Below are positions 1 to 64,000 of a stretch of DNA of 64,000 bases, piece by piece. The notes below the pieces were generated by a model. It was not told the DNA's origin, did not search any database, and saw only the letters and a program-made list of their open reading frames with translations. Source of the stretch: Halichondria panicea (Eukaryota > Porifera > Demospongiae > Suberitida > Halichondriidae). The stretch covers positions 1,922,001-1,986,000 of the forward strand of contig NC_087382.1 of assembly GCF_963675165.1 (NCBI RefSeq). The letters run 5' to 3'. Both the position numbers and the translations under genes were made by a program. Within the stretch, counting starts at the first letter, position 1, and each line of letters begins with the position of its first letter.

Positions 1-303
1 ATAGCTCTATCAAAGAGCTAATAAATGCACATTTTAGCAGCAAAGTTATAGATAGCTATCAGAACAGGTTAGTGTTAGCAGTTACCGTAGTGCTAAAAAT
101 GTATTCGTGATACAACTAATACGAGTGTCGCATCTGTATTGCATATAGCCATTATTCTCGGCCTGTACAAATCTGCATTACCATCGCGGTGTTGTTTAAT
201 AGAGGAAATAAATTAATAAATTGCACAACATTTTCGTAGCCTTTATAATTGGCCAAAACGCAATAATTATTTTATGCTCGCATAATTATAAGTATAATTA
301 TAC
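1..303. other. left-edge spacer, no gene seen
   Basis: AT-rich sequence without a recognisable exon or repeat. It is not related to the DNA left of the partner copy near 28 kb, so the homology that defines the P3H segmental duplication begins at its right edge. P3H exons 13 and 14 of the partial copy would be expected further left, outside the window. Confidence 0.5.
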
Positions 304-3300
304 CTGTAATCCCTCCAAGTGTAGGCAGGGGCCACTTTGTTACATTCTCCCGTTAGGTCGTCAAGGATACAGTTGTCAGAGTGGACGGGGTGACTTAGAT
401 CACGATGACTTTCCTGCTTACCTAGCGGGTCGCCATGGAAACAGGTGATTAACAACACAACAGAGGCGATCAATAAATTCATCACGTATCATAACCTCAT
501 AATAATTATAAACATAGAAACAAACAAAAATTTCTTTTGGCACGCATTTAATCCAAAGTTCAAAGGACACTCCAAGGTTCAAAGTATAGCCCACCCCCAC
601 ACACACCTTCCTTTGATGTACGACACACGAGATATGTATAAGAGAAGTAGAGAGGTGACTCCAACTTAAACACTTTGGCAACCATGTCTTTGCTCCACCT
701 ACTAGCATTGACATACAGCCAGGAGAGGGACGGCTCTATCTCACCGTACGATGATCTCTGTAAGTGGGTGGGGCTTATATAAGGGGGTGTGGCTTGCATA
801 TATACAACTATATATACACCCACATGGGAACAAGGGAAGGGTAGCCGAAATTATGGCCCAGCCAAATTAAAACACATCACTTCTCTCTGAGCTTATAATT
901 ATTGTTGAATTGCATGGGACAAAGTTATGGCTGTTGAAAAATGTTTCAATGGTTTGGGGACTCTTTCAGCTGTCATAAATTGAATCCATGATTTTCCAAA
1001 AGCTTAGAAAGAAACCTTTCAAATGGTGTCATCAAAGTTTATATTTGAGAGATAAAATTATTTGATAATAATTTGGCCGTACCATGGTCCAAGGCCGAAA
1101 AATGACAAATTATGGTCCCAACAAAATGTTGGATTTAAACACACCATTTAAAAGGTCTCTTTCTAAGCTTTCAGAAAATTTTGACATTGGATCAACGATA
1201 CTAAAGTTATGGCTGTTGAAAGATGTTCAACTACAACCCCCCCCGGCCCCGCTTAATAATGAGTAAGCACAGCACAGTACATGATGTAATGTACAAAATG
1301 GTAGTGACCTCTGACCTTTGCTGCCTCCAGAAGGTGAAGGCCTTCAAATTTCTCGTTCTCTGTATGCGGAGATTTTCTTTCGTATCCATCACCCTCCTTG
1401 CCGTACTGTGTGTGTATGTGTGTGTGTGTGTGGTGTAACTGAAAGCACCGTGGGTGCTGATGCCTCGGTGGAGATGCCAAAGCTACATAACATAAAGCTA
1501 CTAATAGCTTTATACAAAATATTAATGATGAACATTTTTGCATTAATTAATTTTGCTGCATGCAAACTCAACGAGTGGGTAATGATCGACCATGATTGTT
1601 GTTAAAAACGATCGATGCCAAAAGTTCAAGTCTAAATTAATGGCTGCCATCAGCAGAGCCTTGCAGCTCTTTTCTCACTCTTGCAGCTACCAATAGCTAG
1701 CGTTCTAGTGCAGAGCTAACTACTAAGTAGAGTAGCCAACACTCGGTGAACAATTTAATTTGGCTACGTGCTCTTCTGAAAAGGCTGCAATGGCATTCGA
1801 AGTAAGTAAAACTAGGCATAACTCGAGAACGAAGCATTATTTTGCAAATTGACGAATTAAAATCCAAGAAAACATGACTAGAAGCCTATAGAAACTCTTA
1901 CTTGCACTTCCTTCAGCAGCTGTAGTAGTCTACACACAGACACACACAAGTAGTCCACAGACACACACAGACACAGACACACACACAACCGTATACCTCG
2001 CTTGCGCATGCGCACCAAGGCATAATTATAATACATGTGTGTGCGTATGTAACCATGGATACTATAGATACACTGTTGCCACTCACTGATGCTAGTTGAA
2101 TGAGTTGGTCGCATTGTTGCTGAGTCAGCAGTTTATCCACCATCATCCTCTCTATTCCATCGTAATCATCAGACGTCTACACCACCACCGGCTGTGAGGG
2201 TGTGGAGTAGGCGGGTTAGAATTACGTACCACATAAACTATTACCCGAGGCGTGTGGGCGGCCACGGGTGTAGTATATAGTACTTTGGTTTGTTTGTCTG
2301 TAATTTGTGAATCTACTAGCTAGCTTACCTGGCTGCCACAGCACTGCTTACAGCATGGATAGCCTTCACACAATAAGTTATTAGTTTTAACAATGACGAT
2401 AGATTTTGATGTTAGACCTTTGTTGTCAAATAAAAACGAGCAAAAGCTATGAAGCTTGTGTCTGTGTCTGCTTACCTGGATGCTCTAGCACTGCGTTTAC
2501 AGCATGGATAGCCTCCACACAACAAGTCAGTACTTATTTTAAGAGTGGCAGCTTTCGGTGTTAAAGCTTCGTTGTCTAATAAAAGCGAGCAAAATATAGC
2601 TTAAACAGAACTTGGCACAGTACATACATGCGTTATTTATAACTGAAGTGATCTTGTACCAAGAACAATGGAACAGGGTCACTAAAGTAGAAAGCTAGAA
2701 TAATAGCTCCTGCTGTTTAGCCATGTTAGCTGACTCTGGGATCCTACTCCATGCAGAACCTGGAACCATACTTCTCTGAGACTCCAGGCTTCTTTGGCAC
2801 AGCAAAGACTTTGCTGTGATCCTAATCCACAGTGCATATATCTACAGTACCACTACTTGTTCTCAAATGTTTCAGCATGCCTCCAGTCTGGTTTAGTTTT
2901 ATTGCTCCTGAGTTGCTGTGCTAGACAGCTCAGTCATACATCACTAGATGCACTGCATTATATCACTCTTCTATAATCATGTCACCAGCCGAGGGTTTGC
3001 ACTAGTGCTCTAGTCAGACATTTTATAAAATTTTATTCAGCTCAAACTGTTTTCATACAGAGGACACTCTCATGTATACATGTATAGTGCTAGAATTATG
3101 CAAACAGTGAAAATTAGGAGCAATGTTAAATAATTTACTGCATGACATTTCGAGGGCTGAAAGACTAGCTATTAAAATGATGTAAGTCGCTAAAAGGCTC
3201 CAGCTGTTAAAATGTCTCATATTTGAGGGCGGCTATTTATAGAGGACCCACCTCAGGTTGTTCCTCCTTGTCAGACATAGTTGAGGAGGTGTCCATGAGC

Positions 3301-3332
3301 AGCACAGGGTATCTCTGATAGTCCATCTCAAG
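304..3332 (-). pseudogene. partial prolyl 3-hydroxylase copy (exons 8-12 only)
   Basis: Five exons match exons 8-12 of the complete P3H gene at 27-36 kb, with identical lengths and phases: 3252-3332, 2087-2191, 1316-1405, 607-757 and 304-421. They cover the start of the Fe(II)/2-oxoglutarate dioxygenase domain, including GDGY, the SPHTENEKFEG motif and the HSDN metal-binding motif. Exons 1-7 (signal peptide and TPR-like half) are missing: homology stops on the right at a CA microsatellite. Exons 13-14 would lie left of the window. All five exons are open except that the outer acceptor of the 2087-2191 exon would place a TAG at 2177-2179. The inner acceptor, which ends in that same TAG, avoids it. 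Without a signal peptide or promoter this is most likely a segmental-duplication pseudogene, but a short chimeric transcript cannot be excluded. Confidence 0.8.
1439..2020 (+). mobile_element. MITE-like dispersed element, family A (copy 1)
   Basis: One of four long copies (others at 10540-11100 inverted, 29248-29740 and 41408-41967) of a ~500-590-bp element beginning TGAAAGCACCG and ending with a palindromic block around GCGCATGCGC followed by CACCRAGGCA. The best copies are flanked by TAA, which suggests a PIF/Harbinger-type 3-bp target site; this is inference. It sits in an intron of the partial P3H copy and was duplicated along with it. It contains CA tracts and no coding capacity. Confidence 0.6.
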
Positions 3333-3370
3333 CTATGTGTATGGAGGAAGGTGATGGTCATTCAATACTG

Positions 3371-3373
3371 TAC

Positions 3374-3411
<38 letters not shown>

Positions 3412-3795
3412 ACCCACCTCCACTGCTAGTGAGTAGGTGCACATACACACACCTCAACTGCTAGTGAGTGGGCGCACACATACACACACCTCCACTGCTA
3501 GTGATTGGGCGCACACACACACACACACCTCCACTGCTAGTGAGTGGGCGCACACATACACACACACCTCCACTGCTAGTGAGTGGGCGCACACACACAC
3601 ACACACCTCCACTGCTAGTGAGTGGGCGCACACACACACACACACCTCCACTGCTAGTGAGTGGGCGCGCACACACACACACACACACCTCCACTGCTAG
3701 TGAGTGGGCGCGCACACACACACACACCTCCACTGCTAGTGAGTGGGCGCACACCCACACACACACACACACACACCTCCACTGCTAGTGAGTGG
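3371..3795. repeat. CA microsatellite followed by a CA-containing minisatellite
   Basis: A (CA)n run at 3371-3413 is followed by about ten imperfect units of ~33-44 bp, each with the core CTCCACTGCTAGTGAGTGGG followed by CGCACACACA of variable length. Open frames here, rich in THTHT or VCVCV, are low-complexity artefacts on both strands. Confidence 0.95.
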
Positions 3796-4158
3796 GCATA
3801 CTTGTTTAATCAACCAAGCGTCTCATTAGCTAGTCTGTTTTTTATGAAGTTGTGGCTATTTTCAATCCTAAATCAACACACAAAGTTGTCTATAATTAAT
3901 TTATAGGTGTGGTACCCTAGGAAGAAAAAACATAGCAACTTTTAAATTGCATTGTCTTGAGATGGAATTTTTTCTGACCTTGATTTTTTGGTTGATGATG
4001 TCTGTGTCCTTGAGTAGCTCCAGTAGCTGTTGTTTAGTACCCGAGCCACACACAGTGAGTAGCCGTGACATACATGTAATTTATAGTAAACTACGTCTCC
4101 TAGGGCATATCCGAGAAACATAACTATGCTTATGATGTTTCCCCCCCCCCCCTCACAG

Positions 4159-6883
4159 CAGAGGCAACCCTCCATCACTGGTGCACAAAGACCACGAAAT
4201 CTCTCCATTATCAGAAGAGGTTCTCTGATGAGCAAGGGATTGTCACTCACATCTGTTGATGATGCAAGCATGTACGTAACCAAGACAACCGCTCTACAGG
4301 TAAGTCGTCTGGCTGGAGTAGAATTGTATAATAAATATCGTATATCAGGTTTTGAATGCGACGTTACTTCGATTGCAAAATACGAATTTTTGCATACTTT
4401 GCGATCAAAAAAACCGCAAATAGGGAGCATATTCTATATTCCCATGTGCAGTATAGTTAGAAACGCAATCATATAATTATTCTAAACCTGATATTACGGG
4501 AAACAACTCCCCAATCTCCTGTGATTTAGATCTATTTTATGAGGAATGCGAAGTTTATGGTAGTTAGACCCGGCCCAGTTGCTATGATACAGACCCCAAG
4601 TGGCATGTGGAGTACATGGACCAGTCAGTGTGTGTACATCCCTGGAAGTATAACTGTAATACTTGATTATAATCTTTCAGGTAAGGAGTTCCTTCAAGCA
4701 TAAGATGAGCAAAAGCTGGGACATAACTCAACAACTCCTCTATAACAGCAGTAAGTTACTATAGTGCTCAGTGCACTCATCATCATCAAGTATTATGAAA
4801 GCCTAGCTATAATAATAATGGTGTGCTTGCTTATAATATCATTGTCTGTCTGTACGTATAAGTACAATACATGCAGTGATGTTGTTGCAGCTCTTACTAG
4901 TGACGCAGGTCATGCATACGCCAGCTAGTCTTCTTAGTTTAGGAATTTGCTGTACATGCATGCATAGTGTATATAAGTGGCTTGGCCCCTTAGCTTGAAC
5001 TTTCACATGAAGTTAGTCAGTCATGCCTTAAAGACAATAATTCATTTTTATGTAATGTACGTATTTAATATAATATCTTCCCGCACACACCCGCCCACGT
5101 CACACACACACACAGCTGCCTACGAACCGCCTCCTGATATTCTATTCGTTTCTCCGGTCCACAAGACAACCATCTCTCACGAGAACCCACGATTCTTCAG
5201 TGGATCCCACGACATCAAAATCAGAATATTCCCGGAACACTGGCCCCTTCAAACTCTGCCCCCTAACCCGTCCAAACTTGATCCAACCCCTCCAGCCCAA
5301 CCCCCCTCAATCGACCTGTGTGTGTGTGCGGCCATGCACTTGAACCAGCCCTTCGAATTCCCTCCCGGCTACACAATTGTCAGTCCAGTCTACTTCATCA
5401 GCTGCAAAACACCGCAACCTTGTCAAGTTGAACTGACCCTACCACATGCCGTAGCTTACACCAAAGACGAGGACAAGAAACGATTGCGTATATTATCAAC
5501 AACCACAGTTAATCCAAACTTACGTGATGTCTGGTCGCCTAGCGATAGAACGCTTACGGAGCTAGAAATGGATTCTTTCGAAGTTGATCCGTATCGTGTT
5601 AAATTCAGAACCAGTCTAGTCCACCCATCTCTGTATGCAGTGGCCGTTAACGATAGGGACTTTAGTTTAGAACCACATTTGCCGCTACGATGCTCTCTGT
5701 ATATCAGCTATCCCGTGTTGGAACCGACGGCCAGTGTCTCCGGACTCTATGTGACCTCTTATGTTGGCATGAAGTTGAAGACTGTGTACACTGTGAGTTT
5801 AATAGTAAACACATTTCATTAAGTAAACCCTGTACGTACTTGTCTAAACTGTCTGTTAAATTCTTTATCTTTTAGGCTGTGACTAACCAAACGACTGAAA
5901 ACAAGAGCAAGTTTGAGGAGAAGCACTTCACACTATTAGGGGACAGTGTTCGTGTGGACGCTGGCCTAACCAACCAATCAGATGAGTGGGTGATGACACC
6001 ATGTGACAGTGGAGAGGTAAGTGTGTGCTGTGGATGGTTGTAGAACTTTAACTGCGGATAACTTTAGTCTAGAATGACCATTTCCAAACTCAAAAACAAA
6101 CCAACGGACTACTATACCCGTGGCTGCCCATGCGCGCCTCGGGTAAAAATGCGTTTTGTAGCTCTAAGGGAGGTCTATGTGGTTAGATCAAAGATATGGG
6201 ACCAGTTAAAATCCATCGATATTAACCAGTCTTCAGCAACTATCTTTTACTGTCAAGTTTGGCTAAATGGTGCATTTTGTAGCTCTATAAGGGAGCTCTA
6301 TCACATGGATCTGAATTAGCAACTGGTTGAATATTTCCCTCTATCTTCCCTCCATGCATAGTTCACGTACAACCAGCTGGCTCTAACTCAAGAGACTGAC
6401 AAGGACTCCTACAGCCACACCCCCGCCTACCCTCCACACACAACGTTCTTTGTGGAGCTTCGCGGAGTGGCGGCAGCCGTCAGGTGCAGAGTGAAATTGT
6501 TATCAGGAGATGGGACAGAGATCAGTTACATCCAAGTGAGAGGTGTGTGTGCATGTATTAGTATAATTATTAATCGTTGATGTTACTGTGTACAAGTTAT
6601 ATATTGTTTGCTGTTTATTCTGACAACTAGGCTAGTGTCATGTCAGAACAACTTTTATATTTCTCTTCCGGCCTGTAATGACTTACGTACATGAAACAAT
6701 TTTCTAGACATCATAACCATCAGTTGTTTTGCATCCTAATAATGACTTTCTAGTTGTATACTGATTACCCATGCACACACACACACAGAGTTGACCCCGC
6801 CCCCAAGTCACCTGACGAAAAGCTACGTACCGCCCCCTCATTTCACACTTGCCCAATCTGACACTCGAGTAACCAACGTGTAA
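4159..6883 (+). CDS. ZU5-like domain protein (5' end not found)
   Basis: Six exons join in phase through GT-AG introns: 4159-4299, 4681-4750, 5116-5792, 5876-6016, 6362-6542 and 6789-6883 (stop TAA). The basic N-terminal linker leads into a large exon whose core (FPPGYTIVSPVYFISC, then VELTLPHAV) has the pattern of a ZU5-like beta-sandwich, as in ankyrin/UNC5/PIDD-type proteins and many sponge proteins (family knowledge). Later exons give a beta-rich region ending in a proline-rich tail. No start codon is convincing: the ATG just before 4159 lies in the polypyrimidine tract of the acceptor, so at least one upstream exon is missing. No membrane segment or catalytic motif is visible. A CA tract precedes the acceptors of the 5116 and 6789 exons. 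ZU5 proteins usually act as signalling or cytoskeletal adaptors; the role here is not known. Confidence 0.7.
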
Positions 6884-7042
6884 CTCTTTCTCTTTTTTTG
6901 TACCCTCCCTCAATTTTAACTTGCAATTCAGCTATTAATAATTATTGTATTGACTTTTCGCTATAAAAAACTTTTTTTTTGCTCAATGAAACGGTCGAGT
7001 ACAAAGGTCATAGGTTTTACAATAAGACAAGGTCAATTGCAA

Positions 7043-7161
7043 GGGTTAACCACAGCACACCTCCTCCCACCCCGTCACTGGTAGCACACCGTGCATGTTC
7101 TCCTTACCCGCAGAGAAGCCCACCAAGCGACCACACTCTGGCTTCTAACAGGCACCTGGAG
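7043..7161 (-). pseudogene. P3H exon 14 fragment, frameshifted
   Basis: This stretch closely matches the last P3H exon (27130-27250), including the region around the distal iron-binding His, but an extra base near the 5' end breaks the frame and both ends of the exon are missing. Flanking DNA to 7260 also resembles P3H intron sequence (ATCAACGATAC and GGGGACTCTTTCAG motifs). It is a degenerate third copy of part of the P3H gene. Confidence 0.75.
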
Positions 7162-7904
7162 TTTCAGACATTCGATCAACGATACAACGTTATGGCTATT
7201 CACCACCCTCCTCTGTTTAATCAATGGTTCGGGGACTCTTTCAGTCGCCATGCTTGAGTTCTATGGGCAACAATTTGGTGATTTCAAAAATATACTTTTA
7301 AATGGTACATGGTGTCATGCAATGAACCCCCAAAACAGACCAGGGTGGCAGGCAAAAAATTGGAGTTATGCACTCGCCCAATATTTCCCAAAAATTGCAG
7401 CAAAATTCGATGAATACACAATGTATCATTATAAAACCACAAACAGAGTCACAATAAACCACAAAAAGTCACTTTAACAAAACATTACTACGTTTTAATA
7501 GATCATGTGGCCATTTTGACCTCTGACCTGGACCACTAATCGGTTTTTTTTTGAAAATCAGTATGACCCGGAAAATCCGTGAAACATAAGATTAATTTGG
7601 TGTGGCCATACTATCTATGCTTGGACTTTTGGCATTCTAACAATCATGGTCAATCATTACCCACTCTTTGAGTTTCCCTGAGATCCTGGATTCTGCTTGC
7701 ATGCAGCAAAATTAATATGTTCATCATGATATAATAAATTATAATGTGTATATATAAGCTATTGCTAGCTAGCTATAAAGTAGTTTTATGTTATGTAGCT
7801 TTAACACCTCAACCGAGGCATCAGCACTCGCAGTACTTTCATTATAATATTATGATCTATATAATTATAGTAAATGTACATGTATATTGTATGCAACGAG
7901 AATG
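7162..7904. other. intergenic DNA with intron-like and family A remnants
   Basis: No gene is seen. 7165-7260 resembles P3H intron 10. 7643-7852 is an inverted, diverged end of MITE-like family A (CCGAGGCATCAGCAC and ATCATGGTCAATCATTACC motifs). Confidence 0.55.
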
Positions 7905-8046
7905 ATGCGTAAGCACGTACAGTGCATGTAATAGTTTGGCCAACAAAGTGATGTAATGTACAAAGTGGGTAACCACAAAGTGGCATTGATATCTGACCTT
8001 GGCCGCCTCCAGAAGGTGAATTAAGGGTATACCAAATTAAGTTATA

Positions 8047-8160
8047 GTTATAACACGGGCACGAGGGATGTATGGAATATATTGCACTGAAGCACGAGGG
8101 CGCCAGCCCCGAGGGCTGAGTGCAATATATGCCATGCAGCCCGAGTGCACGTGTTATAAC
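8047..8160. mobile_element. near-perfect hairpin element
   Basis: Arms of about 42 bp starting GTTATAACAC and ending GTGTTATAAC flank a short GC-rich centre. The arms also share an ATATTGCACT block. The structure is typical of a palindromic MITE. Confidence 0.65.
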
Positions 8161-8164
8161 TAGT

Positions 8165-8901
8165 TTATATCCCGAGGGCATAGCAACATAACACTGTCCT
8201 AGTAACACAATATAAACAGCATAAAAAAAGACAGAGACAACTCTAGACACAGCTCTATCTCTTCTCTCTTCTAGACGCCAGTATCTGCAGCGTATAAGAT
8301 TGGCATGACCGACAAATGGCTTGACACAAAATTGTTGGAGTTTCAACTGAAATCTGCAAAACAGCCCCACCCCACTTCTGGTGCTGCAAAACAGCCCCAC
8401 CCCACTTACTGCTGCAAAGAAACAGCCCCACCCCACTACTCAGTGAATACATGGTATTAGCTGCTGGTCTACGCTCGGCCTCATAACCAAGCCAAGAAAG
8501 CTCGCTTCTACACTGCTGCAAAACAGCTCATACCCCCAGCAAAAAGAGCCACTTCTAGTGCTACGGTGAAGCAGAATTGACATGCATCACGATGTCGAGG
8601 ACTAGGTCGATCTAGGAACACAGAATCTTCCACAAAATGAATCTTGGACAACTTTAAAACCTGCATGGTTGCAAGAAGAAACTCCAGCAGTGCTGAACAT
8701 TCATTCCTGCATGGCTGGACATACTTTAATACTTGTTATTTCTCATGGGTATTAATTTAATTTTAATTTAATTGTCTGTCTAATTGCCAGAGGGGCGTTT
8801 TGCGGTCAGTGCAATATGACTTTGCGGTCAGTGCAATATGACTTTCAGCAGTGCAATATGCTTCATATTGCACTTGGCAACAACGTAGCAACGGGATATA
8901 A
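8165..8901. mobile_element. putative non-autonomous DNA transposon
   Basis: The ends carry inverted TTATATCCCG / CGGGATATAA followed by related TAGCAAC / GTAGCAAC words. The interior holds three copies of a CCCCACCCCACT unit and repeated TGCAATATGACTTT, ending in a small hairpin (GTGCAATATG / CATATTGCAC). No transposase was recognised. Together with the 8047-8160 hairpin it interrupts a P3H exon 10 relic. Confidence 0.45.
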
Positions 8902-9042
8902 GGTCTTTAAATTTCTACAGAAGATTTTCTTTCGTATCCATCGCCCTGTCCTATTTACCTGTGTGGTGTGTAACTGTTGGCAACCGTCATAACTATCCTG
9001 TAACCAAGCATGAATATTAAATGTAATAATTTCCGTATAATT

Positions 9043-9240
9043 ATAGCGGTGTAAAAAATTCGTTATTTTCGTGAGCAAACTGCATGGCCTTGACGAAAAT
9101 TCGACCCACGAAAACCTAGGCGTGGTTTACCAGAATGTATGATATACGTTCCGGTAAACCATACCTAGGTTTTTGTTGTAAAAATTTCCCACGAAAATGA
9201 CCGCTGTTAAATTTTTTACCCCGCGAAAAAATTACCAGCT
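9043..9240. mobile_element. degenerate palindromic element
   Basis: The central arms CCTAGGCGTGGTTTACC and GGTAAACCATACCTAGG, with TTTTCGTGGG-like words outside them, form an imperfect inverted repeat. The word usage (ACGAAAA, AAAATTACCAGC) resembles the TA-flanked MITE family described at 10210-10417. Confidence 0.45.
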
Positions 9241-9784
9241 GCATGTACAGTAGAGCTAGGGACGGTCACACCATAACACATAGATACATAATGCACATGA
9301 TCATCGCTTGTTTTTATGTTTCAACTTCCTCTGCACTGCTTGATAAAACAGTGGTTGAAAAATTATACGCTATACCTATACAAGTGCTAGTGTATTTGGC
9401 CTGAACGTTATGTGACCGCAATAACATCAATGCACTGAATTTGTAGTGATTCAATCGTGCACGCATGTCGGACCTCCTCTGGATGTAGACCAACACCCAC
9501 AAACATTAAAATATGTATTTTATTCGGCCTGGATTTGAGGCTATAGTGCACTATTATTATAAAGCGACTCACTTCACTCCGTAAGTTATCAAACTGATTA
9601 GTCTATATAGATGATTATAGTCTCTACTATAATTATCAAGGTAAGTAATAATCTACTGTTATTATTCTACTATGCTATATATAGCAACAAGTATCAGTTC
9701 TGCTCGGGGGGGGGGGTATGACATCACCTTCGTGCTCTCTTGGCAACTGCAATTAGGATATAATTATACCATGCACACATGCCT
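9241..9784. other. spacer, no gene seen
   Basis: AT-rich DNA downstream of the astacin-Death gene stop. No exon, tRNA-like structure or clear repeat was recognised apart from a short G run near 9706-9717. Confidence 0.4.
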
Positions 9785-10579
9785 CTACTCTATATACATT
9801 TGCATACCTTGTGGTCCATTGGCAATTTTTAAGATGGCGCCCTCAACGTCTGAGCACAGGTTGTCTAGACCCACAGCCTTTGATTCGAGAGCACTCAGGA
9901 AAGTTTCAAGGTAGCAGTTAGAACCGCTTTGAAACCACTTCAGCAGCATTGCACGGAAACAATCTCCAACATCCAAAGGATTGTTTGTCCTAATGGCACT
10001 CAAATCGTCCCCAGACAAACCCAGATTATTACCAATGTTTGACCACTTTCCCCTTCCCCTGTACGCAGCGTCATACAGAGCGTTGAGGTACGGCTTTTCA
10101 GAGGGGGAGAGTTGGACTGTAAAAATGAATACAGGCTTGTATATAATTATATGTACATGTACTTTATTAAGTGTAAGTTTGATGTCATTGTTGCAAGCTT
10201 CCTATACTACCGTATAGCAGGTAATTTTCGGGGGACAAAATATTCGTGGTTCAGCAATATTGAGACATTTCGTGGATAATATTTTCGTGGTTGCCGTGCT
10301 TGGATTGTAAGTAAAGGTAGGCAAGGCCGCTTCATTCGTGGGTAAAATATTCGTGATCAGACCTCCAACCACGAAAACCACGAATATTTTGCCCCACGAA
10401 AATTACCAGCTATACGGTATTAGATCTATACCCATGTAAGTGAGGATAGATGATAAACTTAAATAGCTGTATACATGCAGACTCAGGGTGCAATGTCTTT
10501 TTATGAAAGAAGTCAGCCTCCAATGCAGGAACAGTAGCATAATTATGCCTCGGTGCGCACGGCGCAAGCGAGGTACGGT

Positions 10580-10619
<40 letters not shown>

Positions 10620-13600
10620 TGTGTAGACTGCTACAGCTGCTCAAGGATGAATCAAGTGCAAGTAAGAGTTTCTATAGGCTTCTAGTCATGTTTACTTGGA
10701 TTTTAATTCGTGAATAATGCTTCATTCTCGAGTTATGCCTAGTTTTGCTTACTTGGAATGCCATTGCAGCCTTTTTAGAAGAGCATGTAGCCAAACTTGT
10801 TTACCGAGTGTTGCTAATCTACTTAGTAGTTAGCTCTGCACTAGAACGCTAGCTATTGGTAGCTGCAAGAGTGAGAAGAGAGCTGCAAGGCTCTGCTGAT
10901 GGCAGCCATTAATTTTAGACTTGAACTTTTGGCATCGATCGTTTTAACAACAATCATGGTCGATCATTACCCACTCTCTGAGTTTTTGCAAGCAGCAAAA
11001 TTAAATTGTTTTTATCATGTGCATAAAAGCTATTAGTAGCAGCTTTATGTTATGTAGCTTTGGCATCTCCACCGAGGCATCAGCACCTGCGGTGCTTTCA
11101 TTATCATAGCTATAACTATACCTAAAAAGGGTATTTGTGGTTTTACTATGATGCCCTCGCTCTGGACGAATTATAAGTATACATGTTGTGCAAACCATAA
11201 ATTAGTTGTATAGGCTCATGCATGCAGTTCCTAAGCATTAGGGACTAGAACAATCTTTACCAAGACTGAATATGTTTTGATGGTAAACATAACGTTATTC
11301 CTGTGCACTATAATTAATTGAATCCACTCACTTTGCCCGTAGGAAGGTACAACTCGCTGTGGGACTGAGCCTGATCCAAGTGAGAGCGTAAAAGATATAT
11401 AGACAGATATAAATTATATATATAGCCTTTAGGTAAAGCTTTTACTACTGTATATATAGTACTTACTGTTGTTTGGGGTCGAAGAGGCTGGTGACTCTCC
11501 TCCTAAAATCACAAAATGTAATGCATGAATCATATAAGTGAATGGACACACCGTAAATCTTTTGTAGAAAATCAAGATCTTTCTCTGAAGGCCCATCAGC
11601 ACAACTCCGATGTCTCTTGTGAATCCCTCTCAAAACTGTCTTTGCTTCTTCACTGAGACTTCCATCAGCCTCAACTTTTGATAGAGTCTCGTGCTCCTTC
11701 TTTTTAAGCCAGTTCACATCAAACCTATAGACATAGCACACAATAGTAATAATTATGTATATAGCCGTATATAGTGCAAAATTTTTGAGGCACTGAAATT
11801 TCGTGAAATAGCCTTATAACAGCATTTTAGTGAATAAATTTTGTGAGTTTAACTGCTTATATTGAAAGCCACGCCATTAATCTTTGCACGTAATTAGCAG
11901 ATTTCGTGCATATTCGTGTAGGTGCTAACCCACGAAACGAAAAGAGCGAAAATTAAACCTCTCAAAGATTTCGCTATCACTCCGGAATTGTTACAATTTA
12001 CCAGTAGTGCATGATGCTGTCTGGATCGTATGATGGCGATATTGTTGTGGGACCTTCTGACTGGATTTGCAAAATATCTATGTCAAAATTCACGTTCTTC
12101 ATACGAGAATCCTTTTTCATTTTTTCCACATCCAACAAGCTGTTCGCTACCTTCCAGAAGTCAGAACGCTGGTGCTCGTGGAACAGACCAAGAGCATGGC
12201 CAAACTCATGTATGACAAGATATTTCTGCACTTCGGGTCCTTGACCATTTAGTGAAAGAACCATTGTGGGCTTAGACGTATCTACGACTTTCGTCGCTTG
12301 GCTTCCAACCACGGAACAACATCTACCACCTGTGCGGCCAAACACTGCTTGGATTCAGAATCTTAAAATAGTTAGTATACCTTCTTCAAAGATGACTCTG
12401 ATGTCAGCTGAATCTGGCCTACCCGTCTTCTTAAAGATTGGAATCTTGGGACACTTCTTGGTATTCCAAGCGGCAGCCCAACTAAGGATATTAGTGGTGT
12501 TGAGTACACCATACTCACACTTCCAGTTTTCCTGATCAAGAATTTCGGGATTGAGAAAGTGGACATTCAGGACGTCCTTCCCAGTCCAGATGTTGGAATT
12601 TTGAGCGTAGGCACCAGCTCCTGCCTGGTTAGCATCACTTGAGGCTTTAGCTTTGTTTTTACCCAACGATTCCGTGCAGTATGTCTGTAAATATATACAT
12701 ACAGTAAAGTATGGGCATTTCCAATCAAATGCTTGCTTACAAAAGTTGGTGAAACCAGGGGCTCTTCAGTCGTGCCCAGGGAAACTACTGGAGTTGGCTG
12801 GTCTTGTGTCCTCTGCAATTAAATTACAGTATATACAGTAACTACATATATAGTACAGTAACTATACATATGGTGGTTTAGGGGTAAGGATATAAAGGAG
12901 CGCTATAGCTGCATGGGTCATTTTCTTTTAGCTTCTCAGATATGCAATTTTAGCTCAGCCGTGATTCTAAACTGTACACACCCATCATAATTATCGCCAT
13001 TTATGGAGCATAAAACGCTTTGCGCCCTCTTTCATCTATGATATAGTACCCCTTTCTCCATAAAATCCTGGCTACATCCCTGGCCTCAACACAACAAGGT
13101 AGTAGTTGTAAATTTGGCAGATTTTGATATCAATGCTTCATTGTCAAATAAAAGTGAGCAAAAGCTTGAATCTGCACGTTGGTATGGCCTACACACGGCT
13201 TTGACTCGAGACTGTAGACTCACTAAAACGCCGAGGGTTTGCACTTCAGTGCTCTAGTTGCATGCGAGTAGCTTTATGTTAGGTAGTTTTGACACATCCC
13301 CGAGGCATCAGCTAGCACCCACGATGCTTTCATTTTAGTAGAGATGCTGAGTAAATACAGTCGGACATATACGGTATTCATACAATCTGATCGAGACTTT
13401 CTCGCAAACAACTCAAAGGGGGTGTATATCTTGCTATACTCTACTTGCATCAAAGTCTGCAGTATCTACATGTACAATAACCCCATATGACACATATGTG
13501 TCTAAGTATCAATAGTAATACAAAACCCTGATAGATATAGCATTTGATTTCATACTCACCTTTGGCACTGCATTTATCTTGCATCCATCTTGTACCTCCT

Positions 13601-13793
13601 CGAAACTTGTCAGCTTTTTGTATTCATTAAACCTTTCACTCCATATCTGCAGATGAGAGATGCTGCCTTTGTCGAATGTGTTTTCAACAAGAACTTTAAG
13701 AGTATCAATGCTATTACATTCAGTAATATCAATCTCTTCATTGCTATTTTTGTCCCGGTTATAAACCACTAGAGCAATAGATTTAGCAGCCAT
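9785..13793 (-). CDS. ubiquitin-like / astacin metalloprotease / Death-domain fusion protein
   Basis: Eight exons join in phase: 13560-13793, 12741-12812, 12381-12684, 12002-12344, 11552-11724, 11467-11502, 11332-11370 and 9785-10116, giving about 510 residues. Residues 1-78 look like a ubiquitin-fold domain (inference from strand pattern). A short linker leads to an M12 astacin-type catalytic domain with the zinc site HEFGHALGLFHEH and Met-turn SIMHY. A Ser/Pro-rich linker leads to a C-terminal Death domain (WSNIGNNLGLS motif, then FRAMLLKWFQ). There is no signal peptide, unlike normal secreted astacins, so the protease is probably cytosolic. The start is the first ATG of the ubiquitin-like exon. 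The stop assumes read-through of a possible donor after the Death domain. Intron 3 is only 36 nt and must be removed, because it contains an in-frame stop. Introns 4 and 7 hold MITEs. The role is unknown; proteolysis controlled by a Death-domain complex is one possibility. Confidence 0.85.
10210..10417. mobile_element. TA-flanked MITE, CCGTATAG family (copy 1)
   Basis: Terminal inverted repeats CCGTATAGCAGGTAATTTTCG / CGAAAATTACCAGCTATACGG are flanked by TA on each side (10208-10209 and 10418-10419), as in Tc1/mariner-derived MITEs. The interior is made of ATATTCGTGG-like words. It lies in the last intron of the astacin-Death gene. Confidence 0.8.
10540..11100 (-). mobile_element. MITE-like family A (copy 2, inverted)
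   Basis: Inverted relative to the other long copies and almost full length, from TGCCTCGGTGCGCAC on the left to GGTGCTTTCA on the right, with a TTA/TTA flank (TAA in element orientation). It contains a (GT)n tract near its left end and lies in the last intron of the astacin-Death gene. Confidence 0.65.
11762..11965. mobile_element. degenerate CCGTATA-type element
   Basis: It begins GCCGTATATAGTGCAAAATTTT and contains TTTCGTG and CACGAAACG words on opposite arms, like the TA-flanked MITEs. The right terminus is eroded. It lies in intron 4 of the astacin-Death gene. Confidence 0.4.
12345..12380 (-). other. 36-nt intron of the astacin-Death gene
   Basis: Donor GTATAC, a perfect TACTAAC branch-point word and acceptor CAG lie within 36 nt. 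An alternative AAG acceptor would give 33 nt. Retention would introduce a TGA ten codons later, and removal joins the two halves of the protease domain in phase. Confidence 0.75.
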
Positions 13794-13948
13794 AACTTTT
13801 GCCTTGCTTTTGTTAAGCTATTAGCTAGCAAGATCATAGATTAGCTAGGATCAGGAAGCTGTTTATAAAGGGAAGAATGTGGGGGGGGGGGGGTTCCTGG
13901 GACTTTCCTTTGTGCAAATATCTTTACCTAATCATGCATGGGCTAATA
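13794..13948. other. 5' flank of the astacin-Death gene
   Basis: A short region between the start codon and the first copia LTR, with a G run near 13880-13893. Any promoter of the minus-strand gene must lie here or inside the adjacent LTR. I see no clear TATA box. Confidence 0.35.
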
Positions 13949-14401
13949 TGTTAGAATAATACTGTACACTTATGACTTAATCAGATTAGTGTTAGTTAGT
14001 TTTCATGGTTTGGTGTTATGGAATGTTTATTAGTTAATTATCTAGCCTCTGTACAGTTTCCTGGAGAAAAGCCTCCCTTAGTCTTTTGTTTTGTAGACAA
14101 TAGTTCTTTGTTGTGAAGAGGCCCTGCGTGTCTCTCTGTACCATACCCTGCATGCATATTCAGTTCTGTCAGTTAGTTTCCATGGTTTGGTGTTATGGAA
14201 TGTTTATTATTATCTCTGTACAATTTCCTGGAGCAAAGCCTCCCTTAGTCTTTTGTTTTGTAGACAATAGTTCTTTGTTGTGAAGAGGCCCTGCGCGTCT
14301 CTCTGTACCATACCCTGCATGCATGTTCAGTTCTGTCAGTTGTCCTCGTTACTATCATTGTTATCTAATTGTGTTGTGAAGCTAAACTAATCTCAAAGAT
14401 A
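13949..14401 (+). repeat. copia LTR 1
   Basis: Starts TGTTAGAATAATACTG. It contains two tandem ~170-bp modules, each with the words CATGGTTTGGTGTTATGG and CTTAGTCTTTTGTTTTG. The right end was set where it diverges from LTR 3 (AATCTCAAAGATA), so the terminal few bases are uncertain. Confidence 0.8.
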
Positions 14402-14469
14402 GAGTAAGATCTACCAGGCCTCATACAAACGATCAAAACTCGATCAGAACTGTATAAAACCGTGCATGG

Positions 14470-14740
14470 CAAGGGCAAAAAAAACCCTTTTACGGCTGAG
14501 TGAGCATAATTATAGATTTACTTGCGCATGCGCATGACTAGGGTAATAGTAACACTTTTACAGCCAAAATAATAATCAACACTAATCATCAACAGCCAAA
14601 ATAATAATCAACACATAAAAATAATCATCAACACTTCATAATTTTCCACCAAAATAATAATCAACACTAATCATCAACAGCCAAAATAATAATCAACACA
14701 TAAATATAATCATCAACACTTCATAATTTTCCACATCCAG
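14470..14740 (+). repeat. copia leader with CAACAC-rich tandem repeats
   Basis: Short repeats of the type AAAATAATAATCAACACTAATCATCAACAG repeat between the LTR and the pol remnant, and again in the second unit at about 17280-17466. A TTGCGCATGCGCA palindrome lies just upstream in both. Confidence 0.8.
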
Positions 14741-14744
14741 GTGC

Positions 14745-16648
14745 TGGAATACCTCTTTGGATACTCACCTCAAAGAAATGGGTTTTATCCAATCCACGAG
14801 TGACCCCTGCATATACATGGATGCAGGCGGAGATGTTTTCTTCATTGGCGTCTATGTGGACGACATTGTTTTGGCAGGACGATCCGATGAAAGAATCAAA
14901 GATGTAAAGGATGCAATCGCCAAGAAATTTGAAATCAAAGACATGCATGGGACAACTTCACTATTTTCTGGGCATGACTGTTATACAAAATGAGACAAAA
15001 AACTCTGTCTGGATTGGTCAGCCAACCTATACCGAAAAACTTTTAGAGAAGTTTGGAATGCAGGACTGTAACCCTGTTGGCACTCCAGTAGATGTCAGCT
15101 CAAAGTTGTTAGCAGCATCAAGTGAAGACGAAGGTATTGATCAACAATTGTACCAGTCTGTAGTTGGAAGCCTAATGTATCTATCTGTGAGTACAAGGCC
15201 GGATATAACGTATGCTCAGGGGCGGATCCAGGATTTAGGGAAGGGGGGTTCTTACTTCTTGGCCGCGCGAAGCGGCGAAATTTTTGGGTTGACCACGCCC
15301 CCTTTTACATGCCACGCCCATTAATTAACCAAATTCCCCTTCAACTTGAAAGAACACAAGGCAAAGCCATTCTCATGCTCTGGGATAGTGATTGCACTTT
15401 CTTCTCTTTCAGGAGAGCACCAATGTCCATTGGCTGATCCTCAGCGGAAGATCTCGTTGCTTGCTTCGATGAACACGGAGGGGTGATGGAGGTGGCTGGT
15501 GGTTCCAGTGGAGAGATAGTTGTGACTGGAGGAAAGATGGTTGTGACTGGAGGAGAGACGTTGATGACTGGAGGAGTGACGATGGTGGCTGGTGGTTCTC
15601 TTGAAGAGGAGACTGGCTGTAGACTTGACGCATCATCTAGATTATTATATTAGTCAATATAATTATTATAGCAATTATAATTAATCTATACAGTGTCTAT
15701 CATTCAGTATGCAGTGCCATGAACTCTCCCTTACCTGAAACTTTACTCCAGGAGTCAATGGAGGGTTGCAATCTAGCCTTTTGTTAGGATTCATGGCCAG
15801 GCTCAATTATCACTGTGACCATGTGGCTGGATGAGTCAATATAGCCAGCCCCACCCTCATATTATGCAGAGAGTACCAGCCCCACCCTCACATTATGCAG
15901 AGAGAACTTTGTACCCTATTGTCATGACAGTATAGTAAGCTAGCCAGGTGTATTAAATATAAAGTATCAACTTAGTGGAAGGGTAGTTCGTACGAACCCA
16001 ACGAACTACCTCTGGATCCGCCACTGATGCTGTATATAGGCAACCTGGCTCGATACACTTCCAAACCAACTAAAGCTCACTGGACAGCACTGAAACGTGT
16101 GCTGCGTTATCTTAAAGGTGCGACACACTATGGTATTCTATACAGTCGGAACAAATCTACTATTTGTGTTGGATACTCTGATTCTGATTGGGCTGGAGAT
16201 GTCAATGACAGAAAGTCCACATCTGGTTACCTGTTTCAAGTAAGTGGAGGAGCAGTTACATGGAAAAGCAACAAACAAAGCTGTGTTGCGCTCTCAACAG
16301 CCGAGGCTGAGTATGTAGCTCTCTCAAGTGCCGCACATGCAAGAGTCAGAAAAATTAAAATTGCTCAGAAAAATTATCGCCGAATTGGGGAGTCCTCAAA
16401 CAACCCCAACTACGATTTATGAAGACAATCAGTTCGCTATTGCAATGACTAAAAACCCACAATTTCACGGGTGTACTAAACATATTGATATTAAATATCA
16501 CTTTACTCGGGGAGCAAGTGAACAAAGAAAATATCGAACTTACATATTGTCCGACAGCTGAAATGGTGGCTGATATGTTTACAAAAGGACTGAGTCGTGA
16601 ACTGTTCTGCAAATTGAGAAAAATGGCAGGAATTGTCGAACCACCCTG
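14745..16648 (+). pseudogene. copia pol remnant 1 (RT end + RNase H), split by an insertion
   Basis: It encodes the end of the reverse transcriptase domain, including the YVDD catalytic motif at about 14850, then the RNase H region (DSDW, STAEAEY, EDNQ motifs). Breaks: a 4-bp duplication at ATGCATG near 14943 shifts the frame, an 810-bp element is inserted at 15217-16026, and another frame change lies near 16350. It reads into the polypurine tract of LTR 2. Not functional. Confidence 0.85.
15217..16026. mobile_element. TIR element CAGGGGCGGATCCAGG, copy 1
   Basis: The ends CAGGGGCGGATCCAGG and TCTGGATCCGCCACTG are inverted repeats, flanked by the direct repeat ATGCT (15212-15216 and 16027-16031). 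It interrupts the copia RNase H region, whose uninterrupted version is present in the second unit, so the insertion is directly visible. Length 810 bp, with no transposase recognised. Confidence 0.85.
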
Positions 16649-16673
16649 AACTAAGTCTATAATTGAGGAGGAG

Positions 16674-17126
16674 TGTTAGAATAATACTGTACACTTATGA
16701 CTTAATCAAATTAGTGTTAGTTAGTTTTCATGGTTTGGTGTTATGGAATGTTTATTAGTTAATTTTCTAGCCTCTGTACAGTTTCCTGGAGCAAAGCCTC
16801 CCTTAGTCTTTTGTTTTGTAGACAATAGTTCTTTGTTGTGAAGAGGCCCTGCGTGTCTCTCTGTACCATACCCTGCATGCATATTCAGTTCTGTCAGTTA
16901 GTTTCCATGGTTTGGTGTTATGGAATGTTTATTATTATCTCTGTACAGTTTCCTGGAGCAAAGCCTCCCTTAGTCTTTTGTTTTGTAGACAATAGTTCTT
17001 TGTTGTGAAGAGGCCCTGCGCGTCTCTCTGTACCATACCCTGCATGCATATTCAGTTCTGTCAGTTGTCCTCGTTACTATCATTGTTATCTAATTGTGTT
17101 GTGAAGCTAAACTAATCTCAAAGATA
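16674..17126 (+). repeat. copia LTR 2 (shared middle LTR)
   Basis: Nearly identical to LTR 1, with the same two internal modules. It directly follows the polypurine tract of unit 1 and precedes the leader of unit 2. Confidence 0.85.
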
Positions 17127-17465
17127 GAGTAAGATCTACCAGGCCTCATACAAACGATCAAAACTCGATCAGAACTGTATAAAACCGTGCATGGCAAGGG
17201 CAAAAAAACCCTTTTACGGCTGAGTGAGCATAATTATAGATTTACTTGCGCATGCGCATGACTAGGGTAATAGTAACACTTTTACAGCCAAAATAATAAT
17301 CAACACTAATCATCAACAGCCAAAATAATAATCAACACATAAAAATAATCATCAACACTTCATAATTTTCCACTTTTACAGCCAAAATAATAATCAACAC
17401 TAATCATCAACAGCCAAAATAATAATCAACACATAAAAATAATCATCAACACTTCATAATTTTCC

Positions 17466-18549
17466 ACATCCAGGTGCTGGAATACCTCTTTGGATACTCA
17501 CCTCAAAGAAATGGGTTTTATCCAATCCACGAGTGACCCCTGCATATACATGGATGCAGGCGGAGATGTTTTCTTCATTGGCGTCTATGTGGACGACATT
17601 GTTTTGGCAGGACGATCCGATGAAAGAATCAAAGATGTAAAGGATGCAATCGCCAAGAAATTTGAAATCAAAGACATGGGACAACTTCACTATTTTCTGG
17701 GCATGACTGTTATACAAAATGAGACAAAAAACTCTGTCTGGATTGGTCAGCCAACCTATACCGAAAAATTTTTAGAGAAGTTTGGAATGCAGGACTGTAA
17801 CCCTGTTGGCACTCCAGTAGATGTCAGCTCAAAGTTGTTAGCAGCATCAAGTGAAGACGAAGGTATTGATCAACAATTGTACCAGTCTGTAGTTGGAAGC
17901 CTAATGTATCTATCTGTGAGTACAAGGCCGGATATAACGTACGCTGTAGGCAACCTGGCTCGATACACTTCCAAACCAACTAAAGCTCACTGGACAGCAC
18001 TGAAACGTGTGCTGCGTTATCTTAAAGGTGCGACACACTATGGTATTCTATACAGTCGGAACGAATCTACTATTTGTGTTGGATACTCTGATTCTGATTG
18101 GACTGGAGATGTCAATGACAGAAAGTCCACATCTGGTTACCTGTTTCAAGTAAGTGGAGGAGCAGTTACATGGAAAAGCAACAAACAAAGCTGTGTTGCG
18201 CTCTCAACAGCCGAGGCCGAGTATGTAGCTCTCTCAAGTGCCGCACATGCAAGAGTCAGTGTTGCTCAGAAAAATTATCGCCGAATTGGGGAGTCCTCAA
18301 ACAACCCCAACTACGATTTATGAAGACAATCAGTCCGCTATTGCAATGACTAAAAACCCACAATTTCACGGGCGTACTAAACATATTGATATTAAATATC
18401 ACTTTACTCGGGAGCAAGTGAACAAAGGAAATATCGAACTTACATATTGTCCGACAGCTGAAATGGTGGCTGATATGTTTACAAAAGGACTGAGTCGTGA
18501 ACTGTTCTGCAAATTGAGAAAAATGGCAGGAATTGTCGAACCACCCTGA
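17466..18549 (+). pseudogene. copia pol remnant 2 (RT end + RNase H)
   Basis: One open stretch of about 277 residues (17490-18323) carries the YVDD catalytic motif of reverse transcriptase and the DSDW and STAEAEY motifs of RNase H. A frame change near 18262 moves the last ~100 residues into another frame (EDNQ motif, stop at 18547-18549). It closely matches remnant 1 but lacks the 810-bp insertion. Gag, integrase and the first half of reverse transcriptase are absent, so it is not autonomous. Confidence 0.85.
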
Positions 18550-18573
18550 ACTAAGTCTATAATTGAGGAGGAG

Positions 18574-18855
18574 TGTTAGAATAATACTGTACACTTATGA
18601 CTTAATCAGATTAGTGTAGAGTTAGTTTCCATGGTTTGGTGTTATGGAATGTTTATTAGTTAATTATCTCTGTACAGTTTCCTGGAGTAAAGCCTCCCTT
18701 AGTCTTTTGTTTTGTAGACAATAGTTCTTTGTTGTGAAGAGGCCCTGCGCGTCTCTCTGTACCATACCCTGCATGCATGTTCAGTTCTGTCAGTTGTCCT
18801 CGTTACTATCATTGTTATCTAATTGTGTTGTGAAGCTAAACTAATCTCAAAGATA
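18574..18855 (+). repeat. copia LTR 3 (short form)
   Basis: Same ends as LTRs 1 and 2, but only one of the two ~170-bp internal modules is present, giving 282 bp instead of 453 bp. Confidence 0.8.
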
Positions 18856-19765
18856 CACGCTGTACCGCTGGTGCTTGTTAAACACTCTCATCAACATAAT
18901 AGACCACAGATTGCAGGATTCTCTGCACTAAAGATTGTCTGCCATACTACTGAAGGGGGTTGAAAAATTGTTTATTGAGTTGCACATGCCCATTAGCTCA
19001 GAATACGCCCACACTCACAGCAGCAAAATTAATCTGTACATCCAACATGACTAGAAGCCTACAGAAACTCTTACTTGCACTTCATTGATCCTTGAGCAGC
19101 ATTGATAATGGGTTCTAGCCTCGATCCCAGGCCGCATTGAAGATCAACTGTTTGCGCATGCGCCACATGATCCCCAGAAACTGGGAACTTTGGATATCAC
19201 GTATTATTATGCTCAGTAAAACCAATGGCTCTTTTTTTTTACCCTCTTTAATTAGCTATGACTTTTCACTATAACACATTTTTTAAAGGTCTTTATACAA
19301 TGAGGCAACGCTGGTGCTGATGCCCGGTGGAGGTGTCAAGCTAGCAATAGCTTTTATACACACGTTATAATTATCATGAACAAACATTAATTTTGCATGC
19401 AGAGAAATTCAAAGAGTAGGTAATGATCGACCATGATTGTTGTTAAAAATGTGTGTTGTGTGTACGTGTGTGTGTGTGTGTCGTCTGCTGATATGTGACA
19501 CAAATTTTCTGGCTGTTTGTTGACGAAGATTTAATCTTCCAAATTGAAAGCACTACTCTATCAGCATTTACCCAGAACATGAGAAAATTGTGCACTTCCA
19601 CAACATTACTTTTACTGAGGCTTTTATTTACAAATTGTTATTGTAGCTGGTCCTGATATATGCCCAGTTGATAGTGTTGTCATTTTGTGGTTGTCTGGTT
19701 GTCTGCCGTGTTGGCATAATACAGTGTACATTGTGCAAAATATTACCTGTGTGTGTGTGTCCAGA
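18856..19765. other. spacer with family A fragments
   Basis: 19045-19095 and 19310-19450 are diverged pieces of MITE-like family A (ACTAGAAGCCTACAGAAACT and GGTAATGATCGACCATGATT words). A (GT)n tract lies near 19465-19481. No exon was recognised. Confidence 0.5.
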
Positions 19766-20307
19766 ATACCGGCTGCCCATGTGTGATGTGCTGGAGTACT
19801 TATGGACTATACCATCGTACAGACCAAGCACTGACAAGCTGTGTCAAGAGAGGAATACATTAAGGTTGCGGTAAACAGTTTGCTCATGAATAATTCATGA
19901 TTTTCTTATAATGATTTTTGTGAAACTATAAATGCCATGATATATAAAAATTTGAAGCACACACATGATAAATATATCGGTGTATCATCCTGTATGACAA
20001 GTATCAGTCTTCAAAACATTTTCCAGTGGAAGCTCTGAGCGATCATCAAGTTACTAGAAACAACACAAAACTAGTAGTCATTTTAAACTTCCAAAAACAC
20101 TTCTAGCTCTGTGTTCTTGGTCTTATATGATGCTTCTTACCATTCTGGAGGGCGTGTAGAAGCGTTTTTTTCTTTCTAGGCCAACAAACTCTCACAAAAT
20201 AATAATATGTAGACTAACTCCACTTAAAATGGCGGCCAGAGCCAAGGAAAACAGCCTCTTGTGAGCTTTCAGTAGCCTTTTTTCGAAATATCTCTTCTAC
20301 ACGCCCT

Positions 20308-20699
20308 TGGACTGCATTAATTTTAAAGACTACTTCAAACAGAACAAGGGTAACCTCAGATCCAACTCTCACAATCTTTTTATTCCTCAATCAAGTATCA
20401 ATGCCTTCAGATACTCCTACTTTGTTAATGCCACCCATGTATGGAATAAGTTACCATTTTCAGTTGTACAATCACAAGGACCTAGCTTTAAACAAAATTT
20501 ATTAAGTCATTTGTCAATAGGTTCTTTTAATTACAGTACTTAAAACTTCTCTTAATTATTTCCGTTTGTTTTGTTCGTTGTGTGTGTGTATATGTTATGG
20601 GAAGCACCTAGAATAGGACTACCTTTTGTGTAACCCTTTCCATGTATGTACGTATACATGCATGGATAAAATTATTTGAATTCAATTCAATTCAATATT
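20308..20699 (+). mobile_element. 5'-truncated LINE (non-LTR retrotransposon) tail
   Basis: The open frame ending at 20543 has the pattern of the extreme C-terminus of LINE reverse transcriptase proteins (HNLFIPQSS, then VWNKLPFSV). A short 3' UTR follows, ending in ATTCA repeats. The direct repeat CACGCCCT at 20300-20307 and 20700-20707 fits a target-site duplication. Dead on arrival. Confidence 0.75.
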
Positions 20700-20959
20700 C
20701 ACGCCCTGCATATAGTGAAGCTACAGTAGACTGTACCTAAGCTTTATAGTAAAAATGTCTATTCGAGCCATAAAATAACTACTGCGTTTCAGCTGGACTT
20801 CCAGCTCATTCTAGCTGGAAAAGATCACTAGATCTAGCTCATGAATAATTAATGAGCAAACGGTTGACCGTAACCTTAATTGCTATCACACACAATCATA
20901 TTAATACGCTGCCCTACACACAATATCACATTAATGCACTAATTCTACAATTAAGTCCT

Positions 20960-21637
20960 ATCATGGGTGAGGCATGCAGCATGCAGTGTTTCTAATCTCA
21001 TACATTAATTCTATACATCTTATACACGTAAAACTGTAACTTACGTATATGTACACATGTTAAAAATTGACTTACCATCATAATTCCTTTTCAACCCCCC
21101 CCCCCCAACACACCACATGCACACACTCCTCACATTCCACCCACTCCCCACCCACTCACACGAGCTACTGGGCACAACACCCATCTTTCTGAGCCGGGTT
21201 CCTCAACATGATCATCAACGATGTCACAGTGCAGCTGGACGAGGGACTAGCTAGAGGTGTGGTTAGGTTGCTATGGTCGCACTTACTTGCATACTTGAGT
21301 ATTGCCCCCCTCCGTTTATAGAACTTGTCCAAGATCAAGAAAGGAGAGGATATGATCGAGTCAGAGGAATATGACACACTCAGTGCAGAAGAGAAGAAAC
21401 AGGTAAACATTGCATGCATACATAATAATATATATACATGCACCTCCTCTATCTCATGTAATTAAGAGTTTTGTCTTATGGGGTATGCTATCGAGCTTAT
21501 AGAGTGGGGCCAGGAAGTGTCTTGGTTTTTCTAGTTACATTTAATTATTGAAACATTGCTGAATGTCCTAGCTGGCTTGTCTATGCATGAAAGGCCTTAT
21601 GATATCTTGTCCCTATATCTTTCAATCTGTTAGCATC

Positions 21638-21696
<59 letters not shown>

Positions 21697-23582
21697 ACAC
21701 CCACACATCCACACCCACACCCCACATACAGCACGAGCAGCAGCTGACCGAGGCGAAGGCAATGGCACGGAACAGGAATCTGTTGGGTAGTCGCACTGTA
21801 CACGCCCTCCAGTTCATCACCAAGGATACTCGTCAGGCATCTGTATCCCCCGTCCTATAGTGGAAAGGATGGCAGCCATGTTGAACTATGTACTCAGCAA
21901 GCTAGTGGGACCAAAGTCAAGAGAGCTGAAGGATGGGCTGTCACTTAGAATGATGATGCAATCAATCTACATGCAGCTGTAGACGGTGCAATTTTTTTAC
22001 CTGTACAAGTACATGTCTAGTGAAATAGTATGGTGGTCAACTAGTTATGATAATTATTGCATCAAGCTATTATGCAATACAGTAACTCTGTGTCGGTGTG
22101 TTGTGGGCCCCACTTTGTCTGCTGCCATATAGTAGCGGTCACATGTGTTATCAACTTGGCCATCTCATTCCCCACAACAACATCCATTGAATACACTTTG
22201 AAGAAAGGAATTACACTGAACACTTTCCTAGAATACAAAGTCAATATCTCCCTTGGTAACCATAGCGCTGATACATTTTTGTTTATAGGCCCGAATAGTA
22301 GAATAACTTTCCCACTGGAGTGTGTTTAGCAGGAACTATATAATTATGTTCCTGGTAACTATAGATTGCAGATGTAATGTTGCTAGGTTTCGGTATCTAT
22401 ATGGTTACAGTGTGTCCCTGGGGCTTTGTTACACACATAGATACCTCATGCCATGTACTAACTAGTAGAAGATCAAATGTATAACGCCTGTCCTACTACA
22501 ATATAAGGGAATTACATATCATTGTACAATGAAAACAAAGTCACTTTATCCCTTATTTACCTTGCTTATACGTAGGTCAAACCGTAGTAATAAGTATTAC
22601 TAATGAATGATTTTCTTTATCAAACATCATACCCCCTCTCCCTCTCTCTTTAGGTGAAGGATTCTTCTGAATACAATTTTGAGCCTCGTGAGTTATAATC
22701 AGTGGAATCATTGGCATCTATCTGAACCTAGGTCGAGGGTCGAGAGGAGACCTTCTTTGCCGCGTTGCCTAGAGAGGCCGCTCGTTCTCAATGGACCTCT
22801 TCACTCAAGAGAGTACTGAGGTCAGTCAGTGCCTGAATGATTCCACTGTCTCAAATTAGCTCTGGCCTTATAAACTTGTATGCACATAAAATAATAGCGG
22901 TGCCTTATCATGGGTGAGGCATGCATGCAGTGTTTCTACATTAATTCTATACATCTTATACACGTAAAACTGTAACTTACGTATATGTACACATGTTAAA
23001 AATTGATTTACCATCATAATTCCTATTCAACTCCCCCCCAACACACACCACATGCACACACTCCTCACATTCCACCCACTCCCCACCCACTCACACGAGC
23101 TACTGGGCACAACACCCATCTTTCTGAGCCGGGTTCCTCAACATGATCATCAACGATGTCACAGTGCAGCTGGACGAGGGACTAGCTAGAGGTATGGTTA
23201 GGTTGCTATGGTCGCACTTACTTGCATACTTGAGTATTGCCCCCCCTCCGTTTATAGAATTTGTCCAAGATCAAGAAAGGAGAGGATATGATCGAGTCAG
23301 AGGAATATGACACACTCAGTGCAGACGAGAAGAAACAGGTAAACATTGCATACATATATATATATATATACATGCACCTCCTCTATCTCATGTAATTAAG
23401 AGTTTTGTCCTATGGGGTATGCTATCGAGCTTATAGAGTGGGGCCAGGAAGTGTCTTGGTTTTTCTAGTTACATTAAATTATTGAAACATTGCTGAATGT
23501 CCTAGCTGGCTTGTCTATGCATGAAAGGCCTTATGATATCTTGTCCCTATCTTTCAATCTGTTAGCATCAACACACACACAC

Positions 23583-23674
<92 letters not shown>

Positions 23675-24904
23675 CCACACCCACACATCCACACCCACCC
23701 CACACACCCCACACACCCCACGAGCAGCAGCTGACCGAGGCGAAGGCGATGGCACGGAACAGGAATCTGTTGGGTAGTCGCACTGTACACGCCCTCCAGT
23801 TCATCACCAAGGATACTCGTCAGGCATCTGTATCCCCCGTCCTATAGTGGAAAGGATGGCAGCCATGTTGAACTATGTACTCAGCAAGCTAGTGGGACCA
23901 AAGTCAAGAGAGCTGAAGGATGGGCTGTCACTTAGAATGATGATGCAATCAATCTACATGCAGCTGTAGATGGTGCAATTTTTTTACCTGTACAAGTACA
24001 TGTCTAGTGAAATAGTATGGTGGTCAACTAGTTATGATAATTATTGCATCAAGCTATTATGCACAATACAGTAACTCTGTGTCGGTGTGTTGTGGGCCCC
24101 ACTTTGTCTGCTGCCATATAGTAGCGGTCACATGTGTTATCAACTTGGCCATCTCATTCCCCACAACAACATCCATTGAATACACTTTGAAGAAAGGAAT
24201 TACACTGAACACTTTCCTAGAATACAAAGTCAATATCTCCCTTGGTAACCATAGCGCTGATACATTTTTGTTTATAGGCCCGAATAGTAGAATAACTTTC
24301 CCACTGGAGTGTGTTTAGCAGGAACTATATAATTATGTTCCTGGTAACTATAGATTGCAGATGTAATGTTGCTAGGTTTCGGTATCTATATGGTTACAGT
24401 GTGTCCCTGGGGCTTTGTTACACACATAGATACCTCATGCCCATGTACTAACTATTAGAAGATCAAATGTGTAATGCCCGTCCTACTACAATATAAGGGA
24501 ATTACATATCATTGTACAATGAAAACAAAGTCACTTTATACCTTATTTACCTTGCTTATACGTAGGTCAAACCATAGTAATAAGTATTACTAATGAATGA
24601 TTTTCTTTATCAAACATCATACCCCCTCTCCCTCTCTCTTTAGGTGAAGGATTCTTCTGAATACAATTTTGAGCCTCGTGAGTTATAGTCAGTGGAATCA
24701 TTGACATCTATCTGAACCTGGGTCGAGGGTCGAGAGGAGATCTTCTTTGCCGTGTTGCCTAGAGACGGCCGCTCGTTCTCAATGGACCTCTTCACTCAAG
24801 AGAGTACTGAGGTCAGTCAGTGCCTGAATGATACCACTGTCTCAAATTAGCTCTGGCCTTATATAAACTTGTATGCACATAAAATATAGCGGTGCCTTAT
24901 CATG
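20960..24904. repeat. ~1.95-kb tandem duplication inside the UBE4A-like gene
   Basis: 20960-22904 and 22905-24904 are near-identical direct repeats joined at the word TATCATGG. Each carries the same four UBE4A exon blocks and a long CA tract (21632-21690; 23572-23672). Differences are scattered substitutions, CA length and small indels, for example AGAGACGGCC in copy 2 against AGAGAGGCC in copy 1. Confidence 0.9.
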
Positions 24905-25289
24905 GTAGATGTTTCCCACCCTGGCTACAATTTTCTATTTAGAGCAATTCTTGGTAGATTGTTATTGAAGTAATGCGTTTCATGTATTGAGAACCACATC
25001 TGCATTCCGTAGTACACGCACATAGCTGTGCTATTACAGTATGTGTGAATGCGGTGTATACCGCTTATCAGATTCTATTGATGGACTGTTTTAAGGGAGT
25101 ACATTTTATGGTAATTCTATATTTGTAAATGCTACCCCTGGATTATGATTGATACCCCCAATTTCCTGTCATATATGTTTGTCATTCATACGTTTGTGGC
25201 TCTCACATGACCATGTTAGATGGGCGTGACCGTCCCCAGCCATAAAATGGGGGGACGGGTTTCTAGCATTCGTTCTGCTGCAGAAAACA

Positions 25290-25372
25290 TGCAGCACCAA
25301 TCAGATTGCAGACTGCTTACGTAATGCACTTGAGCACCAATCAGATTGTATATCCCTTACGTAATGCATTTG
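25290..25372. repeat. 43-bp direct repeat pair
   Basis: GCACCAATCAGATTG followed by a CTTACGTAATGCA word occurs twice head to tail. Each unit contains an inverted CCAAT-like box (ATTGG/CCAAT). Function is not known. Confidence 0.6.
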
Positions 25373-26137
25373 TTGGCTTCCCAGCTCCTCCCCTTCCCTG
25401 CAGCCAAGCTGGGGCTCTGTGGTTAGAGGCACATATTAATGATATAAAAATTTGCCTGCCTAGGAAAGAGGCTATATATATAATTATACGTATTATGCTA
25501 TCCAGGTATGTCTTATTACATATATGCCTTATACTATATAAGGTTGCTGAACAAGTCCAACAAGATATGCTTGAGTTCAGGCACTGGCTGAAAGGGTGAG
25601 GATCTGTCAGGAGAGACTGGAGAAGCAGGAACAAGCACTCGAGGATGTAAGTCATGTGATATACACCTGTGGTTTGTGCATGGTCACCCTCTATAAATAC
25701 AGCCAGCTGTTTTCCCAGCAACGCATCACCTATTTAGGTTTTACAGCCACATTCACTGTGGTCATTTGTACTTCCTTTCTAGATCAGTGAATTCGATTAC
25801 CCTTGCAATGATTGGCACAGTAAATTAAACTCTAACTCATATATTATACCCCCCCCCCCCCACCAGGCCCCTGAGGAGTTCATTGATCCACTGACACAAG
25901 AACTGATGAGTGATCCAGTTACACTCCCCATGTCAGGTTATGTCATGGACCGATCATCCATCATCAGGCACTTACTGAGGTGTGTGTTGTATATAATGTG
26001 TAATATAGCCATGTGGTTGCATGGTGCTAGTATAGCCAACATAAGTCATGTTCACTGCCAAAAGTCACTTGTGAAAAGGAAGTGTTTATAATACAGTTAA
26101 ATCGTACCCTCACTCACCACCCCCCAGGCCCTCTCTC

Positions 26138-26295
26138 ACGCACACACACACACACACACACCGTGACACACACACACACATCCGCACGCGCACGCGCACG
26201 CACACGCACACGCACACACCACACACGCACGCACGCACACACACACACCCACGCACACGCCCACGCCCACGCACGCACACGCCCACGCACGCACG

Positions 26296-26330
<35 letters not shown>
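26138..26330. repeat. CA/CG-rich alternating purine-pyrimidine tract
   Basis: About 190 bp of CACA interspersed with CGCACG and CCCACG units. Purine and pyrimidine alternate almost perfectly, so it could adopt Z-DNA (inference). Open frames across it are low-complexity artefacts. Confidence 0.9.
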
Positions 26331-26331
<1 letters not shown>

Positions 26332-26440
26332 CAGTGATCTAGCTGTCGGACCTGTTCAACAGAGCTCCACTGACAGCTGACATGTTAGTACAACCAAACA
26401 ATGAAAAACAATGAACTGAAGCAAAGCATTGAAAACAGGA

Positions 26441-27067
26441 CACATCAGAAACTTGCTAAGACTTCAAGAGTGACTGTGTATGTGTAGTATATTGTGTACT
26501 CTCAATTGTGACTGTACTGTCTTCTGTAAATTTCTGATAAATGTCAGGCTGATATTAATTTTGTTTCAATTATAGGCGTTGACACATGCATGTAGTTCAT
26601 TTCTTACTGCATGGGAATTGTATAGTAACTATGGTATTGGTAACAAGACTCGATCTGTTTGCTTATGACATTCTGGTTTGTATTCACTAATGCTGACAAA
26701 GACATTTTTAACACTCAAAAATTGGTATTTAGCAAGTCATAATTATTTTTACAATATCAAAACAAGAGGGTGCTGATGCCGGTGGTCGTCACTGGAGGTG
26801 CAAAGCTACATAACATATACATAAAGCAACACACAATGACATCATAATTATCACTATCCATGCACTCCTAGATCCTGTTATTATATTCCAATGCATAATA
26901 AGACGTGCATGTGTATGGAAAGTGCATGTAATAAACAACAAGAATGAAAAATTAATTATTGAAATTATAACAGTTGGATGTGATTCCATAAGCCACACCA
27001 CCAGCGACCACACACAGAGTTTATTAGGTGATTTTTTCTTTTATTTACTAGGGTACGTGATTAGTTT
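26441..27067. other. spacer between UBE4A relic and P3H 3' end
   Basis: Contains a short family A piece (26769-26830, GGTGCTGATGCC word). P3H polyadenylation signals read on the minus strand as AATAAA near 27018-27023 and 27043-27050, within about 50 nt of the P3H stop. Confidence 0.5.
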
Positions 27068-29190
27068 CTATAGTGAGACTAGTAGATCCTCTGCCTGATC
27101 GAAGGCAGCCTCGCTGTGCTGGGGGTCAAGGGTGAACCACAGCGCCACAGCACACCTCCTCCCACCTGTCACTGGTAGCACACCGTGCATGTTCTCCTTA
27201 CCAGCAGAGAAGCCCACCAAGCGACCACACTCGGGCTTAACGAGTACCTGGAGTGTGTGTGTGTGTGGGGGGGAGGGGGCGTTAATTTAGGTGTTAATTT
27301 GTGTATTGTGTGTGTGTGTGGGTGTGTAGATCGGCCCCGGGATTATGCCATTATAGTGTGTACATGTCCGCAGTAGTACAGTAGAAACCAAATTAAGCTG
27401 GTTGGAGCTTAGCTTACCCAGCTCTACAGTATAATTATAGATAGAAGCGCTTTTTAACAAGGAATCCAATGGTACGTATATGAACCTTTGAATTTCAATA
27501 AAGTATAACAAAGTTATGACAACATTATGAAGGTCAACCTCAACACAAATAGACTTCAGTAACTCACACACACACACACACGCACACACACACACGCTAG
27601 TAACTCACGTCCGGGCTGAGGTCTTTGGTGGAGTGAGCGTAGAAGAATTCTCCTCCTTCAAAATCTTCCCCTCCATTCAAATAGAGCAAGGCACTACACA
27701 AAGGAACACAAAGGGACTGGTCAATTATAATTTCGAAGATATGGGCACGAAACCAATCATTGATCTAAACACGCCATCTTGTAGATCTAACAAAAGCTAC
27801 TAAATGCATCTTTTAACTGTGAAATTGGACAATCCCCAACTATAGTTATGGGCAGTCAAAGATACTTCTGTAGCGTTTTAGCACTTTTCACATAATATTA
27901 TTTTCTCCTACGTTTATACTGTTATATCTCTGCAGGGAAGGATCATGCACACCTGAAAACTATCTGCACAACTAGTTATTATACACATGCAGTGTTATGC
28001 TCTTTAAAAATGGAAGACTTTGGCCTATAAAAAGCAACATCAACTAGAGTGTGGCTGTCAATACCTATAATCCCTCCAAGTGTAGGCTGGGGCCACTTTG
28101 TTGCATTCTCCCGTCAGGTCGTCAAGGATACAGTTGTCAGAGTGGACCGGGTGACTTAGATCACGGCGACTTTCCTGCTTACCTAGCGGGTCGCCATGGA
28201 AACATGTGATTAACATAATAAATGTACACTATTTTATTACAACCTCATAATTATACAAATAGAAACAAACAATTTTTTCAAATACTTCTTTTGGCACGCA
28301 CTTTATCCAAAGTTCAAAGGACACCCAAGGTTCAAAATGCAACCCACCCCCACACACACCTTCCTTTGATGTACGACACACGAGATGAGTATAAGAGAAG
28401 TAGAGAGGTGACTCCAACTTAAACACCTTGGCAACCATGTCTTTGCTCCACCTACTAGCATTGACGTACAGCCAGGAGAGGGACGGCTTTATCTCACCAT
28501 ACGATGATCTCTGTAAGTGGGTGGGGCTTATATAAGGGGGTGTGGCTTGCATATATACAACTATATATACACCCACATAGGAACAAGGGAAGGGTAGCCG
28601 AAATTATGGCCCAGCCAAATTAAAACACATCACTTCTCTCTCTCTGAGCTTTCAGAAGATCGTACATTGTTGAATTGCATGGGACAAAGTTATGGCTGTT
28701 GAAAAATGTTTTCAATGGTTTGGGGACTCTTTCAGCTGCCATAAATTGAATATTCCATGGATCCGATTTTTTATGATTTTCCGAAAGCTTAGAAAGAGAC
28801 CTTTCAAATGGTGTCATCAAAATTTATATTTGAGAGATAAAATTATTTGTTAATTTGGACGTACCATGGATAATAATAGCCCATGGTCCAAGGCCGAAAA
28901 ATGACAAATTATGGTCATTTAAACACACCATTTGAAAGGTCTCTTTCTAAGATTTCAGAAAATCATAAAAATTTTGGATCAACGATACTAAAGTTATGGC
29001 TGTTGAAAGATGTTCAACTACGATCTCCCTTGGCCCCGTTTAATAACGAGTCAGCACAGCACAGTACATGATGTAATGCACAAAGTGGTAGTGACCTCTG
29101 ACCTTTGCTGCCTCCAGAAGGTGAAGGCCTTCAAATTTCTCGCTCTCTGTATGCGGAGATTTTCTTTCGTATCCATCACCCTCCTTGCCG

Positions 29191-29238
<48 letters not shown>

Positions 29239-31164
29239 CTGTATAAATGAAAGCACCGCGGGTGCTGATGCCTCAGTGGAGATGCCAAAAACTACATAAC
29301 ATAAAGCTACTAATACTGATGAAATTTTTATTTTGCTGCATGCAAACTCAAAGAGTGGGTAATGATCGACCATGATTGTTGTTAAAAACGATCAATGCCA
29401 AGAGTTCAAGTCTAAAATTAATGGCTGCCATCAGCAGAGCCTTGCAGCTCTCTTCCTCACTCTTGCAGCTACTAATAGCTAGCGTTCTAGTGTAGAGCTA
29501 ACTACTAAGTAGAGTAGTAACACTCAGTAAAGTTTGGCTACGTGCTCTTCTGAAAAGGCTGCAATGGTATTCCAAGTAGGCATAACTCGAGAACATTGCA
29601 AATTGACGAATGAAAAAATGACTAGAAACCTATAGAAACTCTTACTTGCACTTCCTTGAGCAGCTGTAGCGGTCTACACACAGACAGACACACACACACA
29701 CAACCGTATACCTCGCTTGCGCATGCGCACCGAGGCATAATTATAATACATGTGTGTGCGTATGTAACCATGGATACTATAGATACACTGTTGCCACTCA
29801 CTGATGCTAGTTGAATGAGTTGGTCGCATTGTTGCTGACTCAGCAGTTTATCCACCATCATCCTCTCTATTCCATCGTAATCATCAGACGTCTGCACCAC
29901 CACCGGCTGTGAGGGTGTGGAGTGGGTGGGTTAGAATTACGTACCACATAAACTATTACCCGAGGGACGTGGGCGGCCACGGGTGTAGTTGTACTTTGGT
30001 TTGTTTGTCTGTTAATTTGTGAATCTACTAGCTCACCTGGCTGCCACAGCACTGCGTTTACAGCATGGATAGCCTTCACACAATAAGTTATTAGTTTTAA
30101 CAATGACGATAGATTTGATGTTAGACCTTTGTTGTCAAATAAAACGAGCAAAAGCTAAGAAGCTTGTGACTGTGTCTGCTTACCTGGATGCTCTAGCACT
30201 GCGTTTACAGCATGGATAGCCTCCACACAACAAGTCAGTACTTATTTTAAGAGTGGCAGCTTTCGGTGTTAAAGCTTCGTTGTCTAATAAAAGCGAGCAA
30301 AATTTAGCTTGAACAGAACTTGCACAGTATATACATGCGTTATTTATAACTGAAGTGATCCTGTACCAGGAACAATGGAACAGGGCCACTAAAGTAGAAA
30401 GCTAGAATAATAGCTCCTGCTGTTTAGCCATGTTAGCTGACTCTGGGATCCTACTCCATGCAGAACCTGGAGCCATACTTCTCTGAGACTCCAGGCTTCT
30501 TTGACATAGCAAAGACTTTGCTGTGATTTTAATCCACAGTGCATATATCTACAGTACCACTACTTGTTCTCAAATGTTTCAGCATGCCTCCAGTCTGGTT
30601 TAGTTTTATTGCTCCTGAGTTGCTGTGCTAGACAACTCAGTCATACATCACTACACGCACTGCATTATATCACTCTTCTATAATCATGTCACCAGCCGAG
30701 GGTTTGCACTTTAGTGCTCTAGTCAGACATTTTATAAAATTTTATTCAGCTCAAACTGTTTTCTAAAAGAGCAATTTTCAAATACAGAGGACACTCTCAT
30801 GTATACATGTATAGTGCTAGAATTATGTAAACAGTGAAAATTAGGAGCAATGTTAAATAATTTACTGCATGACATTTCGAGGGCTGAAAGACTAGCTATT
30901 AAAATGATGTAATTGCGTATGATGTAATTGCGTCGCTAAAATGCTCCAGCTGTTAAAACGTCTCGTATTTGAGGGCGGCTATTTATAGAGGACCCACCTC
31001 AGGTTGTTCCTCCTTGTCAGACATGGTTGAGGAGGTGTCCATGAGCAGCACAGGGTATCTCTGATAGTCCATCTCAAGCTATGAGTATGGAGGAAGGTGA
31101 TAGTCATTCAATACTGTACACACACACACACACACACACCCCACACCCACCACACACCCCCCCG

Positions 31165-31216
<52 letters not shown>

Positions 31217-34200
31217 AAGGCAGGGTCCACCCCCTCACTCTCCACAATCCACTCTCCTGTCTTTGAATCTCGGATCACATGACCAGACTGGTTGTCAAGG
31301 AAACTACGATAATTCTCAACAGACTCCACCTTGAGCACCTCCAGTAGAACACCCTGTGCACGAGAAATATATCACTGGATCAAAAATATCCCTAAACAAT
31401 TTTTTAGGTTGTTTCTCTTGGGATGGTCAAAACTAAGCAATGCATTCTGTAGCTTAGAGAAAGCTCTATATAGCACATGACTTGCTTAGATCATAAAAGG
31501 AAAGACTAGCCTTAATTGCAATGATAGGTAATACAGTTACTGGAGATTGCAGAACTTTGCAACACATGAATAGAAGTGTGTTGAGCACTGTGTGGTTCCT
31601 TATAATTATGGGAAATGCTCATACATTAAAACAGACCACCACAAAATCCATATAAGGAACGCTCTACGCTTTTACTGGTGTGTTGCAAAGATTCTGCAAA
31701 CTCCAGTACACTAGCACAACAAACAAACATTATAATTATAGGGATTAATCAAAATCCATTAAAACGAAGGCTATAATTAATTATGCGTATTTTCTCACAC
31801 AGAAGCACTTATAACATTCTATCTTAATTACAACACTTGCTTAGCAACAAGCCCCGCCCACCTCGTCAAGCACTTGCTCCTCCAAACGCACGTCCTCCGT
31901 CTCTCTAAAGAACTTGCTCACACTGAGAGTGTCCTCTGACCCCGGGTCTAGACGCACCATCGCAGCGGCAGCTTGTACCGCCTTGTCCGTGTCATTCACT
32001 GGAGGGAAGGAGTTGTGTTATATACAAGTACCCTCGAAATAACGACATACGATAAACCAGCCTCTAGCCCGTTTTTTTCTCTAATTGAATGCTAGGTCAA
32101 AAAGTCGAACCCTTCTGTTTTAAGAAAAATTGGCCCTCGAACGAGGCTAGCATAAACATAATTATATAATACTACTGTACAAATAATTATACTGTATAGA
32201 GTACAGAGATAAATATACCAACGTATATAGATATATAATTATAGTATCAGAATTTTGAAGTAGAGGGGGGAAATAACTAGAACATTAATATTTTGCTAAA
32301 AAAAGGTCAACTGTTATTTCAATACTCTGTTAGTATGTAAAATTGCCAGCTATATATGGACACTCAGTCATATCATAGATAGAGTAGAGAGGGATTGGAA
32401 ACGGAAGTGACTCACGTGATGTTTTACAATGAAGTCTACGTAGTGGCTTTGGGACCATCCGTGTATCTCCTCATAACTCCCGCAAAAGCCCGGGAAACTT
32501 ATTGTGTCCAAAGCATACATCTCAGAGCTACCCCCATTACTGAATCACATGCCCCCTGATAGTAGGTATCAATTGGAAACAAAGAAAATATAATCTTGAT
32601 TGTCGTAAAGTAGCTAGAGGTACAAAGAGCGCTTTTTCATGCTTGTGTTCCTATAGTACCTTTGATATAGCTAAGGCTTTGTAACTAAATAGTGTCCTGT
32701 GTCCCAAATGGCCTCAAGTATTAGAGAAAGTTGATGTTTAGCAGCAGAACTGCTCGTGGACTTCTTTACAGAGAGCAAAACAATTCTCATGAATTACCCT
32801 CGTGTTAAAAAGTAAGCCTAGATTAAAACCGCGGAGATACACAGATGGTACTTCGAGGGTACTTCCGTTTCCAATCCCTCTTCTACTCTATCTATGGTCA
32901 TATACAGGGGGGATATCCCTCAGGCTCTTCCCCCCCTGTATGACACCCTGCTATGAATATCATTTGGTATTGAAGTTGAACATTCTACAATATTACAGAT
33001 TCGAGCACACACCTACTACAATGCTTACTGTTGTAGTAGCCGTACTGCAAATAGTTGAAGAAGCTTGCAAAGAAGTGACCAGCGACGTGCAATCTGAACT
33101 GTCCGAGCGTGTGCGGACATTTTGCCTGACAACTGACCACAATTAAATGTAGCTGACTCAGCATCTGTGTGTGAGGGTTGCTATAGTTACAATAACAGAA
33201 ACGAACATACTGGTTACATAGAATGAATATTTGTATATTTTTAAACTGCAACAAGTTCACTGTTCTAGTGCTATTACAACGAATAATCATCGTTCTAAAT
33301 CTTCAGTGAAACATAATATTACTGGGACAGTTACTTGCTTAGTAGCAAACTATTACAATTACATATTTTTTATTTAAACACGCACACCGTTTGTAAGGTC
33401 ATCCCAAGAACTTTTGATTAGATTTGAAATTGAACGATCTGAACACAAATTACGAACTCTCAAAGATAGCTTCCAATAATAATATAGACTTGTTATTGAC
33501 CCCCCCCCTCTGGCTTACCTGGGATAGGCCGAGAGTGGGTGTGGTCTTCTTGAGGGGGCTGGTGCAATCACTCCGACAGTCCTCCAGTGAACGATACAAC
33601 TCGAGCAATGCCTTCTCCATCCACTCAACCATTTCAGACGAATTTTCCGCGTAATAGGCATCATCACCATTCATAAAATACTCCCTCTAAATAGATAAAA
33701 GTAATGTTTAAGTTCTCGTAATGAACGCTCCTACATGTAACTATATACTAATTATATATTGTTACTGATAAAATACTCCCTAGAAAAAATTAGTTGAATT
33801 AACTCCTATACTGCATTACTAGCAAGCACCAAACATAATCATGCGAATTTTGCGAGTGTTGATTGCTAAAATCTAAAAAATTTATACTGTACGAAATAAC
33901 AATCCTTAATAGCCAGAACACAAGAGTTAGATAGCTGGCAAAGTGTCCAATGCTAGATCAGTAAGACCACTCTTTCGAACTCTTAAGTTAATCGCCATGG
34001 TTACTTTTGATGTGGTTTGAATGGTCCTTTGATATAGTGGTGTTAAATATTTACAAATCAAAGTCGATATTATGATGTAATTGTCTAGTCACAAACAACT
34101 GGGCGGTGGGTGTGGCCATGATGCAGGGTGACAGGTGAGAACAGAGGAGGTACACCGTGCCTCGATTAGTGCTAACTGCCTATGTAATAACCTTGAGTGT

Positions 34201-36233
34201 ATAATCATAGATAGAAGAGAAAGGGATTGGCAACGGAGTGCACTTCCGGTACCATCCGTGTTTCGCCTCGAGGCTTACTTCCAACGTGGGAGTCTAAACA
34301 TGAATAATTCATGAGAATTGTTTTTGCCGTCTGTAAAAAAAGTCTACAAGCAGTTCTACTGCTAAACATCAACTTCACCTCATTTGTGTGGCGATTTGGA
34401 GCACACTACTTAGTAACACAACCTTAGCTATATCATAGTTGCTATACACAAACATGAAAGAGCCTCTGACAGAGGCTCTGTGTACCTCCAGCTACTTCAC
34501 GAAAATCAAGATTATCATTTCTAAATGATACCTACCATCAGGGGGCATGTGTTTAAGTGTTGGAGGGGTCTTTGAGAAGTAGGCAATAAGTTTCCCGGGT
34601 TTTCGCGGGAGTTTTAGGGCGAACACGGATGGTTTCAGGCCCATCTGTGTACATTCAATGTAAAAACATCACGTGAACTGCCCCCGTTGCCAATCCCTTT
34701 CTCTTCTATCTATGGTATAATCAGGCATAATTACGCAGCTCATTGCAGAGACACACACACACCTCCTCTGAGGTGACAACAGATTTCCAGATTTTGTTTG
34801 TTTATTGCAATCAGGCCTCCAATTTAGCCTAGACACAAGTGTATCCAGGCTACTAGCAAGGGGGAGGGCCTTCCAGAAAGATCACACACTATTACATTAT
34901 ATAATTATGTATGTACTTATCTACAGTATGTCATGCCTTTTATAGGCAAGGTTCTCATGAGATGTTTGTGGGATGGGAAGTATGTCTGTGAATATCGTTA
35001 ATGCTAGCATTCCATGAAAGAAAGACGTGAAAAAATGAGGTGGATAATGGCCAAATGTGTGTTTTAGTTGATGACAGCAGCTTATAGCCTCGAATATGTT
35101 AAGTACACAAAATCCATATAAGGAACATGTAATACTCTACGCTTTTAAAGATTCTGCAACTAGAGTATATATAAATGGAGGATAAGAAGTGCTCACGTAT
35201 TTAAAGGTTGTGTTGGGTACAAGATCCGATTCTGTCACATCCTTCAGTGCTTTATAGTATTCAAAGTTGCTTCTTGAGTGATGGTCGTGCGGGTTATGGT
35301 AGTGGTACTGAGCAAAAGTTTGAGCTGCCTCTTTATTCAGGCCTTCCTGTATGTATGTAGGGGAAGAGGTTATAACAATGGTGAGGTCAATAGTGATAGC
35401 ATTGTAGGTGGTCTCAATAGAGAGGTGGTCTCTTTAGGGAGGTCAATAGTGATAGCATTGTAGGGGCAGTACTGAGGGATGGGCCCACACTGGTCGGTAG
35501 TGGTGGTTGGTACTAACCCAGAAGAGATACGACATGAGTTGAGCGTGGGCGGATAATTAGACACCCATCTCAACTCTATTTCAGAGGGTACACGTATTTG
35601 CTAGATTGAGGCACGGTGTCGTACTCCTCTGGTACTAACAACCCATAGACAAAAAACAACCACAGCTGGCCTACATCAGACAATGTGTTGAATTTTGATA
35701 TTGAAACTAGTCACACTTGGGCACAACCTCACTCACGTTATGCAAAGCCATCTGCAGATAATGAAGTCCTTCTCTCGTTTCAAGTTTCTTAAATATTTTC
35801 CGTGATACACCCCCTCTTGGTAGTAGCCCCGCCTCCTCCTCTGTACAGTGACGGACACAATGAGAGCGTTCCAATACAGAGCGGAAGAAATCAAGGTCCA
35901 CCCACTGAGTGGTGACCTTTGACCTCTTTCGAGAGCAGAGAGAGTAACAGTGACGTCTCGCCTCTTCTAATTTAGAGAACTCTTCCAGCGATCGTCTGCA
36001 AACAGACATTTAAAATAGCTCTAGTGATATAATTTATGTAGAGGCTGTAGCTATGATCACACCAGTTGCTGTATGTTAATACCATCTTGGTACCTCATAT
36101 GTTTGATAGTGTTTTTCCAATCTTGCTGCTTGTATGCGTCAGTTCCCTGCAAATACTGCTGCTCATAACTGGGCTCTTGACTGGAGGCTGCATAAGACAG
36201 TGCTGCCAGGCACAGGAACACAAACACTCGCAT
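27068..36233 (-). CDS. P3H: prolyl 3-hydroxylase (leprecan family), complete 14-exon gene
   Basis: Exons: 36094-36233, 35737-35995, 35197-35346, 33519-33686, 33029-33164, 31862-31998, 31216-31353, 30998-31078, 29802-29906, 29103-29192, 28360-28510, 28065-28182, 27609-27693 and 27068-27247. All join in phase, giving about 645 residues. A signal peptide (MRVFVFLCLAALSYA) is followed by the Cys-rich TPR-like half shared with CRTAP (FFRSVLERSHCVRHC, NYLQYGYYN), then the dioxygenase domain: GDGYERKSPHTESEKFEG, YFSYTHLVCRT, iron ligands in HSDN, RDYSALLYLNG, distal His in KENMHGV and the 2-oxoglutarate Arg in GGRRCAVALWF. The family hydroxylates collagen prolines at C3 in the endoplasmic reticulum. 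The C-terminus (DLLVSL) lacks a KDEL-type signal. Exon 9 has two possible acceptors 15 nt apart. Introns carry MITEs and CA tracts. The start is the first ATG, at the signal peptide. Confidence 0.93.
29193..29237. repeat. GT microsatellite at a P3H splice acceptor
   Basis: On the minus strand this (CA)n run forms the end of intron 9, immediately before the TAC that starts exon 10, replacing the usual polypyrimidine tract. Confidence 0.85.
29248..29740 (+). mobile_element. MITE-like family A (copy 3)
   Basis: Orthologous to the 1439 copy within the segmental duplication, with internal deletions of about 90 bp. Ends TGAAAGCACCGCGGG and CACCGAGGCATAA. Confidence 0.65.
30030..30345. repeat. two tandem dispersed-repeat units in a P3H intron
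   Basis: Two ~140-bp units share GCACTGCGTTTACAGCATGG and a distal TAAAA-CGAGCAAAA word. A third diverged copy lies at 13085-13165. The splice-like ends do not keep the P3H phase, so I treat them as repeats rather than exons. Confidence 0.55.
31118..31215. repeat. CA tract abutting P3H exon 7 donor
   Basis: About 98 bp of CA with a CGCGCGCG core. The P3H donor after exon 7 lies at its right edge, and the segmental duplication ends inside the tract. Confidence 0.85.
32374..32896. mobile_element. TIR element CATAGATAGA, copy 1 (P3H intron 5)
   Basis: Inverted ends CATAGATAGAGTAGAG and CTTCTACTCTATCTATG, both continuing into GGGATTGGAAACGG, are flanked by GTCATAT at 32367-32373 and 32897-32903. 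No coding capacity. Confidence 0.85.
34206..34714. mobile_element. TIR element CATAGATAGA, copy 2 (P3H intron 3)
   Basis: Ends CATAGATAGAAGAGAAAGGG and CTTTCTCTTCTATCTATG are flanked by GTATAAT at 34199-34205 and 34715-34721. The interior is inverted relative to copy 1 (GAACTGC/GCAGTTC and ATCCGTGT words). Confidence 0.85.
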
Positions 36234-36667
36234 CTTCAGTAGCTGCACAATCTGTTCACACTAGACAACTTCACACTAGACAAAGGCTTTTGTTTGTTAT
36301 TATGCTCCACGTGGGTGAAACACCGCGGCTTGATATCGAGACCCCACAAACTACGATATCCTCGTAATAAAAACACCCCCGCAAATTGTAGATCAGGTGA
36401 TCATCTTGTTGGGATGTGTGCATATGTGGTTCTGTTATATGCTCAAGCTGACATGCATGGGCTACTACATACATATAAAGTGAATCATAAACTAGATAGA
36501 TGTTTGGCATTTGATGTCATACATTAGAACATAAGATATACTAAAACTGAGCAATGATGCCTATAAACGTTTATCTCAATGACATAATTATTACATGTCC
36601 TATAATTCTACTTCCTCTCCTACTTCCTGTTCTACTTCCTGTTTTACTTCCTGTTCTACTTCCTGTT
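36234..36667. other. P3H upstream / UQCRB 3' flank
   Basis: The 434 bp between the UQCRB stop and the P3H start must hold the P3H promoter. 36615-36678 is a run of imperfect CTTCCTGTTCTA repeats that includes the UQCRB stop codon and 3' UTR. No clear core-promoter motif was seen. Confidence 0.5.
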
Positions 36668-38868
36668 CTACTTTCTGTCGCATTCTCTCCTCTCTTCTAG
36701 CTCAGCCTCAATTTGATGAATCATTGGCAATAAGTATTGCACATCCTGCAGATAACAGTACTAACACATAATAATATTATTATGGAGTCACATGCATGCA
36801 CTACGGTACCGTATAGAGGGTAATTTTGTCGGGCAAAATATTTGTGGTTTTCGTAGTTGAAGGTCTGACCACGAACATATATATATCCACGAAATGTCTC
36901 AATACTGCTGAACCACGAATATTTTATCTCCCGAAAATTACCTGCTAGCTATACGGTATATATACTAGTAGAAGGAAAATTCACAAAATAGCCAATCTGC
37001 GAAAAATTAGAGCCTCGAAGATAACTACGGTTATATGCACTTACGGCTTCGGGTGTAGTCCACTCTTCCCTCGGCAACTCGCCGCCCTTCATTTTGAGAT
37101 CTATGGCATGTGTGATTCGATATAGTCTCATGTATGCTTCTTTCTCCGGCAATTGACGGACTGCCTCAATCACCACTGGGTCCATCTCGTCATGAAGATC
37201 ATCAGATAAGAGGCCTGCATGTACTATAGAAAGAGTACATCTCATTTTAAACTATACGAAAAGGTTCCAGTTATATAGCGATACATGCATGTCAGTCATG
37301 TCTTTACAGTAAGTACCTCTTTTGAAATGTCTATCTAGAAGTGCTCAAATTGAATGTATCTACCACTCAACTGAGTCACCCATTAACTCAATTAAGACTG
37401 ATCCTACATCAGCAATTATATACCATGCAAGGTCACCCCTAGGACAGTGCAGCATCAGCAATTATATACCATACAAGGTCACCCCTAGGACAGTGCAGCA
37501 TCAGCAATTATATACCCATGCAAGGTCACCCCTAGGACAGTGCAGCTTATAGTGAGGTGGCTGCATGCATTTCATAGCGCAACTAAAAAGCTGAATAATA
37601 TATAATGACAATAGCTAAATGCCATTATCTTTTCAATTGTATCCTCCAAACCAGGGGCGGATCCAGGAAAAATGAAAGGGGGGCTAGTAGAGAGGGGCAA
37701 AGCCCCGTACGAGGGTGTCGGAGCCACCCAGGGGGTGGGTGTGGGAGGGGGAGCATCCCCCTCCCGCCTCGCCGGAGGCGAAATTTTTTGCTTTTTTACA
37801 ATTTGCTCACACTTTTACCTTTGAACTGTCATATTAATAAGTGAATACTGAATATGAAAAAGTTAATCAAAAAACTCGTTCTAATCAACAAAAGGATGTA
37901 TACTGCATCTACTACATTCATGCACTCTTGGTACTACATGAAAGAATCACAATGCCTACCCAGACTGCACTGAGAGTGAGAGGAGGTAAGGCTGGTTCCT
38001 TGCAACTAGCTGAAAAAGTCTGAGATCTGCTCCATGTTGCAGCTCAACAGCATGCACAATAGCCTCCTTCACAAGGCCTAGGAAGAGAGGCCTGGGATTA
38101 GCCTAGATTCCAGCGCCTTGTTCAAGCGGGCTGGAATCGAGGCTAGCCTGGGATATGATCGAGGCTACAAACATTGCACAAGGAGCTGACTCAGCAACAG
38201 CAATAGTTGACCTATGCACTTTTATATTAGAGCTACTAGCTAGCTAGTATGTACGTCCAGCTAGCTAGCCTACATCCTTTATACTCTTAGTAGCTAGACT
38301 TGGCTGTTGTCTAGCATCTCTTAAGTCAGTGAGTCTACATGCAGATGCATAAGTAACAAGGTTGGTGGCAAAATTGTTGTAACCTCAGACTAGCAATACA
38401 TAGGTAGTTTTTTCAAAAGGGGGGGGGCTTCAGCCCCTCAAAATCACCCCTGGATCCGCCCCTGCAAACCACTTTATCTTCACACCCAAAACGTCATATC
38501 CGACCGTATAATAGTTTGGGGCAGCCAGTATATACGGAATAGCGAGTGAATTAAGGGCCGCATTTTAGGGCGAGTTTTGTGCAGCTTGTCAAAATTGGGA
38601 TATAATTATAGAAAGAGAATCTGCTGCTCATTTTCTTCTATCCATGCACATTTACCATGAGGCACATTACTGTGAGACATCAACACAGTTTGACACTAAT
38701 CAGATTTGGAGAGTATTAGCGCCTGGATGCCATCATCATGCAGGTCTAGCCATAAAATTAATCAGCCTTACCAAATTTCTCCTGTCCAGAAGGCTTTGGA
38801 ACAAGCCGCCTTATACTGACAACGTTCATCCGTGCAAGAAAACATACTCTTTTTCTTGAGAAAGCCAT
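36668..38868 (-). CDS. UQCRB: cytochrome b-c1 complex subunit 7 (UQCRB/QCR7)
   Basis: Exons 38772-38868, 37045-37214 and 36668-36745 join in phase to give 114 residues, close to the ~111 of animal UQCRB. Exon 1 has a basic N-terminus with an IRRLVPKPSG stretch. Exon 2 carries the family core GLLSDDLHDE, VRQLPEKEAYMRLYRI and LPREEWTTPEA. Exon 3 gives the acidic and basic tail ending ELEERRECDRK. The subunit sits on the matrix side of complex III next to cytochrome b. Exon 1 is less conserved (no WYYNAAG motif), but its length and phase fit. Intron 1 contains an 813-bp TIR element and a 46-bp tandem repeat, and intron 2 a TA-flanked MITE. No frame break. Confidence 0.88.
36809..36956. mobile_element. 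TA-flanked MITE, CCGTATAG family (copy 2)
   Basis: 148 bp with ends CCGTATAGAGGGTAATTTTG and CGAAAATTACCTGC...TATACGG, flanked by TA (36807-36808, 36957-36958). It sits in UQCRB intron 2. Confidence 0.8.
37407..37545. repeat. three tandem 46-bp units
   Basis: Units begin CATCAGCAATTATATACC and end CCCCTAGGACAGTGCAG, and are almost identical. Located in UQCRB intron 1. There are too few copies and no spacers, so this is not a CRISPR array. Confidence 0.9.
37652..38464. mobile_element. TIR element CAGGGGCGGATCCAGG, copy 2
   Basis: 813 bp with ends CAGGGGCGGATCCAGG and CCTGGATCCGCCCCTG, flanked by CAAAC (37647-37651 and 38465-38469). Same termini and almost the same length as the copy inside the copia element. 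Contains a small hairpin built on GATTCCAGC / GCTGGAATC. Confidence 0.85.
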
Positions 38869-39540
38869 TTTCAATGATCACTTCACAAGACTAGATTTAG
38901 TACCAATATCGGAGAGTGAGCTCCCTCGTGTTTGATGCGCCCAGTGAATTTTGTCATCCTTGAGCATGCACGCAGTAGATTGGGGGGGGGGGGGATGGCT
39001 ATCAAAGTATGACTCCATATGAGTTTTGTAAATCTATGCTTACCACAGATATCTAGCTGGATTTTCTAAAATCAGAAGAGATCTCTCAAGAGCTAGAGCG
39101 TGTCAAAGCAGACAAAATGTTACCAACTTACTCCCATGCAGGCCGTGTAGTCTAGCTGCTGTGCAGTTTTAAATGCTATAGACTTCTATAGCTATAGATA
39201 CATCATAGTTTAGCTGCCTTAATGTAGACTATTGACTCATTCATTTCACCCTTTCTTGTCGTTTTGGAGCATGTGTATAATGTTAACCTTCATTTTTCTC
39301 TTGCTAATACATAATTATAATTATGGCATAATTATGTCCCTGCGGCCTATTATATATACTACGTACCCAGGCTATAATGTGGCAGCCTTAGGCAATGATC
39401 AGTGGTACAAGGCAGCTGTCCGGGTTCCATGCAGTGTGCCACATGCAATAATTACAATTAATAATACCGGCTACGCTAACTAATTATTATTAATATGTGA
39501 AAGTATAGACATGCATGCACATGTTATCGACCATGCATTG
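38869..39540. other. UQCRB upstream spacer
   Basis: No exon was recognised. A G run lies at 38981-38993 and ataattat words are frequent. It should contain the UQCRB promoter. Confidence 0.4.
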
Positions 39541-39764
39541 TCAAAGTACACGATCCTCTGAGACTTGATAGTGGTCCATGCACACACGTCTCTTCCCGTA
39601 CAAAGCGATTATGGTGGCCACCAAGAAAAGAATCACCACCTGTGACAAGGGGGTGGGCGTTACTCATTGAATACACCACACAAAATTGCTATAACAGCAA
39701 TGCCAAACAAAATCTAGCTAATATGCTCCCAGTATACACATGTACAACATACCTTGACTCTCAT
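39541..39764 (-). CDS. possible 36-residue single-pass membrane peptide
   Basis: Two exons, 39753-39764 (MRVK) and 39541-39639, are separated by a 113-nt GT-AG intron and join in phase. They would encode a peptide with one hydrophobic helix (VVILFLVATIIALYG) followed by a basic stop-transfer KRR and a short polar tail. The shape is that of small mitochondrial or ER membrane subunits, but I do not recognise a family. The only evidence is good splice sites plus the helix, so it may be chance. Confidence 0.3.
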
Positions 39765-39880
39765 CCTGGTGGTGCTCTATAGGAGGGATGTAATAATAGC
39801 CTCATGCATGCATGTATAGAGCAGCTATCGTAAAACTAGAATGTTTTGCGGTCATCAAACATAATTATAATTATGCGAAC

Positions 39881-40646
39881 CAGAGATACAAAAGAAAGGG
39901 GATTGGAAACGAAATTTTTACGAAATTTTTGCGTGAAGCATTCCGCGTTATAGGGCGTGGCTAAAACTACAAAGGATTATATTTATAGTCAGCATGCTCA
40001 TTACCAGTCTTGACTGCTCTACAATGTGCTGTACATAGAAACAGTGAAATTGATCATTTTTAATGTTGATTTTTCTAAAAAGTAAAGAGAATTTAGCTCT
40101 AAAAAGTCGACTAAGCCATGCAGCCACTATTACTAGACAAATAAATGCAATGCAAGAAGAAATAGCCTTTACTATGAAGTCGTAGGAGGGACAGGCCCGT
40201 GGCGTGTCTAAAAGTATACTAAAGCAGTTTGAAGGACTATACTGCAAACGTTTATGAACAGTACAGCTTATTTATAGCATGAAGCCATTCTATGTAGCAC
40301 TTAGATACATAATAACCAAGTCAAGCAATGTCCTTTGCTGTTTTGACTTCACAGGAGGGACAGAGAAAAGTTGACATAGAGTAATTCAAGCTAAACTCAA
40401 AAAAATTGGGAACAGAGTAAAGACAACGGACTTAGAGCTTGTCAGTGGTATAAGCTTACTTCTCTCAAGTATCTCCCAGGCCCTGAGTGATCTCTAGTGG
40501 ATAGGAGAGCTAGAAACCAGGGATACAAAACTTTTCCATGTAATTATTTGCGAGCGCAATAATTACACGGAGTGCTTCACCGGATGTCAGTCCTTTTACA
40601 TAGGGCGTGGGCGGTCGTTTCCAATCCCCTTTCTTTTGTATCTCTG
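39881..40646. mobile_element. TIR element CAGAGATACA (related to the CATAGATAGA family)
   Basis: Inverted ends CAGAGATACAAAAGAAAGG and CCTTTCTTTTGTATCTCTG continue into GGATTGGAAACGA on both sides and are flanked by TGCGAAC (39874-39880, 40647-40653). The CAGAG start and 7-8 bp target duplication suggest a hAT-like origin (inference). Confidence 0.85.
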
Positions 40647-41407
40647 TGCGAACTAAATTTGCGAGGATTGATCAATTTGCAACAATAAAATCGCAAAACC
40701 TAATAAAGTACACGCACATGCACGATCCTTGCCAGAAGCTTTGAACAGTCTCTGCCGGTTTCTTTCACATGCTAGGGCTGTATAGGAAGGCTTTGAGGTC
40801 CAAGTGAGTAGGAAGAAGAGTGGTGGACGGTTGCAGCAATCTAGCTATTGTAGACCATCACGCCTACACCGGTATACTGTCTACTGCGCATGTTAATTAA
40901 GGCGGGAGAGGCGTATCTTTGCACGTCACGTGTCTATAGTCTCTTTTTCGCGCAAAAAGTCCTGGCTTGCGTACGCGTAGACTACAGCTGCTCAAGCACA
41001 ACACAACAAATACTTGTGCCACAAGAAAAGCATCTAGAAACGGTAGATTATCCACAGCTTAGTACATGTAGCTAATAGACTATAGTATTAATAATAATAA
41101 TAATAATTATCATTGAACACACCAGGAATAGGTGTACATATTATATTACATGTATATAGTAATAGTATAGAACTATAGTGCAAGATAGTTAGTCCAACTT
41201 AAAGTCAATCGCAGCAGATAGAGTTAATTATCATTGATGTATCTTCACGCGAGTTGAAAGAAATGCGGCCAAGCCTGACATCCCGAACAAAGTCCGCACA
41301 AACCATGTCGTCACTGCTATAAACTTTAATAAAATTCCTTTTGATCAGGTTGTTAGCCCCGACTGCTGTGAATGCATGGCTAGACGCCCATGAGAAAACT
41401 GATCTAA
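40647..41407. other. spacer, no gene seen
   Basis: Contains an isolated ACTACAGCTGCTCAAG word from family A near 40980 and an ATA/AAT-rich stretch near 41085-41110. No exon was recognised. Confidence 0.4.
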
Positions 41408-41967
41408 TGAAAGCACCGCAGGTGCTGATGCCTCGGTGGAGGTGCCAAAGCTACATAACATAAAACTACTACTTTTATACACACATTGATTATTATTATC
41501 ATGATGAACATCTTTTATTTTGCTGCATGCAAATAGTGGGTAATCATCAAACCATGATTGTTGTTAAAAACGATCGATGCCAAAAGTTCAAGTCTAAAAT
41601 TAATTAATGGCTGCAAGTCAGCAGAGCCTTGCAGCTCTCTGCTCACTCTTGCAGTTACCAATAGCTAGCGTTCTAGTGCAGAGCTAACTACTAAGTAGAG
41701 TAGTAACACTCAGTGAACAAGTTTTGCTACGGACTCTTCTGAAAAGGCTGGCATTCCAAGTAAGCAAAACTAGGCATAACTCGAGAACGAAGCATTATTT
41801 TGCAAATCCACGAATTAATTAAAATCCAAGTAAACATGACTAGAAGCCTATAGAAACTCTTACTTGCACTTGATTCATCCTTGAGCAGCTGTAGCGGTCT
41901 ACACACACACACAGACACACAAACACACTACCGTATACCTCGCTTGCGCATGCACACCGAGGCATAA
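41408..41967 (+). mobile_element. MITE-like family A (copy 4)
   Basis: Near full length, from TGAAAGCACCGCAGG to CACACCGAGGCA, flanked by TAA on both sides (ATCTAA before, TAATGA after). The clearest case for a 3-bp target duplication in this family. Confidence 0.7.
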
Positions 41968-42220
41968 TGAGGGTGGATTTAGATGCTAAGCACGTGAAAT
42001 GAAGTTAGAATAAATATCTGGTATTCTATTAAACAAACTCTGAACTCCAGCAACACAATGGAGAATTCTTGTGTGACATTGACGAGGCAATCTCCAAATT
42101 TTCCTCAAAATATTGTTAAAAGCGGTTTCAAGAGCACGAATTTTCTTACTGTCAAGTCTCCACAAAACACAACCATATAGTGAAAGGCATTAACAGAGGT
42201 TCCACTGTATATGGCAAAAT

Positions 42221-42326
42221 GATATTCACGCACAAGTTAATGAGATTCATTGGCTGCATGGTCATCTGACCTTTTTGTGCCTCCCCCCCTCAAGCTGTCG
42301 CAGACCTAGTTAGAGCATAGATAGAA
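42221..42326 (+). promoter_or_regulatory. conserved upstream block of mucin-receptor gene 1
   Basis: GATATTCACGCAC, TTAATGAGATTCAT, TCATCTGACCTT and CTGTCGCAGACCTA occur in the same order and spacing directly upstream of both receptor start codons (partner 45733-45841). It is either shared promoter/5' UTR or simply part of the gene duplication. Confidence 0.5.
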
Positions 42327-44988
42327 ATGTCCGCCATTAAAGTCTACATTTTGCTCTCACTGTCTGTGCTGTGTATTACCAATGGGCAAGGTATGCAACA
42401 TAGATACCTATATTCTAGCTAGATCTGTATAGAGCTAAAAATCAACTGTTTTAGCATGCATCACTGAAATCTGTGTGGTCTGCAGGTCAGGGCCAGAGGT
42501 GCCTTGATGGGTTTCCTTCAGTCACTGACAACACCTGTACATTGTCAACATGCCCGATCCAGGGGATAAGTAGCTCCCGGCAACTACGACTCTTCCCTTC
42601 CATGAGGATTACCTGTAATGGGATGCTAGTGGGATTGTCTGTAGCAGGAGAGACTCTAAGTGGAGGAGATTACCCTATTCTACAGATCTGGAGACCCACT
42701 GGCCCCACACCCAATGACTATGAGAGAATCAGTGAATACACATTCCCAATTGGATGCACTCAGCTACCTAACAATGTCTGGCAGTGTAGAGTCAATTCCA
42801 TTGATGTTGAGGAGAGGGACATCATTGGAATTGATCTCCCTCTTGCCATTAAGACTGTTGCAGCATTTGGAATGTACTCCATGTCCCCGCCATCGTTTAC
42901 CAGCTACACACTAAGCAGTACAACAGAGAGAACATTCTCAGTGCCTGTGTCTGCTATAACTGACAGTGCTCAGCCATTGCTTACTCTGGATATTCAGGAA
43001 CAAGGTGATAATTATAACTATGCCTCGAGGTATACAAATCTATGAGTAGTTAACAGTAGTTAAGTTATCATAAGATTCTAAGAAATTGATTGTGTAAGTG
43101 AACGAATAAAATATTTTCCCAAACGTCATTATAGTCGGAAATTCATTTAGGTGAAAACAGGGTGATCGTAAAAATGTCGATTGATTTCTGGAAATAAATG
43201 TTTCTGGACAAGTTTTTCTTATCAAACGTTAGACAGCTACTCAGTGTAATTTTGAGACCTTAGCCGATAGATCTTCTTCAAATCTCTCCCTAACTGAAAT
43301 GGCACTAAAAACTAGCACTGCGGAGGATGACTTGCATGTGTAAAAAATATCGAACCTATAGCCTCGTTCCCGGCCAGAATTGAATGCTAAGTCAAAAAGA
43401 GGGCCTGGTACCTATTGCATGGGTGATAGTGCCGTAAATTAGTCCGTTTACTATGTTACGTAATACTTTATCTCTATGACTGAGTTCCGTGAAGCTGTGG
43501 CTTAATTATGCCATCTATTGCGCTGGTATAGAAGGCTTGAACACTATATAGTCTGCAGAAGACAGGAGAGGCTCAGTATCTCCGCAATTAATAATGTTCA
43601 GCGTAATAGTGAAAGAGACTTAACATCTATAAAGAAGTGTGGAGACCAGTTGTTGGGCAGAGAACTGTGCAGAAAACCATGCGCTCCTTCTATCAAGGCT
43701 CTTGGTCTGCTATAACCAGTATATACGCCTATTAGTTGATGTGCGCTTATTAAGTTCATTGTCTATATATAATTATGTCTACGATGGTCGTATAGCTGTA
43801 GCAGCACCATATACAGACTTGCCACAGCCTGTACAGATCCAAGCTAATACATCACGACCATACAACCATCATTATGATAGAGAGCCTCTTCTGTCTTCAG
43901 ACTAGTGTGAAAGCCTTCTGAACCAATGCAACCGAGAACTAAGCTGCTTTACATAAATAGAAACATATATAGAAAGGGGATTCCCAAATTCTGGTGAGTA
44001 AATTAGTGCATGCGCACTATCACACATGCATAAGGTACCAGGCCGTATACGAAGAAATTGGCCTGGGACCGAGGCTAACAACATTCAGATTCTATGGTGT
44101 TCATACAGTCATTGAGACCCCAACTACTGAGCTGACAACACAGACCCCTACTACTGAGCTGACAACACAGACCCCAACTACTCAGCAGACAACACAGGCT
44201 CAGCCGACAACACAGGCCCCAACTATATATACTCAGTGAACAACACAGGGCTCAACTACTCAGCGGACAACACAGGCCCCAACTACTCAGCTGACAACAC
44301 AGGCCCCAACTACTCAGCTAGAAGATCACACTACTGCAGAAGATATTGGGCAACCGACGGCTAGAGGTACAGAGATAGTTGGTCCGTTGGTTGGTGGTGT
44401 GGTTGGTGTGCTACTGTTGGTGCTGATTGTTGCACTGGTGGTGGGTTTGGTTGTATATATTCTTACGAGGAGGAGATTCACTAATAAATGGAAACCTGAG
44501 GTGGTATCTGAACATCAGCTTGCAGAGGGCAGTCAGAGAGGGGTGATCAGTAATGGTATCCACAGCGCTGAGACCGGTGAGTGCATGTGTGTGTTTGTGT
44601 GCTCGCAGATATTGTTTACCTTTATTCTCTCAATATACAATCCTTTGCTATAGCATAATTATAGTGAAAGTTGTGATTGTATGAAGTCGTTTAATTTTAA
44701 CCATGCATTCATATAAACTCTCCTACTCCACGCACACACACACACACACCCACACACACACACGCACACACACATGAAGTTATTGAGCTCGGCTCTCGAA
44801 GACAATCGACGGACAGTATGTCCAGCAATCCATTGTACATGCCCAACACAGATGCATCCATCAAGTATGAGGGAGAGCCTGAATATACTTACATTGATCA
44901 AAAAGATATACGCATTCTAGCAAGAAATCCAATTGTTGGTGTTGGTGAAGATGCAGACAATGTTGCATATAGCTTAACTACTCACTAA
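42327..44988 (+). pseudogene. mucin-stalked single-pass receptor 1, in-frame stop in the stalk
   Basis: Exons: 42327-42390 (signal peptide MSAIKVYILLSLSVLCITNG), 42486-43004 (~170-residue Cys-containing ectodomain), 44109-44576 (Thr/Pro stalk, membrane helix, juxtamembrane basic RRR) and 44780-44988 (cytoplasmic tail with LYMPN, EYTYID and VAYSL tyrosines). The phases agree. The stalk has about eight PTTELTTQ-type units. At 44237-44239 a TGA replaces the usual Leu or Pro codon while the frame continues open to the end, so this copy is interrupted by one nonsense change. The ectodomain matches no domain I can name; similar modules (FPSMRITCNG, then LQIWRPTG) seem common in sponge proteins. A polyadenylation word AATAAA overlaps the stop region at 44987. 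Confidence 0.65.
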
Positions 44989-45542
44989 TAAAAACTCTTT
45001 TTAGCCAATATCAGACAACTTTATATGCATAACAACTTTATACGCATGATTAAGTTTAAATGTCTTGTTATAAGCTATAGCTATAATTATAGATATAGGT
45101 AGTTGTTGTCATACAATGTTGTCAAAATTAATTGTGTGGGCGGCTGAAATTAAAGCATGATGGTGAAGGATGTAAACCTAATTCCTGCCACTATATGAGT
45201 GTATATATAGACTCTTATATACCACAAGCACCACAAAACATTTGCAATGTGAAAAGTTGCTACAGGATTGGCCGGGGGAAACACCAAAAAACGAAATCCG
45301 GCGAGAGCATAATTCCAATCCGTTACAACAATAACAACATGGACTGTGTACCTGTGCTCATCATGCATGCACAGCCACTAGCTGCATGTATTTCAATACC
45401 GTAGAAATTGGATTATTAACGCTTACTCGACTATAAGTGTATCTTTATTTTAGATAGGGGATAATTATTATCACGATTAAAGTATAGTTTGCATTATGCA
45501 TGGGTGTTAATTTAGGCTCGCTTAAATTAGTACCTGTATATA
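44989..45542. other. spacer between the receptor genes
   Basis: No exon was recognised. AT-rich DNA with ataattat words, containing the presumed 3' flank of receptor 1. Confidence 0.4.
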
Positions 45543-45707
45543 CCGTATATATAGCAGGTACATTTCAAGGGTATAAACTTTCGCAGATTGACCGTTAGAA
45601 AGGTTTTTGCGGATTTAATTTTCGCGGAATAGCAGCCTTTCTGCAGCTTGATCAGTGAAAACCACGAACATTTATACCCTAGAAATAATTATACCCACTA
45701 TATACGG
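45543..45707. mobile_element. TA-flanked MITE, CCGTATA family (copy 3)
   Basis: 165 bp with ends CCGTATATATAGCAGG and CCACTATATACGG, flanked by TA (45541-45542, 45708-45709). It lies about 30 bp upstream of the conserved receptor 5' block. Confidence 0.8.
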
Positions 45708-45732
45708 TACATAGAATAATTACAAGGAGGTC

Positions 45733-45841
45733 GATATTCACGCACAACTTGAGTTAATGAGATTCATACTGGGTCATCTGACCTTGTCGTGCCTCCCTCC
45801 TGTCGCAGACCTAAGACTTGGGCTAAGTTTAACAAAGAGAG
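45733..45841 (+). promoter_or_regulatory. conserved upstream block of mucin-receptor gene 2
   Basis: Counterpart of 42221-42326, with the same ordered words and small indels. It ends directly at the start codon. Confidence 0.5.
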
Positions 45842-48800
45842 ATGTCCACCATTAAAGTCTACATTTTGCTCTCACTGTCTGTGCTGTGTATTACCAATGG
45901 GCAAGGTATGCAACTAGTTCTATATCAAGAGTTCAGTAGGAACTCTTGTAAAACTATCTATATATAGCTCTGTTTTAGCATGCATCAAATCCTTGTGGTC
46001 TGCAGGTCAGAGCTGCCTTGATGGGTTTCCTTCAATCACTGACAACACCTGTACATCATCATCATGCCCCTTTCAGGGGATAAGTAGCTCCCGGCAACTA
46101 CGACTCTTCCCTTCCATGAGGATTACCTGTAATGGGATGCTAGTGGGATTGTCTGTAGCAGGACAGACTCGAAGTGGAGTAGATTATCATATTCTGCAGA
46201 TCTGGAGACCCACTGGCCCCACGTCCAATGACTATGAGAGAATCAGTGAATACACATTCCCAATTGGATGCTTTCAGCTACCTAACAATGTCTGGCGGTG
46301 TACAGTCATCAGTCCATCAATTCATGTTGAGGTGGGAGACATCATTGGAATCAATCTTCCTCGTAACAGAAGGACCGCTGCAGCATTTGAGATGTTCTTC
46401 ACGTCCCCGTCATCTTCTACCAGCTACATACTAAGCAATACATCAGTCTCAACATTTTCAGTACCTGGATCTACTGCTGCCAGTGCTCAACCTGTGCTTA
46501 CTCTGAACATTCAGGAACAAGGTATATATAAATTATGCCTCGAGTTGTACAGTGCTAGATTACCACAAAATTATGAGTTGTTATTATTTGTTGATACCAT
46601 TGTGTAGGTGAATGAAAGCTTCAAATATATTTCCCCAAGTTCTTTAAGGTGAAAATGGGGTCATCATAAAAAATGTAAATGTGTTTCCGGACAAGTTTTT
46701 TCTTCAAAAGTTAGACAGCTTACTCTGTGTAATCACCCTAACCGAAATGGTACTAAAACTAGCACTGCGAAGAATGTCTAGATATGTAAGCAACATCGCA
46801 TTCCCGTTCTATAATTGAACGCTAGGTCGAAAAAAGAGGGCCTGGTATATATATATTATTGCAGGGGTGATAGTGCGCATGCGCTTCATAATTACCCAGA
46901 ATATGGGTAATCGTACTACGAACGTAACTTAGTGAATTATACCTTATATAAACTAGTCCGTTTACTAAGAATAATAATGTTCCGTAATACTTTATCTCTA
47001 TGCATGACTAAGTTCTGGCGCACTATCAATACAAGCAATAGATATATATCAGGCTGTATTTTCCCCCTTCCTGTCTATTAGAAAAAAATTGGCCTGGAAC
47101 CGAGGCTATCAAACCTTTCATAAGATAGCCAAACTATCTAGATGTTGTGACAAAGTTTATGGAAACCATCTCCCTAACCGAACCCACTATAACAATTGTT
47201 TGCTGTTTTATTAATCACATGCACAAACCCACCACTTTGTGTTGGCATGGAGTAGCTTATTCATTCACCTACACATTGGTATCAGCACATTTCTTATACA
47301 ATCATAAGATATTTACATTTACGTACAACTTTGTGGTAATGGATGCACTGTAGTCGCACGAGGGATACGGTGTGTGTGTGTGCATGTGTGTGTCTATTCC
47401 AGCTGCATGTATAACTGCCCAACAGTGGCGTTTCTAGGAAATGAGTAATACACCCGTGCACCAGAAGCCACACCCATTTCCCCTGTGCATAACAACGTTT
47501 TTAAGGTGCAGTCTATCATTAGACGTGCAAAAAGCTTTATCTGAATATAGTGCTGCTCACCGTTTATGAATAGCTATATAGTTTAGCTTTAGGGGTGCTT
47601 GAGCCTATAGCTGGATACGCCACTGGCCCAATGATTGCAATGCCACGAACTAAGAGGCTTCTAGCCACGTTCTCATGGATTTTGATTCGTGGATATGCAA
47701 AATGAGCTTCTTTCACAAGTTAGGCTAATTTGACTCACAGTGAAGGCTGTTGCAGTACTTCTCTTTAGAATCTTTTATAGCATAATCTTGAGCAAAGTAA
47801 AACATATACTGAGAGGCATTAGCACAGCGCAGCTTGCAACATTCATTAAAATTAAGATCCTATGGTGTTCATGCATACAGTTACTGAGACCCCAACTACT
47901 GAGCTGACGACACAGGCCCCAACTACTGATCAGCTGACGACACAGGCCTCAACTACTGAGCTGACAACACAGGTCCCAACTACTGAGCCGACAACACAGG
48001 TCCCAACTACTGAGCTGACAACACAGGCCCCAACTACTGATCAGCTGACAACACAGGTCCCAACTACTGAGCTGACGACACAGGCCCCAACTACTGAGCT
48101 GACGACACAGGTCCCAACTACTCAGCCGACAACACAGGTCCCAACTACTGATCAGCCGACAACACAGGCCGCCCCAACTACTGATCAGCCGACAACACAG
48201 GCCCCAACTACTGATCAGCCGACAACACAGGCCGCCCCAACTACTGATCAGCCGACAACACAGGCCCCAACTACTGAGCCGACAACACAGGCCCCACCTA
48301 CTGATCAGCTACCAACACAGGCCCCAACTACTGATCAGCTGACAACACAGGCCCCAACTACTGATCAGCTGACAACACAGGCCCCAACTACTGAGCTCAC
48401 GACACAGGCCCCAACTACTGAGCTCACGACACAGGCCCCAACTACTGAGCTGACGACACAGGCCTCAACTACTGAGCTGACAACACAGGTCCCAACTACT
48501 GAGCTGACGACACTGGCCTCAACTACTGATCAGCTGACAACACAGGTCCCAACTACTGAGCTGACGACACACACCCCAACTACTGAGCTGACGACACAGG
48601 CCCCAACTACTGAGCTGACGACACAGGTCCCAACTACTGATCAGCTGACAACACAGGCCCCAAGTACTGATCAGTTCACAACACAGGCCCCAAGTACTGA
48701 GCTGACGACACAGGCCCCAACTACTGAGCTGACAACACAGGCCCCAACTACTGAGCTAACGACACAGGCCTCAACTACTGATCAGCTGACAACACAGGCA

Positions 48801-49503
48801 AGTACTGAGCCGACAACACAGGCCTCAACTACTGATCAGCTGACAACACAGGTCCCAACTACTGATCAGCTGACAACACAGGCCCCAACTACTGATCAGC
48901 TGACAACACAGGCCCCAACTACTGAGCCGACTACTCAGTCCACAACACACACTACTGCAGTAGATATTGGGCAACCGACGGCTAGAGGTACAGAGATAGT
49001 TGGTCCGTTGGTTGGTGGTGTGGTTGGTGTGCTACTGTTGGTGCTGATTGTTGCACTGGTGGTTGGTGTGCTACTGTTGGTGCTGATTGTTGCACTGGTG
49101 GTGGGTTTGGTTGTGTATATTCTTACGAGGAGGAGATTCACTAATAAATGGAAACCTGAGATTGTATCTGAACGACATTTTGCAGAGGGCAGTCAGAGAG
49201 GGGTGATCAGTAATGGTATCCACAGCGCTGAGACCGGTGAGTGCATGTGTGTGTTTGATGTGTGCTTGCTTGCAGATATTTTTACCTTTATTCTCTCAAT
49301 ATACAGCCATTATAGGGAAATTTGTGATTGTATGAAGTCGTTTATTTTAACCATGCAGTCATATCCTACTCCCATGCACACACATAGTAGATTATGAAGT
49401 TATTGAGCTCGACTCTATACGACAACCGACGGACAGTATGTTCAAGAATCTATCGTACATGCCCAACACAGATGCATCCATCAACTATGAGGAAGAGCAT
49501 TGA
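45842..49503 (+). CDS. mucin-stalked single-pass receptor 2, tail frameshifted near the contig end
   Basis: Exons 45842-45905, 46006-46521, 47881-49236 and 49400-49503 are collinear with receptor 1 and join in phase. Signal peptide MSTIKVYILLSLSVLCITNG, a diverged ectodomain, a greatly expanded Thr/Pro/Gln stalk of about 36 units, then the membrane segment. The segment contains a 39-bp in-frame duplication (GVLLLVLIVALVV twice), making the hydrophobic stretch about 41 residues. In the tail, one extra T after 49498 relative to receptor 1 creates a TGA at 49501-49503. The downstream sequence (EYTYIDREDIRIL and further tyrosines) stays open in the next frame up to the gap. The intact tail may therefore have been lost, or the indel may be an assembly error at a contig end. 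The stalk suggests heavy O-glycosylation at the cell surface. Confidence 0.7.
47423..47625. mobile_element. 203-bp MITE, CAGTGGCG type
   Basis: Ends CAGTGGCGTTTCTAGG and CTGGATACGCCACTG are flanked by GCCCAA at 47417-47422 and 47626-47631. Located in the intron of receptor 2. Confidence 0.85.
47646..47775 (-). mobile_element. MITE-like family A fragment
   Basis: A diverged inverted piece with GGCTTCTAGCCACGTT, GGATTTTGATTCGTGGAT and GAAGGCTGTTGCAG words corresponding to the middle of family A. Confidence 0.5.
47881..48955 (+). repeat. 27-30-bp coding tandem repeat (mucin stalk)
   Basis: About 36 in-frame units encode PTTELTTQA or PTTDQLTTQA variants. Unit types (TEL, TDQL, TEP, STEL) occur in short homogeneous blocks, as expected from repeated unequal exchange. 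The corresponding part of receptor 1 has about eight units. Confidence 0.95.
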
Positions 49504-49696
49504 ATATACTTACATTGATCGAGAAGATATACGCATTCTAGCAAGAAATCCAATTGTCTATCAAGATGAGAATAAAACAGACCAAGTAGCCACTTCAAGC
49601 AACGTTGCTACTGCTGACAATATTTGTTATGGGTCAGCTATTCCACGAGATCATGTGCCAACTTCTGACAATGTTGCGTATGGCTCAACTATTCAC

Positions 49697-49896
49697 NNNN
49701 NNNNNNNNNNNNNNNNNNNNNNNNNNNNNNNNNNNNNNNNNNNNNNNNNNNNNNNNNNNNNNNNNNNNNNNNNNNNNNNNNNNNNNNNNNNNNNNNNNNN
49801 NNNNNNNNNNNNNNNNNNNNNNNNNNNNNNNNNNNNNNNNNNNNNNNNNNNNNNNNNNNNNNNNNNNNNNNNNNNNNNNNNNNNNNNNNNNNNNNN
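49697..49896. other. assembly gap of 200 N
   Basis: Exactly 200 Ns, the fixed size many scaffolders use for a join of unknown length. Left of it the receptor 2 tail is cut off. Right of it the sequence starts within a telomere repeat. Confidence 0.99.
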
Positions 49897-51216
49897 CTAA
49901 CCCTAACCCTAACCCTAACCCTAACCCTAACCCTAACCCTAACCCTAACCCTAACCCTAACCCTAACCCTAACCCTAACCCTAACCCTAACCCTAACCCT
50001 AACCCTAACCCTAACCCTAACCCTAACCCTAACCCTAACCCTAACCCTAACCCTAACCCTAACCCTAACCCTAACCCTAACCCTAACCCTAACCCTAACC
50101 CTAACCCTAACCCTAACCCTAACCCTAACCCTAACCCTAACCCTAACCCTAACCCTAACCCTAACCCTAACCCTAACCCTAACCCTAACCCTAACCCTAA
50201 CCCTAACCCTAACCCTAACCCTAACCCTAACCCTAACCCTAACCCTAACCCTAACCCTAACCCTAACCCTAACCCTAACCCTAACCCTAACCCTAACCCT
50301 AACCCTAACCCTAACCCTAACCCTAACCCTAACCCTAACCCTAACCCTAACCCTAACCCTAACCCTAACCCTAACCCTAACCCTAACCCTAACCCTAACC
50401 CTAACCCTAACCCTAACCCTAACCCTAACCCTAACCCTAACCCTAACCCTAACCCTAACCCTAACCCTAACCCTAACCCTAACCCTAACCCTAACCCTAA
50501 CCCTAACCCTAACCCTAACCCTAACCCTAACCCTAACCCTAACCCTAACCCTAACCCTAACCCTAACCCTAACCCTAACCCTAACCCTAACCCTAACCCT
50601 AACCCTAACCCTAACCCTAACCCTAACCCTAACCCTAACCCTAACCCTAACCCTAACCCTAACCCTAACCCTAACCCTAACCCTAACCCTAACCCTAACC
50701 CTAACCCTAACCCTAACCCTAACCCTAACCCTAACCCTAACCCTAACCCTAACCCTAACCCTAACCCTAACCCTAACCCTAACCCTAACCCTAACCCTAA
50801 CCCTAACCCTAACCCTAACCCTAACCCTAACCCTAACCCTAACCCTAACCCTAACCCTAACCCTAACCCTAACCCTAACCCTAACCCTAACCCTAACCCT
50901 AACCCTAACCCTAACCCTAACCCTAACCCTAACCCTAACCCTAACCCTAACCCTAACCCTAACCCTAACCCTAACCCTAACCCTAACCCTAACCCTAACC
51001 CTAACCCTAACCCTAACCCTAACCCTAACCCTAACCCTAACCCTAACCCTAACCCTAACCCTAACCCTAACCCTAACCCTAACCCTAACCCTAACCCTAA
51101 CCCTAACCCTAACCCTAACCCTAACCCTAACCCTAACCCTAACCCTAACCCTAACCCTAACCCTAACCCTAACCCTAACCCTAACCCTAACCCTAACCCT
51201 AACCCTAACCCTAACC
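49897..51216. repeat. telomere repeat array (CCCTAA)n
   Basis: 1,320 bp, about 220 uninterrupted perfect copies of CTAACC/CCCTAA. Read left to right in the C-rich orientation, this is what the left end of a chromosome looks like. The array is perfect, unlike old interstitial telomere sites, which decay. Confidence 0.98.
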
Positions 51217-51910
51217 ACAACTCTAGCTGTTGTTAGAGTACTTAACCACAACTCTAGCTGTTGTTAGAGTACTTAACCACAACTCTAGCTGTTGTTAGAG
51301 TACTTAACCACAACTCTAGCTGTTGTTAGAGTACTTAACCACAACTCTAGCTGTTGTTAGAGTACTTAACCACAACTCTAGCTGTTGTTAGAGTACTTAA
51401 CCACAACTCTAGCTGTTGTTAGAGTACTTAACCACAACTCTAGCTGTTGTTAGAGTACTTAACCACAACTCTAGCTGTTGTTAGAGTACTTAACCACAAC
51501 TCTAGCTGTTGTTAGAGTACTTAACCACAACTCTAGCTGTTGTTAGAGTACTTAACCACAACTCTAGCTGTTGTTAGAGTACTTAACCACAACTCTAGCT
51601 GTTGTTAGAGTACTTAACCACAACTCTAGCTGTTGTTAGAGTACTTAACCACAACTCTAGCTGTTGTTAGAGTACTTAACCACAACTCTAGCTGTTGTTA
51701 GAGTACTTAACCACAACTCTAGCTGTTGTTAGAGTACTTAACCACAACTCTAGCTGTTGTTAGAGTACTTAACCACAACTCTAGCTGTTGTTAGAGTACT
51801 TAACCACAACTCTAGCTGTTGTTAGAGTACTTAACCACAACTCTAGCTGTTGTTAGAGTACTTAACCACAACTCTAGCTGTTGTTAGAGTACTTAACCAC
51901 AACTCTAGCT
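51213..51910. repeat. 31-bp subtelomeric satellite
   Basis: 22 perfect head-to-tail copies plus a partial unit, starting AACCACAACTCTAGCTG. Each unit contains an inverted CTCTA / TAGAG pair that could fold into a small hairpin. The first unit shares AACC with the last telomere repeat, so the transition is seamless. Confidence 0.98.
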
Positions 51911-52400
51911 CAAGTACTTTACCGCACACTCTAGCCAACTTTCCCACCCTCAGCCACGCCCACCCTCCTCCCTTTTTGCTCACTCTCTTTTATAGCAGAT
52001 GATGGCAATATTTCAGTACTTATGGTTTCTAAATTCCATAGATTATCTACTTTGGCTTCCTTTGGCTTCCTCTACTGCACTGAGGTACTACTTTTACTTT
52101 ACTTAAAATACAAACTTTTAATAAGCTAAACTACCTTCTGCACTTGTTTTCATAATTGCAAAACAACTTTGACTGACTTCACTTTTTTTTTCAGCAAACC
52201 ACTATTAACAAAACAACTTTTTTTTTCACTTAAACCAGCAAATACTGCATTAATAAAGCTAACCTACTTTTGTCTTTTCATCATCAAGCACTACTTAAGC
52301 TTATAAGCAAAACCACTTTTTTCTTTTCTTTTCATGTTTTACTGCACTTTTTTCGTCACTAAAACAAACAATGCACTAAGCAAAACCACTAATTTATTGT
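51911..52400. other. T-tract-rich linker between satellites
   Basis: No gene. Repeated AAACCACT, CACTTTTTT and AGCAAAACC words separate the 31-bp and ~100-bp satellites. Confidence 0.6.
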
Positions 52401-54595
52401 AAGGCTCCCTGTCAGAAGCTGGCTAAACCAGCAAATGAAATATTGCACACTATTTGCTCTCCCTTTTTGCCTAATGTTTTTTAGATTAGGGCGTGCAAGG
52501 CTCCCCCCGTCAGAAGCTGGCTAAACCAGCAAATGAAATATTGCACACTATTTAAATACGGGCTCTCCCTTTTTGCCTAATTTTTTTAGATTAGGGCGTG
52601 CAAGGCTCCCCGTCAGAAGCTGGCTAAACCAGCAAATGAAATATTGCACACTATTTAAATACGGGCTCTCCCTTTTTGCCTAATTTTTTTAGATTAGGGC
52701 GTGCAAGGCTCCCGTCAGAAGCTGGCTAAACCAGCAAATGAAATATTGCACACTATTTAAATACGGGCTCTCCCTTTTTGCCTAATTTTTTTAGATTAGG
52801 GCGTGCAAGGCTCCCGTCAGAAGCTGGCTAAACCAGCAAATGAAATATTGCACACTATTTAAATACGGGCTCTCCCTTTTTGCCTAATTTTTTTAGATTA
52901 GGGCGTGCAAGGCTCCCGTCAGAAGCTGGCTAAACCAGCAAATGAAATATTGCACACTATTTAAATACGGGCTCTCCCTTTTTGCCTAATTTTTTTAGAT
53001 TAGGGCGTGCAAGGCTCCCCGTCAGAAGCTGGCTAAACCAGCAAATGAAATATTGCACACTATTTGCTCTCCCTTTTTGCCTAATTTTTTTTAGATTAGG
53101 GCGTGCAAGGCTCCCCGTCAGAAGCTGGCTAAACCAGCAAATGAAATATTGCACACTATTTAAACACGGGCTCTCCCTTTTTGCCTAATTTTTTTAGATT
53201 AGGGCGTGCAAGGCTCCCGTCAGAAGCTGGCTAAACCAGCAAATGAAATATTGCACACTATTTGCTCTCCCTTTTTGCCTAATGTTTTTTAGATTAGGGC
53301 GTGCAAGGCTCCCCGTCAGAAGCTGGCTAAACCAGCAAATGAAATATTGCACACTATTTAAATACGGGCTCTCCCTTTTTGCCTAATTTTTTTAGATTAG
53401 GGCGTGCAAGGCTCCCCGTCAGAAGCTGGCTAAACCAGCAAATGAAATATTGCACACTATTTAAATACGGGCTCTCCCTTTTTGCCTAATTTTTTTAGAT
53501 TAGGGCGTGCAAGGCTCCCGTCAGAAGCTGGCTAAACCAGCAAATGAAATATTGCACACTATTTAAATACGGGCTCTCCCTTTTTGCCTAATTTTTTTAG
53601 ATTAGGGCGTGCAAGGCTCCCGTCAGAAGCTGGCTAAACCAGCAAATGAAATATTGCACACTATTTAAATACGGGCTCTCCCTTTTTGCCTAATTTTTTT
53701 AGATTAGGGCGTGCAAGGCTCCCGTCAGAAGCTGGCTAAACCAGCAAATGAAATATTGCACACTATTTAAATACGGGCTCTCCCTTTTTGCCTAATTTTT
53801 TTAGATTAGGGCGTGCAAGGCTCCCCGTCAGAAGCTGGCTAAACCAGCAAATGAAATATTGCACACTATTTGCTCTCCCTTTTTGCCTAATTTTTTTTAG
53901 ATTAGGGCGTGCAAGGCTCCCCGTCAGAAGCTGGCTAAACCAGCAAATGAAATATTGCACACTATTTGCTCTCCCTTTTTGCCTAATTTTTTTTAGATTA
54001 GGGCGTGCAAGGCTCCCCGTCAGAAGCTGGCTAAACCAGCAAATGAAATATTGCACACTATTTAAACACGGGCTCTCCCTTTTTGCCTAATTTTTTTTAG
54101 ATTAGGGCGTGCAAGGCTCCCCGTCAGAAGCTGGCTAAACCAGCAAATGAAATATTGCACACTATTTAAACACGGGCTCTCCCTTTTTGCCTAATTTTTT
54201 TAGATTAGGGCGTGCAAGGCTCCCCGTCAGAAGCTGGCTAAACCAGCAAATGAAATATTGCACACTATTTGCTCTCCCTTTTTGCCTAATTTTTTTTAGA
54301 TTAGGGCGTGCAAGGCTCCCCGTCAGAAGCTGGCTAAACCAGCAAATGAAATATTGCACACTATTTAAATACGGGCTCTCCCTTTTTGCCTAATTTTTTT
54401 AGATTAGGGCGTGCAAGGCTCCCCGTCAGAAGCTGGCTAAACCAGCAAATGAAATATTGCACACTATTTGCTCTCCCTTTTTGCCTAATTTTTTTTAGAT
54501 TAGGGCGTGCAAGGCTCCCCGTCAGAAGCTGGCTAAACCAGCAAATGAAATATTGCACACTATTTAAACACGGGCTTGCCTAATTTTTTTAGATA
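52401..54595. repeat. ~92-102-bp subtelomeric satellite
   Basis: About 22 tandem units containing AAGGCTCCCCGTCAGAAG, the palindrome GCTGGCTAAACCAGC, ATATTGCACACTATTT and GCCTAATTTTTTTAGATTAGGGCG. Two length forms alternate (with or without AAATACGGG). Each unit holds one telomere-like ATTAGGG word. Frames such as MQYFICWFSQ are by-products of the repeat. Confidence 0.97.
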
Positions 54596-55589
54596 GCAGG
54601 CAAAACCAGCAAATAAATTATTGCACACTATAATGATGCTAGTCATCTTAATTGTATGTACAGCATGATATGTTTTACCTCCTTCTTTTTTAATTGTCTC
54701 GAATGAGCAAAAACATAATCACACTATTTACGACTAACGTTTGGCCTGGAGTCTCCTCTTGATTCTTGGTGTTTCTTGATACTTGGCGTCTTTGATGTCT
54801 CTTAATATTCTGATGCTCTTGTCTGTAAGAAAAAAAATACTGATTTAACTTAAGAATTTTATTTACCTAAAAAAAAGTGTTGAGCTGTTTTTGAACTTAA
54901 TACACGCGCCAGGAGAAGAATCGAGGCTAATTACTACCAGTCTCGATTTCAGGCCGCGACAAAAAATAAAAAGCTGCCATAGCAGGCGGCTTACATACAC
55001 ACAAGCTACAAGCTAAAGCCAGCGCTCAGCTGTAGGAGGCTTGAAGCTGACATTGGGAAGCTGACATTGGTAGGATTGAAGCTGGTAGGCAGCTATACCA
55101 ACACTTAGACACTGACCTGACACAAGCTACTTCGATCAGGCAATTAAGCTAACACAAAGCCAGTGCTAGCTAACACAAAGCTCTACAAACCTTATAGCTT
55201 GGAGCAGTACTGGGTTAGGTAGAGGAGATCTGATGGACATAGAGGCTGCTGGGTTCCTCAGTAGAGTATAGAGAAGGTAGAAGAGAACTTGAGGTAGAGC
55301 AGAGGTAGAAGAGGCTGAATAATGAGCTAGACTGCTGGGTTGCTAGTTAAACTAAAATCGTTCTCACTAAGGTTTCTCCAGCATTACCTTACATGGTAGT
55401 ACATCACATTCCATATTACAGAGTCTTGGCAAGGTTTCTCCAGCATTACCTTACTTGGTAGTACATTACATTCCATATTACAAGAGTTTAAAGGTTCATA
55501 ACTGTCAACACATTCAGATGACTAATAAAGATTAATGTACTAAATTGCTGTATAAATCATTGAAATTGCGGCACAAGTTCATAATGAAT
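54596..55589. other. unique linker with a 70-bp direct repeat
   Basis: No exon was recognised. 55367-55485 holds two copies of a unit with GGTTTCTCCAGCATTACC and TACATTCCATATTACA. AGCTGACATTGG and GCTAACACAAAGC words are also locally repeated. Confidence 0.5.
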
Positions 55590-58500
55590 TAGCATACACT
55601 CGCTTTGGTTGTTCCACCCTAATTACTGTACACCCCTAGAGAGTACAGAACAAGGTAAACAGTGAACAGTAAGGTATCATGTCTCAGAACAACATAGAAG
55701 GACATGTGGCATGCTCGGTACGATCATGTAGCTATTCTGCTGTCCAATCACCAGTAAGTGTCATTGCGCCCTCTGTTCCGATTTATAAATCCCAGGGTCA
55801 CAGCTAGTCCCTAAGGCAGGGCCTAGCACAGGCTCTACATCACCCTGAGGCATGATCCCAACTGTACAAAGCTCTAATCAGTACTAACCTAGATACAAAG
55901 ATAATGGGCCACCTGCCATGCACACAAGCTCAAAGCTATTTTATAATTAACACACAGTAACTTACCCACTGGAATAGGTAGCACTCAATGGAGGTTTCCT
56001 CCTGTTCAGATGATGGAGTGGTTGGTTGATCCATTGTATGGTGGTACTACCTCCGTTGCACATGAAGAGAGAGAGAGGGATAGAATAGTCACCCATACAC
56101 CACACAGCTACAAGCATAAGCACAGCATACACTCGCCTTGGTTGTACCACCCTAATTACTGTACACCCCTAGAGAGTACAGAACAAGGTAAACAGTAAAC
56201 AGTTAGGTATCATGTCTCAGAACAATATAGAACCTGTGCCAGGACATGTGGCATGCTCGGTACGATCGGGTCATGACAACGTAGCTATTCTGCCTCATTC
56301 CTGTCCAATCACCAGTAAGTGTCATTGCGCCCCCACTGGGCAGTATTGCTCTGTTCCGATTTCTAAATCCCATGCCTTCAGGGCTACCGATACCGCAACG
56401 CGATGGCAGGATCCCAAAAGCAAGGAATCTAGAAATCAAACAGAGGCTATACTGTCAAGTTTTCCCAAAGGTAAGGATCGCTCAAGACGCTCGACTTGCT
56501 GATCATACAACAGGTCAACAGGGTCACAGCTAGTCCCTAAGGCAGGGCCTAGCATAGGCTCTACATCACCCTGAGGCATGATCCCAACTGTACAAAGCTC
56601 TAATCAGTACTAACCTAGATACAAAGATAATGGGCCACCTGCCATGCACACAAGCTCAAAGTTATTTTATAATTAACCTTACCCACTGGAATAGGTAGCA
56701 CTCAATGGAGGTCTCCTCCTGTTCAAGTGGCAGGATGATGGAGTGGTTGGTTGGTCCATTCTATGGTGGTACTCCCTCCGTTGCACATGAAGAGAGAGAG
56801 AGAGGGATAGAATAGTCACCCATACACCACACAGCTACAAGCATAAGCACAGCATACACTCGTACCACCCTAATTACTGTACACCCCTAGAGAGTACAGA
56901 ACAAGGTAAACAGTAAACAGTTAGGTATCATGTCTCAGAACAATATAAAACCTGTGCCAGGACATGTGGCATGCTCGGTACGATCGGGTCATGACAACGT
57001 AGCTAATCTGCTTCATTCCTGTCCAATCACCAGTAAGTGTCATTGCGCCCCCACTGGGCAGTATTGCTCTGTTCCGATTTCTAAATCCCCTGCCTTCAGG
57101 GCTACCGATACCGCAACGCGATGGCAGGATCCCAAAAGCAAGGAATCTAGAAATCGAACAGAGGCTATACTGTCAAGTTTTCCCAAAGGTAAGGATCGCT
57201 CAAGACGCTCGACTTGCTGATCATACAACAGGTCAACAGGGTCACAGCTAGTCCCTAAGGCAGGGCCTAGCACAGGCTCTACATCACCCTGAGGCATGAT
57301 CCCAACTGTACAAAGCTCTAATCAGTACTAACATAGATACAAAGATAATGGGCCACCTGCCATTATTTTATAATTAACACACAGTAACTTACCCACTGGA
57401 ATAGGTAGGAGGTCTCCTCCTGTTCAAGTGGCAGGATGATGGAGTGGTTGGTTGGTTGGTCCATTCTATGGTGGTACTACCTCCGTTGCACATGAAGAGA
57501 GAGAGAGGGATAGAATAGTCACCCATACACCACACAGCTACAAGCATAAGCACTCGTACCACCCTAATCACTGTACACCCCTAGAGTGTACAGAACAAGG
57601 TAAACAGTGAACAGTTAGGTATCATGTCTCAGAACAACATAGAACCTGTGCCAGGACATGTGGCATGCTCGGTACGATCGGGTCATGACAACGTAGCTAT
57701 CCTGTATCATTCCTGTCCAATCACCAGTAAGTGTCATTGCACCCCCACTGGGCAGTATTGCTCTGTTCCGATTTCTAAATCCCATGCCTTCAGGGCTACC
57801 GATACTGCAACGCGATGGCAGGATCCCAAAAGCAAGGAATCTAGAAATCGAACAGACGCTATACTGTCAAGTTTTCCCAAAGGTAAGGATCGCTCAAGAC
57901 GCTCGACTTGCTGATCATACAACAGGTCAACAGGATCACAGCTAGTCCCTAAGGCAGGGCCTAGCACAGGCTCTACATCACCCTGAGGCAAGCTCTAATC
58001 AGTACTAACCTAGATACAAAGCCACCTGCCATGCACACAAGCTCAAAGTTATTTTATAGTTAACACACAGTAACTTACCCACTGGAATAGGTAGCACTCA
58101 ATGGAGGTCTCCTCCTGTTCAAGTGGCAGGAGTGGTTGGTTGGTCCATTCTATGGTGGTACTCCCTCCGTTGCACATGAAGAGAGAGAGAGAGAGGGATA
58201 GAATAGTCACCCATACACCACACAGCTACAAGCATAAGCACAGCATACACCCTAATTACTGTACACCCCTAGAGAGTACAGAACAAGGTAAACAGTGAAC
58301 AGTTAGGTATCATGTCTCAGAACAACATAGAATCTGTGCCAGGACATGTGGCATGCTCGGTACGATCGGGTCATGACAACGTAGCTATTCTGCATCATTC
58401 CTGTCCAATCACCAGTAAGTGTCATTGCGCCCCCACTGGGCAGTATTGCTCTGTTCCGATTTCTAAATCCCATGCCTTCAGGGCTACCGATACCGCAACG

Positions 58501-61500
58501 CGATGGCAGGATCCCAAAAGCAAGGAATCTAGAAATCGAACAGAGGCTATACTGTCAAGTTTTCCCAAAGGTAAGGATCGCTCAAGACGCTCGACTTGTT
58601 GATCATACAACAGGTCAACAGGGTCACAGCTAGTCCCTAAGGCAGGGCCTAGCACAGGCTCTACATCACTCTGAGGCATGATCCCAACTGTACAAAGCTC
58701 TAATCAGTACTAACCTAGATACAAAGATAATGGGCCACCTGCCATGCACACAAGCTCAAAGTTATTTTATAATTAACACACAGTAACTTACCCACTGGAA
58801 TAGGTAGGAGGTCTCCTCCTGTTCAAGTGGCAGGATGATGGAGTGGTTGGTTGGTCCATTCTATGGTGGTACTCCCTCCGTTGCACATGAAGAGAGAGAG
58901 AGGGATAGAATAGTCACCCATACACCACACAGCATACACTCGCCTTGGTGGTTGTACCACCCTAATTACTGTACACCCCTAGAGAGTACAGAACAAGGTA
59001 AACAGTAAACAGTTAGGTATCATGTCTCAGAACAACATAGAACCTGTGCCAGGACATGTGGCATGCTCGGTACGATCGGGTCATGACAACGTAGCTATTC
59101 TGCCTCATTCCTGTCCAATCACCATTAAGTATCATTGCGCCCCCACTGGGCAGTATTGCTCTGTTCCGATTTCTAAATCCCATGCCTTCAGGGCTACCGA
59201 TACCGCAACGCGATGGCAGGATCCCAAAAGCAAGGAATCTAGAAATCAAACAGAGGCTATACTGTCAAGTTTTCCCAAAGGTAAGGATCGCTCAAGACGC
59301 TCGACTTGCTGATCATACAACAGGTCAACAGGGTCACAGCTAGTCCCTAAGGCAGGGCCTAGCATAGGCTCTACATCACCCTGAGGCATGATCCCAACTG
59401 TACAAAGCTCTAATCAGTACTAACCTAGATACAAAGATAATGGGCCACCTGCCATGCACACAAGCTCAAAGTTATTTTATAATTAACCTTACCCACTGGA
59501 ATAGGTAGCACTCAATGGAGGTCTCCTCCTGTTCAAGTGGCAGGATGATGGAGTGGTTGGTTGGTCCATTCTATGGTGGTACTCCCTCCGTTGCACATGA
59601 AGAGAGAGAGAGAGGGATAGAATAGTCACCCATACACCACACAGCTACAAGCATAAGCACAGCATACACTCGTACCACCCTAATTACTGTACACCCCTAG
59701 AGAGTACAGAACAAGGTAAACAGTAAACAGTTAGGTATCATGTCTCAGAACAATATAAAACCTGTGCCAGGACATGTGGCATGCTCGGTACGATCGGGTC
59801 ATGACAACGTAGCTAATCTGCTTCATTCCTGTCCAATCACCAGTAAGTGTCATTGCGCCCCCACTGGGCAGTATTGCTCTGTTCCGATTTCTAAATCCCC
59901 TGCCTTCAGGGCTACCGATACCGCAACGCGATGGCAGGATCCCAAAAGCAAGGAATCTAGAAATCGAACAGAGGCTATACTGTCAAGTTTTCCCAAAGGT
60001 AAGGATCGCTCAAGACGCTCGACTTGCTGATCATACAACAGGTCAACAGGGTCACAGCTAGTCCCTAAGGCAGGGCCTAGCACAGGCTCTACATCACCCT
60101 GAGGCATGATCCCAACTGTACAAAGCTCTAATCAGTACTAACATAGATACAAAGATAATGGGCCACCTGCCATTATTTTATAATTAACACACAGTAACTT
60201 ACCCACTGGAATAGGTAGGAGGTCTCCTCCTGTTCAAGTGGCAGGATGATGGAGTGGTTGGTTGGTTGGTCCATTCTATGGTGGTACTACCTCCGTTGCA
60301 CATGAAGAGAGAGAGAGGGATAGAATAGTCACCCATACACCACACAGCTACAAGCATAAGCACTCGTACCACCCTAATCACTGTACACCCCTAGAGTGTA
60401 CAGAACAAGGTAAACAGTGAACAGTTAGGTATCATGTCTCAGAACAACATAGAACCTGTGCCAGGACATGTGGCATGCTCGGTACGATCGGGTCATGACA
60501 ACGTAGCTATCCTGTATCATTCCTGTCCAATCACCAGTAAGTGTCATTGCACCCCCACTGGGCAGTATTGCTCTGTTCCGATTTCTAAATCCCATGCCTT
60601 CAGGGCTACCGATACTGCAACGCGATGGCAGGATCCCAAAAGCAAGGAATCTAGAAATCGAACAGACGCTATACTGTCAAGTTTTCCCAAAGGTAAGGAT
60701 CGCTCAAGACGCTCGACTTGCTGATCATACAACAGGTCAACAGGATCACAGCTAGTCCCTAAGGCAGGGCCTAGCACAGGCTCTACATCACCCTGAGGCA
60801 AGCTCTAATCAGTACTAACCTAGATACAAAGCCACCTGCCATGCACACAAGCTCAAAGTTATTTTATAGTTAACACACAGTAACTTACCCACTGGAATAG
60901 GTAGCACTCAATGGAGGTCTCCTCCTGTTCAAGTGGCAGGAGTGGTTGGTTGGTCCATTCTATGGTGGTACTCCCTCCGTTGCACATGAAGAGAGAGAGA
61001 GAGAGGGATAGAATAGTCACCCATACACCACACAGCTACAAGCATAAGCACAGCATACACCCTAATTACTGTACACCCCTAGAGAGTACAGAACAAGGTA
61101 AACAGTGAACAGTTAGGTATCATGTCTCAGAACAACATAGAATCTGTGCCAGGACATGTGGCATGCTCGGTACGATCGGGTCATGACAACGTAGCTATTC
61201 TGCATCATTCCTGTCCAATCACCAGTAAGTGTCATTGCGCCCCCACTGGGCAGTATTGCTCTGTTCCGATTTCTAAATCCCATGCCTTCAGGGCTACCGA
61301 TACCGCAACGCGATGGCAGGATCCCAAAAGCAAGGAATCTAGAAATCGAACAGAGGCTATACTGTCAAGTTTTCCCAAAGGTAAGGATCGCTCAAGACGC
61401 TCGACTTGTTGATCATACAACAGGTCAACAGGGTCACAGCTAGTCCCTAAGGCAGGGCCTAGCACAGGCTCTACATCACTCTGAGGCATGATCCCAACTG

Positions 61501-62460
61501 TACAAAGCTCTAATCAGTACTAACCTAGATACAAAGATAATGGGCCACCTGCCATGCACACAAGCTCAAAGTTATTTTATAATTAACACACAGTAACTTA
61601 CCCACTGGAATAGGTAGGAGGTCTCCTCCTGTTCAAGTGGCAGGATGATGGAGTGGTTGGTTGGTCCATTCTATGGTGGTACTCCCTCCGTTGCACATGA
61701 AGAGAGAGAGAGGGATAGAATAGTCACCCATACACCACACAGCATACACTCGCCTTGGTGGTTGTACCACCCTAATTACTGTACACCCCTAGAGAGTACA
61801 GAACAAGGTAAACAGTAAACAGTTAGGTATCATGTCTCAGAACAACATAGAACCTGTGCCAGGACATGTGGCATGCTCGGTACGATCGGGTCATGACAAC
61901 GTAGCTATTCTGCCTCATTCCTGTCCAATCACCATTAAGTATCATTGCGCCCCCACTGGGCAGTATTGCTCTGTTCCGATTTCTAAATCCCATGCCTTCA
62001 GGGCTACCGATACCGCAACGCGATGGCAGAATCCCAAAAACAAGGAATCTAGAAATCGAACAGAGGCTATACTGTCAAGTTTTCCCAAAGGTAAGGATCG
62101 CTCAAGACGCTCGACTTGCTGATCATACAACAGGTCAACAGAGTCACAGCTAGTCCCTAAGGCAGGGCCTAGCACAGGCTCTACATCACCCTGAGGCATG
62201 ATCCCAACTGTACAATGCTCTAATCAGTACTAACCTAGATACAAAGATAATCCATGCACACAAGCTCAAAGCTATTTAATAATAATATTAACACACAGTA
62301 ACTTACCCACTGGAATAGGTAGCACTCTCTCCTCCTGTTCAAGTGGCAGGATGATGGAGTGGTTGGTTGGTCCATTGTATGGTGGTACTCCCTCCGTTGC
62401 AGAGAGAGGGATAGAGTAGCCATCATGCTGCCATACACGTACACAGCTACAAGCATATTT
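55590..62460. repeat. ~0.7-kb subtelomeric monomers in a 2,810-bp higher-order repeat
   Basis: Ten monomers, the first with an internal deletion. The reference ATG recurs at 56212, 56930, 57624, 58312, 59022, 59740, 60434, 61122 and 61832, with spacings 718, 694, 688, 710 and then the same four again. Thus a four-monomer block of 2,810 bp occurs twice, followed by one more monomer. Corresponding monomers of the two blocks are far more alike than neighbours within a block. Each monomer also carries an AG microsatellite (GAGAGAGAGGGATAG) and the word CTGTACACCCCTAGAG. Confidence 0.95.
56212..56502 (+). CDS. recurrent 96-codon open frame of the subtelomeric monomer (doubtful gene)
   Basis: Starts MSQNNIEPVPGHVACS and ends KGKDRSRRSTC. 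It is open in all nine complete monomers (56212, 56930, 57624, 58312, 59022, 59740, 60434, 61122, 61832), with a few substitutions per copy (for example TSKCHC against TIKYHC). An antisense frame starting MPQGDVEPVLGPALG is open in most copies too. I recognise no family, and the copies are too recent for openness to prove selection. Donor-like AAAGGTAAGG lies within the frame near its end, so it could instead be an exon. Confidence 0.2.
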   Translation: MSQNNIEPVPGHVACSVRSGHDNVAILPHSCPITSKCHCAPTGQYCSVPISKSHAFRATDTATRWQDPKSKESRNQTEAILSSFPKGKDRSRRSTC

Positions 62461-63760
62461 AAAGCGCAGCACTCATAGTAAGTGGGCGGGGCTATTCTTT
62501 GGGACAAAGGGCGACTCATTCATGAGACTACTATATCATATGCAGGCATGCATGTGGGACAAAGGACGACTCATTCATGAGACTACTATCATGCAGGCAT
62601 GCATGATTCCACTATAATTAATGATTAATTAATGGCAAAATTATTTTTATTATATTAATGGCAAAAATGCAGTTAGGTGTCTATTATTGTGTGTCAGTCT
62701 CTTAGTTGTCCTGCGAGTGTCCATAATTATTCAATCCATGGGCAAGGGAGGGCAGCAAATTGTATCATGATCGTAATAAAAAGGCGTATTACATGGTATA
62801 GTAGAGTCTGTCCCGGGTGGTGTGCTGTCCTAGCTGGTAGTAGGTAGGTCTTGTAGTGTTGGTTAGTTGGTGATGCTGGCTCTTAGTAGAACTTGCTGCT
62901 CCCTCCGACTAGGTGTGGGGATAAAGACACGGATGATGTGTGTACTGTACACAAAAACACAGCATGTACGACACAATGCATGGGTGGAGGTGTGGTCAAG
63001 AGGGTTACCATGTATGGGGGTGTGACCACATATCAGTACAGTGAGTGGGGGTGTGGCCCCATATATACAGGATGTGCAGGTACAATGTGTGGATAGAGGT
63101 GTGGTCTGCACTGATAATAATGAAGTGATTCCATATGACCAGGTGAAAAACATAAAACAACCAAACCGACAATAATACTAGACTATAGAATGAACTAAGA
63201 ATGAACTAATTAAGAATAAGCTTAGCCTGCGTAAGCAAGTTGAAGGAAGAAGCTGAGCAGAACAGAAACCGATCCAAACAGTGGCATACATTAATTTAGT
63301 GTAATAATTATACAGAATAACTTCTCCTGCATTGGTCCATCAGAGCAGTGGAGCCATCATCAGATCATTGCCACCATGGGAGTCCTCTCTATACAAACTT
63401 ACAACACACTTCATGTAATATAAATGGAAGAAACTCCCACGCACCATGCAAAGCTATGGTTTCCTGGCATTGAAATATGAACAACTATACAACATTTCTC
63501 GAGGGCTCAAATAACGAACTTTTACGCTACACAGTAGTAGAGGTCAATGCATAAGTGGAGTTAACTACCTAATGCTGGTACAATAATAAAATACAACTTC
63601 TTAAGCCAAGAGTAGAAGAAATGTTTTAAACTGGCTAGTCAATTGCATCTGACCCAAAACAGAGAGTACCGTACAATAATTATTAGACTATACCTTGTGT
63701 GGCCGACTCCCTCTGTTTAGAGTAGCCTTTCCTGTCAGAAAATAACATACACTGCCTGCA
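62461..63760. other. non-repetitive region inside the subtelomere, no gene seen
   Basis: Holds a tandem ~50-bp pair with GGGACAAAGGRCGACTCATTCATGAGACTACTAT (62500-62590), GTGTGGTC/GGTGTGG-rich DNA at 62980-63105, and one half of the 1,200-bp-spaced repeat. Several GT-AG combinations exist but no exon convinced me. Confidence 0.4.
62676..62791. repeat. 116-bp direct repeat, copy 1 (copy 2 at 63876-63991)
   Basis: GGTGTCTATTATTGTGTGTC to AAGGCGTATTA recurs exactly 1,200 bp downstream with few changes. There is no inverted repeat at its ends. It could be paired LTR-like ends of a small element or the ends of a local duplication. Confidence 0.8.
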
Positions 63761-63767
63761 GATTGAG

Positions 63768-63875
63768 TGATGAAGAAAGGGGAGCTCAAGATGCTACTCT
63801 ACAGTCAATTACTGATAATGTTGCGAAATGTACAAGCAACAGAATATTCGTACATGATACAGTAACTGGACCTTT
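63768..63875 (+). CDS. possible exon fragment, unassigned
   Basis: After a TGCAG acceptor, about 36 codons read LSDEERGAQDATLQSITDNV and continue in frame into the second copy of the direct repeat. The composition is protein-like (charged, helical), but no family is recognisable and neither exon end is secure. The window ends soon after. Confidence 0.25.
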
Positions 63876-63991
63876 GGTGTCTATTATTGTGTGTCAGTCT
63901 CTTAGTTGTCCTGCGAGTGTCCATAATCATTCAATCCATGGGTGAGGGAGGGCAGCAAATTGTATCATGATCGTAATACAAAGGCGTATTA
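63876..63991. repeat. 116-bp direct repeat, copy 2
   Basis: See copy 1 at 62676-62791. Differences include CATAATCATTC for CATAATTATTC and GGGTGAGGG for GGGCAAGGG. Confidence 0.8.
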
Positions 63992-64000
63992 AGTCCCGGG

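Follow-up and report, generated by a model that had tools for sequence, protein, structure and literature searches.

A predicted astacin-Death domain fusion protein with a candidate cysteine switch from a large gene family of the sponge Halichondria panicea

We analysed a window of 64,000 nucleotides from Halichondria panicea (contig NC_087382.1, positions 1,922,001 to 1,986,000). On its minus strand lies an astacin-Death gene of nine exons (Table 1). The joined product has 503 residues. A 78-residue N-terminal domain and a linker with the motif FTYCTES precede the astacin-type catalytic domain, which is followed by a helical extension, a short linker, the Death domain and a basic tail. An earlier note, made from the DNA sequence alone, had described eight exons. 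Its outline held, but both the exon 4 start at 12344 and the eight-exon model with a stop at 9785 conflicted with the RefSeq paralogues P0001 and P0002 and were dropped. From the comparison with these paralogues, 12329 is the probable start of exon 4. A splice from exon 8 to exon 9 is likewise probable, and exon 9 replaces the final 23 bases of the earlier exon 8, including the stop.

Table 1. Features of the analysed window, in window positions (position 1 is the first base of the window).
Feature	Position	Strand	Description
Exon 1	13560..13793	-	First 78 residues of the protein, with a beta-grasp (ubiquitin-like) fold predicted; open frame, GT donor
Exon 2	12741..12812	-	Linker; AG/GT sites, phase 0
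Exon 3	12381..12684	-	Linker with candidate switch Cys105 (FTYCTES) and start of catalytic domain
Exon 4	12002..12329	-	Zinc site HEFGHALGLFHEH and Met-turn SIMHY; start moved from 12344
Exon 5	11552..11724	-	Helical extension past the Met-turn
Exon 6	11467..11502	-	Linker
Exon 7	11332..11364	-	Linker; alternative acceptor 6 bases earlier possible (partly by eye)
Exon 8	9808..10116	-	Death domain; Pfam Death 25.5 bits against a cut-off of 22.6; GT donor
Exon 9	9724..9746	-	Basic tail VAKRARR and stop, newly added; AG acceptor, matches P0002 tail
Copia-type reverse transcriptase frame	14727..16650		By eye, similar letters
Copia-type reverse transcriptase frame	17460..18323		RVT_2, E 1.5e-25
Open frame	47856..49397		Long Thr-rich repeat and hydrophobic stretch, mucin-like surface protein (by eye)
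Telomere-type stretch	49697..51910		200 N, then 220 perfect CTAACC telomere-type units (49897-51216), then 31-base tandem array (51212-51910); contig-internal

The window also contains two Copia-type frames, a mucin-like frame and a contig-internal telomere-type stretch (Table 1); the last may be explained by a telomere at which scaffolds were joined, by a misjoin or by a genuine telomere array inside the chromosome.

The note had read the gene as an astacin protease with a Death domain C-terminal to it and no signal peptide, and had proposed a search with astacin and Death profiles. This reading was largely borne out. The catalytic domain scored 40.3 bits against Pfam PF01400 (Astacin; cut-off 22.5) and contained both the HExxHxxGxxHE zinc site HEFGHALGLFHEHQRSDFW and the Met-turn SIMHY; the ExxRxDRD motif was incomplete, with only its E, R and D retained. 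The Death domain likewise exceeded its Pfam cut-off and was predicted to fold into six helices. When the predicted structure was compared with known folds, both the astacin and the Death fold were recovered, and all matches to NCBIfam profiles were far below cut-off. A signal peptide was absent as judged from hydropathy and upstream stops rather than from SignalP. In one family member, P0012, a hydrophobic stretch may represent a membrane segment.

The protease and the Death domain might instead be two genes, or belong to alternative transcripts, so that the fusion would be a modelling artefact. Intron 7, with a length of 1.2 kb, would suit such a separation, as would P0009, an isoform of the P0007 gene that ends without the Death domain. 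Transcripts ending before the Death exon, which the note had named as evidence against its reading, do exist for one paralogue (P0009 as compared with P0007). The two domains are joined in the RefSeq models P0001, P0003, P0005, P0006, P0007 and P0010, and several tandem genes keep the same domain order. We regard an artefact as highly improbable, and at the level of sequence the fusion is well supported. A literature search by titles and abstract beginnings, with most subscription journals outside its coverage, returned no Death-astacin fusion.

The N-terminus had been called ubiquitin-like. In the model of P0001 this domain showed the order strand-strand-helix-strand-strand-strand, which fits a beta-grasp, at a pLDDT of about 73-80 over residues 21-70. 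In the first structure model, for which 20 sequences had been loosely aligned, the N-terminus remained unmodelled; the second, calculated from 10 sequences, gave the beta-grasp topology. No Pfam family matched the domain, although sequence tests can miss distant kin, and the best solved chain by sequence reached only E 0.3. The absence of residues 1-76 from the list of fold matches is uninformative, since the other domains fill that list. An assignment to the ubiquitin family by sequence was dropped, as nothing was found. The name ubiquitin-like is therefore used here for a predicted topology without a sequence profile match, and the link to ubiquitin-type signalling suggested in the note has this predicted fold as its sole support.

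The note treated the gene singly and missed its family. A genome search with exon 4, which encodes the catalytic site, gave 47 matches with an E value of 1e-5 or below, to be counted as exons rather than as proven genes; 34 of them covered nearly the whole exon and two contained a stop. More than half (27 of the 47) lie in two clusters: one on C3, with 15 matches in about 100 kb, and one on C1, with 12 matches in about 150 kb. Among the RefSeq paralogues from H. panicea, P0001 showed 64% identity over 98% of the query. Pfam analysis of ten paralogues placed all of them above the Astacin cut-off and four (P0003, P0006, P0007 and P0010) above the Death cut-off; P0001, P0005 and P0012 fell below the latter, and for P0002, P0004 and P0008 no Death match was listed. 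Two Death stretches were present in P0006, and P0008 gave a weak CARD match. The paralogues combine the protease with Ub-like, Death, SAM-like or Mob1 domains, and P0001 and P0003 repeat the order Ub-like, protease, Death. In P0004 (L025, C14:4249241 region) a Ub-like region, the protease, a SAM-like region and a Mob1 domain are found in one RefSeq model.

The domain architecture was surveyed with family HMMs on 20 genome stretches, several of them overlapping, out of about 35 places that had been selected. Sixteen of the 20 stretches had one or more adaptor domains on the same strand; the other four (L011, L019, L023 and L024) had none, and L023 is a piece of the P0006 gene. Ub-like, protease and Death domains followed each other in this order in seven genes (L009, L012, L015, L016, L018, L028 and one in L014). 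Two genes had the order SAM-like, protease, Death and two the order Ub-like, protease, SAM-like, and further genes carried a Death-like domain at the N-terminus. The adaptor HMMs had been built from the query and RefSeq paralogues of the same genome, and the hits in L012, L014, L015, L016, L021, L022 and L025 are partly self-matches. Reversed ORFs, used as a control, gave no hits, and eight canonical astacin loci, only about 3.6 kb long, gave catalytic hits and no adaptor. A protein search at the exon level returned 191 matches; among the 120 listed, 119 were new. Many of these matches were single-exon ORFs, and P0051, P0054, P0059, P0069 and P0073 were divergent and may belong to other species. 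All full-length relatives that the searches returned are from H. panicea. We concluded that a large gene family in H. panicea is well supported. Death exons as such are abundant in this genome, with at least 148 Pfam matches (150 of 503 candidates scored) and at least 147 matches to the query Death exon (150 of 374 candidates scored).

A tandem copy of the gene lies at C6:1917627 (L018, C6:1915458-1919845), about 16 kb away and just outside the window. Between the two C6 copies the Death exon shows 1 difference in 309 bases and the remaining exons differ by about 5%, a pattern that suggests gene conversion. The active-site motifs are identical. The gene in the window could be an unexpressed or decaying duplicate within a family that is otherwise as described here. 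The protein searches, which reach only about 116-889 residues, found no annotated protein for it, and its dN/dS to the tandem copy was about 1.7, as under relaxed constraint, although not significantly above 1 (p 0.15-0.20). Set against this, the aligned exons of both copies contained neither stop nor frameshift and retained their splice sites; 58 random changes would create no stop with a probability of about 0.09. In addition, dN/dS was 0.68 to P0001 and 0.64 to P0002. We consider an unexpressed or decaying copy unlikely.

The note also missed the bacterial type of the protease. By sequence as well as by fold, the closest solved structure to the catalytic domain was myroilysin (PDB 5czw, 5gwd and 5zjk). 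A tree was calculated from 130 rows out of 133 candidates, of which three were lost for coverage; one of the eight canonical loci gave no row. The 13 rows of the sponge family formed one group (100/99). In the best tree all 13 stood with bacterial rows, at 95/80 with three Kangiellaceae rows, and the seven canonical astacins of H. panicea were placed elsewhere on a branch of 2.57. Three columns of the catalytic domain held Cys in 7/7 canonical sponge astacins, and no column held Cys in 60% or more of the 13 family rows. Judged by sequence, the protease is nearest to bacterial myroilysin rather than to the ordinary astacins of H. panicea, a placement that is new here.

The family could still be a derived branch of the animal astacins rather than a separate lineage of bacterial type. 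A single clade of the family and the seven canonical astacins was not rejected by the AU test (p 0.060), the canonical rows sit on a long branch, and the bacterial rows are a biased sample, collected by the patterns HEFGHALG and HEHQRSDF. Astacin gene transfer from animals to bacteria is moreover argued for in the available part of PMC9848320. The best tree separates the family from the canonical rows, myroilysin is nearest by both measures, and a Cys motif, described below, is common to the family and its bacterial relatives; a derived animal branch thus appears somewhat doubtful. With an AU p of 0.060, a separate origin of bacterial type is favoured, but not proven.

Death domains, which serve as docking modules in proteins of cell-death and immune signalling, work inside cells. 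The protein could nevertheless be exported by an unconventional route and act outside the cell like other animal astacins, which are extracellular enzymes according to the available part of PMC9848320. Besides the Death domain, the absent signal peptide and the lack of conserved catalytic-domain cysteines speak against export, which we hold to be very unlikely.

A putative cysteine switch had likewise escaped the note. The aspartate-switch motif of animals, FxGD, occurred in 0/11 family proteins. A hydrophobic residue followed by Cys, 25-34 residues ahead of the core Trp, was found in 8 of 10 testable family proteins against 0/10 in a control window, the motif having been defined after the sequences had been inspected. 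In the bacterial relatives the same motif occurred in 37/74 against 13/74 in the control window, and Cys of any kind showed no excess (44/74 in the tested window against 47/74 in the control window); some upstream bacterial Cys are perhaps lipoprotein cysteines. By eye, 24 first catalytic exons showed a clear motif in 14 cases and an unclear one in four, and in about six it was missing. In one subgroup (L020, L024; P0056, P0060, P0110) the candidate switch Cys is replaced, with QISTRTD for QTYCTDS.

The cysteine switch of myroilysin is described as proven in the available part of PMC9848320, and in an alignment with myroilysin the Cys of the bacterial protein P0020 falls on its pro-segment Cys. 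In the first structure model two strand or bridge residues of the linker lie at 102-103, at a pLDDT below 50, and residue 102 of P0001 is the motif Cys. Since the Cys region had a pLDDT below 50 in both structure models, binding of the catalytic zinc by this Cys is put forward only as a hypothesis.

We propose that the gene product would be an intracellular zymogen. The N-terminal beta-grasp and the C-terminal Death domain would dock it into signalling assemblies, and Cys105 in the pro-linker would bind the catalytic zinc and keep the protease latent, in the manner of bacterial myroilysin. The protease would become free once the linker is displaced or cut, either upon gathering on a Death-domain platform or in response to a redox or proteolytic trigger. 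To this adaptor-docked intracellular zymogen under a cysteine switch, taken as a whole, we assign a probability of roughly 0.5. Latency, activation by proximity, location and a function in the immunity or cell death of the sponge are all parts that we infer. The sequence agrees with the note's idea of an intracellular protease recruited through its Death domain: it has a Death fold but no signal peptide, and its family has swappable adaptor domains. In H. panicea under LPS, networks tied to apoptosis and proteases are reported in the available part of PMC8242945, and 128 DEATH genes are reported for the sponge Dysidea avara in that of PMC12909245; the word astacin is absent from the main texts of both.

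More tentatively, and with rather less than even odds, a sponge lineage may have acquired a protease of bacterial type that was secreted and had a cysteine switch; its signal peptide would have been lost, and Death, SAM and beta-grasp domains would have been combined with it by shuffling. The large and fast-evolving family of intracellular zymogens would then constitute a second, metalloprotease-based and caspase-independent form of proteolytic signalling by Death domains, and may represent an immune protease of a kind previously undescribed in animals. In the usual view, proteolysis linked to Death domains in animals is the work of caspases, and animal astacins act outside the cell. If the proposal is true, a protease unrelated to caspases was brought to a platform of the Death-domain type in an early lineage of animals, the cysteine switch of myroilysin can operate in an animal cell, perhaps under redox control, and the family offers a testable system for how signalling platforms gain new effectors.

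Initiator caspases are recruited via Death-fold domains. The logic of recruitment would be the same in the sponge protein, but caspases are cysteine proteases of an unrelated fold. With the animal astacins, as characterised in the available part of PMC9848320, the family has the metzincin zinc site, the Met-turn Tyr and a Pfam Astacin score above cut-off in common, whereas the signal peptide, the FXGDI pro-domain and the conserved cysteines of those enzymes were not found in it. HypZn of Aspergillus niger is astacin-like and also reported to be without a signal peptide (PMC8584677); it is a fungal protein of 285 residues, and the available part of that paper mentions no Death domain. In the bacterial fusions of PMC8195603 a Death-like domain is likewise joined to a peptidase effector, but the peptidase is trypsin-like, and no astacin fusion is mentioned in the available part. 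Myroilysin, a bacterial member of M12A, is secreted and has neither a Death domain nor a beta-grasp, whereas the sponge protein has no signal peptide; the two are nevertheless alike in the HEFGH zinc site and, by way of the P0020 alignment, in a pro-segment Cys before the core, and myroilysin is the best match in both sequence and fold.
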